In this document: in pieces, positions 1 to 50,329 of the stretch
Layout: every line of letters begins with the position of its first letter
Position numbering within the stretch: position 1 is the first letter of the stretch
Source of the DNA: Bacteroidota bacterium
Lineage (GTDB): Bacteria > Bacteroidota > Ignavibacteria > Kryptoniales > JAKASW01
DNA length: 50,329 bases
Reading direction: 5' to 3'
Assembly (NCBI GenBank): GCA_021794075.1
Contig: JAJYRM010000017.1
Span: forward strand, 1-50,329
The notes under the pieces: model-generated
What the model was told of the DNA's origin: nothing
Databases searched by the model: none
The model's input: only the letters and a program-made list of their open reading frames with translations
Made by a program: the position numbers and the translations under genes

Positions 1-1
1 C

Positions 2-490
2 AGCGCTTCCTATTATCTTAACGAGATTATCGCGAACCCGATGTCCGATGCGGCCAATGAGGCCATCCAGCTTTCAGATCTAATCCAGAATAATAAAGGA
101 AATCCGCAGGCATTGAAGGCCTTCGCGGCGGCTGATGCCATGGAGATCGAAGGGCGGTTGCCGGAGGCGGCACTGCAACTTGAAGAAATATTGAAGTCCT
201 ATCCTCAGATGCCGCTGGATGCAAATGCCAGGTTCCAGCTTGCGACGGCATATTGCACCATGGGGAATGTGAAAGAGGCGCTAAAGAGTTACTCCATGCT
301 GGCGGCAGACAGCACAGGCATCTTTGCCGACAGGGCACAGCTCAGGATCGGGAAGATATATGAAGTTACACTTCACGACAGCAGCAGGGCGGTGACGGAG
401 TATGAGAATTTTCTGGCGAGATTCCCGAATTCAATTTATCAGGATGAAGTGCGTGATACTCTGAGAAGAATGCTTAGCAATAATTCATAA
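2..490 (+). CDS. TPR-repeat protein, C-terminal fragment (5' end outside window)
   Basis: The reading frame is open from base 2 with no stop, so the gene starts upstream; an internal Met at base 41 is not a convincing start because the frame continues through it as good coding sequence. The visible 162 residues are helical tetratricopeptide-like repeats, with pairs such as ALQLEEILKSYP, ARFQLATAYCTMGNVKEALKSY and AVTEYENFLARFPNS, and end in NNS. TPR scaffolds of this kind commonly act in envelope assembly or protein interaction, but no partner can be inferred here. A secreted protein of unknown role follows 27 bases downstream, so the two may be co-transcribed. The function is unassigned, and the domain content of the missing N-terminus is unknown. 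Confidence 0.8.
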   Translation, partial: SASYYLNEIIANPMSDAANEAIQLSDLIQNNKGNPQALKAFAAADAMEIEGRLPEAALQLEEILKSYPQMPLDANARFQLATAYCTMGNVKEALKSYSMLAADSTGIFADRAQLRIGKIYEVTLHDSSRAVTEYENFLARFPNSIYQDEVRDTLRRMLSNNS

Positions 491-517
491 GGACTAAGTG
501 ACGATGAGGAGCAGGAT

Positions 518-1783
518 ATGAAACGGATGTTGTTTCTGATTTTTATGCTTGTATCGACGAATGTCTTCGCCCAGAATAAGCTTTTCATATACATGGATTT
601 GAAGCAGACGAACGATTTGAGAGCTTATGGCATCGCGTACTACGCTTTGGAGCATGGTACAGAGGTCGACTGGCTTCTCAATTACAGGGGGGGATCGTTC
701 ATGATGGATTACAGTCCGGTCCTGGCCACCGAATGCAGGATACGCGGCGTAGCTTTTGATGAACTTTCCGAGGTTCAGGCCGCTCAGATCTACGCGACAG
801 TTCAGAACATCGACAACAACATGGATGTAGTTAGACTCGAGAAGGCTCCCAAGATTGCGGTTTATATTCCGCCCAACTATCATCCGTGGGATGATGCCGT
901 CACACTCGCCCTTAATTACGCCGAGATACCTTATACTCAGGTCTGGGACACTCAGGTTTTGGAAGGGAAGCTCCCGAAGTATGACTGGCTGCACCTTCAT
1001 CATGAGGATTTCACGGGGCAATACGGCAAGTTCTACGGCGCGTACGCTAACGCGCCGTGGTATATTCAGGAAGTCGCTATGGACGAGAAGGAAGCGCATC
1101 GCATGGGATTTAAGAAGGTGTCGGATGAGAAGAAGGCGGTAGCTCAGACGATAAAGAACTACGTTGGGCAGGGCGGATTCCTTTTCGCCATGTGTTCCGC
1201 TACCGAGACGCTCGACATCGCGCTGGCTGCGCAACATGTCGATATCTGTGATGCGGTCTTCGACGGTGATCCGCCCGACCCGCATGCGCAGGAGAAGCTC
1301 GATTATGCGAATTGTCTCGCATTTCAGAATTTCAAGATCATAGAGAACCCTTATGTGTACGGCTTCTCCAATATAAACGACCCGCCGAACGATTCGGTCC
1401 AGTTCCGCGACCCGGCAACAGATTACTTCACGCTATTCCAGTTTTCTGCCAAGTATGATCCCGTTCCGACCATGCTCACACAGGACCAGGTGAACGTGAT
1501 ACACAATTTTATGGGACAGACTACCTCATTCAGGAGGAGCCTCATCAAGCCGGATGTTGTCATCATGGGACAGAAGGAAGGGACTCAGGAAGTCAAGTAT
1601 ATCCATGGCGACTTCGGCAAGGGAACCTGGACATTTCTCGGTGGACATGACCCCGCGGCGTATGAGCATCTTGTCGGCGACCCGCCGACTGACCTGTCTC
1701 TTCATAAGAACTCACCCGGTTACAGGCTGATTCTAAACAACGTCCTTTTCCCGGCCGCGAAGCGCAAACCGCAGAAGACGTGA
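518..1783 (+). CDS. secreted protein of unknown function with amidotransferase-like Cys motif
   Basis: This 421-residue protein has a clear Sec signal peptide (residues 1-19, MKRMLFLIFMLVSTNVFA, then QNK), so it is exported. ATG 518 is preceded by an AGGAGCAGG ribosome site. The middle is reminiscent of class I glutamine-amidotransferase-like folds: a hydrophobic strand GGFLFAMCSATETLD places Cys226 where a nucleophile elbow would be, and several His/Asp-rich segments follow (HLHHEDFTG, HGDFGKGTW, GGHDPAAYEH). From memory, relatives in Ignavibacteria-type genomes are often labelled asparagine synthetase B; I see no AsnB synthetase domain or N-terminal Cys to support that name. It follows the TPR gene closely and is convergent with the CoA-binding gene. 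Activity and substrate are unknown. Confidence 0.75.
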   Translation: MKRMLFLIFMLVSTNVFAQNKLFIYMDLKQTNDLRAYGIAYYALEHGTEVDWLLNYRGGSFMMDYSPVLATECRIRGVAFDELSEVQAAQIYATVQNIDNNMDVVRLEKAPKIAVYIPPNYHPWDDAVTLALNYAEIPYTQVWDTQVLEGKLPKYDWLHLHHEDFTGQYGKFYGAYANAPWYIQEVAMDEKEAHRMGFKKVSDEKKAVAQTIKNYVGQGGFLFAMCSATETLDIALAAQHVDICDAVFDGDPPDPHAQEKLDYANCLAFQNFKIIENPYVYGFSNINDPPNDSVQFRDPATDYFTLFQFSAKYDPVPTMLTQDQVNVIHNFMGQTTSFRRSLIKPDVVIMGQKEGTQEVKYIHGDFGKGTWTFLGGHDPAAYEHLVGDPPTDLSLHKNSPGYRLILNNVLFPAAKRKPQKT

Positions 1784-1843
1784 ATCGGGAAGACTGCTAA
1801 CATCGACGAGGGGGTAAGCCCTCCGAATCTTAGCCACGCATGT

Positions 1844-2266
1844 TTACCTGATCAGCCTCCGGTGTTCCACCATGATACACCGGTTCATAACCACCTGCAA
1901 GCCTCCATCGGCCGCGATGCGGGCCGCATTCTCGTTCTCGATTCCCAGCTGCATCCAAAGAACTCCCGCTTTAGCATCCATTGCGTCTCTGGCCGTCTCC
2001 TCCAGAAATTCGGCGCGGCGGAACACGTCGACTATATCCAACTGTCTGCCGATGCTTGCAACAGTCGGGTAGCACTTCCTTCCGAGGACTTCTGCGTATT
2101 TGGGATTTACCGGGATAACATCGTATCCCACGCGTATCAGAAATTGGGATATTAGATTGCTGTCGCGCGATGGATCTTCTGAGGCCCCGACTACAGCGAT
2201 GGTTCTCGCATCCCTGAGTATCTGCCGTATTTCGTCGTCTTCGTCGACAGTCAGCGATGGAGTCAT
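1844..2266 (-). CDS. CoA-binding domain protein (YccU-like)
   Basis: This is a small Rossmann-type CoA_binding protein of about 140 residues. The glycine-rich start of the fold is visible as [15 protein letters not shown], followed by [36 protein letters not shown] and a C-terminal [14 protein letters not shown], which are the hallmark blocks of the YccU/COG1832 family. I place the start at the ATG whose ATGA overlaps the gcvPB stop (2266); another in-frame ATG lies 12 bases further up at 2278. The overlap implies translational coupling to gcvPB. The family binds CoA or a related nucleotide, and its physiological role is not established. Confidence 0.88.
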
Positions 2267-3705
2267 TCTTTGAAACAAATGTTGACCTTGCGCGCGGCGT
2301 AGGCATCATCGAGCCGGCGGACTGGCGCAGTTGTGGGCGCGGATGTGACCACTTCAGGATTTGATTTAGTCTCTTCATCGATCTTCAGGAGCGCGTCGGC
2401 AAATGCGTCCAGCGTCTCCTTCGTCTCGGTTTCGGTCGGCTCTATCATCAAGGCCTCGTGTACAATAAGAGGGAAGTAGATGGTCGGCGCATGGTAGCCG
2501 TAGTCGAGGATCCTCTTCGCGATATCGAGCGTCTTCACGCCGCGCTCTTTCTGCATATCCGCCGAGAGGACGAATTCGTGCATCGGCCTCGCCTTGTAAG
2601 GGAGAACAAAAGATCCGCGCAGCTTGCTGAGGAGGTAATTCGCGTTGATGACGGCATTGACGCTGTTTCCTCTCAGACCGTCCGGACCGTGGGAAAGGAT
2701 ATATGTATATGCGCGAACATGCATCCCGAAGTTTCCAAAGAATGAATGTATCTTGCCAATCGTGCCGGGCTTATCATAATTGAGAACGAACTTGTCGTTT
2801 CGCTTCTCGATAACCGGTACGGGTAAAAAGTCCTTTAGCTTGTCGTTGACGGCTACCGGTCCGGAGCCTGGTCCACCGCCGCCGTGCGGTGTTGAAAAGG
2901 TCTTGTGAAGGTTGATATGCACGACGTCGAACCCCATGTCGCCCGGTCTCACCAGCCCAACTATCGCGTTGAGATTTGCGCCGTCCATATAAAGCAGGCC
3001 GCCGACGTCATGTACCATCTTGCTGATCTTGACGATGTCGGTCTCAAATATCCCTAGCGTGTTGGGGTTGGTCAGCATCATGCCGGCTACTTCATCGTCG
3101 AGGTGCTGCTTGAGGTCATCGAGGTCGACTGTCCCGTTCTCGTTAGACTTGATGCTTACTGCCTTGTACCCGCTGATCGCCACGCTCGCTGGATTCGTGC
3201 CGTGTGCGGAGTCGGGAACGAGAATCTTGCTCCTGACTTTTCCCCTGGACTCGTGATATTTTCTGATAAGCATAATACCAGTCAGTTCGCCCTGAGCGCC
3301 GGCGGCGGGCTGAAGCGAAACCGCCGTCATCCCTGAAATTTCTCGAAGCAGCTCAGCGAGGTTGTACATCAGCTCGAGCGCTCCCTGCACCGCTTCCTCC
3401 GGAGCCAGCGGATGCACGTCAGCATTTCCCGCCATCACCGAAGTCTTCTCGTTGACTTTCGGATTGTATTTCATCGTGCAGGAGCCTAACGGATAGAACC
3501 CCTTGTCGATATGGTAATTCATGTTCGACAGCCTGACAAAATGCCTTACCACTTCATTCTCGCTCACTTCGGGGAGCTCGGCGGCCGTCTTACGCGTGAA
3601 CTTTTCCGGAATCAGTTTCTCTGAAAGTCCGGGGACATCGATCCGGGGCAGGGTGTAGCCTTTTCGCCCCTCGCGCGATAATTCAAAAATGAGTTTCTCG
3701 GGCAT
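2263..3705 (-). CDS. gcvPB: glycine dehydrogenase (decarboxylating) subunit 2
   Basis: The 480-residue protein is the C-terminal half (P-protein subunit 2) of the glycine cleavage system, a PLP enzyme that decarboxylates glycine and transfers the aminomethyl group to H-protein lipoate. The PLP lysine lies in [19 protein letters not shown] (Lys about residue 268). Other family blocks are [30 protein letters not shown] and [11 protein letters not shown] 3705 is preceded by an AGAAGG ribosome site. The length matches the split GcvPB form, so a separate gcvPA is required. It is not adjacent: upstream lie a 249-bp gap and the divergent lemA. The CoA-binding gene overlaps its stop codon. Confidence 0.96.
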
Positions 3706-3954
3706 TCAACCTTCTCTTTTTCATAAAATTAAAAGTTGGCGGGCGATTATACAAGGAAACTGCACACAACTTTGCGGAGATGAATCAAACGCATAGAGAA
3801 CGCACAGCGAGAACGGAAGTCCTCGCGAAAATGAGATTCATTCGAACCGCGAACTGAAGCACCTCGTATTACACGCGTGCCACCACTTCTGGTAAATAAC
3901 CTTGAGTTTCAGCTCATCCTTATCTAAATTGGGCTAAACAAAAGGAGCACTTCT

Positions 3955-4566
3955 ATGTCGCGAGGAGCGATTATTGCGCTTTCGATAGTGGGTTTCATTA
4001 TTCTTGTCGGGCTTGCAATCGTGGGATGGTGGTTTGGCACGTACAACAAGCTAGTGGCGTACGACCAAAACGTCAAGCAGGCCTGGGGAGAAGTTCAAAC
4101 TCAGTATCAGCGCAGATATGACCTTATTCCGAATCTTGTCGCGACTGTCAAGGGATATGCAAAGCACGAGTCAGATGTATTTGAGAAAGTGGCCGAAGCT
4201 CAGGCAAACATAGGCAAAGTGAATATGACGCTCCCTTCGAACGTCATAGACAACCCCCAGGAATTCAAGAGATTCGAGGAGGCTCAGACCGGTCTCGGGA
4301 ACGCTTTGTCGAGACTGTTAGCTATTACCGTGGCTTACCCTGATTTGAAATCGAATCAAAACTTCCTGGCTCTCCAATCCCAACTTGAGGGCACGGAGAA
4401 CAGGATTGCTGTGGCCAGAATGCGTTTCAATGAGTCGGTCCAGAGTTATAACACGTTAGTAAAGGAAATGCCGGGATCGATCGTCGCGTCCGCGAGCGGA
4501 TACCACACGCGCCCTTACTTCGAAGCGGTCCAGGCTGCTGCCAAAGCACCGAAAGTGAAGTTCTAA
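3955..4566 (+). CDS. lemA: LemA family protein
   Basis: This 203-residue protein has one N-terminal membrane segment (about residues 6-27, ALSIVGFIILVGLAIVGWWF) followed by the long-helix LemA domain, with the family signatures YNKLVAYDQNVKQAW, QYQRRYDLIPNLVATVKGYA and ENRIAVARMRFNESVQSYN. The ribosome site AAAGGAG sits 8 bases before the ATG. LemA proteins are membrane-anchored helical-bundle proteins of unclear function, often paired with TPM-domain proteins as here: the TPM gene starts one base after this stop, so they form one transcription unit. Confidence 0.95.
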   Translation: MSRGAIIALSIVGFIILVGLAIVGWWFGTYNKLVAYDQNVKQAWGEVQTQYQRRYDLIPNLVATVKGYAKHESDVFEKVAEAQANIGKVNMTLPSNVIDNPQEFKRFEEAQTGLGNALSRLLAITVAYPDLKSNQNFLALQSQLEGTENRIAVARMRFNESVQSYNTLVKEMPGSIVASASGYHTRPYFEAVQAAAKAPKVKF

Positions 4567-4567
4567 G

Positions 4568-5368
4568 ATGCATCGTCAAAATGTCTTTAGGAAAGCCCCT
4601 GCCGCTTTCCTGATCATTCTAACACTCTCCGGAGTATCGTTTGCGCAAGCGAAACTTTTCGAATCGTCGAAAGTTCCCACGCTGACGCAGTTCGTGACTG
4701 ATAACGCTGGTGTCCTTAGTCAAAGCCAAATCGCTACTTTGGATCAGATGTTAGTCGCATATCAGGACTCAACATCCAATCAGATTGTTGTACTGACCGT
4801 CAAGTCGGTTCCACAGGGAGACCTGTTTGATTACTCGATGGCGGTCGCTACGAAGAACAAGATTGGCCAGAAGGGCAAGGACAACGGCTTGCTGTTCACC
4901 GTGGATGTCGGCGATCATAAGGCGAGGTTCGAAGTAGGATACGGACTCGAGCCGGTGGTCACTGACGCTTACTCGAGTTATATATTGAATGAGATAGTGA
5001 TACCCGAATTCAAGAAAGACCAATACTACCAGGGTATCAGTAAAGGGATTGTCGCACTGCAATCACTGATTGGCGGTACGTTCCATGCGAAGCCCGTCAA
5101 GCACAGGAATAATGCTAACCTGCTTCCGCTGATATTTTTCGGCATTGTTTTCCTGTTGCCGCTGCTCTTCGGTAACCGGAGGTATTCCGCATCGTCGGGT
5201 GGAGCCGGGTTTGGTTGGTTGATACTGCCGACCATCCTTGGTGGACTCGGCGGCTTCGGCGGAGGAGGTGGATTCGGTGGTGGTGGTTCCGGCGGCGGCG
5301 GTGGATTTGGCGGCTTCAGCGGTGGCGGCGGCGGTTTCGGCGGCGGCGGCGCGAGCGGAAGCTGGTAA
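4568..5368 (+). CDS. TPM-domain membrane protein with Gly-rich tail (YgcG-like)
   Basis: The 266-residue protein has an N-terminal signal peptide (about 1-26, ending SFAQA), then a TPM domain (about 34-170; VTDNAGVLSQSQIATLDQML, QIVVLTVKSVPQGD, GLLFTVDVGDHKARFEVGYGLE), one membrane segment (about 180-198, LLPLIFFGIVFLLPLLFG), and a low-complexity tail of GGFGGGG-type repeats ending ASGSW. This is the YgcG layout. TPM domains were named for thylakoid acid phosphatase-like proteins; in bacteria the role is unclear, and the pairing with LemA suggests a shared envelope function. Bases 5240-5360 are almost pure GGN codons, so the DNA looks repetitive, but the frame is continuous and ends at TAA. 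Confidence 0.92.
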   Translation: MHRQNVFRKAPAAFLIILTLSGVSFAQAKLFESSKVPTLTQFVTDNAGVLSQSQIATLDQMLVAYQDSTSNQIVVLTVKSVPQGDLFDYSMAVATKNKIGQKGKDNGLLFTVDVGDHKARFEVGYGLEPVVTDAYSSYILNEIVIPEFKKDQYYQGISKGIVALQSLIGGTFHAKPVKHRNNANLLPLIFFGIVFLLPLLFGNRRYSASSGGAGFGWLILPTILGGLGGFGGGGGFGGGGSGGGGGFGGFSGGGGGFGGGGASGSW

Positions 5369-5372
5369 ATTG

Positions 5373-5399
5373 AAATTGAGAATCTAAAATTCAGAATCT
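5373..5399 (+). repeat. short AT-rich direct repeat (13-mer x2)
   Basis: Two 13-base copies, AAATTGAGAATCT (5373-5385) and AAATTCAGAATCT (5387-5399), differ at one base and are offset by 14 bases. They fill nearly all of the 37-base gap between the TPM gene and the DAHP synthase gene, where a ribosome site would be expected. The second copy ends six bases before the aroF start. Confidence 0.5.
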
Positions 5400-5405
5400 C
5401 CTGTC

Positions 5406-6422
5406 ATGCTAATAATAATGGATAAAGCCGCGACCGACGAACAGATCGAGATTGTCGAAGACAAGATCAGATCTATGGGATGGACGCCGCATGAGATACC
5501 GGGAGCGCTAAGGATCGCGATCGGAATCACGGGAAACAAAGGAGCAGTTGATCCGACCTTATTCGCGAATCTACCCGGCGTATCGGAATGTATTCCGGTC
5601 AGCAAACCTTATAAACTTGTAAGCCGGGACGTCAAGCCCGAGAGTACAGTCGTGAACCTTCCGAACACGGCAATCGGCGGAAGGGAACTTGTCGTGATGG
5701 CCGGCCCCTGTTCGGTCGAGAGCCGAGCCCAGATTTTGGAGGTCGCGGAATTCGTGAAGTCGCAGGGAGCTCAGATGCTTCGCGGCGGCGCCTATAAGCC
5801 ACGTACTTCACCTTATGCCTTCCAGGGTCTGAAAGAGGAAGGGCTCAAATACCTTCGTGAGGCAGCCGATAAGTTTGGCATGAGCGTAATCACGGAAGTT
5901 AAAGACACCGAAACAGTCGGCCTCGTGAGTGAATATTCAGACATGCTTCAGATCGGTGCCCGCAACATGCACAACTTTTCGCTACTCGAGGCGGTAGGAC
6001 GTCTCAGGAAGCCGGTGCTTCTAAAGCGTGGACTTGCCGCAACAATAGAAGAGTGGCTGATGGCAGCTGAGTATATCGCTTCGCAGGGTAATTATGATAT
6101 TGTCCTTTGTGAGAGAGGAATCAGGACCTTTGAGACATACACCAGGAATACGCTCGATCTTAACGCGGTTCCTCTCGTAAAGCAGCTGTCTCACCTTCCT
6201 ATTGTCGTCGACCCGAGTCATGGTACAGGAAGCTGGGAGCTTGTGACTCCGATGGCGCTCGCGGCTGTCGCTGCCGGTGCCGACGGATTGATGGTCGAGG
6301 TGCATCCGCACCCTGAGAAGGCCCTTTCCGACGGCAAACAGTCTCTTAGGCCGGAGAAATTCGCCGAGCTTGTTGAGAAATTGAGAATTATTGCGCCCGC
6401 GTGCAACAAGACTATGAACTGA
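5406..6422 (+). CDS. aroF: 3-deoxy-7-phosphoheptulonate (DAHP) synthase
   Basis: This enzyme condenses phosphoenolpyruvate with erythrose 4-phosphate in the first step of the shikimate pathway. The 338-residue protein has an N-terminal ferredoxin-like/ACT-like regulatory domain (about 1-70, [20 protein letters not shown]) and a TIM-barrel catalytic domain. Metal and substrate residues are visible: Cys in [25 protein letters not shown], Lys in PVLLKRG, His in [10 protein letters not shown], Glu in [10 protein letters not shown] and Asp in ALSDGKQSL. This is the TM0343-like (type I-beta) form, and the N-terminal domain suggests feedback control by an aromatic amino acid or derivative. No clear Shine-Dalgarno precedes ATG 5406. 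It lies between two TPM-domain genes. Confidence 0.96.
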
Positions 6423-6432
6423 ACTAAGGATC

Positions 6433-6876
6433 ATGAAAAAGATACTTACCAAAGACGAACTCAAAGAACTTAGCAAGCAGATAGCTGGGATTGAGGAGAA
6501 GACGGCCGCCGAGATACGGGTCGTTGTCAGGCACAGCAGGCACTGGAGTGAGCGCAAGCTTAACGTTCGCCAGGTAGCCGAGCGTGAATTCAAGGCGCTC
6601 AGAATGTCTAAGACAAAAGCTGGAACCGGCATTCTGATATTTATCTTGGTGGGTGAAAGAAAGTTTGAACTCCTCGCTGACCATGGAATAATAAAAGTGA
6701 TTCCAGAGGAATTTTGGGAGAATCTTGCAGGAAAGCTTTCAGAACATTTCTCAAAGAGTAACTTCTTCCACGGGTTGAAAACATCGCTCGCGGAGGTCGG
6801 TGAAATACTTGAGAGCAAAGTTCCCCCATCGGGGTCGAATCCACACGAGCTTCCCAACGACGTTATAGAGGACTAA
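6433..6876 (+). CDS. small TPM-domain protein
   Basis: The 147-residue protein is a stand-alone TPM domain without signal peptide or clear membrane anchor (COG3762-like). Recognisable blocks are LSKQIAGIEEKTAAEIRVVVRHS, TGILIFILVGERKFELLADHGI and FWENLAGKLSEHFSKSNFFHGL. It resembles the TPM domain of the YgcG-like protein encoded at 4568-5368, with aroF in between. The start ATG lies 10 bases after the aroF stop, so it is probably co-transcribed. Function is unknown; a role with the LemA/TPM pair is a guess from proximity. Confidence 0.85.
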   Translation: MKKILTKDELKELSKQIAGIEEKTAAEIRVVVRHSRHWSERKLNVRQVAEREFKALRMSKTKAGTGILIFILVGERKFELLADHGIIKVIPEEFWENLAGKLSEHFSKSNFFHGLKTSLAEVGEILESKVPPSGSNPHELPNDVIED

Positions 6877-6880
6877 CCGA

Positions 6881-7726
6881 TTGGAGAAATTCAATCTGAC
6901 GCTTGCTCAAATGAAGCCGCGTCTTGGGGATATTAAATGGAATCTTGAGCGCCATATCGAGCTAGCTAAGCAAGCTCAAAGTGGCGGCTCGCATATGATT
7001 GTGTTCCCGGAGTTGAGCCTTACCGGTTATTCGGTTCGGGATTTAAATGCCGAGCTCGCACTTGATGTCAATAATAAATTCTTTGATCCTCTTAAGACTT
7101 TGAGCGCGAAGATTTCCATTGCCGTGGGTACGATTATTCGCGATGCTTCGGGAGGCATAAGAAACGGTCTCTTGTTTTTTGAGGACGGTGAGATCAGGCA
7201 CGTTCACTACAAAGTTTATCTTCCGACTTACGGTCTTTTTGAGGAACAGCGTTACTTCCTGCCTGGAAATAAGGTCGAAGCCTTCGATACAAAATTTGGC
7301 CGGGTAGGCCTTCTGGTATGCGAGGACCTTTGGCATATCTCTCTGCCATACCTGTTGGCTGAACAAGGGGCTAGACTTATCATCGGAGTCGCGGCAAGTC
7401 CGACTCGTCTCTCCGGCCCGGCCGAGGTTCATTCGGGACAAGTTGTGAACAGTGAGCAGCATAGAGCTTTTGCGCGATTGTTGAGCGTTTATCTGGCGTT
7501 TGTAAATAGAGTTGGGTTCGAGGACGGCGTGAACTTCTGGGGAGGTTCCGAAGTGATTTCACCTCACGGGGACAACATTGCTACAGGAAAACTCTTTGAT
7601 GAAGAGCTTATCACATCGGAGATCGTTCTCGCGGAGGTAGATCGGGCGAGACTTTTCGCAAGACATTTTCTCGACGAAAATCCGGCTCTCGTTGTGTCAC
7701 ATCTGAAAGATCTTGGGTACCGATAG
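6881..7726 (+). CDS. carbon-nitrogen hydrolase (nitrilase superfamily; NAD-synthetase glutaminase-like)
   Basis: The 281-residue protein carries the nitrilase-superfamily Glu-Lys-Cys triad: Glu in IVFPELSLTGYSV, Lys in HYKVYLPTYGLFEEQ and Cys in GLLVCEDLWH. The sequence around these sites is closest in style to the amidase domain of glutamine-dependent NAD+ synthetases, but there is no synthetase domain, so it is a free-standing amidohydrolase. It might feed ammonia to a separate NadE or act on another amide. The start is a TTG codon at 6881, five bases after the upstream stop, with GAGGAC upstream; no nearby ATG preserves the family N-terminus FNLTLAQMKPRLGD. Confidence 0.88.
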   Translation: MEKFNLTLAQMKPRLGDIKWNLERHIELAKQAQSGGSHMIVFPELSLTGYSVRDLNAELALDVNNKFFDPLKTLSAKISIAVGTIIRDASGGIRNGLLFFEDGEIRHVHYKVYLPTYGLFEEQRYFLPGNKVEAFDTKFGRVGLLVCEDLWHISLPYLLAEQGARLIIGVAASPTRLSGPAEVHSGQVVNSEQHRAFARLLSVYLAFVNRVGFEDGVNFWGGSEVISPHGDNIATGKLFDEELITSEIVLAEVDRARLFARHFLDENPALVVSHLKDLGYR

Positions 7727-7796
7727 CTTGCCCGGCGGGGTTTAACTAATCCCTGCAATTATCCAGAATATCGCCGCTTAGGGGTGTCCCATTGCC

Positions 7797-7825
7797 TTGC
7801 AAGTCCTGAGGGGCCATAATAAATT
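7797..7825 (+). promoter_or_regulatory. possible sigma70-type promoter before htpX
   Basis: TTGCAA (7797-7802), a 17-base spacer and TAAATT (7820-7825) lie ahead of htpX, followed by AAAGGAGG at 7834-7841. The predicted transcript would start near 7832 and carry a short leader. The match is by eye and only moderate. Confidence 0.3.
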
Positions 7826-7852
7826 ATCCCGTTAAAGGAGGATTTGTACAAA

Positions 7853-8716
7853 ATGAAGAATACTATGAAAACGGTGTTCCTCATGACTCTGATGATGGTG
7901 TTGTTCCTTTTCATAGGGGAAATGATAGGTGGTAAGACCGGCCTGACCTACGCGTTACTATTCAGCGTCGTCATGAATTTCTTCGCCTATTGGTTTTCCG
8001 ACAAGATGGTCCTGGCCAGCTATCATGCTAAGCCTGTCACGGAGGCAGAGGCGCCACAGCTTTATGCTATGGTTCATCGTCTCGCGACCCGCGCAAATAT
8101 TCCAATGCCGAAGCTTTACATTATCCCGACAGATACGCCAAACGCTTTTGCTACTGGACGGAATCCTCAGCACGCGGCAGTAGCGGTTACGCAAGGAATA
8201 ATGAGAATTGTAAATGAAGAGGAACTTGAAGCCGTAATCGGTCATGAGTTGTCCCACGTCATTCATCGTGACATACTCACTTCAACGATAGTAGCCACGT
8301 TCGCCGGAGCGATCGCGTACCTCGCCCAGATGTTGAGCTGGTCTCTGTTCTTCTTCGGAGGCGGCGGTAGAGGAAGAGATGAGGACTCATCGATCGTCGG
8401 CGAACTTTTCATCATAATCGTGGCCCCGCTTGCCGCGATGTTAATACAGATGGCCGTCTCGCGTTCCCGTGAGTACAAGGCCGATGAAGGGGGCGCGAAG
8501 CTTTCAATGAAACCCCTTTCACTCGCGAGCGCCCTGAAAAAGCTTGAGAATGGCGTACAACAAATGCCGATGCAGGCTCAGACCTCTACGGCGCACTTAT
8601 TCATCGTGAACCCGCTTACAGCGCAAAGGTTTGCTAAACTATTCAGCACGCATCCTCCAACAGAGGAGCGTATCGCCAGGCTTGAAGCTCTGGCAACTGG
8701 AAAGAATCTCTACTAA
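7853..8716 (+). CDS. htpX: membrane zinc metalloprotease HtpX
   Basis: HtpX is a membrane-bound M48 protease that degrades misfolded membrane proteins. The catalytic motif is GHELSHVIHRD, with the third zinc ligand in SRSREYKADEGG. Two hydrophobic segments at the N-terminus (TVFLMTLMMVLFLFIGEM and TYALLFSVVMNFFAYW) and two in the middle (around AYLAQMLSWSLFFFGG and LFIIIVAPLAAMLIQMAV) give the usual four-helix topology. The frame extends to a TTG at 7844, but the strong ribosome site AAAGGAGG (7834-7841) is two bases from that and 11 from ATG 7853, so I take the ATG (287 residues). GGGGRGRDEDSS is a short Gly-rich loop. Confidence 0.95.
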   Translation: MKNTMKTVFLMTLMMVLFLFIGEMIGGKTGLTYALLFSVVMNFFAYWFSDKMVLASYHAKPVTEAEAPQLYAMVHRLATRANIPMPKLYIIPTDTPNAFATGRNPQHAAVAVTQGIMRIVNEEELEAVIGHELSHVIHRDILTSTIVATFAGAIAYLAQMLSWSLFFFGGGGRGRDEDSSIVGELFIIIVAPLAAMLIQMAVSRSREYKADEGGAKLSMKPLSLASALKKLENGVQQMPMQAQTSTAHLFIVNPLTAQRFAKLFSTHPPTEERIARLEALATGKNLY

Positions 8717-8730
8717 AACACAGGAGAAAT

Positions 8731-10014
8731 ATGGACACGGTCACCTACAAAGAACCGGCCCCGATTCTTGATAAGGAAAATCCCTTTGAATCTATGATGG
8801 AACGGTTCGATGTCGCGGCAGAACTGCTCGAACTAGAAAGAGGCGTGTACGAATATCTTAAGACTCCCGTTAAGCAGGTAACGGTTTCCATCCCGATCCA
8901 GATGGACAACGGTGAGATCGAGGTATTCGAGGGATATCGGATTATCCATAACGATGCTCTCGGGCCATCAAAAGGCGGCATCCGTTACGCCCCGGATCTG
9001 ACGGTTGATGAAATAAAAGCTCTTGCTGCGTGGATGACCTGGAAATGCGCGATCGCTAACATCCCGTTTGGCGGCGCGAAAGGTGGCGTGAAGTGTGACC
9101 CGACTCGACTCACGCCGGTAGAACTCGAGAAAATTACCAGACGGTTCACCGCGAACATGCTAGATGTGTTTGGTCCCGATAAGGATATACCGGCTCCGGA
9201 CATGAACACAAATGAGCAGGTCATGGCCTGGATCATGGACACGTACAGCATGCATGTCCGCAGGACTGAGAATGCCGTCGTAACGGGAAAACCATTGATC
9301 ATAGGCGGGTCGCTCGGCAGGCGTGAAGCTACAGGCAGGGGAGTCATGGTCGCTACTCTTGCCGCAATGGCCAAGAAAGGACTTAACCCGAAACAATCCA
9401 CTTGCGCCGTTCAGGGATTCGGTAACGTCGGATCAGTCTCCGCGAAGCTGCTCGGCGAGCAGGGAATCAAGGTCGTCGCTGTCAGCGACATTAGCGGCGG
9501 CTATTACAATAAAGGCGGGATCGATGTGGCAAAGGCGATGGAGTGGGTTCAGAAGCACAGAACGCTTGAAGGAAGTGGAATCGGTGAGTCGATTACAAAT
9601 GAGGACGTTCTTGAGCTTAACGTAGATGTGCTCGTGCCAGCCGCAAAGGAAGACCAGATCACCGCCAAGAACGCTGGAAAGATAAAGGCAAAAGTCATCG
9701 TGGAAGGAGCCAACGGTCCCACAACGGCAAAGGCGGATCCGATTTTGGATAGCAACGGCGTGCTCGTTGTCCCGGACATACTGGCGAATTCCGGAGGTGT
9801 CACCGTGAGTTACTTCGAATGGGTCCAGGATCGGCAGGGATACTTCTGGACGCTCGATCGGGTAAACAGAAGGCTGGAACGCATGATGCACGACGCGTTC
9901 AATAACGTATTCCATACCGCGGAGAAGTACAACGTATCTATGCGGCTTGGCGCATACGTCCTTGCGATAGATAAAGTCGCGAAGACCCTTAAGGTACGCG
10001 GGATTTATGCCTGA
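8731..10014 (+). CDS. gdhA: glutamate dehydrogenase (NAD(P)-dependent, hexameric small type)
   Basis: The 427-residue enzyme interconverts glutamate with 2-oxoglutarate and ammonia. Substrate and catalytic blocks are GPSKGGIRYAP, IANIPFGGAKGGVKCDP (catalytic Lys) and DIPAPDMNTNEQVMAW. The nucleotide-binding domain starts at CAVQGFGNVGSVSAK, and EGANGPTT and NSGGVTVSYFEWVQ are typical of the C-terminus. The length fits the roughly 420-residue GluDH group. ATG 8731 has CAGGAGAAAT upstream, 14 bases after htpX. The coenzyme cannot be told with confidence from sequence alone. The stop overlaps the next ATG (TGATG). Confidence 0.96.
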   Translation: MDTVTYKEPAPILDKENPFESMMERFDVAAELLELERGVYEYLKTPVKQVTVSIPIQMDNGEIEVFEGYRIIHNDALGPSKGGIRYAPDLTVDEIKALAAWMTWKCAIANIPFGGAKGGVKCDPTRLTPVELEKITRRFTANMLDVFGPDKDIPAPDMNTNEQVMAWIMDTYSMHVRRTENAVVTGKPLIIGGSLGRREATGRGVMVATLAAMAKKGLNPKQSTCAVQGFGNVGSVSAKLLGEQGIKVVAVSDISGGYYNKGGIDVAKAMEWVQKHRTLEGSGIGESITNEDVLELNVDVLVPAAKEDQITAKNAGKIKAKVIVEGANGPTTAKADPILDSNGVLVVPDILANSGGVTVSYFEWVQDRQGYFWTLDRVNRRLERMMHDAFNNVFHTAEKYNVSMRLGAYVLAIDKVAKTLKVRGIYA

Positions 10015-10625
10015 TGTGGTATCAGCAATTGCTCGGCACATTGGCGCTGCTTCTTGTCTTTGTGTCGGGCAATGGTTCTACTGACAGGAGGCCGACAAAC
10101 TTCGAAGTTCTAAACCATCAATTAGATTCGCTGTCGACCGCGATAACATCAATCCTCAAGACGGAACATGATACCTCTGTATCTCTTGAGACCGGTTCGA
10201 GGAGTGTTGATGGTTTAGTTCGGCAGAAGCTTCTCGAAAAACTCTTGAATGATAAGTTCACTGTTTTGGAAGATTCAGCTGCGGCGACGAGGGTACGTGT
10301 GGTTGTGCCACTCATGGTTGTGACCTACTCTGCGCCAGTGAAGTCTCGCATCTTCGGATCTCCGGACGTGATTCGCCGCGTGAATTCACAATACGACGTC
10401 GAGATTTCTGACAGCGGGAGGGTTTCCTTCGCGAAGTCTTTGACGTTATCGTTTGAAGACACCGTTTCTGAAAGCGAGATTCCGGGTCTTGAAGCCGGCT
10501 CGTTCGGCTTCCTCCACGGTAGGATTGAATCGACGGCTTTCCTGGACACGGTGTTGCAGCCGGTTTTATTTGTGGCGTCGGCCGCAGTTATTGTTTATCT
10601 TTTTTTTACATTAAGAGGGACTTGA
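10014..10625 (+). CDS. small membrane/secreted protein of unknown function
   Basis: The 203-residue protein starts on the last base of the gdhA stop (TGATG). It has an N-terminal hydrophobic signal (WYQQLLGTLALLLVFVSGNGS), a soluble alpha/beta segment (about 30-165) and a C-terminal membrane helix (about 183-200, PVLFVASAAVIVYLFFTL). The soluble part contains two LEKLLND..VLEDS and VRVVVPLMVVTYS elements that could form a sheet-helix module, but I do not recognise a family. It abuts the bamD-like gene with no gap, so an envelope role is plausible. Weak similarity in layout to small periplasmic LPS- or pilus-assembly proteins is not enough to name it. Confidence 0.75.
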   Translation: MWYQQLLGTLALLLVFVSGNGSTDRRPTNFEVLNHQLDSLSTAITSILKTEHDTSVSLETGSRSVDGLVRQKLLEKLLNDKFTVLEDSAAATRVRVVVPLMVVTYSAPVKSRIFGSPDVIRRVNSQYDVEISDSGRVSFAKSLTLSFEDTVSESEIPGLEAGSFGFLHGRIESTAFLDTVLQPVLFVASAAVIVYLFFTLRGT

Positions 10626-11408
10626 ATGAAATTTAAATGGCTTATGCCTTCGCTTGGAGTCTTGATGCTGGCGATTATCCTGGCATCATGTACTTCGACG
10701 CAGCAGGTGATTGTGCAAGGCGCTGGCGCGACGTTCTACGAAGGACTCGACCTTTTGAACAGTAAGAAGTTCGAGAAGGCGAGGGAAGAGTTCAATATTG
10801 TTGTCAAGCAATACCCGGCAAGCGCTTATGCGGACAGCGCTCAATTCTATCTTGCCGAGACATACTACAAAACGGACGAATATTTGACTGCCGCGTTCGA
10901 ATTCAGCAACGTCACTCGTAATTATCCGTCGTCCAGACTTGTTCCCGAGGCCCGTTTTCGAATCGCTGAATGCTATGCCGCACTGTCACCGCGCCCTCAA
11001 TTGGACCAGGACAACACCAAGAAGGCTATTGAAGCTTTTCAGAGCTTCATAGATTATTATCCGGACAGCCCGCTCGTTACCAAGGCCGAACAGGAGATTA
11101 CAACTTTGAGGAATAAGCTGGCTCTCAAAAATCTGGAGATAGCGCAGCTTTATATGATCATGGGCTATTACAGGGCTGCCGTGGTTTACTACGATGTGAT
11201 TCTGGATAAATATCATGACTCCGAAATTGCTGACAAAGCGGCCATCGGTAAGGTTAAAGCCCTTATAAAACGTCACCGCGACAGCGAAGCGCGCGTTGCG
11301 TTACGGCACTTCTATGATTCCTTCCCTAATTCGCCGCTGGTTAGTGAGGCTAATAGTCTCGCGCACAAATTGGGATTCACTGCGGACAAAGCGGGTAGTC
11401 TGAATTGA
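10626..11408 (+). CDS. bamD: BamD-like outer-membrane assembly lipoprotein
   Basis: The 260-residue protein has a lipoprotein signal ending ILASC (lipidated Cys about residue 22) and then TPR-type repeats characteristic of BamD/YfiO: FYEGLDLLNSKKFEKAREEFN, QYPASAYADSAQFYLAETYYKTDEYLTAAFEF, YPSSRLVPEARFRIAECYA, AIEAFQSFIDYYPDSPL and YRAAVVYYDVILDKYHDSEIADKA. BamD is part of the BAM complex inserting beta-barrel proteins into the outer membrane, which implies a diderm envelope. The ATG directly follows the previous stop. YbgF-like lipoproteins have similar repeats, but five TPR units and the overall length favour BamD. Confidence 0.9.
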   Translation: MKFKWLMPSLGVLMLAIILASCTSTQQVIVQGAGATFYEGLDLLNSKKFEKAREEFNIVVKQYPASAYADSAQFYLAETYYKTDEYLTAAFEFSNVTRNYPSSRLVPEARFRIAECYAALSPRPQLDQDNTKKAIEAFQSFIDYYPDSPLVTKAEQEITTLRNKLALKNLEIAQLYMIMGYYRAAVVYYDVILDKYHDSEIADKAAIGKVKALIKRHRDSEARVALRHFYDSFPNSPLVSEANSLAHKLGFTADKAGSLN

Positions 11409-11453
11409 GGCACGGTCGATTGGACCCGGACATCCGAAATTTGAGGTGAGCTT

Positions 11454-11984
11454 TTGAAAACTGGCGACGATATCTCTGAATCAAAACCTGTGAAAGCGTC
11501 GCAGGTTGAAATGGTCGAACTTGTCCTCCCGAACGATACGAACCAACTCGGAAATTTGCTCGGCGGAAGACTTATGCACTGGATTGACATTGCGGCGGCG
11601 ATGTCAGCGACCAGGCATTCAAATCATGTTTGTGTTACGGCAGCGGTGGATGAAATAAGTTTTCTCCAACCGATCAGGCTTGGTGAGTTAGTTACGCTCA
11701 AAGCTAGCGTGAATAGGGTCTTCAATACTTCAATGGAAGTGGGTGTAAAAGTGTTTTCCGAGAACTCACTTACCGGTGAACGCAGTCATTCCAATTCGGC
11801 TTTTCTGACGTTCGTCAGCATTGACAGCGAACGGAAGCCGGTGAAATCTGTCCAAGTGGTCCCGGAAACTCCCGATCAGATCCGTCGTTTCGAGCAGGCC
11901 CTATTCAGAAGGGAGCAGCGCCTCAAGCACAGAGAAGAAACCAAAAGGTTATGGTCGGAAAAGGGGATCAATAAAGAGGGGTGA
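11454..11984 (+). CDS. acyl-CoA thioesterase (hotdog fold)
   Basis: The 176-residue protein is a single hotdog domain. The active-site block PNDTNQLGNLLGGRLMHWIDIAAA matches ACOT/YciA-type acyl-CoA hydrolases (conserved Asn/Asp, then the long hotdog helix), followed by VCVTAAVDEISFLQPIRLGELVTLKA and FLTFVSID. It is expected to hydrolyse acyl-CoA in the cytoplasm; chain-length preference is not readable. The start is TTG 11454 just after a GAGGTGAG ribosome site; no ATG lies upstream of the conserved region. The charged C-terminal helix (RREQRLKHREETKRLW) extends past the domain. The stop overlaps the GTG of the next gene. Confidence 0.9.
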   Translation: MKTGDDISESKPVKASQVEMVELVLPNDTNQLGNLLGGRLMHWIDIAAAMSATRHSNHVCVTAAVDEISFLQPIRLGELVTLKASVNRVFNTSMEVGVKVFSENSLTGERSHSNSAFLTFVSIDSERKPVKSVQVVPETPDQIRRFEQALFRREQRLKHREETKRLWSEKGINKEG

Positions 11985-14152
11985 CCCTTAATGCGATGAA
12001 AGACATTGCCGGCAGAATTCACATCAGATTAGTAAGGAAATTGTTGATCCCGCTCCTGATCTTGTTTGCCTTAACAAAGTCGAGCCGGGAACAAGTTTAC
12101 TCGCCTGTGTTCAAGTCTTTGGATGTGCGGCCCACTGTTGCCCCGCTGGGCGAGATGGTCGAGGGGAATTTCTTTGGAAAAGAATGTATCGCGGCGCTCT
12201 CTAAACAGGAGAAGGCGATTTACTTTTATGTGCCTGATTCGCTTGAGAACCTGAACCTCGCGAACGTTGTCATTCTGCCGGACACGCCGATTTCCATATC
12301 GAAAGGGAGGGCGATTATAGTTGACAGCAGTGGCCGAAAGGAAGCTTTCGCACAGCTTGCCGTGTTAATGAAACCAAATTATGTCGCGCTGATTTCCTTC
12401 GATAGCTCTGGCCAGCCGGATATCTCCGCGAAGTCTACTGTAGATCAGTACTGTACGGACGTGCGTGCTTCCGACATGGAAACATCCGGAAAACTCGACC
12501 TAATCGGTTATGGAAAGTTTTCACTCGGCGTATCGATAGAAAAAAATCTAGGCAATGGCAGCTTCAAATCTATACAGTCGATGCCGGGACCTCTCGGTAA
12601 TGTGCCGTTCAGCGATATCAAATTCACGGACTTCAATGGCGACCTTGTCCCGGATATGGCGGCTCTCGATTGGGTAAACAGAAAACTTCTCATCTTTTAT
12701 GGACGCGGCGACGGTACCTTCACTCAGCCTGTTTCATTCCAACTCAAAGCTGAGCCGTCTGTGCTTTCCGTTGCTGATCTTAACGGGAATGGCTATCCCG
12801 ATATTGTCGTGGGATACACACGTCTTCATCAAATTGATATTTTTGAAGGTGACGGGTTCGGGCGATTCTTTCTTCGACAATCAATAAAAACGCCTGCCCC
12901 CGTTTCAAAATTTGCTATAGCGGATTTCACCGGCGACGGCACGATGGATATTGCCGCGTTGAGCAGATCCGCCGGAGAGATCATGCTTTACACATACGAT
13001 CCGCTTTCCAGGCGTTTCAGGTATTCCGGCGTCATTGGTGCAGGAGAATCGTATGATAACATCTTGCCGTTCTATTTTAGGAACAGAATAAAGGCCGATC
13101 TTGTCGCGTCAAGCGCCGCCGATGAATCGCTCAAACTGTTTAAGAGTGCATTGCCAATAGGTGATGTCATGGACGAGCTCGCCCCAGTCGGAGCCAATGC
13201 GACTTTCGTGTCGGTCTGCGGTAAAGACAGTTCAAACTATTTGATTACGGCGACGAGCTCCGGCAGGATGTCGGCGAAATATTCGTCCGGGCCTTATCCA
13301 TTTGACGCTGTTTCATCAGTCGATTGGGAATCGGGAGGCTCTATACGAAGTGCGAGGACGCTTTCAGATAGCCTACCATACGTGCTCGTGTCGTACACCG
13401 GCGCCGATATGTTAAGTCTCTACGAGGTGGGGCGAAGAGGAAAAGGTGTTGTGGAGATGAGGGTTGAAACCGCGTTCCCGCCATTCGCCATGGCTGGTGA
13501 AGCGGAGGCCGATTCAGCTTCGATCGCGGCCGCGTACCGGTTTGTGCCGGACAGCTCGGTTGCTGTTTCCTATTTCACGGCCATTAAAGGAAAACTGGAA
13601 TTTCTCGAACACGACTATTCAGTGAATGACACCGGAAGTTATATTGCCTCTGCGTTGACGATCTCTCCCGCGCTTTCTTTCCTTCGTATTTGGCAACTAT
13701 CGGGGAACACCGTCCAACTTGCCTGCACCTCATTGAAGTCTAACGGAACGACAGAGATGAGTCTTCAAGCGCGAAGCGCAAGGTTTCTTGACAAGGCCGG
13801 AGACGGATTTCCGTTGTTGGCTGTCCAGGGGAAAGACTCGCTTACCATTTATTCTCTTCTCTCGGGACCGATCAGCGGGTTTTCGTTGAATGAATTGGCA
13901 GCAACACCATTTGATTCGGCAGACTTTGAGAGCGTGAAAGTTACCCCACAAACCGATTCCACGTATTACATGACTTTTCTGAGCCGCGCAAGCCGGTCTG
14001 TCTTCCTTTATCTGATTTCCAACGGAAGAATGCGGTTTATGAAAGCGTGGAGGGTAAACGAAGATCCGGCGGATGTAACGTTATCTCGGGATATGAAAAA
14101 GATTTACTTCCTCAACCGCGCGCAAGCGTATGTCTCGGCTCATTCTTTTTAG
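11981..14152 (+). CDS. secreted FG-GAP/VCBS-repeat protein
   Basis: The 723-residue protein starts at GTG 11981, overlapping the thioesterase stop (GTGA) with AAAGAGGGG just upstream; ATG 11996 is an alternative. A hydrophobic export signal lies around residues 18-35 (KLLIPLLILFALTKSS). FG-GAP/VCBS beta-propeller repeats with calcium-binding D-x-D/N-x-D loops are seen at about 200-330: DFNGDLVPDMAALDW, DLNGNGYPDIVVGYT and DFTGDGTMDIAALSR. The rest is beta-rich without a recognised domain. Such proteins are usually extracellular binding or adhesion modules. Its 3' end overlaps the metalloprotease gene by 23 bases, so the two secreted proteins are probably made together. Confidence 0.88.
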   Translation: MTLNAMKDIAGRIHIRLVRKLLIPLLILFALTKSSREQVYSPVFKSLDVRPTVAPLGEMVEGNFFGKECIAALSKQEKAIYFYVPDSLENLNLANVVILPDTPISISKGRAIIVDSSGRKEAFAQLAVLMKPNYVALISFDSSGQPDISAKSTVDQYCTDVRASDMETSGKLDLIGYGKFSLGVSIEKNLGNGSFKSIQSMPGPLGNVPFSDIKFTDFNGDLVPDMAALDWVNRKLLIFYGRGDGTFTQPVSFQLKAEPSVLSVADLNGNGYPDIVVGYTRLHQIDIFEGDGFGRFFLRQSIKTPAPVSKFAIADFTGDGTMDIAALSRSAGEIMLYTYDPLSRRFRYSGVIGAGESYDNILPFYFRNRIKADLVASSAADESLKLFKSALPIGDVMDELAPVGANATFVSVCGKDSSNYLITATSSGRMSAKYSSGPYPFDAVSSVDWESGGSIRSARTLSDSLPYVLVSYTGADMLSLYEVGRRGKGVVEMRVETAFPPFAMAGEAEADSASIAAAYRFVPDSSVAVSYFTAIKGKLEFLEHDYSVNDTGSYIASALTISPALSFLRIWQLSGNTVQLACTSLKSNGTTEMSLQARSARFLDKAGDGFPLLAVQGKDSLTIYSLLSGPISGFSLNELAATPFDSADFESVKVTPQTDSTYYMTFLSRASRSVFLYLISNGRMRFMKAWRVNEDPADVTLSRDMKKIYFLNRAQAYVSAHSF

Positions 14153-15803
14153 GATCGCGGCCCTGATATTTCTCCTTGTGCCGGGAGCTGTCGTTAAGGG
14201 AATGTCGGATCGGGCTGCCGAGATGAATAGAGTGTTCGAAACGTACAACAAGAATCACTATAATATGTGCGGCTTCCATATTATCGCACACTACCTAGGC
14301 CTTCCGGAATCTAATCCCACCGTAAAAGCCATCCTGCAGGCAAGGCCGATTGAAGACACAAGCATCGTTAGCCCGTCGGGGAAATTCAGAATCCATTTTG
14401 ACACTTCGGGGATGAATGAGCCGGTGCTTTACAACTCCAATGGACAGCCCGAAGGGGGGAGCGCGTTCGCGTTCGCTGACAGCGTGGCGAATATCTGCGA
14501 TCATGTCTACTATGTAGAGGTTGATTCGCTGGGCTTCCCGCCTCCAGCTTCGGACAGCGGTGCCGGAGGAGGCGACGAATACGATATCTATATCGAAGAT
14601 CTTCCTCTCGGCGAGTACGGATACACGGACTGGAATTCTGCGCTTCCCATTATTCAACGGGCCAACCCCACCTATGCCACGTGGACTGTGATAAGGAATG
14701 AATTCGAGTCAACCTATACTCAGGGTATTCCGGCGATGGAAGTGACTATCGCGCACGAGTTCAACCATGGGATTCAGGTAGGTAACTATGGCGTATGGCA
14801 GGACGACCTATGGTTTTACGAATTGACGTCCACTTGGATGGAACAGGTCGTCTATCCGAATGTTAAGGATTATTTTCAATACCTTCCTGACTTTTTCGAT
14901 AATGTCAGCAGCAAGCCTTTCAATTTTTACAATCCTTTCGATTTTGCCGGCTACGAGAGATGTGTGTTCGGGATATTTGTGCAGAACGCTTACGGTTTCA
15001 AGGTAATGAAATCTATATGGCAGGACATGTCGCATGAACCCGTAATGCCCGCCATCGAGGATGCTTTCAAGGCGGATGGCGTTTCTCCATCTGCCGCGTT
15101 TCAGCTCTTCTCGGAGTGGAACTACTTCACCGGCTACCGGGCCGCGCTAGCCGAGGAGTTTAATGTGGCTGCTTATCCGAACGCGTCGTCCTATCCGCGG
15201 GCTGGGATCGAAGGGGACGGGGCTCTGACGAACAGCGGTGTGACCTTTTCGGGCCTGGCTTTGCCTTTAACGGAGCATTTCTTTCAGGTAAATGACGGTC
15301 CTGACACCGTCGGGATGGCCGTGTCAAATAACAATTTCCTTGCTGCGGTGAATGGAGACACGGCGCAGTTTCCATTCTCTGTTGGGATTTCGAAAGACGC
15401 GGTAAATTGTGTGAAGCAACTTTCTGGAGGGTATTGTCTCTTTTTTAATGTCCATAGTTTCTCGGACTGGTCGCTGGTCCCTTTCGTTTCCGGTCAGGCT
15501 CTTGTAGCCGCAAATAATCTAGCTTTTCCGCAGCCGTTTAATCCGTCGATGGATGAGCTCAAAATTCCGTATCCTTTTACCGCGACAAGTAGCGCAAGTC
15601 TTTGGATTTACGATATTTCTGGCGGACTGGTTGATAAACTATCGGGTGACGCTTCGATTGTTCACTATTTGAGGGGGAGCTATTTCGTTTGGAACGGGGA
15701 GACTCTAGGAGGGAAAAAAGTGGGCAGCGGTGTTTATATTTATGTGGTAACTGATGGTTCAAAAAGTATTACAGGTAAGATAGCGGTTGTGAGGAATCAA
15801 TGA
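14130..15803 (+). CDS. secreted zinc metalloprotease with FlgD-/T9SS-like C-terminus (MXAN_6640-like)
   Basis: The 557-residue protein begins inside the preceding gene; this start is needed for the signal peptide LILFRIAALIFLLVPGAVVKG. The zinc motif is TIAHEFNHGIQVG (HExxH, near residue 210), followed by FYELTSTWMEQVVYP, whose Glu is the likely third ligand. These blocks fit the MXAN_6640/gluzincin-like secreted peptidases. The last 90 residues (PFNPSMDELKIPYPF, SASLWIYDISGGLVDK, YFVWNGETLGGKKVGSGVYIY) match the FlgD-Ig or Por/T9SS sorting-type domain used for export or surface attachment in the FCB group. Substrate is unknown. Its stop overlaps the ABC ATPase start by ATGA. Confidence 0.88.
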   Translation: MSRLILFRIAALIFLLVPGAVVKGMSDRAAEMNRVFETYNKNHYNMCGFHIIAHYLGLPESNPTVKAILQARPIEDTSIVSPSGKFRIHFDTSGMNEPVLYNSNGQPEGGSAFAFADSVANICDHVYYVEVDSLGFPPPASDSGAGGGDEYDIYIEDLPLGEYGYTDWNSALPIIQRANPTYATWTVIRNEFESTYTQGIPAMEVTIAHEFNHGIQVGNYGVWQDDLWFYELTSTWMEQVVYPNVKDYFQYLPDFFDNVSSKPFNFYNPFDFAGYERCVFGIFVQNAYGFKVMKSIWQDMSHEPVMPAIEDAFKADGVSPSAAFQLFSEWNYFTGYRAALAEEFNVAAYPNASSYPRAGIEGDGALTNSGVTFSGLALPLTEHFFQVNDGPDTVGMAVSNNNFLAAVNGDTAQFPFSVGISKDAVNCVKQLSGGYCLFFNVHSFSDWSLVPFVSGQALVAANNLAFPQPFNPSMDELKIPYPFTATSSASLWIYDISGGLVDKLSGDASIVHYLRGSYFVWNGETLGGKKVGSGVYIYVVTDGSKSITGKIAVVRNQ

Positions 15804-16441
15804 TCTTAAGCGCGGTTGGCCTTAGGAAGGTCTTCAATAGACGTGTCGTTTTCAAAGAGCTTTCATTCGAAGTGAAATCCGGGCAGGTGCTGTCGATTAC
15901 AGGGCCGAATGGGAGCGGCAAATCGACTGTGTCGAAAATAATTTGTGGCGTGCTGACGCCGACATCGGGCGAGGTATTTCTTTCGAACGGAGAAGGTCGA
16001 ATCGATCGCGAGAAGGTCTACAAATACATTGGCATGGTTTCGCCCTACCTTGAGCTTTATGGGGAGTTCACTGCATTAGAAAACCTAAAAATTGAGATAC
16101 GCGCTCGAAAACTCCCAAAATCCGCAGAAGAGAAGGCCCTTGAAATTTTAGAGCGCGTGGGATTGTTTAGTAGAAGGAACGACGAGCTTAAGGGGTTCTC
16201 CTCTGGGATGAAACAAAGGTTGAAATATGCGGCGGCTCTAATCCATGAACCTGATGTCCTCGTGCTCGATGAGCCTACTGCGAACCTTGATGTGGCGGGA
16301 ACCGATATGGTGTTCTCCGTCATCGAACGGTACAGGAAGGACAAGATTGTGGTTCTGGCAACCAATGACCTCGAAGAAGCGGCGCTTGGTGATGTCAAGG
16401 TGTTACTCCAAAGGAAGTTAGGTGAAGGAAATGGAAAGTGA
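15800..16441 (+). CDS. ccmA: ABC transporter ATPase, CcmA-like (probable heme-exporter ATPase)
   Basis: The 213-residue ATPase has Walker [11 protein letters not shown]-loop region [21 protein letters not shown], signature FSSGMKQR, Walker B VLVLDEP and switch-region ATNDLEEA, where His is usual in many ABC ATPases but Asn stands here. The size, ALENL block and single-domain layout fit CcmA, which with CcmB/CcmC drives release of holo-CcmE in cytochrome c maturation. The ccmBCDEF operon lies 2.6 kb on, on the opposite strand; no other ATPase for CcmB is visible, so the assignment is partly contextual. It overlaps the protease gene (ATGA) and runs into the Cu+-ATPase gene. Confidence 0.75.
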
Positions 16442-18737
16442 TTCTAGTGGACAAGGAAGAAAGATAAGTGCGAAAATAAAGCTGACGCTTCCCGTTCAAG
16501 GGATGACGTGCGCCAGCTGTGTGCTCAGGGTCGAAAATGCCTTGAAGGAGGTCGACGGTGTTGATTCGGCGGTAGTTAACCTTGCAACCGAATCGGCTAC
16601 CGTAGAAATTGAGCCCGAAAAAGTGAGCGTGGATGTACTCCGATCAGCTGTCGAGGGTGTTGGGTATAAAATTATAGACACGGCTGATGAGGTCGATGCG
16701 CTCAAGGCTGAAGCGGAAGCGCGCGAGAAGGAGTATAGGAAGCTCTGGCGTAAGTTCATCGTTGGCGTAGTCCTGGCCTTTCCGATCTTGATAGGGAGTA
16801 TGCCGGAAATATTTCCGTTCGTTCACGCCATTCCTGGGAGGATGAGAGCTTTTCTTCTCATGATTCTCACAATACCTATTCTGTCTTATGTCGGCGATCG
16901 CTTCTTCAAAGGTTTTTGGTCAGCGCTTAAGCACAAGACCGCTGATATGAACACGTTGGTGGCGGTCGGCACGGCGTCCGCATTCATATACAGCGCTGTT
17001 GCTACCGTCTGGCCGGGCTTTTTCGCATCTGCCGTAGGGTCTCCTCAGACATATTTCGACACCAGCGCGGTGATAATTGTCCTGATACTTCTCGGGAAGA
17101 TCCTCGAAGCGCGGGCGAAATGGAAATCCTCAGAGGCGGTTAGAAAGCTAATGGCCCTTCAGCCTGCAGTGGCTCGAATGCTTATCGATGGAGCCGAAGT
17201 GGAAGTGCCGCTTACGGCCGTCCAGGTCGGAAGCATCCTTCGAGTCAGACCTGGCGAACGAATCCCCGTCGACGGGAAAGTAGTCGACGGCTTTTCGATG
17301 GTCGACGAATCGACTCTTACAGGAGAGAGTATTCCCGTAGAGCGCGCGAAGGGAAGCGCTGTGCTTGGCGGCACTGTCTGTCTTGACGGAATGATCACTA
17401 TTGAAGCGGAGAAAATAGGCAAAGAAAGTTTTGTGACCCGTATCGCGGCACTCGTGGAAGAAGCGCAGACTTCCAAGCCTCCGGTTCAAAGGCTTGCCGA
17501 TAAAGTTGCGTCTGTCTTTGTTCCGGCAGTGATAATTGCGGCTCTGATCAGTGCGGCGTTATGGGCATTGTTAGGCCCTTCGCCCATTCTTGCGCACTCG
17601 CTGATGGCTTTCGTCGCTGTGCTGATAATTGCGTGCCCTTGCGCTCTTGGCCTTGCTACGCCGACTGCCATAATGGTTGGAACGGGGCGCGGCGCCGAAA
17701 TGGGAGTCCTTGTCCGGAGCAGCGAGTCGCTCGAGCAGGCGAGAAAAGTTACCAGCGTCGTATTCGACAAGACCGGGACGGTAACCGCCGGCGAAATGAG
17801 GGTCGTTGATACGGTTCTGGTGGATGACATTTCAGAGGATGAACTACTGAAGCTTGCGGCATACGCCGAAGTCAATTCAGAACATCCGATCGCAAGGGCA
17901 GTCGTCGACGAGGTGAAGCACCGCGGATTGACGGTTTCTCCGAATGTGAGTTCGGATTTTAAGAACTACGCCGGAAAAGGAGTTGAGCTGAACCTTCGGG
18001 ATTCCGCGGGAGGCTCGGTGATAAGAGTCGGGAAACTTGACTTTGTTGAAGAGCTGACTGGTACCAGATCAGTTGGGTCAGTTGCCGCGAAGGTTGACTC
18101 AAGGACGAAGGAGCTCGCAGCGACAGTGCTATACGTCTCGCGCGGCGAGAAGCTCCTTGGCGCCATTCTGGTTAGCGATTATCTTAGGGAAGGCGCGGTA
18201 GAAACCGTCAAACAAGTAAAGAAGCTTGGCTTAAGAGTAATCCTTCTCACCGGCGACGGTGAAGACGCCGCGAAGCGCATTGCGGGCCAGATCGGAGCAG
18301 ATAAATGCTTTTCGAACGTGCTGCCGGATGGGAAATACCGGGTCATCAAGGAATTGCAGGGCTCGGGAGAGGTGGTGGCGTTCGTCGGCGATGGTATAAA
18401 CGATGCGCCGGCGCTTGCGCAGGCTGACCTTGGCATAGCAATGGCAACGGGAACTGACATCGCCGCTGAGGCCGCGGACATCACGCTCGTGAGGAATGAT
18501 CTCAATCTGGTTCCGATGTCGATCAACTTATCCAAACGGACGCTGAAAATAATCAAAGAGAATCTCTTCTGGGCATTCTTCTATAATGTCTTCTTGATAC
18601 CGCTTGCCGCGGGAGCGCTTTACCCGATAACGGGATGGCAGCTCAATCCAATGATCGCCTCAGTCGCGATGGCCCTTAGTTCTGTCAGCGTCGTGAGTAA
18701 TTCGTTGCGGTTGAAAAGAATCAAGATTAAATCGTGA
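16431..18737 (+). CDS. copA: Cu+-transporting P1B-type ATPase
   Basis: This membrane pump exports cytoplasmic Cu+. About 768 residues: one heavy-metal-associated domain (GMTCASC, residues about 20-85), eight membrane helices, the membrane metal site CPCALG, the phosphorylated Asp in DKTGTVT, the HP motif SEHPIA, and [10 protein letters not shown] in the hinge. The last two helices carry FYNVFLIP and [12 protein letters not shown], the YN and MxxSS signatures of the Cu+ (P1B-1) class. ATG 16431 is favoured over GTG 16422 because AGGTGA lies six bases before it. It overlaps the ccmA-like gene by 11 bases and is followed by a copper chaperone. Confidence 0.95.
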
Positions 18738-18773
18738 AATTAAACAACTCGAATGTCGAGCAAGGAGAATATC

Positions 18774-19001
18774 GTGTTCAATATCGGATCTAAGAAGAAA
18801 ATGTTGACAGTAGAAGGCATGACCTGTCATCATTGTGAGATGACGGTTGAGAAAGCTCTCATGGAAGTCGATGGAGTCAAATCGGCCAAAGCGGATCATT
18901 CGCAGAACTCAGTGGAAGTTCAATTCAAGGCTGATCTCAATCTGAATCAGGTCAAGGAAAAGATCGAAAAGGCGGGATATAAATTCGTCTCTGCCAATTA
19001 A
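18774..19001 (+). CDS. copZ: copper chaperone (HMA domain, CopZ-like)
   Basis: This is a single HMA domain with the metal site VEGMTCHHCEMTVEKAL and the family end KVKEKIEKAGYKFV-like (NQVKEKIEKAGYKFVS). It would bind Cu+ and hand it to the upstream ATPase. The frame is open to ATG 18753, but that codon lacks a ribosome site, whereas AAGGAG (18762-18767) lies six bases before GTG 18774, so I take the GTG (75 residues). The CHHC between the two Cys is typical of chaperones as opposed to CASC of the pump. A strong terminator follows at 19030. Confidence 0.88.
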   Translation: MFNIGSKKKMLTVEGMTCHHCEMTVEKALMEVDGVKSAKADHSQNSVEVQFKADLNLNQVKEKIEKAGYKFVSAN

Positions 19002-19029
19002 GTCTGATCGCGCGTAAATATGCGAAATG

Positions 19030-19056
19030 AAAAGCCCCGGCGATACCGGGGCTTTT
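19030..19056. terminator. bidirectional intrinsic terminator between copZ and ccmF
   Basis: A perfect 11-bp stem AAAAGCCCCGG / CCGGGGCTTTT with the five-base loop CGATA sits between the converging copZ and ccmF genes. The stem has A/T runs on both ends, so it gives a T-run on either strand and can serve both transcripts. Confidence 0.9.
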
Positions 19057-19088
19057 CATAATCGACATAAGTTAAAGAAACCTAGCAG

Positions 19089-21467
19089 CTAGCTGTTTTC
19101 ACTTAGAAGTTCTTCGCGTCTTCGCCTCCAGGTTACGATGAACCCTATAACCATGATTATCACTCCGCCCCAGACGAGATTTATGAATGGCTTTATCGTG
19201 GCTTCAAGCACGAGCGATTGGTTAGAGATGTTAGGCCCATCCTCAACCTGTTTAAGGAGCGCCATGTCGGGGGAGTTCTTGGCGGGCATGTAGCCCAGAT
19301 CGATTGAGGCCTGCTTGGTCTTGTTGTCGACATGGACATCGATTACCGTAAACCGGTCACCCGCGCTGGTTGTCAACGTGTGCAGCTTGGTTTCCCCCGT
19401 GGGGTCGATTTCGTTGGTTGGGACTATGGTCTGCGAGCTTCCGTCTTTCGAAGTGATCTTCACTATCGAGCCGAGATCAAAAGTCTTTCCAACCATCATT
19501 GCCTCACGTTGGTTCGGCGGGACCTGGAAGCCGACGAATGTGAAGGTATATCGTCCAACGGTGGCAGGGGTATTCATCTGGAGAGGTACGGTGATTCCAT
19601 AGCGTCCCGACTGCAGACTACTCGCGCCGCTCATTTCCATTCCTTGGGGGGAGAGGTAAAGATCGCGTGTAAGCATGTTGCTGGCGATGAATGCCAATAG
19701 CTTCGGATGTGTAAAAGCGTCGTAGTTGACGAGGCTGAAGATGTACGGATGCCGAAGTATCGCGCCTCCGTTATAGGCGCTTGGATACATAATGAGAGGC
19801 GCATTAAACTTGCTCTTGCCGCTCTGTACCACGACATCGTAGGCGACTTTCGTGCCCGAAAGCTGGCGTGGGCCAACGTAAGTCAGCTCGTAGCCGAACG
19901 CTTTCTGCGGAACATTCTGCTTGAGCTCGAGTACAACGCTCTTGTCGTAGTGAGTCGATGCGATTATGCCTATGAAAAGGACTGCCACTCCAACGTGCGC
20001 GAGTGAGGCGCCGAGAAATTTCGGATTCCCTTTGGCGATCTTATACCCGATCTCCAAATTGACGAATAGTGCGAACGCGCTCGCTAGGAAGAACATGACC
20101 ATCCAGATGCTGTGCATTCCTGCAAAGATGACGATGACGGTGAGTATAGTCGCTGCCGTCAGGGGGAGCTGCAATGTCCGGAGAAGCGTTTGGGAATTCG
20201 TCTTCTTCCACCAGAGGAGCTGGCCTAATCCGATCATTGCCGCCATGAAGATGGCGAGCGGGAGATTAGTCTTGATATAATAACTGTTCGCGATAGCGCT
20301 CGGTTTTCCCTTGAGTATGTTAGTAATAAGAGGAGCGCTTGTCCCGATCAGCGTGAATCCCGCTATTACGACCAGCGACGCGGCCCCAAGAAATAGGGCG
20401 AACTCCCTGGAAGAAAATGAGTAATTGATCCGCTGCTTCGGTATCTGCCTTACCCGGATGAGGTAGAGTCCGAATCCAAGGATGGCAAAGAAAGTTATGA
20501 ATATCACAAGAAGGACATAGACCCACATGCCTGGTTTGACGAAACTGTGGACGGATGTGTCGCCTAGGACGCCGCTCCTGGTCAGGAAAGTGCTGTACAG
20601 CACCAGCAAGAACGGCAGCATTCCCATGATGAAGTTCGCTCGTTTAAAACCTCCGGTACGTCTCTGTACCATGAGCGTGTGAATGGAAGCGACGGCAAAG
20701 AGCCACGGGATGAAAGATGAATTCTCTACCGGGTCCCATCCCCAAAATCCTCCCCAGCCGAGCGTTTCATACGCCCAGAATCCACCGAGCGTAATCCCCA
20801 CGCCGAGGACAGCAGAAGTGAAAAGAGTCCACGGGACGGCTACCTTTGCCCAGTTGTCATAGTCTTTTCTCAACATGCCCGCAAAAGCGAGCGCGAAGGG
20901 AACGGCAGTGGATGCGAATCCCAGAAACAAGATCGGAGGATGAATGATGATCCAGAGGTTATTGAGGAGGGGATTGAGGCCTCTTCCATCGGTCGGCATG
21001 AACCCGGCAGGTACTGTCTGCGGCCATGTCTGCCAGACGTGCTCGAAGGGATTCTTCACTACCGCCATGAGGATTAGGAATGTGGCTATCGACGAGAAAA
21101 TTCCCATGACAGAAGATTCGAAACCGCGTTTTCTCGAATAAGCCATGAGAACCAGGCCGATGATTGCCGTGTACATCGTCCACAGCATGAAGCTTCCTTG
21201 CTGACCAACATAGAACGTTGAAATCAGAAGCGGGGGATGAATCTCATAGGAGCTATAGCTCCAGATGTAGGTGTATTGAAACTGATGTGTGAGAACCAGA
21301 TCCATCAGGTATCCAGCGGTGAAGATTACGAAAATAGCACCGACGTGGAATCCGATACGCGCTACTTTTAGAAATTTCTTGTCGCCGCTGAAAAAATTAT
21401 ATGTATATGCAAATGTGGCAGTCAGCATTCCGCCGAATGCCGCATAAATTAAAGCTCGGCCTAACAT
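19089..21467 (-). CDS. ccmF: cytochrome c heme lyase subunit CcmF
   Basis: The 792-residue polytopic membrane protein belongs to the heme-handling (HHP) family. The tryptophan-rich WWD motif is GWGGFWGWDPVENSS near residue 240, flanked by conserved His segments (SYEIHPPLLISTFY, IIIHPPILFLGF, RSGVLGDTSVHSF). About 12-15 membrane helices are visible, with a long periplasmic segment (about 540-760) before the last helix. CcmF takes heme from holo-CcmE and attaches it to the CXXCH of apocytochrome c. ATG 21467 has AAAAAAGGC upstream and lies 12 bases after ccmE. It is last in the ccmB-C-D-E-F unit, with a terminator just beyond. Confidence 0.95.
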   Translation of the reverse strand: MLGRALIYAAFGGMLTATFAYTYNFFSGDKKFLKVARIGFHVGAIFVIFTAGYLMDLVLTHQFQYTYIWSYSSYEIHPPLLISTFYVGQQGSFMLWTMYTAIIGLVLMAYSRKRGFESSVMGIFSSIATFLILMAVVKNPFEHVWQTWPQTVPAGFMPTDGRGLNPLLNNLWIIIHPPILFLGFASTAVPFALAFAGMLRKDYDNWAKVAVPWTLFTSAVLGVGITLGGFWAYETLGWGGFWGWDPVENSSFIPWLFAVASIHTLMVQRRTGGFKRANFIMGMLPFLLVLYSTFLTRSGVLGDTSVHSFVKPGMWVYVLLVIFITFFAILGFGLYLIRVRQIPKQRINYSFSSREFALFLGAASLVVIAGFTLIGTSAPLITNILKGKPSAIANSYYIKTNLPLAIFMAAMIGLGQLLWWKKTNSQTLLRTLQLPLTAATILTVIVIFAGMHSIWMVMFFLASAFALFVNLEIGYKIAKGNPKFLGASLAHVGVAVLFIGIIASTHYDKSVVLELKQNVPQKAFGYELTYVGPRQLSGTKVAYDVVVQSGKSKFNAPLIMYPSAYNGGAILRHPYIFSLVNYDAFTHPKLLAFIASNMLTRDLYLSPQGMEMSGASSLQSGRYGITVPLQMNTPATVGRYTFTFVGFQVPPNQREAMMVGKTFDLGSIVKITSKDGSSQTIVPTNEIDPTGETKLHTLTTSAGDRFTVIDVHVDNKTKQASIDLGYMPAKNSPDMALLKQVEDGPNISNQSLVLEATIKPFINLVWGGVIIMVIGFIVTWRRRREELLSENS

Positions 21468-21479
21468 TGTTTGCCTTTT

Positions 21480-21893
21480 TTAGTTGTAACTCTTAGAGGC
21501 GCTCTCTTGGGAGGCCGCTTCGGGCCCGGTTTTGGACTGGTATTTGGAAGGACATTTAGTGAGCACATCGGATGCCTGGAACACGCCGCTTTCGTAACGG
21601 CCCTTTGCTACTATATTGGGAGCGATGTCGAAGTTATTTGGCTTTGCCCCCGCCAACACTACAGGGAGTATCGTGTGCTGGTCATCCATCATGTAGAAGT
21701 GAAATGTATTTGTCGTAGGATCATAAAAGGACTTCATCGTTTTTACCCAGGAACCCTTCACCTGCACGGTTCTGTGTGTCTGTTCCGCGACCTTGGCGGA
21801 AACATAAGCGATATTATTCTGCATGAACGAGATCGCACCGAATACGACGAACGCTGCGATGACAATTCCGCCAATTATGTATTTTGCCTTCAT
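21480..21893 (-). CDS. ccmE: heme chaperone CcmE, CXXXY type
   Basis: The 137-residue periplasmic heme chaperone has one N-terminal membrane anchor (about 5-24, YIIGGIVIAAFVVFGAIS) and an OB-fold domain (VKGSWVKTMKSFYDPTTNTFHF, NIVAKGRYESGVFQASDVLTK). The heme-attachment motif is CPSKY (Cys114, Tyr118) where enterobacterial CcmE has HXXXY; such Cys-type CcmE proteins are known from Desulfovibrio and archaea. The C-terminal tail is short and polar. The start ATG overlaps the ccmD stop (ATGA) and the ribosome site AAGGAG lies in the end of ccmD. Confidence 0.93.
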   Translation of the reverse strand: MKAKYIIGGIVIAAFVVFGAISFMQNNIAYVSAKVAEQTHRTVQVKGSWVKTMKSFYDPTTNTFHFYMMDDQHTILPVVLAGAKPNNFDIAPNIVAKGRYESGVFQASDVLTKCPSKYQSKTGPEAASQESASKSYN

Positions 21894-22051
21894 TTCATAT
21901 TCTCCTTTTCAGACTCATGCTGCTCGTACAACTCATTCACCTTCTTATCTAAACGATACAAATAAATAAAAATTCCAAGCCAGATCACTAAAACTATTAT
22001 AAGGACGATGTAAAGAGAATGCGTATTTAGGAAGTTATATAGGGAGCCCAT
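21890..22051 (-). CDS. ccmD: CcmD-like small membrane protein
   Basis: The gap between ccmC and ccmE contains a 53-codon frame too short for most ORF filters. It starts at ATG 22051, right after the ccmC stop (TAAATG), and its TGA overlaps the ccmE start (ATGA). The product has a short N-terminus (MGSLYNFLNTHS), one membrane helix (LYIVLIIVLVIWLGIFIYLY) and a charged cytoplasmic tail (RLDKKVNELYEQHESEKEN). Size, topology and position are those of CcmD, the single-helix protein that helps release holo-CcmE from the CcmABC complex. Sequence conservation in CcmD is low, so the call rests mainly on layout and context. Confidence 0.85.
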   Translation of the reverse strand: MGSLYNFLNTHSLYIVLIIVLVIWLGIFIYLYRLDKKVNELYEQHESEKENMK

Positions 22052-22729
22052 TTAGTCGATCTCCGTGTGATTGTTGTACGACAATAAACCTATCCTAGAC
22101 CTCAGGTTGAATAGCCAGATATAAAGAAAAGTAAAGCCGATAAGGGAAGCATAAAAGACATATCTCATGCTAGCTTCCATGTACATTTTGCCGTTAGCGT
22201 TGAGGATCGGCGCGGGTGAGCCTTCTCCCGGATGCAATCCAGTCATCATCCTCGGCATTATAAAGACGAAGAATGGCACCGTGACGAAGGCCACGATGGA
22301 GTAGACTGCCGACAATGTCGCGCGTCTCTCCTCGACCTCGAGCGCGCTGCGGAGCGAGAAGTAAGCACCATATATCAGAAGGAGTACAAAGATTGATGTC
22401 TCTCTCGGGTCCCAGTTCCAAAAACTTCCCCAGCTGAACCTGGCCCAAATGGACCCGGTCAGAGTGGCGAGTATACTGAACGCGAATCCCAATTCAGCTG
22501 CCGACGCTGATTTGATATCATGCTTCATGTCCTTTTTTCTCAGGTACATTATCCCGTACCACATCGACATGAAGAAAGCCAAAACTGCCAGCCATGACAT
22601 CGGAACGTGGAAATATATTATTCTTGCCTTAGCACCGAGACCGGGAATGTATCCTATCGGCATAGATATGCCCACTGCAAGGACGGCGGCGATCCATAAA
22701 CCTATGGCTATTTTCATCCAGTTTTTCAT
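22052..22729 (-). CDS. ccmC: heme transport protein CcmC
   Basis: The 225-residue protein has six membrane helices and the WWD heme motif SWGSFWNWDPRETS near residue 105, with conserved His in YFHVPMSW (about residue 41) and in TGLHPGEGSPAP (about residue 166). CcmC loads heme onto CcmE at the outer face of the inner membrane. Spacing is tight on both sides: the ccmB stop directly precedes its ATG and the ccmD ATG directly follows its stop. Confidence 0.95.
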   Translation of the reverse strand: MKNWMKIAIGLWIAAVLAVGISMPIGYIPGLGAKARIIYFHVPMSWLAVLAFFMSMWYGIMYLRKKDMKHDIKSASAAELGFAFSILATLTGSIWARFSWGSFWNWDPRETSIFVLLLIYGAYFSLRSALEVEERRATLSAVYSIVAFVTVPFFVFIMPRMMTGLHPGEGSPAPILNANGKMYMEASMRYVFYASLIGFTFLYIWLFNLRSRIGLLSYNNHTEID

Positions 22730-23428
22730 CTAATCTCTCCAAACAAAATCGAACAAAATAATCGAAACCGTAGTAACGACGACACAGTATGAAAGGAGTA
22801 TTTTGAAATCTCCGGCCGCCTCCCCGAAAGTGGCCCCTTCCACCGATAACCTAGTAGCATCGATCACGCTCATCAAAAGTGGTAACAAAATTGGGAACGA
22901 AAGCACGGGATAGAGGGTTCCCTTAGAATTTGCCTTCGAAATTATCGCCGCGATGAAAGTCGAGGCGGTCGAGAGACCGAAGGTTCCCATTAATACAGTG
23001 ATAAGGAAAATCAGCGGCGACTTCACGACGAAGGCGGGCATCGTTAACATATATGCCAGGATTATCATTGCGTTTAGGACGTAGATGAGTAGGGAATTGA
23101 AGAGGAGCTTTCCGATCAAAACGGAAGACGGCTCAACCCATAACTGGAGGGTCATGGTTGTGCCTCGTTCCTCTTCGCTCACGAACGAACGGGAAAGTCC
23201 GCTCATCGCGGCAAAGAACACGATTATCCAGAGGATACCTGCGGACAAGCTTGGAGTGACAGTCTCGCCCGCCGTCGAGAAAAGAATAATCGCAAGCGTG
23301 ACGACGACAAACATTATGAGGGAGTTGAGCGCGTAGCGCGTTCTTAACTCGCTGTAAAGATCCTTGCTGAATATTGCAACGGCACCACTCATCTCGCCTA
23401 AGATAGCCCCCAACTGCTTCATCTTCAA
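22730..23428 (-). CDS. ccmB: heme exporter permease CcmB
   Basis: The 232-residue permease with six membrane helices is the partner of the CcmA ATPase. Family features are the N-terminal KDLYSELRTRYALNSLIMFVVVTL, FFAAMSGLSRSFVSEEERGTTMTLQLWVEPSSVLIGKLLFN, and the C-terminal GDFKILLSYCVVVTTVSIILFDFVW. Two starts, M1 and M3 (23428 or 23422), are possible. It is the first gene of the ccmB-C-D-E-F unit; no ccmA precedes it, and the two tRNA-Ser genes lie upstream on the other strand. Confidence 0.93.
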   Translation of the reverse strand: MKMKQLGAILGEMSGAVAIFSKDLYSELRTRYALNSLIMFVVVTLAIILFSTAGETVTPSLSAGILWIIVFFAAMSGLSRSFVSEEERGTTMTLQLWVEPSSVLIGKLLFNSLLIYVLNAMIILAYMLTMPAFVVKSPLIFLITVLMGTFGLSTASTFIAAIISKANSKGTLYPVLSFPILLPLLMSVIDATRLSVEGATFGEAAGDFKILLSYCVVVTTVSIILFDFVWRD

Positions 23429-23548
23429 GGAAGTACAATTAATCCGAAGTGTATTGAAGCCTGTGTTTTTCCTTGGAGACCTCCCGCCAAAGTATTAAAT
23501 TTACACGCTTAACCGCACAACTATGCTTTGTGATGCGCGGGATAATCT

Positions 23549-23636
23549 GGAGAGGTGCGAGAGTGGTTGAATCGGCTCGCCTGGAAAGTGAGTTACCGTC
23601 AAAAGCGGTACGTGGGTTCGAATCCCACCCTCTCCG
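23549..23636 (+). tRNA. tRNA-Ser (anticodon GGA)
   Basis: An 88-base class II tRNA. The acceptor stem is GGAGAGG / CCTCTCC with discriminator G. The anticodon stem CTCGC / GTGAG holds the loop CTGGAAA, so the anticodon is GGA at 23583-23585 (codons UCC/UCU). The long variable arm pairs TACCG with CGGTA, and the T arm is GTGGG TTCGAAT CCCAC. The 3' CCA is not encoded. Confidence 0.96.
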
Positions 23637-23685
23637 CTCGATTCTATAGCTCTGAAAATCTCGGATTGTTCTTCTGAAAATCACT

Positions 23686-23772
23686 GGAGAGGTGCGAGAG
23701 TGGTTGAATCGGCCGGTCTCGAAAACCGGAATACCCTTCGGGGTATCGAGGGTTCGAATCCCTCCCTCTCCG
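23686..23772 (+). tRNA. tRNA-Ser (anticodon CGA)
   Basis: An 87-base class II tRNA with the same acceptor stem GGAGAGG / CCTCTCC and discriminator G. The anticodon stem CCGGT / ACCGG holds the loop CTCGAAA, giving anticodon CGA at 23720-23722 (codon UCG). The variable arm is ATACCC TTC GGGGTAT, and the T arm GAGGG TTCGAAT CCCTC. CCA is not encoded. The first 28 bases are identical to the preceding tRNA-Ser. Confidence 0.96.
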
Positions 23773-24330
23773 CGAGATAGTTCAAGATAAGTTGGGGCGT
23801 TCAGTCGTCTCCTCGTTCTTCGGGATGAAAGGCTCGGGGAGAGATGCCTGTGAAATGCAGAGAAGGCGATTGAAGACTGACCGAAGGAGTTTACCTGACG
23901 TAAGAGCCCACATTTGAGAGGGCGAATCATTTTGTGATGACTTTGTGTCGAGGTGCTAGAGGCTGACTCAATGTCGCAGTCTCGTGAGTGGCTTCTACTA
24001 CGTGTACTCTGAAGCGGTCTTGGGCGAAGCGGACACAATGCATCATCCGGAAAATTTGCCGTCAGTCGTGAAGGTAAATTCTACAGACCCTGGTCAAGGA
24101 GAAGATTTGGTTCCTTTTCAAATCAAAGAACTTTGCCGATTATTTCGGCGTTGGCGATTGCTCAAGCTCTCGCGTCGCAAAATGTCTCTTTTTGAGGTAA
24201 ATATCTCCTCGAGTGGCGGCCCTCCTTTGTAGCACCAATCTTAGATTTCATTTTCCATCACCGTGCAGAAAGCCAATTCTTGATTTTTACTAATGGCAGG
24301 AATATCTTGGTGTCGTGTTTAGAGGCCGGC
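23773..24330. other. gene-free stretch between tRNA-Ser(CGA) and the TPR gene
   Basis: About 560 bases without a convincing gene. The first part holds the possible structured RNA at 23798-23883. Further hairpins are TTAC/GTAA (23891-23903), ATCA/TGAT around 23926-23938, and GAGGCTG (about 23959-23965) with CAGTCTC (about 23977-23983). An 82-codon GTG frame at 23984-24232 has no ribosome site or family resemblance. Nothing else is recognised; promoters for the TPR-aroE unit must lie here. Confidence 0.5.
23798..23883 (+). ncRNA. possible structured RNA (three-way junction), unassigned
   Basis: Downstream of the tRNAs, nested complementary segments can form a junction. An outer stem pairs TCAGTC (23801-23806) with GACTGA (23875-23880), extended past a mismatch by CG/CG (23798-23799 with 23882-23883). 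Inside it, TCTCCTCG (23808-23815) pairs with CGGGGAGA (23835-23842) including one G-U, and GCCT (23846-23849) pairs with AGGC (23864-23867). It does not show the conserved cores of RNase P, SRP, tmRNA or 6S RNA. The strand is a guess; an RNA on either strand could fold this way. Confidence 0.25.
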
Positions 24331-25794
24331 ATGAGTAACGACGATTTCGATTTCACATTCGACGACGAAGAGTACGACGAATTTGAGAAGCGCAATATCA
24401 ACGAAGAGATAAAGCGCCTCCGAAGGGAGGAGCCTACCTTCTCAAGCATCGCAGCGCTTGAGGAAATAATCGATTACTTCATGAGTCAGGATAAGTACGA
24501 AGATGCTCTGTTCTTCGCCAACAAGCTGATCGCCGTGATGCCGGTCAGTTCGGAGAATTGGTTCCGCCGCGGTGAGATTCATGAAACACTTGGTAAGTTT
24601 GAGGAAGCCCTCGAAGATTATTCGAAAGCCTTGGAGTTCAATCCAATTGAGGTTGATGCTCTGATAGGGAGATCGAGTTGCCTGCAGATGCTTGACAGGT
24701 TCGAAGAAGCTCTCGACAGTATTGAGCGCGCGCTTGCCCTCGAGCCAGGCAGCTATGAAGCCCTCATGAATCAGGGGGTGATACTCGAAAAGCTTGCCAG
24801 ATATGATGAGGCATCAAAGGTTTTCAAGTATCTCACGGATCTCGATCCGGGCGACAAAGATGCGTGGTTCGAGCTGGCCTACTGTTACGACTACCTCGAC
24901 CAGCCTGAAAAGTCGCTTAGGTGTTACGACAAGGTCATAGAATTTGATCCATACAATCACCGGGCATGGTATAATCGAGGGATCTCGCTGAACTCCCTGG
25001 GCAAGTACCAGACTGCCGTCGAGAGCTACGAGATGGCGATCGCCATAGACGAAAAATTCAGCGCCGCCTGGTATAACCGGAGCAACGCTTTACTTAGCAT
25101 GGGCAAGCTCCGAGAGGCGATCGAGAGCTATAAGACAACTCTTAAGTATGAACCGAAAGATGTCGCATCGTGGCACAACATGGCTACTGCCTACGAGGAA
25201 CTAGGAGAGTACCGGGACGCCGTCAGGTGCTACGGGGAAGCCTTGAAAATCGATCCCGCCCACGTGGAGTCGCTTTTTGGCAGAGCAGTCTGCTACGATG
25301 CCATGAGCATGTATCGGAAGGCTTTGACCGATTTCACAAAAGCGGCGGACCTTAATCCAACTGATCCGGAAATTTGGCACGCGCGCGGCGATGTCGAGTT
25401 TACGTTGGATCTATTTGAGGCGTCTGCCGCGAGCTATCGCAGAGTGATCGATCTCCAGCCTGATAACGTCGACGGATGGCTGGACTTCGCTGACTCACTT
25501 ACTGAATGTGGCTCGTACCAGGACGCGCTGGTTGCCTACAACAAGGTTATCGCCATGTCCCCGGACTGGAGCGAAGCTTATTACCAGAAGTGCAAGTGTT
25601 GTTTGCAAACCGGTTTGTTCCAGGAGGCTATCGGAAGCGCCAAGCGGTCGCTCGAGTTGGAGCCGCATAAGATTAACACCTTTTTTCAGGATTTCGGGCA
25701 GATACAGCACTCCAATCCGCAAATCTTAATCAAGTTTGTGTTTCCCGTATACGAATGGCTGGTTAATGAGAAGAAATATAAAGACCCACGCTAA
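24331..25794 (+). CDS. large TPR-repeat protein
   Basis: A 487-residue protein starting at ATG 24331 with AGAGG five bases upstream; the frame extends to TTG 24280 but without a ribosome site. After an acidic N-terminus (SNDDFDFTFDDEEYDEFEKRN) come about twelve consecutive 34-residue TPR units, such as AENWFRRGEIHETLGKFEEALEDYSKAL-type and AWYNRGISLNSLGKYQTAVESYEMAI repeats, through to the end. There is no signal peptide, so it is cytoplasmic. Proteins of this kind act as interaction scaffolds; the partner is unknown. Its 3' end overlaps aroE by 29 bases, which looks like operon packing and does not imply a shared pathway. Confidence 0.9.
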   Translation: MSNDDFDFTFDDEEYDEFEKRNINEEIKRLRREEPTFSSIAALEEIIDYFMSQDKYEDALFFANKLIAVMPVSSENWFRRGEIHETLGKFEEALEDYSKALEFNPIEVDALIGRSSCLQMLDRFEEALDSIERALALEPGSYEALMNQGVILEKLARYDEASKVFKYLTDLDPGDKDAWFELAYCYDYLDQPEKSLRCYDKVIEFDPYNHRAWYNRGISLNSLGKYQTAVESYEMAIAIDEKFSAAWYNRSNALLSMGKLREAIESYKTTLKYEPKDVASWHNMATAYEELGEYRDAVRCYGEALKIDPAHVESLFGRAVCYDAMSMYRKALTDFTKAADLNPTDPEIWHARGDVEFTLDLFEASAASYRRVIDLQPDNVDGWLDFADSLTECGSYQDALVAYNKVIAMSPDWSEAYYQKCKCCLQTGLFQEAIGSAKRSLELEPHKINTFFQDFGQIQHSNPQILIKFVFPVYEWLVNEKKYKDPR

Positions 25795-26701
25795 ACTTGT
25801 CGGCATAATCGGGCATCCCATAAGTCACAGCTGGTCGCCCGCGATTCACCAGGCCGCGTTCAAATTCACAAAACAGAATTATGACTACGCGGCGTTTGAT
25901 GTTCTTCCGAAGAATCTACGGGAGGCAATGAAGGGGATTCTTGCACTGGGCATAGTCGGATGCAATGTCACCGTGCCCCACAAAGAAGCCGTCATAGAGT
26001 TTCTTGACGAGGTTTCTGCGGACGCAAGGCTTGTGGGAGCGGTAAACACGGTCTATGTTGAAGATGGAACCCTGTTTGGTCACAACACGGATGTAGACGG
26101 CGTCGTTGAAGCTCTAAAGCCGTTTAAAGAGCAGGTGGCGAACCATCCTGTCACGGTTTTCGGCGCCGGTGGGGGAGCGCGTGCTGTCGTTTATTCTCTG
26201 ATAACATATTTCAAACCCAGTGAGATATTCATCGTTAACAGGGACGCGTCGAGGGCCGAACTACTCAAGAAATTTTTCGCCGACTCGCAGAACTACCTAA
26301 ACATTAGGATCGATGAGCTCCACAACCTCAATGAGGCCGATGCCATCGCGAAGAGCAAACTTGTCGTGAACGCGACTCCGGTCGGCATGTTCCCGGAGGT
26401 GGGGGAAAGCGTGATGCTGGATGATTCCGCTGACCTGGAGGGAAAGATCTTCTTCGATTTGGTTTACAATCCGGTCCATACAGAGTTCCTGAAAACCGCG
26501 CGCAAAAGGAATGCGATTATCGTAAGCGGGCTTGAGATGTTGTACCACCAGGCGGCGAAGGCTTTCGAGCTTTGGACCGGGATGGCTATGCCTCTGGATA
26601 GAATAAGGGCCGAGCTTGATCGCAAGTTTCTCGATGAGGGCAAGCCCAGGCAGAAGAAACAGAAAGCGCAAAAGAGCATCGCCGGCGAAGAGCATATTTG
26701 A
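25766..26701 (+). CDS. aroE: shikimate dehydrogenase
   Basis: The enzyme reduces 3-dehydroshikimate to shikimate with NADPH. Substrate-domain blocks are GHPISHSWSPAIHQAAF, NVTVPHKEAVIEF (catalytic Lys) and NTVYVEDGTLFGHNTDVDG. The cofactor domain begins with VFGAGGGARAVVYSL, then IVNRDASRA, NATPVGMFP, and SGLEMLYHQAAKAFELWTG near the end. About 311 residues, longer than the usual 270-290 by a basic C-terminal tail (EGKPRQKKQKAQKSIAGEEHI). ATG 25766 gives the family N-terminus; a GTG at 25736 would add ten residues. It begins inside the TPR gene. Confidence 0.95.
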   Translation: MRRNIKTHAKLVGIIGHPISHSWSPAIHQAAFKFTKQNYDYAAFDVLPKNLREAMKGILALGIVGCNVTVPHKEAVIEFLDEVSADARLVGAVNTVYVEDGTLFGHNTDVDGVVEALKPFKEQVANHPVTVFGAGGGARAVVYSLITYFKPSEIFIVNRDASRAELLKKFFADSQNYLNIRIDELHNLNEADAIAKSKLVVNATPVGMFPEVGESVMLDDSADLEGKIFFDLVYNPVHTEFLKTARKRNAIIVSGLEMLYHQAAKAFELWTGMAMPLDRIRAELDRKFLDEGKPRQKKQKAQKSIAGEEHI

Positions 26702-26741
26702 CGCTCGTACTGCCGCGAATGAGCGAGCAGGGGGCCTTCCT

Positions 26742-27065
26742 TTATTTTCGTAGAAGAGCTGTTATTATGATCAGAGCGTCTTCTACGGGTGCGTCCGAGA
26801 TACTTCCCCCCGTATGTGATGCGACACTCGTCATGAGGCGAGCAGCGGCGCTGTGAATTTCTTCCGTCATTTCGATTGATTCAGATATAATGTTTAAGCA
26901 CTGGATTGAGCTCAGTAAACCATCGTTCAGGCCCGAAAGGCTTGAATAAGCGTATGCCTTTGCTACGGCTCTTCGAGCGCAGACGCGGGCTTTCCCGTCG
27001 TTCCCGTCCAGTCCCGCATCGCGTGCCATAGCAAGTTCGATCTCAATGTCTCGCGGAAGCGCCAT
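26742..27065 (-). CDS. small helical protein of unknown function downstream of uvrA
   Basis: A 107-residue frame whose ATG lies 23 bases inside the end of uvrA, preceded by GAGGAACGG. The product is predicted largely helical (IEIELAMARDAGLDGNDGKARVCARRAVAKAYAYS, LLSSIQCLNIISESIEMTEEIHSAAARLMTSVAS) with no signal or membrane segment. I do not recognise a family. Overlap with uvrA and a plausible ribosome site support it as a real, co-translated gene. The Ala/Arg-rich first half resembles the style of HEPN-like or four-helix-bundle proteins, but this is not enough for a call. Confidence 0.65.
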   Translation of the reverse strand: MALPRDIEIELAMARDAGLDGNDGKARVCARRAVAKAYAYSSLSGLNDGLLSSIQCLNIISESIEMTEEIHSAAARLMTSVASHTGGSISDAPVEDALIIITALLRK

Positions 27066-29946
27066 TTGTTCCGTTCCTCAGATAATCCGCGAGATATTTG
27101 CCAGTGTAGGATGCCTTTGACTTCATAATCGTTTCTGGAGGTCCTTGTGCTACTATCGTGCCACCTCCGGCACCGCCTTCCGGACCGAGATCGATCACCC
27201 AGTCCGCGCACTTGACCACATCAAGATTGTGTTCTACGATGATGACCGTATTTCCCTTGTCGACGAGTTTGTGCAGCAGGTCAAGAAGTATCCTGATGTC
27301 TTCGAAGTGCAGCCCGGTGGTCGGCTCATCGAGTATGTAGAGTGTCTTGCCTGTGGCGACCTTGGAAAGCTCCGTGGCGAGCTTAACTCGCTGCGCCTCG
27401 CCTCCGGAGAGCGTCGTGGATGATTGTCCGAGACGAAGGTAGCCGAGGCCGACATCCACCATTGTCTGAAGCTTTCTGTTAATCGATGGGATATCCTCGA
27501 AGAGCTGAGCGGCCTCCTCGACAGTCATCTCGAGTACATCGGCTATCGTCTTTCCCTTGTATTTCACGTCGAGGGTCGCGGCGCTGAATCTTTTCCCGTT
27601 GCATACTTCACACTTGACGTAGACATCGGGGAGGAAACTCATCTCGATTTTTCTCATCCCATCGCCTTCGCAGGCCGGGCAGCGTCCTTCTTGAACGTTG
27701 AACGAAAACCTACCGGGTCGGTAACCTCGTAGTTTCGACTCCGGAAGCTGCGAGAACAAATCTCTTATCGCGGTAAATACTCCGACGTAAGTCGCGGGAT
27801 TGGAACGCGGAGTCCTGCCAATCGGCGACTGGTCGACGTCGACGACCTTGTCGATGAGTTCCATCCCGGTTATCTCTTTGTATGGAAGGGGCTGGTCGGA
27901 CATTCTATAAAACCGTTTGCCCAGTATCCTGTAGAGAGTATCATTGATCAGCGTGGATTTTCCCGATCCACTCACACCGGTAATGCAGACGAAGAGTCCA
28001 AGAGGGAATTTGACATCGACATCCCTAAGATTATTTCCTGAAGCGCCCTTCAATGATAGGTAGGCGTCGTTCGGCTGTCTTAGAAGTTCCTTCGGCCTTA
28101 CCGGTATCTCTTTCTCATCGCGCAGGTATGCTGCCGTCAATGACTCCTCTTTTTCCGAAAGTAGTTCCTCGAAAGTTCCTGCCTTGACGACGCGTCCCCC
28201 ATGCTCGCCGGCCCCCGGGCCGAGGTCCACTATGTAATCGGCATTCTCCATTGTCTCACGGTCATGTTCAACAACGATAACGGTGTTGCCGAGGTCACGG
28301 AGGGACTTGAGTGAGTTGATTAGGCGAACGTTATCGCGCTGATGAAGCCCGATGGATGGTTCGTCGATTACGTACAGAACGCCTGTCAGTTGGGAGCCGA
28401 TCTGAGTCGCGAGCCTGATTCGCTGCGATTCTCCCCCGGATAAGGTCCCTGAAGGGCGATTCAGGTTGAGATAGTCGAGTCCGACGTTGAGCAGAAACTT
28501 CAGCCTGGTTCTTATCTCATGCAGGATTGGTTGAGCTACTTTTTGACTCCGTTTTGGGAGTGTCAACGCGTCCATAACATTACTCACCCTGTCGATGGGA
28601 TCTTTGACAACTGAGTTTATAACAAGCTCGTCCCCGTTATTTTCCACCACACGGACAAACCGGCTTTCCGCCCTCAACCTTGTCCCGCCACAAGCATTAC
28701 ACTCGCTGAAGGGGAGGTGAGCCTCGATATCCGCCGCCTGCTTGCCGAAATAGACTTCGAAGTCGAGCTGCTTGAGCATCGGAACAAGCCCTTCGAACTT
28801 ATTGTTCAGGTTTGAAATCGAGACTCCGGCAAACTTTATTCCTTTCTTGCTCTCCTTCAGGTTCTTGCCGTAAAAAATCAAATCCCGGACTGCAGAGTTG
28901 AGCTGCTCGAAGGGTGTATTGGTATTCACGCCATGCGGCTCGAGGAGGCTATTGAGCATGCTCATCAAGAAAAAGTCGTCCCGCTTAGGAAAGAGGAGGG
29001 CTCCTTCGGTTATCGACAATTTGGGATCGACAACAATTGCCTCTGGATTGATGTCGCGGCTCAGTCCGGTCCCGCCGCAAGTGCGACACATGCCGAATTT
29101 TGAATTGAAGGAGAACGAGTTCGGCGCGAGGTCTGGATAACTCGTCCCGCATTTCGGACACGACTTTAAACGGCTGAAGAATGTGTCCTTTTTTGCTTCG
29201 TTCTCATGAACGATAACTGTGCCGGAGCCTCGTTCTAATCCGATCTTTAAAGACTCGCGGAGCCGCGACGATGACTTAGCCTGAATCTTCAATTTGTCGA
29301 CCACAAGTTCGATGTTGTGCGTTCCGTACCGGGAAACTTCCATCCCTTCCTGAAGATCCTTCAGGACGCCATCCACTCTTGCCTGCACGAAACCTTCCGC
29401 CATGAGTTCTCGAAACAGTTCTCTGTAATGTCCCTTCCGTCCAATCACCAGAGGGGCGAGGAGCAAGATATTGCGATTGGCAAAATTGCTTAAGATAGTC
29501 TGATGAATCTGATCGGGAGTCTGCTGCTGCACCGGAATGTTGCAGTTGACGCAAAATTGCGTGCCGACTTTCGCAAAGAGTAAACGGACGTAATCGTAAA
29601 TCTCCGTCACTGTTCCGACTGTCGAATGAGGATTGGTGCTGATTGTCTTCTGTTCGATAGCCACTGATGGACTGAGACCCTCGATCAAATCCACGTCGGG
29701 ACGTTCGAGGATTTGTAAGAATTGGCGGGCGTATGCCATCATAGTTTCCAGGTAGCGCCTCTGACCTTCGGCATATATCGTGTCGAATGCGAGCGACGAT
29801 TTGCCGCTTCCGCTCAGTCCAGTTATTACTATGAATTTCTCCCGGGGAAGATCGAGATCAATGGATTTGAGATTGTGCTGTCTGGCACCTCGAATCACTA
29901 TGTTGTCCAAAGCGTTCTTTGGATTTTCGCCTGGTATTCTTTTCAT
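27043..29946 (-). CDS. uvrA: excinuclease ABC subunit A
   Basis: UvrA recognises DNA damage in nucleotide excision repair. It has two ABC ATPase halves: Walker A GLSGSGKSSLAFDT and GVSGSGKSTLINDTL, signatures LSGGESQRIRLATQIGS and LSGGEAQRVKLATEL, and two zinc modules (CPKCGTSYPDLAPNS..CRTCGGTG and CPACEGDG..CEVCNGKRF). The frame extends up to 30081, but the family start (NIVIRGARQHNLKSIDLDLP) is about 15 residues after Met at 29946, giving 967 residues, near the normal 940-950; the extra upstream part looks non-coding. The unrelated small gene overlaps its 3' end, and the ATP-grasp gene is divergent. Confidence 0.96.
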   Translation of the reverse strand: MKRIPGENPKNALDNIVIRGARQHNLKSIDLDLPREKFIVITGLSGSGKSSLAFDTIYAEGQRRYLETMMAYARQFLQILERPDVDLIEGLSPSVAIEQKTISTNPHSTVGTVTEIYDYVRLLFAKVGTQFCVNCNIPVQQQTPDQIHQTILSNFANRNILLLAPLVIGRKGHYRELFRELMAEGFVQARVDGVLKDLQEGMEVSRYGTHNIELVVDKLKIQAKSSSRLRESLKIGLERGSGTVIVHENEAKKDTFFSRLKSCPKCGTSYPDLAPNSFSFNSKFGMCRTCGGTGLSRDINPEAIVVDPKLSITEGALLFPKRDDFFLMSMLNSLLEPHGVNTNTPFEQLNSAVRDLIFYGKNLKESKKGIKFAGVSISNLNNKFEGLVPMLKQLDFEVYFGKQAADIEAHLPFSECNACGGTRLRAESRFVRVVENNGDELVINSVVKDPIDRVSNVMDALTLPKRSQKVAQPILHEIRTRLKFLLNVGLDYLNLNRPSGTLSGGESQRIRLATQIGSQLTGVLYVIDEPSIGLHQRDNVRLINSLKSLRDLGNTVIVVEHDRETMENADYIVDLGPGAGEHGGRVVKAGTFEELLSEKEESLTAAYLRDEKEIPVRPKELLRQPNDAYLSLKGASGNNLRDVDVKFPLGLFVCITGVSGSGKSTLINDTLYRILGKRFYRMSDQPLPYKEITGMELIDKVVDVDQSPIGRTPRSNPATYVGVFTAIRDLFSQLPESKLRGYRPGRFSFNVQEGRCPACEGDGMRKIEMSFLPDVYVKCEVCNGKRFSAATLDVKYKGKTIADVLEMTVEEAAQLFEDIPSINRKLQTMVDVGLGYLRLGQSSTTLSGGEAQRVKLATELSKVATGKTLYILDEPTTGLHFEDIRILLDLLHKLVDKGNTVIIVEHNLDVVKCADWVIDLGPEGGAGGGTIVAQGPPETIMKSKASYTGKYLADYLRNGTNGASARH

Positions 29947-30112
29947 CCGAATCCCAAATTTATCCCTGATCCGCTCCAATTTCAATCCAAAACATCGCAC
30001 TCTCCACGGCATGTGGGGCACAAAATGAATCAACCCATGGCGCGTTTCGAGTCCCAGTGGCGCGATGGCATCCTTAGCCAACTGAGTAGAAAGATTCTTA
30101 AATTATGCTGAT

Positions 30113-31039
30113 ATGGAAACTATTGATTGCGCGGTAATTTACGAGTGGGAATACGACGATGATTTCGTATCGATATTGTCGAACAAGTTGTCGGCAATGA
30201 ACATTACGCACAGAGTCTTCCATGCGGGCGAACTCAAAGGCACTCTCGATAAGGTGAAGGAAAGGGAGCTCAACTTCCGTTGTGTTCTCGACCGTGCGTC
30301 CGATGTCGATGAAAATGCGGAGGCTCTCGTTACAATGCTAAGGCGGAGGGGGACACGCATAGTGAACGATCCCGTCGAGATCCGGCACGCCTCTGACAAA
30401 GCATCCATGCATCTTGAGTTTATAACCGCCGGCATCTATGTCCCGTACACTATAATCATTTCGCCGTATAGCACTCAGAGGGAAGTCAAGCTGAGTATCG
30501 GAGAATTGGCGCGCCTGGGCCGACCGTTCATTATCAAACCGGCAAATACTACCGGGGGCGGTATAGGGGTCGTCACCGGTGCGGAAGGTCTTCAGGAGGT
30601 CATCGAAACGAGGCAGCATAACAAAGACGACAAATATTTGTTGCAGAAAAAGGTCGAGCCGATTCAGACGAACGGGCGCCGCGCGTGGTTCAGGCCATTC
30701 TATGTTTTCGGAAAAGTTCTCATCTGCTGGTGGGACGATCAAACTCATCTTTACTATGAAGCGACTGAGGATGAAATATCGCGATTTGCTTTGAGTGAGG
30801 TCGACAAAATAGTTCGGAGGATACACGACGTCTGCAAGTTGGAATTCTTTTCGACGGAAATCGCGTTGTCAGAAGACAGGCAGTTCATCGTTATAGATTA
30901 TGTCAATGAGATGTGTGATATGAGAATAAAGTCGAAACATTACGACGGCGTCCCCGACACCGTTGTCGAAGAGATAGCGGCGCGATTAGCTGTCGGGGTT
31001 CGCGAACTCATTGAGCAGAGGAAGCAAATTTCCGCATGA
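30113..31039 (+). CDS. ATP-grasp domain protein of unknown function
   Basis: The 308-residue protein has the ATP-grasp layout. There is a pre-ATP-grasp N-terminus (about 1-95), then DKASMHLEFITAGIYVPYTIIIS, the nucleotide-binding segment RPFIIKPANTTGGGIGVVTG (Lys at about 143), YLLQKKVEPIQ, and a metal-binding end FFSTEIALSEDRQFIVIDYVNEMCDMR in which Glu and Asn (VNE) would bind Mg. Such enzymes ligate a carboxylate to an amine or thiol using ATP; the substrates here are unknown. It has no clear ribosome site before ATG 30113. Its stop overlaps the start of the fusion nuclease (ATGATG), implying coupled translation. Confidence 0.85.
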   Translation: METIDCAVIYEWEYDDDFVSILSNKLSAMNITHRVFHAGELKGTLDKVKERELNFRCVLDRASDVDENAEALVTMLRRRGTRIVNDPVEIRHASDKASMHLEFITAGIYVPYTIIISPYSTQREVKLSIGELARLGRPFIIKPANTTGGGIGVVTGAEGLQEVIETRQHNKDDKYLLQKKVEPIQTNGRRAWFRPFYVFGKVLICWWDDQTHLYYEATEDEISRFALSEVDKIVRRIHDVCKLEFFSTEIALSEDRQFIVIDYVNEMCDMRIKSKHYDGVPDTVVEEIAARLAVGVRELIEQRKQISA

Positions 31040-32682
31040 TGTCGGAAACGTTATCCGTGCTTGAAGATGACTTCAATGATGCTGTCTTTTCGGTTGTCGA
31101 CGTTGAAACTACCGGCACTATGGCGGCTGACGAAAGGATAATCGAGTTTGCCGCCTACAAGGTGCATCGCGGAAAGATAATCGACGAATATTCGACGCTG
31201 GTGAATCCCGGTCGACACATTCCGAATTTCATTCGGAACATGACGGGCATAAGCAACGACATGGTCTATGGTGCGCCACAGTTCAAGGACATTGCGCTAC
31301 CGATCAGCAGGTTTCTGGAAGGCTCGATCTTCGTCGCTCACAACGCTCAGTTTGACTACTCTTTTGTCCGCAGCGAAATGAACAAGGCTGGGTTCGGACT
31401 GGATATACCGCATCTTTGCACCCGGAAGCTCAGCTCACGGGTCTTTCCTCAGCTTCCCAGGAAAGCGCTCGATCAGGTTTGTCATCACCTCGGGATAAAA
31501 ATCAGCGGGCGGCATCGCGCGTACGGTGACGCAAGGGCGACGGCTCATCTTCTCATTGAACTACTTGAGTTTGTGAGAGAGCGGCATGAGGTGGTTAGTC
31601 TTGAAGAGCTGCTCAATTTTCAGAACATCCCGCAACGGATCGACAGGCATCAGAACCAGAACGTGTTCAAGTCGGCCATGAAAGCGGTCCCGAATGCTCC
31701 GGGAGTCTATCTGGTTCACGATTCCGACGACGAGATCGTTTACGTCGGCAAAGCCAAGAACCTGAAGCTCAGGATGGCTTCCTACCTGACTGAGAACGCG
31801 AGAGACGCGGCGAAGGTTCGCAAAATGCTCAGCACGGCCAGGAGGCTTGAGTGGGAACAAACTTCGTCAGAATTAAGCGCCTTCATGAGGGAGGTCCAGC
31901 TCATAAGGCGACATCGACCGCGCTTCAACTCTCAACTTGTCAACCCGAGGCGATTTCCATTTATCAAGTTATCTACCGAGAGAAGATTTGAAAGGCTCGA
32001 CCTTGTCTATGAGCTGGCTGAAGACGGTAGATACTACGGTCCGTTCGAAAGCTCGTTCGTAGCAGAGCAGGTGCTTTACGCGGCAGACAAGTACTTCAAA
32101 CTCGTGAAGTGCGAGAATGATTTTGTCGAGCCCTTTGATCCGTGTCTCTATTTCTACATCGACAGATGCGCCGCGCCTTGCAAGGGAGATGTAACCGCCG
32201 AGACTTATAACTTGGAAGTCGAAGCCGCCGAGGAATTCCTGAGTGGCTCCTTTGAGAAGCTTGTCGCAGAGTTGCGTTTCAGACTCGACGAGTTGTCGAA
32301 GAAACTTGAATTCGAAGATGCTGCCGTTGCCCGCGACCAGATCGAGATTATCGAGCGAATGTCCTCTAAACTGAGACTCCTAAATGGCCCGATAGGGAAG
32401 GCGAACTTCATTTGCGGCTGGACTAATGAAGGGACCATTGAATTGTATAGGGTGAGCAGGGGACTGGTGTTTGGGCCGGTAAAGAGCGGAGGGAACGAGT
32501 TGGACCCGGCGCTTGAATTCCTGAAAAATAAATCGGAAAGTATCACAAGCGATTTTGTCCCTCTTAGGATCCTACTGAATTACGCGATGAAGAATCAGGA
32601 CGGTTTCTTCAAAATCGATACAGGCGGTATAGGGAACGGCGAGGAGATCCTGAGCAAAATAAAAACCGCTGCCGGTCTCTGA
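31036..32682 (+). CDS. DEDDh exonuclease - GIY-YIG (UvrC N-terminal-like) fusion nuclease
   Basis: 548 residues. Residues about 13-185 form a DnaQ-like DEDDh 3'-5' exonuclease: VVDVETTG (D,E), AHNAQFDYSF (D), HRAYGDARAT (H,D). Residues about 220-300 form a GIY-YIG nuclease: APGVYLVHDSDDEIVYVGKAKNLKLRMASYL (Arg), FMREVQLIRRHRPRFNSQL (Glu, Asn). Four Cys follow in the spacing C359-x10-C370-x7-C378-x3-C382 within CLYFYIDRCAAPCKGDV, the region that binds an iron-sulfur cluster in UvrC. A UVR-like helical pair is at about 395-450. The C-terminal RNase H-type nuclease and HhH domains of UvrC are absent, so it is not UvrC. It is probably a DNA-repair or Cho-like nuclease. Confidence 0.9.
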   Translation: MMSETLSVLEDDFNDAVFSVVDVETTGTMAADERIIEFAAYKVHRGKIIDEYSTLVNPGRHIPNFIRNMTGISNDMVYGAPQFKDIALPISRFLEGSIFVAHNAQFDYSFVRSEMNKAGFGLDIPHLCTRKLSSRVFPQLPRKALDQVCHHLGIKISGRHRAYGDARATAHLLIELLEFVRERHEVVSLEELLNFQNIPQRIDRHQNQNVFKSAMKAVPNAPGVYLVHDSDDEIVYVGKAKNLKLRMASYLTENARDAAKVRKMLSTARRLEWEQTSSELSAFMREVQLIRRHRPRFNSQLVNPRRFPFIKLSTERRFERLDLVYELAEDGRYYGPFESSFVAEQVLYAADKYFKLVKCENDFVEPFDPCLYFYIDRCAAPCKGDVTAETYNLEVEAAEEFLSGSFEKLVAELRFRLDELSKKLEFEDAAVARDQIEIIERMSSKLRLLNGPIGKANFICGWTNEGTIELYRVSRGLVFGPVKSGGNELDPALEFLKNKSESITSDFVPLRILLNYAMKNQDGFFKIDTGGIGNGEEILSKIKTAAGL

Positions 32683-32695
32683 CCGGACAGCGGTT
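32656..32695 (-). terminator. intrinsic terminator of the minus-strand lipoprotein gene, embedded in the fusion nuclease 3' end
   Basis: The stem pairs AACCGCTG (32664-32671) and CCGGTC (32672-32677) with GACCGG (32681-32686) and CAGCGGTT (32688-32695), with loop TCT and one bulged A. Read on the minus strand it ends in TTTTTATTTT, the complement of 32656-32665. It overlaps the last codons and the TGA of the converging nuclease gene; on the plus strand there is no T-run. Confidence 0.8.
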
Positions 32696-32718
32696 AAGCA
32701 ATTCGGAGAAGCAGGCCT

Positions 32719-33492
32719 TTATAGTTGGCTAATGAACTCCTTGGCTCTCGCAGCGTACTGGGATTTCGGGTCTTTGCTGATAAGCTCTTCCCAAATTGTT
32801 CTCGCCTCAGGCTTGTTGCCCATATGGACGTACGACATTCCAAGCATGAGATAAGCCGCGCCGGTCTTATAACTGTGGCCAAAAGACAAAACAGACTTGA
32901 AGGCGTTTGCCGCGTCGGTGTATTTCTGCTGGGCGTAATAGCATTCCCCCATCCAGTACACAGCGTTGCTCGTCATGTTCGGCAGTACTTTGCTGTTGCT
33001 TAGGCCGCTGAATATTGCCAGAGCTTCGTTGTACTTCCGGGTCTTGAAGAGATCTAATCCCTGATTGTAATACTGCATGAATTCCGCCTGAGTTGAGATC
33101 GGTCCGATCCCGTTTCCGAGTGAAGCTCGTTCCGCATCGGCATTCCTCGCGCTAAGATCTCGGTTGATTTGCTTCTGAACAGTGAGTTCCGAATCAAGCT
33201 GGTTCACGCGAGCCTGAAGATCCTGAAGGTCCTGCCATTGCTGGCTGCTTTGTCCGAGTCTCGAGGTAAGGTCGGCGACCTTGGCGTTCAACGCTTTCTT
33301 ATCCTGCTCAAGTTGTGTCACGGATTTTCGAAGTTGCATGTTATCGGTCTGCAACTTCTGGTTCTCGAAGTTCAATGAATCCGCGCTGGCCTTTGATGTT
33401 TCGACGCTCGACCCGCATCCGGAAAGCAGGAGGTTAGCTGCGAATAGTAAAGCTACAAACACAAATGATGCCCCATGCAGTGATCGTTTCAT
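32719..33492 (-). CDS. coiled-coil TPR lipoprotein (YbgF/CpoB-like)
   Basis: A 257-residue lipoprotein. The frame extends to 33603, but ATG 33492 has a strong ribosome site (GAGGAGGG, eight bases away) and starts a lipoprotein signal MKRSLHGASFVFVALLFAANLLLSGC (lipobox LLSGC). A coiled-coil with repeating Leu/Gln heptads follows (about 35-115, SLNFENQKLQTDNMQLRK to LDSELTVQKQ), then three TPR units (FMQYYNQGLDLFKTRKYNEALAIF, SNAVYWMGECYYAQQKYTDAANAFKSVL, TGAAYLMLGMSYVHMGNKPEARTIWEEL). This resembles CpoB/YbgF of the Tol-Pal system, but no tol genes are nearby, so the name is not assigned. A terminator follows. Confidence 0.9.
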   Translation of the reverse strand: MKRSLHGASFVFVALLFAANLLLSGCGSSVETSKASADSLNFENQKLQTDNMQLRKSVTQLEQDKKALNAKVADLTSRLGQSSQQWQDLQDLQARVNQLDSELTVQKQINRDLSARNADAERASLGNGIGPISTQAEFMQYYNQGLDLFKTRKYNEALAIFSGLSNSKVLPNMTSNAVYWMGECYYAQQKYTDAANAFKSVLSFGHSYKTGAAYLMLGMSYVHMGNKPEARTIWEELISKDPKSQYAARAKEFISQL

Positions 33493-33529
33493 AAGGATTT
33501 CCCTCCTCAAGATTAAGATTAAAATTCGA

Positions 33530-33682
33530 ATGAAATTAGACAAGGGTACTTTAAAAGTCAAGAAAGTAGAGGACGAATTGTTCCGTGTCACATTAGACCG
33601 CAATCAGTCGGACATCATCAAGTGGTACATGGACAAGATTACAAGCGCGTCACAGTTAGCATTTATTTCAGTATTTGAATAG
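33530..33682 (+). CDS. possible 50-residue charged protein
   Basis: A short frame from ATG 33530 to TAG encodes MKLDKGTLKVKKVEDELFRV-, continuing with LDRNQSDIIKWYMDKITSAS and ending FISVFE. It has normal amino-acid composition, an amphipathic helix and no rare-residue runs. It lies between the start of the divergent lipoprotein and the GH13-like gene. No ribosome site precedes it (an AT-rich GATTAAGATTAAAATTCGA instead). It might be a leaderless small gene or simply the promoter region of its neighbours. Confidence 0.4.
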   Translation: MKLDKGTLKVKKVEDELFRVTLDRNQSDIIKWYMDKITSASQLAFISVFE

Positions 33683-33706
33683 ATTCAGAATGAACAAAAC
33701 CATCAT

Positions 33707-36700
33707 ATGAGATCGCACAAGCAAATGTCCTGGAAGCAAGCCTCGCGAGAATTCCATATATCAAGGAAGGCACGGGAGCAATTTCGGTTCGATGAAACTC
33801 TTTTTTCAATCACCGGAGACGTCATCTTTGTAAACCCGCGGGCGGCCCAGCGCTTCGCCACCCAACTAAACGAAAAACGGAAGAAGGAAGCCGCCGACAA
33901 AACCATGCGCCGCCGCGCCGTGGGCACCACGGTGACAGCAAGCGAAATAAATGCAATGGGGCTCTTCCATGAAGTGCTTCATTTCATCATAGCGAGTTAT
34001 GAGAAGGACGTCAACCCGCACGTGTTCGATAAACTTGACGAATGGCTGTCTGCACGTATAGGGAAGAAGAAACTTTCGGAACTGCAGCACGCATTCCTTG
34101 ACCAATTCCCGCCGACACCGGTTTATCGGAACGAGATAGATGCGCAGGCCTTCATGACGGCAAACCACTTAGGTCTGAACGGGAAGCAGCTCGTATTTGA
34201 AGAGCTCATTTTGCTCTGGCTTCAGAACCGAAATCCTGCTTTCGACGCGATTGCGGATCTGCTCGATGACTCGGTGCTCGATAAGAAGAGCGATTACAGA
34301 ATAACGCTTTCCGAGAGCGACGCATTTTTCAGTATGCAGCCCGGTTACGGACCCGCCGATTCACCTCTGATAAAAATGCTCCTCGCTCCCATTGAGGCGA
34401 GCCCGGATTCGATAACCGGACAGCTCCAGTTCATCGCTGAAAACTGGGGGGACATTTTGAAAGATTCGCCGTTCCTGTCTAGAATCCTTCGCGCGATCGA
34501 CTTCGTGAAGGAGGAAGGCAAATACTTCATGATGCTCGCGCAGGCACAGGCAGACAAAGCAAAGATTCCCAATGTCCGCCGTCCGGGCTTTGAAAGTTTT
34601 GGCGAAAGGGGAGCCGAGCCTGTGCTGAGGTTCCGGGGCACGGGTGCCGAGTACGAAGCTGAGAACTTCACCGCCGATTTGAGCTGGATGCCGCGACTGG
34701 TTCTAATCGCGAAGAATGCTTTCGTCTGGCTCGATCAGCTCAGCAAAAAATACCGTCGCCAGATCGACAGACTCGACCTCATTCCGGATGAGGAACTCGA
34801 TATACTGTCGCGTCGAGGCTTCACCGGCCTCTGGCTCATTGGCATTTGGAAACGCAGTGAAGCCTCCCGTAAAATCAAGCATCTCAACGGCAATTCGGAC
34901 GCGATCGCATCCGCTTACTCGCTGGCCTCTTATGACATAGCAGCGGAATTGGGAGGTGATCACGCTTACCGCAACCTTAAGGACAGAGCGTGGCGCTTTG
35001 GAATTCGGTTGGCGAGCGACATGGTGCCGAACCACATGGGTATAGATTCAAGCTGGGTGGTTGACCATCCTGACTGGTTCCTCTCTGCCGATTACCAGCC
35101 GTATCCGAACTACGCGTTCAACGGACCTGATCTGAGTGGAGACGATCGGGTTGGAATCTTCCTGGAAGATGGTTACTGGAGTAAGAGTGACGCTGCCGTG
35201 GTTTTCAAGAGGCTTGACAGGTGGACCGGCGACGTGAAATATATTTACCATGGTAACGACGGCACGCACATGCCTTGGAACGACACAGCACAGCTCGATT
35301 TCACAAAACCCGAAGTGCGGGAGGCCGTTATTCAGGCAATCCTTCACGTGGCCAGGATGTTTCCGATAATCAGGTTTGACGCCGCGATGGTATTAAGCAA
35401 GAAGCATTATCAGCGTCTCTGGTTTCCTGAGCCTGGCACCGGCGGCGCTATACCTTCACGGTCCAATTTTTCAATGACTAAGGATGAATTCGACGCAGCC
35501 ATACCTGTTGAATTCTGGAGAGAAGTTGTCGACAGGGTTCAGCAGGAAGCGCCCGATACACTTCTCCTGGCGGAGGCGTTCTGGCTCATGGAAGGCTATT
35601 TCGTTCGGACCCTTGGAATGCACAGGGTTTATAACAGCGCCTTCATGAATATGCTTAAGCGTGAAGATAATGCCGGCTACCGCCAGGTTGTCAAGAATGT
35701 GCTTGAGTATAATCCGCAGATATTGAAACGGTTCGTTAATTTCGTGAACAATCCGGACGAAGAGACAGCGATCGCCCAGTTCGGAAAGGATGACAAGTAT
35801 TTCGGCGTATGCGTTCTGATGGCAACCATGCCGGGGCTTCCGATGTTTGGGCACGGTCAGGTTGAGGGGCTGACCGAAAAATACGGGATGGAATTTAAGC
35901 GAGCTTACCGTGACGAGAGTGAGGACGAGAATCTCGTCGCGAGACACGATCGAGAAATTTTTCCATTACTGAGAATGAGGCAATACTTCAGCGAGGTCGA
36001 CAATTTTCTTCTGTATGACTTTTTTGTTGGAGACGGCCAGGTGAACGAAGATGTCTTTGCCTACAGTAATCGAATTGGGAATGAAGGCAGCCTGGTGGTT
36101 TACAATAACCGCTATGCTCATACTGCCGGATGGGTAAAGATGTCGGTCGCGTTCCGCGATTCTTCCGGAAAGCTGGTTCAGAAGAATCTTGCCGATGGCT
36201 TGTCGCTTTCTAAGAGGCAGACTAGCTATACTATTTTTCGCGACGTTATCAACGGCGTTGAGTATATAAGAGCTACCGGATCTATCAGGCGGGATGGCTT
36301 ATTCGTTGAGCTCGGGGCTTATAAATACAACGTTTTCGTCAATTTCAGGGAAGTTTACTCAACAAAAGAATTGCCTTATGATGAGGTATGCCGGTCTCTA
36401 AACGGGCGCGGTGTCAATTCCGTCGAGGAAGAACTTTGGCTTATGAAACTCCGTGACGTTCACGCGGCATTTTACGAGGCCTTGAATGGCGGAAGCCTCA
36501 GATACCTGGTCGAAGGTATGAGTGGTGGCAAGTTGAAGCGAGATAGGGCGAAAGCCTTCCGCGAAAAAGTCCAGCGTCTTGATACCGCTGTCAGCATGTA
36601 CCGTCATTCGGCGGGAAGGGTGGCGGGAGATTTTGACATCAATTTCTACAGAGCGCTTGCCGGTGTTGTGATTTTTCTACAAGGGAGTGAATCGGCTGGC

Positions 36701-37276
36701 CATCTACGAAAAATAATGCGACCTGACCATGGTAACTCGTTGATAGGACTACGTGTTGAGTTCCTTTATTTCTTCTTAAGGATATTGACTTCGGATGGCG
36801 CGGAGCTACATAATGGCGGAGCGTGCAAGGAGGTTTCGGAGCTCCGCTTGGGCGGTCAGACTAAGGCGTGTTTCTTGGATCTCGGAGTTGAAAGTGGAAC
36901 TGCGGAGTATGAACTCAACCTTGCGTGTGTCTTATGTGACGCCTTCGGTGGGCCGTTGCGATCCGACAAGGATCGTGCGGGGGAGCTGTTATTAGCGGCT
37001 TTGAAAAAGGAATCTGTCCGCGATATTCTCTCTGTGCATGAGTACGAGGGCGTTTGGTGGTTCAACAAAGAGAGATTCGATGATTTTGCCGCATATTTTG
37101 TGTTTACCGCGTGTGTCGAATTTTTGGCTGCTCATCATGATCTAGGTCTCGAGAAGGCGGCACCGCAATTGGTAGAGCTCGTGAAGTGGGGAGCGGCAAT
37201 AAACCGGCTTGCTTCGAAATCAGGATACAGATTTGATGAGTTTGCAGAGGCATTGAACGAAAAGATTCAGGTTTAG
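33707..37276 (+). CDS. large alpha-amylase-family (GH13-like) protein with extra N- and C-terminal domains
   Basis: 1189 residues. A GH13 TIM-barrel lies in the middle (about 350-790). Catalytic regions: I, ASDMVPNHMG (about 438-446); II, IIRFDAAM with nucleophile Asp558; III, LLLAEAFW with acid Glu623; IV, FVNNPDEETA with Asp684. Region IV normally reads NHD, so Pro683 replaces the usual His. About 330 residues precede the barrel (charged helical, ending FTADLSWMPRLVLIAK) and about 390 follow it (including HAGRVAGDFDINFYRALAGVV and a helical end); neither is recognised. There is no signal peptide. ATG 33707 lacks a clear ribosome site. It may act on a glucan or trehalose-type substrate inside the cell. 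Confidence 0.85.
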   Translation: MRSHKQMSWKQASREFHISRKAREQFRFDETLFSITGDVIFVNPRAAQRFATQLNEKRKKEAADKTMRRRAVGTTVTASEINAMGLFHEVLHFIIASYEKDVNPHVFDKLDEWLSARIGKKKLSELQHAFLDQFPPTPVYRNEIDAQAFMTANHLGLNGKQLVFEELILLWLQNRNPAFDAIADLLDDSVLDKKSDYRITLSESDAFFSMQPGYGPADSPLIKMLLAPIEASPDSITGQLQFIAENWGDILKDSPFLSRILRAIDFVKEEGKYFMMLAQAQADKAKIPNVRRPGFESFGERGAEPVLRFRGTGAEYEAENFTADLSWMPRLVLIAKNAFVWLDQLSKKYRRQIDRLDLIPDEELDILSRRGFTGLWLIGIWKRSEASRKIKHLNGNSDAIASAYSLASYDIAAELGGDHAYRNLKDRAWRFGIRLASDMVPNHMGIDSSWVVDHPDWFLSADYQPYPNYAFNGPDLSGDDRVGIFLEDGYWSKSDAAVVFKRLDRWTGDVKYIYHGNDGTHMPWNDTAQLDFTKPEVREAVIQAILHVARMFPIIRFDAAMVLSKKHYQRLWFPEPGTGGAIPSRSNFSMTKDEFDAAIPVEFWREVVDRVQQEAPDTLLLAEAFWLMEGYFVRTLGMHRVYNSAFMNMLKREDNAGYRQVVKNVLEYNPQILKRFVNFVNNPDEETAIAQFGKDDKYFGVCVLMATMPGLPMFGHGQVEGLTEKYGMEFKRAYRDESEDENLVARHDREIFPLLRMRQYFSEVDNFLLYDFFVGDGQVNEDVFAYSNRIGNEGSLVVYNNRYAHTAGWVKMSVAFRDSSGKLVQKNLADGLSLSKRQTSYTIFRDVINGVEYIRATGSIRRDGLFVELGAYKYNVFVNFREVYSTKELPYDEVCRSLNGRGVNSVEEELWLMKLRDVHAAFYEALNGGSLRYLVEGMSGGKLKRDRAKAFREKVQRLDTAVSMYRHSAGRVAGDFDINFYRALAGVVIFLQGSESAGHLRKIMRPDHGNSLIGLRVEFLYFFLRILTSDGAELHNGGACKEVSELRLGGQTKACFLDLGVESGTAEYELNLACVLCDAFGGPLRSDKDRAGELLLAALKKESVRDILSVHEYEGVWWFNKERFDDFAAYFVFTACVEFLAAHHDLGLEKAAPQLVELVKWGAAINRLASKSGYRFDEFAEALNEKIQV

Positions 37277-37324
37277 TCAGAGACGGCAAAATCAATTGCC
37301 TTCTGAGGGGTAACGGAGACCCAA

Positions 37325-37978
37325 ATGAAATCCACGCTCAAAGATATAGAACAATTAAGAAGAGATTATTCTGGTGAAGAGCTGAATGAATCGAATGTTG
37401 AACGCGATCCGCTCCGGCAATTTCAAAGGTGGATGGAAGGTGCCTTGAATGCAGGTGTGCTGGATCCTCATGCGATGACGTTGGCAACTGTCTCAGCGGA
37501 AGGAAAGCCATCGGCACGTATAGTCCTTCTGCGGGCAATTAGCGAAGGCGAGTTCACGTTCTACACCAATTACGAGAGCCGAAAGGGAGGAGAAGTTGCA
37601 GGTAACCCGAATGTGGCACTAGTCTTTTTCTGGCTCGAGCTTGACAGGCAGATCCGAGTAGAAGGGCAAATTTCCACTGTTGGCGAAGCTGAGTCCGATA
37701 GGTATTTCGCTTCACGTCCAAGGGGAAGTCAGATCGCCGCATGGGCGTCTAAACAAAGCGGAGTCATTTCGGGGCGCGAGGAGTTGGAGAGAAAGTTCCG
37801 CGAAATGGAGGCGAGATTTTCGGGTAAGCTTGTGCCGAGACCGGAGAACTGGGGAGGAATGAAGGTCAGGGCCAACAAAATAGAATTCTGGCAGGGAAGG
37901 CCCAGTAGGCTCCATGACAGAATTCTGTATACTCTCCAATCTGATGGGAGCTGGGCGATTAGCCGACTCGCTCCGTAA
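37325..37978 (+). CDS. pdxH: pyridoxamine/pyridoxine 5'-phosphate oxidase
   Basis: The FMN enzyme makes pyridoxal 5'-phosphate, the cofactor of enzymes such as gcvPB here. The 217 residues show the full family pattern: DPLRQFQRWMEGAL, AMTLATVSAEGKPSARIVLLRAI, FTFYTNYESRKGGEVAGNP, ALVFFWLELDRQIRVEG, YFASRPRGSQIAAWAS, and the C-terminal block ANKIEFWQGRPSRLHDRILYT..WAISRLAP. Length and the terminal RLAP are normal. A GGAG site is 10 bases before the ATG. It lies 48 bases after the GH13-like gene and is probably in the same transcription unit, with no functional link evident. Confidence 0.96.
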   Translation: MKSTLKDIEQLRRDYSGEELNESNVERDPLRQFQRWMEGALNAGVLDPHAMTLATVSAEGKPSARIVLLRAISEGEFTFYTNYESRKGGEVAGNPNVALVFFWLELDRQIRVEGQISTVGEAESDRYFASRPRGSQIAAWASKQSGVISGREELERKFREMEARFSGKLVPRPENWGGMKVRANKIEFWQGRPSRLHDRILYTLQSDGSWAISRLAP

Positions 37979-38065
37979 ATGTTGCAGACATTCCGCTTAA
38001 CGCCGGATTTTTTCCTCTCCATCATGCTGGAAATTTTCATTTTTATCTGCAATCTTTAACTCACC

Positions 38066-39322
38066 GTGCTCACAAGTATTCTTGTCATGATATTTCTCCT
38101 TGGTCTGGCCTTTGTTCTGTCTGCGGCCGAAGTGGCTCTGTACACGATCACGAGTTCGGGCGAAAAGCCCAAGGGAAAGATAACCGCAAGGTTGTTCAAA
38201 TCGCCGCAGCTGCTTCTCTCGACGATCCTCGTATCCAATGCCGTTTCCGTATTCATGTTTACGCTCATTGGAGCATCTGTGGCAGTCTACATTGCCTCTC
38301 TGATTTCAATAAACAAGATAGTTGCGGTCGGGATTGAAGTAGTGACCGTCTCCGGGCTTTTGATATTTTTTGCGGATGCCGTGCCCAAGATAGTGGCCCT
38401 CCGCAACGCTAAGCTTGTTCTCAGTCTCAGTCTTCCTCTGCTTTTGATTTTGCTCGTGGTCGAAAGCCCGATAGTTTATCCTCTCAATTCCTTTCTCTCT
38501 CGTATCACATCAAAAAGGCGAGGGTTGGGAGTAACCATAGACAATAGAAGATTGAAGACGCTGTCGAAAATTGCGGGGACGACCGGAGTGATGGAAGAGA
38601 ATGAAGCCGAGCTGTTAAGGAAAATTTCGTACCTTGGCGAGCGAACCGTAAGGGATACTATGACCAGTCGCGAGGAAATAATTTCGATATCCGACAAGGC
38701 GGGATTCGATGAAGTCGCCGAGAAGTTCAGGAGGAGCGAGCATTCTAGGTTGCCGGTCTACTCCGGTTCAAACGAGAATGTTGTCGGCATACTCTATGCG
38801 AGGGATTTTCTAACGATAGTGAGGAGGAAAACCGGTCGAAAGAGGTTTACCGCAGGGTCGCTTATGAAATCCCCTGTGTTCGTGCCCGAGACTCAATCTC
38901 TCGAAAAGTTGATCGAGACTTATAGAATCAACAGGCGGCACATCGCCGTTGCGGTCGACGAATTCGGAGGGCTTTCGGGTATTGTCACGCTATCTGACGT
39001 CGTCAGGGAAATCTTCGGCACGAGCGCCGAGATGCCGAGGGAAGGGGCTAAGCTGACGCGCCTTCAAGACGGTACTTATCTCGTAAAAGGAAGCGCGAGA
39101 CTCGATGAGCTTGGCGCACAGTTGGGACCGTTCGACATTGATTACGAGCCAGGCAGCACGGTCTCTTATCTACTGGTGAAGTCCCACGGCTCTGTTCCTC
39201 GCGTCGGCAGCAAGATTCGCGTCGGCAATTTTGAATTTGAAGTGGTCCAATCCACACCCAAAGCGATTTTGCAAGTTAGACTCAGGCAGTTATATTCAAA
39301 ATCCGTGGAGGACTATGACTGA
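38066..39322 (+). CDS. CNNM/DUF21 and CBS-domain transport protein (HlyC/CorC family)
   Basis: 418 residues. Residues 1-145 are a CNNM (DUF21) membrane domain with four hydrophobic segments (ILVMIFLLGLAFVLSAAEVALYTI, LLLSTILVSNAVSVFMF, IVAVGIEVVTVSGLLIFFADAVPKIVA, LVLSLSLPLLLILLVVES). Residues about 195-320 hold two CBS motifs (VRDTMTSREEIISIS, SLMKSPVFVPETQSLEKLIE, GIVTLSDVVREIFG), and about 335-410 form a CorC_HlyC domain (TYLVKGSARLDELGAQLG). Members are Mg2+/Co2+ efflux or homeostasis proteins; calling it a hemolysin would be misleading. The start is GTG 38066, forced by the first membrane helix. It overlaps aroK by eight bases. Confidence 0.9.
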   Translation: MLTSILVMIFLLGLAFVLSAAEVALYTITSSGEKPKGKITARLFKSPQLLLSTILVSNAVSVFMFTLIGASVAVYIASLISINKIVAVGIEVVTVSGLLIFFADAVPKIVALRNAKLVLSLSLPLLLILLVVESPIVYPLNSFLSRITSKRRGLGVTIDNRRLKTLSKIAGTTGVMEENEAELLRKISYLGERTVRDTMTSREEIISISDKAGFDEVAEKFRRSEHSRLPVYSGSNENVVGILYARDFLTIVRRKTGRKRFTAGSLMKSPVFVPETQSLEKLIETYRINRRHIAVAVDEFGGLSGIVTLSDVVREIFGTSAEMPREGAKLTRLQDGTYLVKGSARLDELGAQLGPFDIDYEPGSTVSYLLVKSHGSVPRVGSKIRVGNFEFEVVQSTPKAILQVRLRQLYSKSVEDYD

Positions 39323-39866
39323 GCTGAAACATATCGTCTTTCTCACCGGGTTCATGGGAAGCGGAAAAAGTACGATTGGCCCGCGGCTTGCTCGCAAGAT
39401 CGATTATGATTTCAGAGATCTCGACAAAATAATTGAAGAATCGGAGGGCGCTTCGGTACCGGAAATTTTCCGCACTCAAGGGGAAGCTTATTTTCGTGAG
39501 TCAGAGAATAGAGTCCTCAGAAAGCTTTCCGAAAGTGGTGGAAGGATTGTGGTGGCGCTCGGTGGTGGTACACTCACAAGCGAAAAATGCAGAAACATCG
39601 TCCGAGATTATGGCGTGCTTGTGTACCTTCAGGTGAGCCCACAGAAGGTTCTTGAACGAGTCGGAAGAAATCAGGAGAGGCCGATGCTCCTAGGCCCTGG
39701 TGGCGAAGTGCTGAGTGGCGTCGATCTCGCAGCGCGCGTCGAGTCTCTACTGTCCGATCGAGAGAAGTACTATCTTAATGCTGATTTTGTCGTCAATGCT
39801 ACTGAAATGACTGTCACAGAGTGTGTTGAGGAAATTGCCTCGAAACTGAAGGGAAGTATTGAATGA
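39315..39866 (+). CDS. aroK: shikimate kinase
   Basis: The enzyme phosphorylates shikimate at the 3-hydroxyl with ATP. About 183 residues: Walker A GFMGSGKST, shikimate-binding DLDKIIE and GEAYFRESENR, GGGT in VVALGGGTLTSEK, and the lid motif RNQERPMLLG. The frame runs up to 39231, but ATG 39315 with GTGGAGGA upstream starts at the family position (ELKHIVFLTGFMGSGKST). The overlaps on both sides (eight bases with the CBS gene, ATGA with aroB) tie the three genes together. Confidence 0.96.
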   Translation: MTELKHIVFLTGFMGSGKSTIGPRLARKIDYDFRDLDKIIEESEGASVPEIFRTQGEAYFRESENRVLRKLSESGGRIVVALGGGTLTSEKCRNIVRDYGVLVYLQVSPQKVLERVGRNQERPMLLGPGGEVLSGVDLAARVESLLSDREKYYLNADFVVNATEMTVTECVEEIASKLKGSIE

Positions 39867-40948
39867 AACCTTTGAGCTACCGGGTTAATTCATCCAGAAT
39901 ACCGGTTCTAATCGGAGATTCCGACTCGCCGCTATTTGCGGAGTTGCGTTCGGCCCAGAAGGCAGCGGTCGTAATTGATTCCAGATTTGCGTCTATTTAC
40001 AAAAATCTTGCGGAAGGGATTAAGGGCGTGAACGGGACCGTTGTCGCCGATTTTTACGCGAATGAAGAGAACAAGAGTCTGAAAAAAGTCGAGGAACTCC
40101 TTACTTACTTTCTGGAGAGAGATATCCGAAGGGACTCGGTACTCTTTGCGATTGGTGGCGGGATAACGGGTGACCTCGCGGGTTTCGTTGCCGCAGTTTT
40201 TCAGAGAGGAATCAACTACGTCCAAGTCCCGACAACGCTTTTGGCCATGGTCGATAGTTCAGTAGGCGGGAAAGTCGGGGTGAATCACGCCGTTGGAAAG
40301 AACATGATCGGCGCCTTTCATCAGCCGGACACGATCATAATGAATACAAGTTTTCTCGAAACACTTCCTAAAGAGGAGCTTATCTGCGGGCTTGGGGAAA
40401 TAGTTAAGTATGCTGTTCTCAACGGAGATCTGTTCTTCGATTTTCTCGAAAAAAATTACGTCCGCTTGCTGAACAAGGACAAGAAGCTCCTCCAGCGAAT
40501 CGTAAGGATGTCTGTTGAAACCAAGAAACGCTACGTGGAGAAGGATGCCAAAGAAGCCGGCGTGAGGGCGCATCTCAATCTTGGACATACCATCGGCCAT
40601 GCAGTCGAGGCCGCTACTAACTACTCCAAGTTCAAGCACGGTGAAGCCGTGCTTGTTGGGCTCGTCGCCGAGTCTCATATCGCAATGCATATGAAACTTC
40701 TCCGTCCGTCTAGTTTTGAACGGATACTCGGCATTGTGCGTCAGATCGCGGCGCAGCGAAACGACAAAGTGCCTCTTGACGACGTGCTTGGAAAACTCAC
40801 ATACGACAAGAAAGTGAAAGCTGGCAAGGTGCGATTCGTCTTGCCGACAGGCATCGGAAGGGTCGTGGTACGCGATGACGTGGCGACGAAGAATGTGGTC
40901 GACGCGATGAAGTTTGTCGCCGCGGACGGCCTGCTGAGCCTCGCCTGA
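39863..40948 (+). CDS. aroB: 3-dehydroquinate synthase
   Basis: This NAD- and metal-dependent enzyme makes 3-dehydroquinate from DAHP. 361 residues, with GGGITGDLAGFVAAVFQRGI, VPTTLLAMVDSSVGGKVGVNHAVGKNMIGAFHQP, the metal ligands Glu in GLGEIVKYAVL and His in LNLGHTIGHAVE and HGEAV, and KVRFVLPTGIG near the end. It starts at the ATGA overlapping the aroK stop. The neighbouring pathway partner is aroK; aroF and aroE are at separate loci in this window. Confidence 0.96.
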   Translation: MKPLSYRVNSSRIPVLIGDSDSPLFAELRSAQKAAVVIDSRFASIYKNLAEGIKGVNGTVVADFYANEENKSLKKVEELLTYFLERDIRRDSVLFAIGGGITGDLAGFVAAVFQRGINYVQVPTTLLAMVDSSVGGKVGVNHAVGKNMIGAFHQPDTIIMNTSFLETLPKEELICGLGEIVKYAVLNGDLFFDFLEKNYVRLLNKDKKLLQRIVRMSVETKKRYVEKDAKEAGVRAHLNLGHTIGHAVEAATNYSKFKHGEAVLVGLVAESHIAMHMKLLRPSSFERILGIVRQIAAQRNDKVPLDDVLGKLTYDKKVKAGKVRFVLPTGIGRVVVRDDVATKNVVDAMKFVAADGLLSLA

Positions 40949-40973
40949 TAAATTCTTAACGGAGCATTTCTTA

Positions 40974-41969
40974 ATGATAACGTACAAACAAAGTGGTGTA
41001 AACATAGACGAAGCGGAGAAACTTGTCAGGAAGATAAAGCCGCTAGCGAAGCAAACCTTTAATAAGAATGTCTTGTCCGAGATAGGCTTCTTTGGCGGAT
41101 TCTACGACGCGAAGTTTCCCGGGTACAGAAATCCCGTCCTGGTCTCAAGCGTCGACGGTGTCGGAACAAAAGTGAAGATAGCGATAGAGATGGACAAGCA
41201 TGATACGATCGGTCAGGACCTTGTCAATCACTGCGTCAATGACATCGGCGTCGGCGGTGCCGTGCCGCTTTTCTTCTTGGATTACTACGCGTGCGGGAGA
41301 TTGAACGCGAGTGTTGCCGCAAAAGTGGTGAAAGGACTTTCGAAGGCCTGCAATGAAAATGGACTTGCGTTGATAGGCGGCGAGACTGCCGAGATGCCGG
41401 GAGTCTATGCCGACAGGGACTACGATCTTGCAGGGACGATAGTGGGCGTTGTCGACAAGAAAAGCGTTATTGACGGCAAGAAGGTCAGGAAAGGTGATGT
41501 CCTCATCGGCGTCGCCTCGACAGGGTTGCACACGAATGGTTACTCGTTGGCGAGGAAAACCCTCTTGTCTGAGTACCGTGTGGATAGTTACGTAGAGGAG
41601 CTGGGCACCACAGCCGGCCAAGCTTTGCTAAGAACTCACCGGTCGTACTTGAAGGTCATGCAGTCAGTCCGTAAGAAGTTCACCGTTCGCGGTATGGTCC
41701 ACGTCACCGGAGGCGGGATAGAGGGAAACACTGTCAGAGTAATTCGCGAACCGATGAAGTTCGAAGTGTTCTGGGAAAATTGGGAAGTACCGCCGTTATT
41801 TCGGATGATTCAGAAGATTGGCAGAGTCCCGGACGGCGATGCAAGGAGAGCTTTGAACATGGGAGTAGGTTTGATATTAATAGTTCCGGCAAATGAAGCC
41901 GATGCCTTGTTGAGTTTTCTCAAGGCGATGCGCGAGAAAGCGTTCATCGTTGGAGAAGTGATAAGATAA
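40974..41969 (+). CDS. purM: phosphoribosylformylglycinamidine cyclo-ligase
   Basis: PurM makes aminoimidazole ribonucleotide (AIR) from FGAM with ATP in purine synthesis. 331 residues with VSSVDGVGTKVKIAIEM, GQDLVNHCVNDIGVGGAVPLFFLDYYACG, ALIGGETAEMPGVYADRDYDLAGTIVG, GDVLIGVASTGLHTNGYSLARK, HVTGGGIEGNTVR and NMGVGLILIV. The order is that of the AIR synthase family. ATG 40974 lies 25 bases after aroB with GGAGCATTTCTTA upstream. A 14-bp inverted repeat follows the gene. Confidence 0.96.
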   Translation: MITYKQSGVNIDEAEKLVRKIKPLAKQTFNKNVLSEIGFFGGFYDAKFPGYRNPVLVSSVDGVGTKVKIAIEMDKHDTIGQDLVNHCVNDIGVGGAVPLFFLDYYACGRLNASVAAKVVKGLSKACNENGLALIGGETAEMPGVYADRDYDLAGTIVGVVDKKSVIDGKKVRKGDVLIGVASTGLHTNGYSLARKTLLSEYRVDSYVEELGTTAGQALLRTHRSYLKVMQSVRKKFTVRGMVHVTGGGIEGNTVRVIREPMKFEVFWENWEVPPLFRMIQKIGRVPDGDARRALNMGVGLILIVPANEADALLSFLKAMREKAFIVGEVIR

Positions 41970-41984
41970 GCCAACGCAGCCGCA

Positions 41985-42023
41985 ACCGTCACCAGCTTCG
42001 CTGAAAGCAAAGCTGGTGACGGT
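41985..42023. terminator. 14-bp perfect inverted repeat between purM and the M13 peptidase gene
   Basis: ACCGTCACCAGCTT (41985-41998) is the exact reverse complement of AAGCTGGTGACGGT (42010-42023), around an 11-base loop with GC/GC at its top. It lies in the 68-base gap between converging genes, as a bidirectional terminator would, but neither side has a T-run, so an attenuator or processing signal is also possible. Confidence 0.55.
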
Positions 42024-42037
42024 CACATGCTGGATTC

Positions 42038-44104
42038 TTACCAGATCTTTGCCCTGACTCTGTCAGCTCTGTACATGGGGTCTCCCGGTTTAATGCCGAA
42101 AGCCACATAGAACGGAGGGAAGTCGGACAGGGGTCCGTTGCACCTGAACTCGTTAGGCGAGTGCGGGTCGACTATCAGTCGTTGTCGCAGGGCCTGCGGT
42201 CTGTCATTCTCGCGCCACATTTGTGCCCAAGCTAGGAAGAAACGCTGTTCTGGCGTGAAACCGTCAATCTTCCCTGGGCGAGGCTTTCCTTTGAAAGAAT
42301 TCTCGAAGGCCTGGAATGCGATTGAGATACCGCCGAGATCGGCGATGTTCTCCCCCTCAGTAAGTTGACCGTTGACATGAAGCGAATCGAGAACCGTGTA
42401 TGAATCAAATTGCTTCACAAGTACTTCGGCCTTTTCCTTGAAGTTTGCCGCATCCTTCTTGGTCCACCAGTTCTTCAGGTTTCCCTCCGCGTCGAACTGG
42501 CTTCCCTGGTCGTCGAAGCCGTGCGTCATTTCGTGACCTATGACGGCGCCCATGCCGCCGTAGTTAACCGCATCATCGGCATCGGGGTTAAAGAAAGGCG
42601 GCTGAAGTATGCCAGCGGGGAAGACGATTTCATTCATGGAAGGATCATAGTATGCGTTGACAGTGGGGGGCGTCATTTGCCATTCTGTGCGGTCGACTTT
42701 CTTTCCCACCTTGTTTATCTCGTAGTCGAAGTTGAACTCATTCGCCCGCATCACGTTCAAAACGTAAGCACCTCGATCAATATCCAGACCCTTATAGCTT
42801 TTCCATTTGTCGGGATAGCCGATCTTGTTCACAATTGCCTTAAGTTTCATCAGCGCCTGCTTCTTCGTCTTTTCGCTCATCCAATCGAGGCTTCTGATCC
42901 TTTGAGCAAACGCCGCTTCGAGGTTGTGAACCATTTCTTCTGCGCGCGCCTTCGCCTGAGGTGGAAAATGATCGGCGACGTACAGCCTGCCGAGCGCGAA
43001 TCCAACCTGCTGATCGACCCTCTGAAGCACCCTCTTCCATCTCGGTTGCAACTCTTTCGCTCCCGTCAGCACGGTACCGTAAAAGTGGAAATGCTCGTCT
43101 ACGAAGTTCCTGCTCAGATAAGGCGCCAATGAATTTATCAGGTGCCATTTGAGATAGACTTTCCAGTCTTTGAGCGACACCGACTTGAGCATCCTTCCGA
43201 CTTCCTTAACGAACTTTGGCTGGGCGACATTGACGCTCTTCACGCCCGCCAGGTCGAAATACCTAAGGTAGGATTGCCAGGAGAACCCCGGGGTAAGCGA
43301 TCCGAGCTTCGTTACTGCCATCATGTTGTAGGTAGCTTTCGGATCCCGCATTTCAACGCGTGTCATCGACGCCTTAGCGAGGCGAGTCTCCATCCTCAAG
43401 ACAACCGCCGCGTTTTGGGATGCGGTCTGTTTGTTCTCGCCCAGCAGAGAGAACATCTTCTTCAGATAAGTATCGTATTCGCCAAGGATCTCTTTTGATT
43501 GCTTGTCGGTCTTTGTGTAATAATCGCGATCGGGCAAGCTCAGCCCTCCCTGGAAAATTGTCGCTATCATCATTTCGCTATTCTTCAGGTCCTGCTGGGA
43601 AGTGAAATAGAATAGGATGTTTACGCCTTTGCGCTGAAGTGTTTCAACGACGCCTTGAAGGTCGGTTTTGTTCCTAATCGCGTCGATCTCTTGGATGTAC
43701 GGCTCGAGTGGTTTGAGGCCGTCTCGGTCTATTGCCGACGTGTCCATACCGCTGAAATAAAAATTACCTACGAGCTGCGTATCGCTTCCCTTCGCTGCGT
43801 CCTTCTCCGCTGCCGATTTTTCGGCTATCGAATGAAGCATATCGAGATTGCGGTCGTAAAGTTCTGAGAAGCTTCCCCAGCGGCTGTACGCCGCAGGAAT
43901 AGGATTCTTTTTCAGCCATCCGCCGTTGGCGTATTCGTAGAAATTCGTCGACGGGTTGACCGATGTGTCGATGTTTGCCGGATCAAGCGGCGGAATCGAG
44001 CTGCCGGTTGACTTATTCTGCGCCATGATTTGAGAGCCTTTCGTTGGTAAAATAAGGAGGAAGCTCACCATCATGAGTAGTAGTGCTGCACGACTTGTGT
44101 TCAT
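42038..44104 (-). CDS. pepO: M13-family zinc endopeptidase (PepO/neprilysin-like)
   Basis: 688 residues with a signal peptide (about 1-28, RAALLLMMVSFLLILPTKGSQIMAQ), so exported. The N-terminal M13 half begins NIDTSVNPSTNFYEYANGGWL, followed by VNAYYDPSMNEIVFPAGILQPPFF, the zinc motif VIGHEMTHGFDDQG (HEMTH), the third ligand ENIADLGGISIAFQAF and the end FRCNGPLSDFPPFYVAFGI. It ends KIW where many relatives have a CxxW motif. It probably degrades small peptides or proteins in the periplasm or outside the cell. The start has GGAAGGG upstream. It is alone on its strand. Confidence 0.95.
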   Translation of the reverse strand: MNTSRAALLLMMVSFLLILPTKGSQIMAQNKSTGSSIPPLDPANIDTSVNPSTNFYEYANGGWLKKNPIPAAYSRWGSFSELYDRNLDMLHSIAEKSAAEKDAAKGSDTQLVGNFYFSGMDTSAIDRDGLKPLEPYIQEIDAIRNKTDLQGVVETLQRKGVNILFYFTSQQDLKNSEMMIATIFQGGLSLPDRDYYTKTDKQSKEILGEYDTYLKKMFSLLGENKQTASQNAAVVLRMETRLAKASMTRVEMRDPKATYNMMAVTKLGSLTPGFSWQSYLRYFDLAGVKSVNVAQPKFVKEVGRMLKSVSLKDWKVYLKWHLINSLAPYLSRNFVDEHFHFYGTVLTGAKELQPRWKRVLQRVDQQVGFALGRLYVADHFPPQAKARAEEMVHNLEAAFAQRIRSLDWMSEKTKKQALMKLKAIVNKIGYPDKWKSYKGLDIDRGAYVLNVMRANEFNFDYEINKVGKKVDRTEWQMTPPTVNAYYDPSMNEIVFPAGILQPPFFNPDADDAVNYGGMGAVIGHEMTHGFDDQGSQFDAEGNLKNWWTKKDAANFKEKAEVLVKQFDSYTVLDSLHVNGQLTEGENIADLGGISIAFQAFENSFKGKPRPGKIDGFTPEQRFFLAWAQMWRENDRPQALRQRLIVDPHSPNEFRCNGPLSDFPPFYVAFGIKPGDPMYRADRVRAKIW

Positions 44105-44170
44105 GCTTTACCCTTCCATTGTTTGTTTTGTATGCTGTTGAGATTGTATCTCCAGGAATTCCGCGGAAGT

Positions 44171-44201
44171 GTTTGGCAAATAGGGTTGGCGTTTGCCAAA
44201 C
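44171..44201. promoter_or_regulatory. inverted repeat GTTTGGCAAA-N11-TTTGCCAAAC
   Basis: GTTTGGCAAA (44171-44180) and TTTGCCAAAC (44192-44201) are exact reverse complements separated by 11 bases. The arms lie 67 to 97 bases upstream of the M13 peptidase start and on the far side of the SDR promoter. It may be an operator for a dimeric regulator or a hairpin. No T-run follows. Confidence 0.5.
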
Positions 44202-44399
44202 GTAAGCGTTGCCCTTGATTTGAAATTTACTACTCAATGGTGCGATTGAATACTACTCGGATGTTTGTTTGTATTCTAAATTTACTAAACTGAAAGCTAA
44301 TAACAATTGTTTGGCTGGATGTCGTCTTTTGTTGAGGGCGGTGACATTACCGGCGGCGGTCCTTGGGCTTGAAGCTAATTGGCCACCCCTGTTGCCAAA

Positions 44400-44428
44400 T
44401 TGCTTTTTAACCGGCCTGAAAATAAATT
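44400..44428 (+). promoter_or_regulatory. possible promoter giving a leaderless SDR transcript
   Basis: TTGCTT (44400-44405), a 17-base spacer and TAAATT (44423-44428) lie just before ATG 44435. A start six or seven bases after the -10 box would put the RNA 5' end at the ATG. No ribosome site precedes that ATG, which fits. The match is by eye. Confidence 0.35.
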
Positions 44429-44434
44429 CTGCTT

Positions 44435-45142
44435 ATGGTCAACCTAGCCGGTAAGGTCGCACTTGTCACCGGGGGATCCGTCGGCAAAGAACTCGCGAAA
44501 GGATTTCTCCGAGCGGGAGCGAACGTCTCCTTTATTTACAGGAATTCCGCGCGAAAATCGGAGCTCGATAAGGAGTTCGCGGATCACTCAGATGCCTACG
44601 AGTCGGTTCAAGCGGATCTTGGAGACGCTTCGCAGGCGAAACGTGCCGTTATGTCGGTTCGTGATAGATTCGGCGGAATCGATTTCCTTTTGAACTCGCT
44701 CGGCGGCTGGGTGGGCGGCAAAAAACTTCACGAGCATTCTGGCGCCGACCTCGATAAGATGCTCTCGATAGATCTTGTTCCCACTTTCAACATAATGTCG
44801 GCGGTTATTCCGGTGATGGTTAAAGAAAAATTCGGAAGGATAGTGAACTTCGTATCTATGCAGGTGTTTGGAACAGGCGCGGGTAATTCCGTTTATGCGG
44901 CGTCGAAGTCCGCGGTGCTCGCGCTTTCGAAGGCCGCGGCAGAAGAATATAAGGATGCCGGGATCTCAGTTTTCACCATCGCCCCCTCGACCATCGACAC
45001 GGAAAACAACAGGAAGTGGATGGCGGGCTCAGATCGGGCCAATTGGGTTGGAATGGACGAGATAGTCGACGCCGCGATTTTTGTTTGCGGCGCGGGGCAT
45101 TCAATTAACGATACTGTATTAAAATTTCCGGGAAGAGTGTAA
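44435..45142 (+). CDS. short-chain dehydrogenase/reductase
   Basis: 235 residues with an SDR Rossmann fold: VALVTGGSVGKELAKGF (TGxxxG; the usual last Gly is Glu here), ADLGD, FLLNSLGGW (in place of NNAG), VNFVSMQ (catalytic Ser), YAASKSAVLALSKAAAEEY (YxxxK) and FTIAPSTIDT. Substrate is unknown; the modified Gly motif and NSLGG put it outside the best-known oxoacyl reductases. It starts an overlapping group: its stop shares a base with the yqeY-like gene, and that with cvpA. No clear ribosome site precedes the ATG. Confidence 0.9.
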   Translation: MVNLAGKVALVTGGSVGKELAKGFLRAGANVSFIYRNSARKSELDKEFADHSDAYESVQADLGDASQAKRAVMSVRDRFGGIDFLLNSLGGWVGGKKLHEHSGADLDKMLSIDLVPTFNIMSAVIPVMVKEKFGRIVNFVSMQVFGTGAGNSVYAASKSAVLALSKAAAEEYKDAGISVFTIAPSTIDTENNRKWMAGSDRANWVGMDEIVDAAIFVCGAGHSINDTVLKFPGRV

Positions 45143-45594
45143 TGAGTCTGAAAGAGACAATTAACAACGATATTAAGAACGCGATGCTGAAAAAGGAAAC
45201 CCAGCGTCTTGAAACCTTGAGGATGGTAAAAGCAAAGCTCCTCGAGAAAGAAGTGGAAAAACGAGTCACCCCGGAAGGGATGACGGAAGAAGATGAGATG
45301 CAGGTCCTACTCAGCTCCGCCAAGATGAGAAAAGAGGCGATCGAAGAATTCGATAAGGCCGGGAGGAGGGATCTTGCGGACAAAGAACGCGCGGAGCTTG
45401 AAATTATCCAGGAATATCTGCCGAAACAAATGAGCAGCGACGACATCGCTAAAGTGATTGACGATCTGGCTTCGAAGCTTGGCGTCCAGGGGCAGAAGGA
45501 TTTTGGAAAACTCATGGGGGCTGCGATGAAGGAATTGCGCGGAAAAGCCGATGGTAAGGTTGTGCAGGACATCGTTAAGGCAAAATTGGGATGA
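45142..45594 (+). CDS. yqeY: YqeY/GatB-like domain protein
   Basis: 150 residues matching the GatB/YqeY family: SLKETINNDIKNAMLKKETQRLETLRMVKAKL, RKEAIEEFDKAGRRDLADKERAELEIIQEYLPKQM, and QGQKDFGKLMGAAMKELRGKADGKVVQDIVK, a tRNA-amidotransferase-like helical tail domain. The family is thought to act on tRNA-related substrates but has no proven function. It overlaps the SDR stop by one base and its own stop overlaps cvpA by ATGA. Confidence 0.93.
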   Translation: MSLKETINNDIKNAMLKKETQRLETLRMVKAKLLEKEVEKRVTPEGMTEEDEMQVLLSSAKMRKEAIEEFDKAGRRDLADKERAELEIIQEYLPKQMSSDDIAKVIDDLASKLGVQGQKDFGKLMGAAMKELRGKADGKVVQDIVKAKLG

Positions 45595-46103
45595 ATGGAA
45601 TCGACGTAATTCTGATCGTCGCGCTTGTCGCGTTTACCGTAAACGGATTCGCCAAGGGACTGTTCGCGAAGGCCCTGTCGCTTGCAGCGCTTCTCGGGGG
45701 AATAGTCCTATCTGCGAAGTACGGCGGCGTTATGGCTGAATTTCTGGCGCGGCTTATCGGTTTCGGAACGACTATCTGCGGTGTGATCGTGATAGCGGGG
45801 CTTTTCATCGTCCTTTTTGTTATAAGCGGCGCGCTTGCCAAAGGGCTGAAGAAAGTTGCGATCCTCCAGGTTTTTGATAAAGTCGGCGGCGCTTTGTTCG
45901 GCTTCCTCGAAGGTGCTCTCATACTTAGCCTCCTTCTCGTAGTCCTTGGCTTTTTCAGCATACCTCCGCCCGGACCTACACTGAAGAACTCCTTCATGTA
46001 TAGTCCGGTTAGAGGATTCGCTCCGAACGTTTACAAGACATTCATTTCAAAGAAGACATCAGAGCATTATCTAGATAAATTCTTCTTCTCCAAGCATTCA
46101 TAG
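45591..46103 (+). CDS. cvpA: CvpA family membrane protein
   Basis: 170 residues with four membrane segments: DVILIVALVAFTVNGFAKGL, LSLAALLGGIVLSAKY, CGVIVIAGLFIVLFVISGAL and GALILSLLLVVLGFFS. The start NGIDVILIVALVAFTVNGFAKGLF is typical of the CvpA/colicin V production family. In enterobacteria CvpA is linked to envelope stress; here its role is unknown. It is followed without a gap by mutS2, a pairing also seen in other bacteria. Confidence 0.9.
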   Translation: MNGIDVILIVALVAFTVNGFAKGLFAKALSLAALLGGIVLSAKYGGVMAEFLARLIGFGTTICGVIVIAGLFIVLFVISGALAKGLKKVAILQVFDKVGGALFGFLEGALILSLLLVVLGFFSIPPPGPTLKNSFMYSPVRGFAPNVYKTFISKKTSEHYLDKFFFSKHS

Positions 46104-48461
46104 ATGATAGAACGCGATACAGAGCTCGTACGCTCCTTTGAGAAGCTTGAATTTCCCCGCCTGATTTCCTACCTGAAGACGCTTTGCCAGACCGAGCTGG
46201 GTGAAAGGTATCTCGACTCTATCCCTTTATTCAGTTCGAAGGTCGGATTGGAGAAGGAATATAAACTGGTCGACCAGGCGCATTCCCTCGCGGTGCGCAA
46301 TATCTTTCCGGATTTGAGCGGAGCAAAAGATGTTAGGCCGTTCCTCGCGCACGCGTCGAAAGAGGGAAGCTTGCTTCAGGGGAAGGAACTTCATCTGATA
46401 TCGGTGATGCTTCACGCCGTCGATGGAGTCCGAAAATCTCTGCTTAAGCAGAAAAATGATTTGCCTGAGATATCTCAGCTGGCTTTTCAACTGTACCCCG
46501 ATACGGTCCTCGAATTCAATATTAACAGAGGGGTTGACGAAGAGGGAAACATTCGCGACGATGCGAGCAAGGAACTTCACAATATCAGGGCGAGTCTCAA
46601 CAGGACCAGGGGCAATCTTCGCAAGAGGATAATTTCCATCGCGCGGTCGTATTCCGATATGGAATATTCGGAGGATGATATCTTCACTCAGCGGGACGGA
46701 AGGCTCGTCCTGCCGGTCAAGGCGGAGTACAAGCGTCAGCTTGCCGGTCTAATACACGGCGCGAGTGCGACGGGTCAGACTGTTTTCATCGAACCTTCGG
46801 AGGCGGTCGACCTGAATAACGAGGTGATATCTCTCCAGTTCGAAGAGCAGCGCGAGATCGAAAAGATCCTTCACGAGCTCACGGGCAGGATCAGGGAGGT
46901 TGTCCCAAAGCTTGTGCAGGATGTCGACGTCCTTTCGCACATCGATAGTCTTTACGCGCGAGGGAGCTATGCGATGAAGCTCGGCGCGATTGTTCCGGCT
47001 GTCGGGGCCGTAGCGGTGCCGAGGCTTGTGAAGGCGAGGCATCCGCTTCTCACGATAAAACTTGGGCGGGAGAAGGTTACGCCGGTGGATATGTTCCTCG
47101 ACGACTCGACTCGCGTCGTCGTCATAAGCGGGCCGAACTCCGGAGGGAAAACGGTTACGCTGAAGACGCTCGGTCTATTCGTCCTATGCAACCTGGCCGC
47201 GATTCCGCTAACAGCCGATCCAGGCACGGAGCTCCCGCTCTACGAAAGAATCTTTACTGAGATCGGCGACGAACAGTCGATTGAGAATGATCTGAGCTCC
47301 TTCACTTCGAGGATTAAACATTTCGTGGGAATACTTGAGAGAGTGGACGAGAAATGTCTTGCCCTTGTCGATGAATTGGGCGAAGAGACGGAGCCCGCCG
47401 AAGGTGCCGCTCTCGCTTCGGCGATGCTTGAAGAATTGAGAGATGCCGGAACTATGACGCTCGTAACTACGCACAATTCCGGGCTTAAGGTTTTTGCCAG
47501 CGAAGCTCCGGGCATGCAAAACGCCGCGATGGAGTTTGATCAGAACACGCTTACCCCGACGTACAAGCTCGTCCTCGGGAGACCAGGTTCGAGTTATGCT
47601 TTTGAGATTGCACAGCGCACAGGCATTTCAACCTCGGTAGTGGAGAGGGCGCGAAAGTACGTAGGGGAGGGAAGAGACAAGCTGGAAAAGCTTCTCCTTC
47701 GCGTCGAGCGCCTGGAGAATGAGATGCGCGACAGAGTTGCGGAGATCAAAAAGGAACAGGAACTTGCCGAAAGCATGAGGCAGGAATATGAGAAGAAGCT
47801 GTATTCGGCGAAGAAGGAAGCGGTTGAAATAAAGAGAAAAGCCGTAGAAGATTCCGAGAACCTCGTCGGAGATCTCAACCGCAAGATCGAGAACTTAGTC
47901 CGCGAGATTCGTGAGAACAAAGCTTCAAAGGAATCCATAAAGGAGTCACGATCCGAAGTCGAGGGACTTAAAGCTCTAATTTCCAACCTCCGCGAAAAGG
48001 AAAAGGAAGAGCGCAAGGAGCTGAAGGTCGGCGACAGTGTTATGATTAAGGGGACTCTCCTTACAGGTGAAGTCCGTGAGAAATCAAATGAGAAGGGCGA
48101 GCTTCTCGTTGAAGTTAGCGGGCTCAAGATGCGCGTGCATGAGAGCGAGCTTCAGATTACAGGAAAGAGAAAGATTAGAGAGGCTACGGCAAGTGTTGAA
48201 GTTCATACCGGCACGCAGACGAAGCTCGATATCCGCGGGATGAGGCCGTATGAAATACAGGCGTCTGTTGAGAAATTTCTTGACGAGGCTTACCTTGGCG
48301 GGTTGAAGCAGGTTGAAATTGTCCATGGCACGGGCACCGGTTCGCTCCGGCGCGCGGTTGCCGAGATACTGAGAACTCACCCGTTCGCGACTTCCTTCCG
48401 CTCCGGCGAGCTTGGCGAAGGCGGACAGGGAGTGACGATCGTAGAACTCAAACCCGATTAG
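46104..48461 (+). CDS. mutS2: MutS2 endonuclease
   Basis: 785 residues. A helical clamp/lever core (about 1-300) is followed by the MutS ATPase (Walker A ISGPNSGGKTVTLKTLGL near 343; Walker B region ALVDELGEETEPAEGAALASAMLEEL; THNSGLK), a long coiled-coil (about 510-640), a KOW-like beta segment (KVGDSVMIKGTLLTGEV) and a C-terminal Smr nuclease domain (LDIRGMRPYEIQ, VEIVHGTGTGSLRRAV). In MutS2 the common Walker B run is DELGAGTDP; here it reads DELGEETEP. MutS2 acts in recombination control and in ribosome rescue, and lacks the mismatch-recognition domain. Confidence 0.95.
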   Translation: MIERDTELVRSFEKLEFPRLISYLKTLCQTELGERYLDSIPLFSSKVGLEKEYKLVDQAHSLAVRNIFPDLSGAKDVRPFLAHASKEGSLLQGKELHLISVMLHAVDGVRKSLLKQKNDLPEISQLAFQLYPDTVLEFNINRGVDEEGNIRDDASKELHNIRASLNRTRGNLRKRIISIARSYSDMEYSEDDIFTQRDGRLVLPVKAEYKRQLAGLIHGASATGQTVFIEPSEAVDLNNEVISLQFEEQREIEKILHELTGRIREVVPKLVQDVDVLSHIDSLYARGSYAMKLGAIVPAVGAVAVPRLVKARHPLLTIKLGREKVTPVDMFLDDSTRVVVISGPNSGGKTVTLKTLGLFVLCNLAAIPLTADPGTELPLYERIFTEIGDEQSIENDLSSFTSRIKHFVGILERVDEKCLALVDELGEETEPAEGAALASAMLEELRDAGTMTLVTTHNSGLKVFASEAPGMQNAAMEFDQNTLTPTYKLVLGRPGSSYAFEIAQRTGISTSVVERARKYVGEGRDKLEKLLLRVERLENEMRDRVAEIKKEQELAESMRQEYEKKLYSAKKEAVEIKRKAVEDSENLVGDLNRKIENLVREIRENKASKESIKESRSEVEGLKALISNLREKEKEERKELKVGDSVMIKGTLLTGEVREKSNEKGELLVEVSGLKMRVHESELQITGKRKIREATASVEVHTGTQTKLDIRGMRPYEIQASVEKFLDEAYLGGLKQVEIVHGTGTGSLRRAVAEILRTHPFATSFRSGELGEGGQGVTIVELKPD

Positions 48462-48511
48462 GGCTCACTGAAATGTTCATCACTGATGTCACCTAAACAA
48501 AGAGCAGGTCT

Positions 48512-50020
48512 ATGACTTCCAAGAAGATCCATAAGGTCCTCGTGGCCAATCGCGGGGAGATCGCCTTAAGAATAATGCGAACTCTCAGAGAGATGGGGGT
48601 GCGTTCGGTTGCCGCCTACTCTGACGTCGACATTGCGATGCCGTTCGTGCGGTACGCAGATGAGGCTTACGCTTTGAATGGTAAGGAAGCTCGCGAGACA
48701 TATCTGGACATAGCGAAGATCATATCCGCGGCAAAAAAATCTGGCGCCGATGCCATTCATCCGGGGTACGGTTTTCTTTCCGAGAACTCCGAGTTTGCCC
48801 GGGAGGCGGAAAAGGCGGGAATAATATTCGTCGGGCCGGACGCTGAGGTCATCAGACTGATGGGGGACAAAACTGAGGCAAGAAAGATCGTATCGGGCTA
48901 CGGCGTACCGGTGGTTCCTGGTACCGATGAGGCGGTTAAGAATTTGACAGAAGCCGCCGACGTCGCGAAACAAATCGGCTACCCGATTCTTGTAAAAGCG
49001 GCCGCAGGGGGCGGCGGAAAAGGGATGCGGCTGGTGAATGAAGAGAGTGAGCTCGAATCGAGCCTTCTCGGAGCACAGTCGGAAGCCAAGTCCGCCTTTG
49101 GAGACGGAAGGATCTTCATAGAAAAATATGTGCGCGGACCGCGTCACATTGAATTTCAGATCCTCGCGGACCGGCATGGCAACGTGGTCCATCTTTTCGA
49201 GAGAGAATGTTCTATCCAGAGGCGTCACCAAAAAGTCGTCGAGGAAACTCCTTCGACGGTATTGACTCCTTCAATGCGCGAAGAAATGGGCAAAGCCGCC
49301 GTCGACGCGGCCAGAGCGTGTGGTTACACGAACGCGGGGACGGTCGAGTTCATTTATGGTGATGACGGGAAATACTACTTCCTGGAGATGAACACCAGGC
49401 TGCAGGTGGAGCATGCGATAACTGAGTTGACGACGGGACTAGATATTGTCCGAGAACAGATCCGGATCGCCGAGGGTGAAGCGATTTCGTTAAAACAGGA
49501 ATCTGTGACAAGGAGAGGTCACGCCATAGAATGCCGCATTTACGCCGAAGATGTCTACGGGAATTTCCTTCCCGACACAGGCACGCTAAATATGATCCGT
49601 GAACCGGTTGGAAACGGCGTCCGTGTAGATTCCGGCGTCGAGGCAGGAAGTGAGATATCGGTCTTTTACGATCCTATGATAGCGAAGCTCAGCGTCTGGG
49701 ATGATACTCGTGAGAATGCGATTTTCAAGATGATAAGGGCTCTTGACGATTATGTGGTCGCGGGCGTGAAGACCACAATACCGTTTTGCAGCTTCGTGAT
49801 GAAAAGCCATCCGTTCCGCTCAGGCAAATACTCTACGCACTTCGTTCAGGAAAACTGGAAAGTTGAAGAGATGGAGCGCTCATCTTTGAGTGAAGATGTG
49901 TTCAACAGAGCGCTTGTCGTGGCGGCCAGCAAGCTGCAAGAAAAGAGTCTCATTTCCGGGAGAACGCAGGGAAATGGGAAGAAGCATTCACCCTGGCTCG
50001 ACGGGAGGTATGATAGCTGA
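48512..50020 (+). CDS. accC: biotin carboxylase of an acyl-CoA carboxylase (AccC/PccA-like)
   Basis: The 502-residue ATP-grasp enzyme carboxylates biotin on a carrier with ATP and bicarbonate. It has LVANRGEIALRIMRTLREMG, GADAIHPGYGFLSENSEFA, the glycine loop KAAAGGGGKGMRLV, RHIEFQILADRHGNVVHLFERECSIQRRHQKVVEE and FLEMNTRLQVEHAITE. The body is the usual 450 residues, plus about 50 C-terminal residues that look non-catalytic. The biotin-carrier gene overlaps its stop (TGATG), so this may be a propionyl- or other acyl-CoA carboxylase, with its carboxyltransferase outside the window. ATG 48512 has AAGAGCAGG upstream. Confidence 0.93.
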   Translation: MTSKKIHKVLVANRGEIALRIMRTLREMGVRSVAAYSDVDIAMPFVRYADEAYALNGKEARETYLDIAKIISAAKKSGADAIHPGYGFLSENSEFAREAEKAGIIFVGPDAEVIRLMGDKTEARKIVSGYGVPVVPGTDEAVKNLTEAADVAKQIGYPILVKAAAGGGGKGMRLVNEESELESSLLGAQSEAKSAFGDGRIFIEKYVRGPRHIEFQILADRHGNVVHLFERECSIQRRHQKVVEETPSTVLTPSMREEMGKAAVDAARACGYTNAGTVEFIYGDDGKYYFLEMNTRLQVEHAITELTTGLDIVREQIRIAEGEAISLKQESVTRRGHAIECRIYAEDVYGNFLPDTGTLNMIREPVGNGVRVDSGVEAGSEISVFYDPMIAKLSVWDDTRENAIFKMIRALDDYVVAGVKTTIPFCSFVMKSHPFRSGKYSTHFVQENWKVEEMERSSLSEDVFNRALVVAASKLQEKSLISGRTQGNGKKHSPWLDGRYDS

Positions 50021-50329
50021 TGCCTGCGATCGTGATAGATGGAAAGACCATCAGCTTTAAGACGGATGGAAAAAATATCCTCGTCGATGGAAGGGAATTC
50101 CAATATGAACTAATTCGAGAAGAGAAGAACAGACTTCTTGTTAAGCTGGGGGAGGGGGTCGAGGAGATAATTTACTCAGGTAATGGCGAGGGGATCGAAG
50201 TGTTTACATCTAACGGAATCGTACGGATGGAAGTGTTGAGCGACCGTGATCTTCTCCTGAGGAGCCTTGAGTCAACCGACTCGGCGCGACACAGTCACTC
50301 GGAGATCAAGGCGCCGATGCCGGGGCTCG
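50020..50329 (+). CDS. biotin carboxyl carrier protein, 5' fragment
   Basis: The gene starts at the ATG overlapping the accC stop and runs off the window after 103 codons. The first about 85 residues (MPAIVIDGKTISFKTDG-, then REFQYELIREEKN) are a linker or small domain. EIKAPMPGL at the edge is the start of a biotinyl/lipoyl attachment domain, whose AMKM biotin site would come next. Coupling to accC fits an acyl-CoA carboxylase subunit. Whether the missing part continues into a carboxyltransferase cannot be seen. Confidence 0.85.
   Translation, partial: MPAIVIDGKTISFKTDGKNILVDGREFQYELIREEKNRLLVKLGEGVEEIIYSGNGEGIEVFTSNGIVRMEVLSDRDLLLRSLESTDSARHSHSEIKAPMPGL

Follow-up and report, generated by a model that had tools for sequence, protein, structure and literature searches.

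Do an ATP-grasp ligase and a fusion nuclease that are encoded by overlapping genes beside uvrA work together in DNA repair? The question arises in the window, by which we mean the whole 50,329-nucleotide stretch of DNA analysed here, where the ligase gene (30113..31039, + strand, 308 aa) runs into the nuclease gene (31036..32682, +, 548 aa): the nuclease start, ATGATG at 31036-31041, overlaps the TGA of the ATP-grasp ORF. On one side uvrA is divergent (27043..30081, –, with its true start probably at ~29946), and on the other a gene for a coiled-coil and TPR (CpoB/YbgF-like) lipoprotein is convergent (32719..33603, –). The original prediction described this translational-coupling layout correctly, both ORFs being present, intact and overlapping with uvrA divergent from them, and suggested that the pair could be a DNA-repair or nucleic-acid-modification module. 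It is on this last point that our analysis departs from it.

Judged by its sequence, the nuclease is a Cho-like+Exo protein, an already known and ordinary kind of DNA-repair enzyme. In the product from the second ATG at 31039 (P0002, whose numbering we use), Pfam matches to RNase_T (1.6e-35), GIY-YIG (2.2e-9) and UVR (1.3e-4) correspond to a DEDDh exonuclease domain (31093..31551, +, residues 19-171), a GIY-YIG domain (31699..31923, +, residues 221-295) and a UvrB-binding UVR motif (32254..32346, +, residues 406-436), the last barely above the Pfam cut-off (PF02151, 22.0 bits vs 21.5). The expected residues are retained in an alignment of 35 nucleases (A5): D21, E23, D106, H159 and D164 of the DEDDh domain are kept in 35/35, and Y224, Y235, G237, R245, E285 and N297 of the GIY-YIG domain are invariant. 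Between GIY-YIG and UVR lies a C4 region (32110..32181, +) with cysteines C358, C369, C377 and C381 conserved in 35/35, 35/35, 35/35 and 34/35 sequences. Their spacing, C-x10-C-x7-C-x3-C, is as previously described, and the numbers C359/370/378/382 given for them at that time are counts from the first ATG. Exonuclease-type proteins were among the Foldseek matches listed for the nuclease model. The nuclease is of the same kind as the NCBIfam PRK07883 models but scores under their cut-offs: NF005906 matches residues 11 to 456 at 1e-128, and the score of 429.7 does not reach the curated cut-off of 495 for the PRK07883.1-4 equivalog.

The genome also encodes a UvrC-like ORF, and an hhalign comparison with it covers P0002 residues 210-498 (probability 100), passing through C4 and UVR and slightly beyond. 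The alignment ends at 498, before the RNase H-type nuclease at the UvrC C-terminus, which bears out the earlier statement that this domain is absent; the first part of the C-terminal folded region (32404..32679, +) aligns with UvrC between UVR and the RNase H nuclease. A passage of PMC1564403 gives the Cho-like+Exo order as ExoIII-type exonuclease, GIY-YIG, C4 and UvrB-binding domain and, like our protein, the architecture it presents has no EndoV/RNase H or HhH domain. That passage places such proteins in Actinobacteria only, whereas we find fusion nucleases of this kind in many genomes across the Bacteroidota. It also relays a suggested mechanism in which digestion by the exonuclease starts at the GIY-YIG incision and runs through the lesion. 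In our reading, the GIY-YIG domain would nick near a lesion while the UVR motif contacts UvrB, leaving the strand to be trimmed by the DEDDh domain. A passage of PMC9426483 describes a [4Fe4S] loop downstream of GIY-YIG in UvrC, which makes an Fe-S site at the C4 region plausible, and this putative site may help the nuclease bind DNA. The nuclease half of the original prediction, a DnaQ-type exonuclease fused to GIY-YIG, is supported, and the protein reads as a repair nuclease of the UvrC/Cho type whose C4 region resembles that of UvrC. Within the family, genome G348 shows the nuclease split over two frames (in L154, and as two ORFs in L040), the gene being either broken or misassembled.

The ATP-grasp ligase has a RimK/LysX-type fold, seen in a predicted model (AlphaFold, mean pLDDT 95.8) whose closest matches are ArgX, RimK and LysX, tied at Z 22.1-22.6, followed by D-Ala-D-Ala ligases and PPIP5K2. 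The ligase shares with RimK, LysX and ArgX this fold and the general ATP-grasp motifs. However, it scores under every curated cut-off (for TIGR00768, 38.5 vs 143.4 bits) and carries a conserved signature of its own, in keeping with a separate subfamily: two consecutive Trp, T-H-x-Y and N-x-x-CDMR...DGVPD. A 71-sequence alignment (A1) has 29 invariant columns. A PDB sequence search returned no significant match, with either the single sequence or a profile. Carriers comprise 45/296 Bacteroidota, 24/82 KSB1-type and 7/40 Calditrichota-type genomes (all three being working phylum labels for genome groups) and one record titled Auribacterota (L105). Phages and plasmids that were searched gave no match, and a mobile-element origin was rejected on that ground. 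A stand-alone DnaQ-like exonuclease gene is convergent, ~1-3 kb downstream of the ligase gene, in L048, L051, L063, L077 and L089.

Neighbourhoods show how far the pairing extends. The ligase was present in 13/13 family genomes with the nuclease following on the same strand in each, and in most of these loci the nuclease starts between –4 and ~+18 bp from the ATP-grasp stop; uvrA is found at 11/13. The adjacency therefore does extend beyond this one genome, as the pair hypothesis called for, but it was found at no locus outside the clade. Among 110 ATP-grasp loci (with flanks of 1.5 to 8 kb, some contigs ending near the ligase and some genomes counted twice), 13 have the nuclease next to the ligase and 11 have uvrA adjacent, every one from this clade; no nuclease lies beside the ligase at the other 97, nor at L145-L151 and L164-L189. 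Seen from the other side, 30 fusion-nuclease loci were fetched, and by coordinates none of the 27 outside the window's genus is beside an ATP-grasp gene. Even within the family, the two most divergent loci (L162 and L163) have a gap of at least 120 bp and lack uvrA. At the level of the class, a fusion nuclease (E<=1e-55, a cut-off picked after gaps in the score list were seen) occurs in 26/36 genomes with the ligase and 32/37 without it, no positive association beyond chance (26/10 vs 32/5, p=0.16). The tight same-strand arrangement and the divergent uvrA are what a repair or nucleic-acid-modification module would offer in its favour. Set against clade-limited adjacency and chance co-occurrence, and with the ligase tracking another set of genes described below, they leave such a module highly improbable, and we rejected it on both neighbourhood and phylogenetic profile. 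The pairing of nuclease and ligase is lineage-specific.

Other neighbours of the ligase suggest a role at the cell envelope, in which it would take part in envelope assembly with a CpoB-like TPR lipoprotein and the products of TPR lipoprotein, DUF4292 and M23 genes. A CpoB/YbgF-like lipoprotein homologue follows the ligase in many Ignavibacteria loci, and in the genome-contig set a CpoB-like gene is near it in 51/80 loci, a TPR lipoprotein gene in 40/80, and DUF4292 and M23 genes in 28/80; the D-Ala-D-Ala ligases among its best structural matches point the same way. However, long stretches were examined for 18 of the 24 KSB1-phylum carriers, and none of these 18 loci has such genes by the ligase. 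The neighbours also differ by lineage (NagB, RsgA, FBPase, RadA), a pattern that fits shared ancestry rather than function. We consider an envelope role quite unlikely, though the envelope genes beside the Ignavibacteria ligase, possibly marking a real link of another kind, also weigh against the explanation we prefer.

That explanation starts from a gene set that recurs around the ligase in KSB1-type genomes, consisting of two tandem Ddl-like ATP-grasps, a GNAT and a KamA-like radical SAM enzyme, with the occasional addition of a GNAT-histone-deacetylase-type fusion, an M28 peptidase, and a sensor kinase and NtrC-type regulator (these two named from sequences by eye). In KSB1-type, Calditrichota-type and Auribacterota genomes this cassette is often within 9 kb of the ligase gene or abuts it. 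At least one of three cassette families occurs in 12/18 long KSB1 loci and none in 6/18; KamA overlaps or abuts the ligase (gap 0-6 bp) in L105, L205 and L206, and in L198 and L203 the order is KamA, then the GNAT-HDAC fusion, then the ligase at a gap of 4. The fusion gene in that position spans L203:6269-8008, for which the domains were shown, and L198:8846-10603. A common family for the ligase and the two Ddl-like enzymes of the cassette was considered and rejected (hhalign probability 2.7).

All five gene families are present in the window genome. Contig C170 (L241, 8928-12755) carries the four cassette genes consecutively, as Ddl-like A, Ddl-like B, GNAT and KamA, with best identities of 51, 42, 44 and 59% to genes of L105, L062, L102 and L206. 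Ligase and cassette are not side by side here, being on separate contigs (C232 and C170), which counts against a functional link in this genome.

Across genomes, the ligase tracks the KamA/GNAT/Ddl-like cassette in both neighbourhood and phylogenetic profile. Among 296 Bacteroidota genomes, 44 have both the ligase and the cassette marker A2, 1 (G156) the ligase only, 9 the marker only and 242 neither, rows in which A2 matched less well than 1e-100 (copy B, Ddl-type) being left out; beyond the class, ligase and marker occur in exactly the same genomes (9 and 9). With KamA at a minimum of 568 bits as the marker, the corresponding Bacteroidota counts are 41, 4, 9 and 242. The KSB1 phylum has 19 genomes with both, 5 with the ligase only, 7 with the cassette only and 51 with neither (p=8e-9, a Fisher value inflated by the kinship of the profiled genomes), and the Calditrichota type 4, 3, 0 and 33. 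Where both occur, A2 is within 9 kb of the ligase in 15/19 KSB1-phylum and 2/4 Calditrichota-type genomes. The presence cut-offs of 1e-100 (Bacteroidota), 1e-80 (elsewhere) and 568 bits (KamA) were picked after gaps in the score lists were seen. Because Fisher p-values overstate the independence of related genomes, a family-level test is fairer: the cassette is found in 11/11 families with the ligase and 3/39 others (p=1e-8). Within families, only f3 is informative (14 both, 2 neither). The discordant genomes, in which A2 lacks the ligase (nine Bacteroidota, seven KSB1) or the ligase lacks A2 (one Bacteroidota, five KSB1, three Calditrichota-type), weigh against the link between the two.

On these grounds, we think it likely that the window holds two functionally separate genes with a shared transcript in one genus, the ATP-grasp being a ligase of a KamA-centred five-gene pathway. 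The evidence tying it to this apparently unnamed pathway is good but circumstantial; it consists of sequences, neighbourhoods and profiles, from which we infer substrate, product, catalytic steps and the shared transcript. The best NCBIfam model for KamA is lysine 2,3-aminomutase (TIGR03820), although its 461.8 bits are below the cut-off of 525.4, a shortfall that tells against the assignment. Two aspartates of the 2a5h alignment, both of which we take to bind the lysine side chain, are kept in KamA and invariant in A3. The most likely reaction of this radical SAM enzyme would be the conversion of L-lysine to beta-lysine.

An aminomutase of this type might instead serve a protein. The genome's EF-P (L243:11943-12497, –) has Asn at the tip position, presumably where certain bacteria have the Lys that becomes beta-lysylated; KamA is therefore unlikely to serve EF-P, and EF-P lysylation was set aside as its role. 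The same residue argues against a broader alternative, in which ligase and cassette modify a protein by RimK/RimI/EpmB-like tagging rather than make a small metabolite, since EF-P is then no EpmB-type target. Tagging would suit a RimK-like ligase, a KamA with an EpmB relative and a GNAT that scores best with RimI (41 bits, under the cut-off), but two Ddl-like amino-acid ligases suit small-molecule peptide synthesis better, and we regard protein tagging as unlikely.

Taken together, the KamA model match, the kept aspartates and the EF-P Asn lead us to propose a small-molecule pathway that builds on beta-lysine and in which the task of the ATP-grasp is to form an amide bond. The RimK/LysX-like enzyme would convert a carboxylate to its activated acyl phosphate and from this make an amide, acting as the detached fifth member beside KamA, GNAT and the two Ddl-like ATP-grasps and as the third ligase of the pathway. 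The product is probably a small beta-lysine-containing amide or peptide that could serve as osmolyte, signal or tag. A more specific reading goes further: a cross-phylum, unnamed pathway (KamA, GNAT, two Ddl-like ligases and the ATP-grasp, in some genomes joined by the GNAT-HDAC-fold deacetylase, sensor kinase and NtrC-type regulator) would make a new beta-lysine peptide or tag, its genes dispersed in Ignavibacteria and its last ligase captured into a nuclease operon in one genus. For this fuller account we see the chances as even.

One of the closest known systems to the cassette is the ablA-ablB acetyl-beta-lysine osmolyte pathway, in which an aminomutase of the KamA type is likewise paired with a GNAT acetyltransferase. 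The pathway considered here differs in adding three ATP-grasp ligases and in its small RimI-like GNAT, and both its KamA and its GNAT are below curated cut-offs. Multi-gene amidoligase systems were reportedly predicted by Iyer and colleagues in 2009, and these are said to link ATP-grasp ligases with GNATs and modified-amino-acid enzymes, as the cassette does. By title and abstract we found no literature joining KamA-type aminomutases with these ATP-grasps, which is weak evidence of novelty. In place of a tempting operon-based guess, that ligase and nuclease form a repair module, the analysis gives this ligase family, which reaches across Bacteroidota, KSB1-type, Calditrichota-type and Auribacterota genomes, a pathway assignment that can be tested. 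Should the assignment be true, it points to a beta-amino-acid metabolite that to our knowledge has so far not been linked to these phyla.

Two further features of the window deserve mention. A 1189-aa ORF (33707-37276, +) has an alpha-amylase catalytic domain mid-protein (PF00128, 1.1e-9), flanked by long N- and C-terminal parts with no assigned domain; its homologues hold their position near the locus across the genus, and the L222 copy is just downstream of the ATP-grasp. In addition, two tRNA-Ser genes stand in tandem at 23549-23637 and 23686-23773 (+), with anticodons gga and cga.
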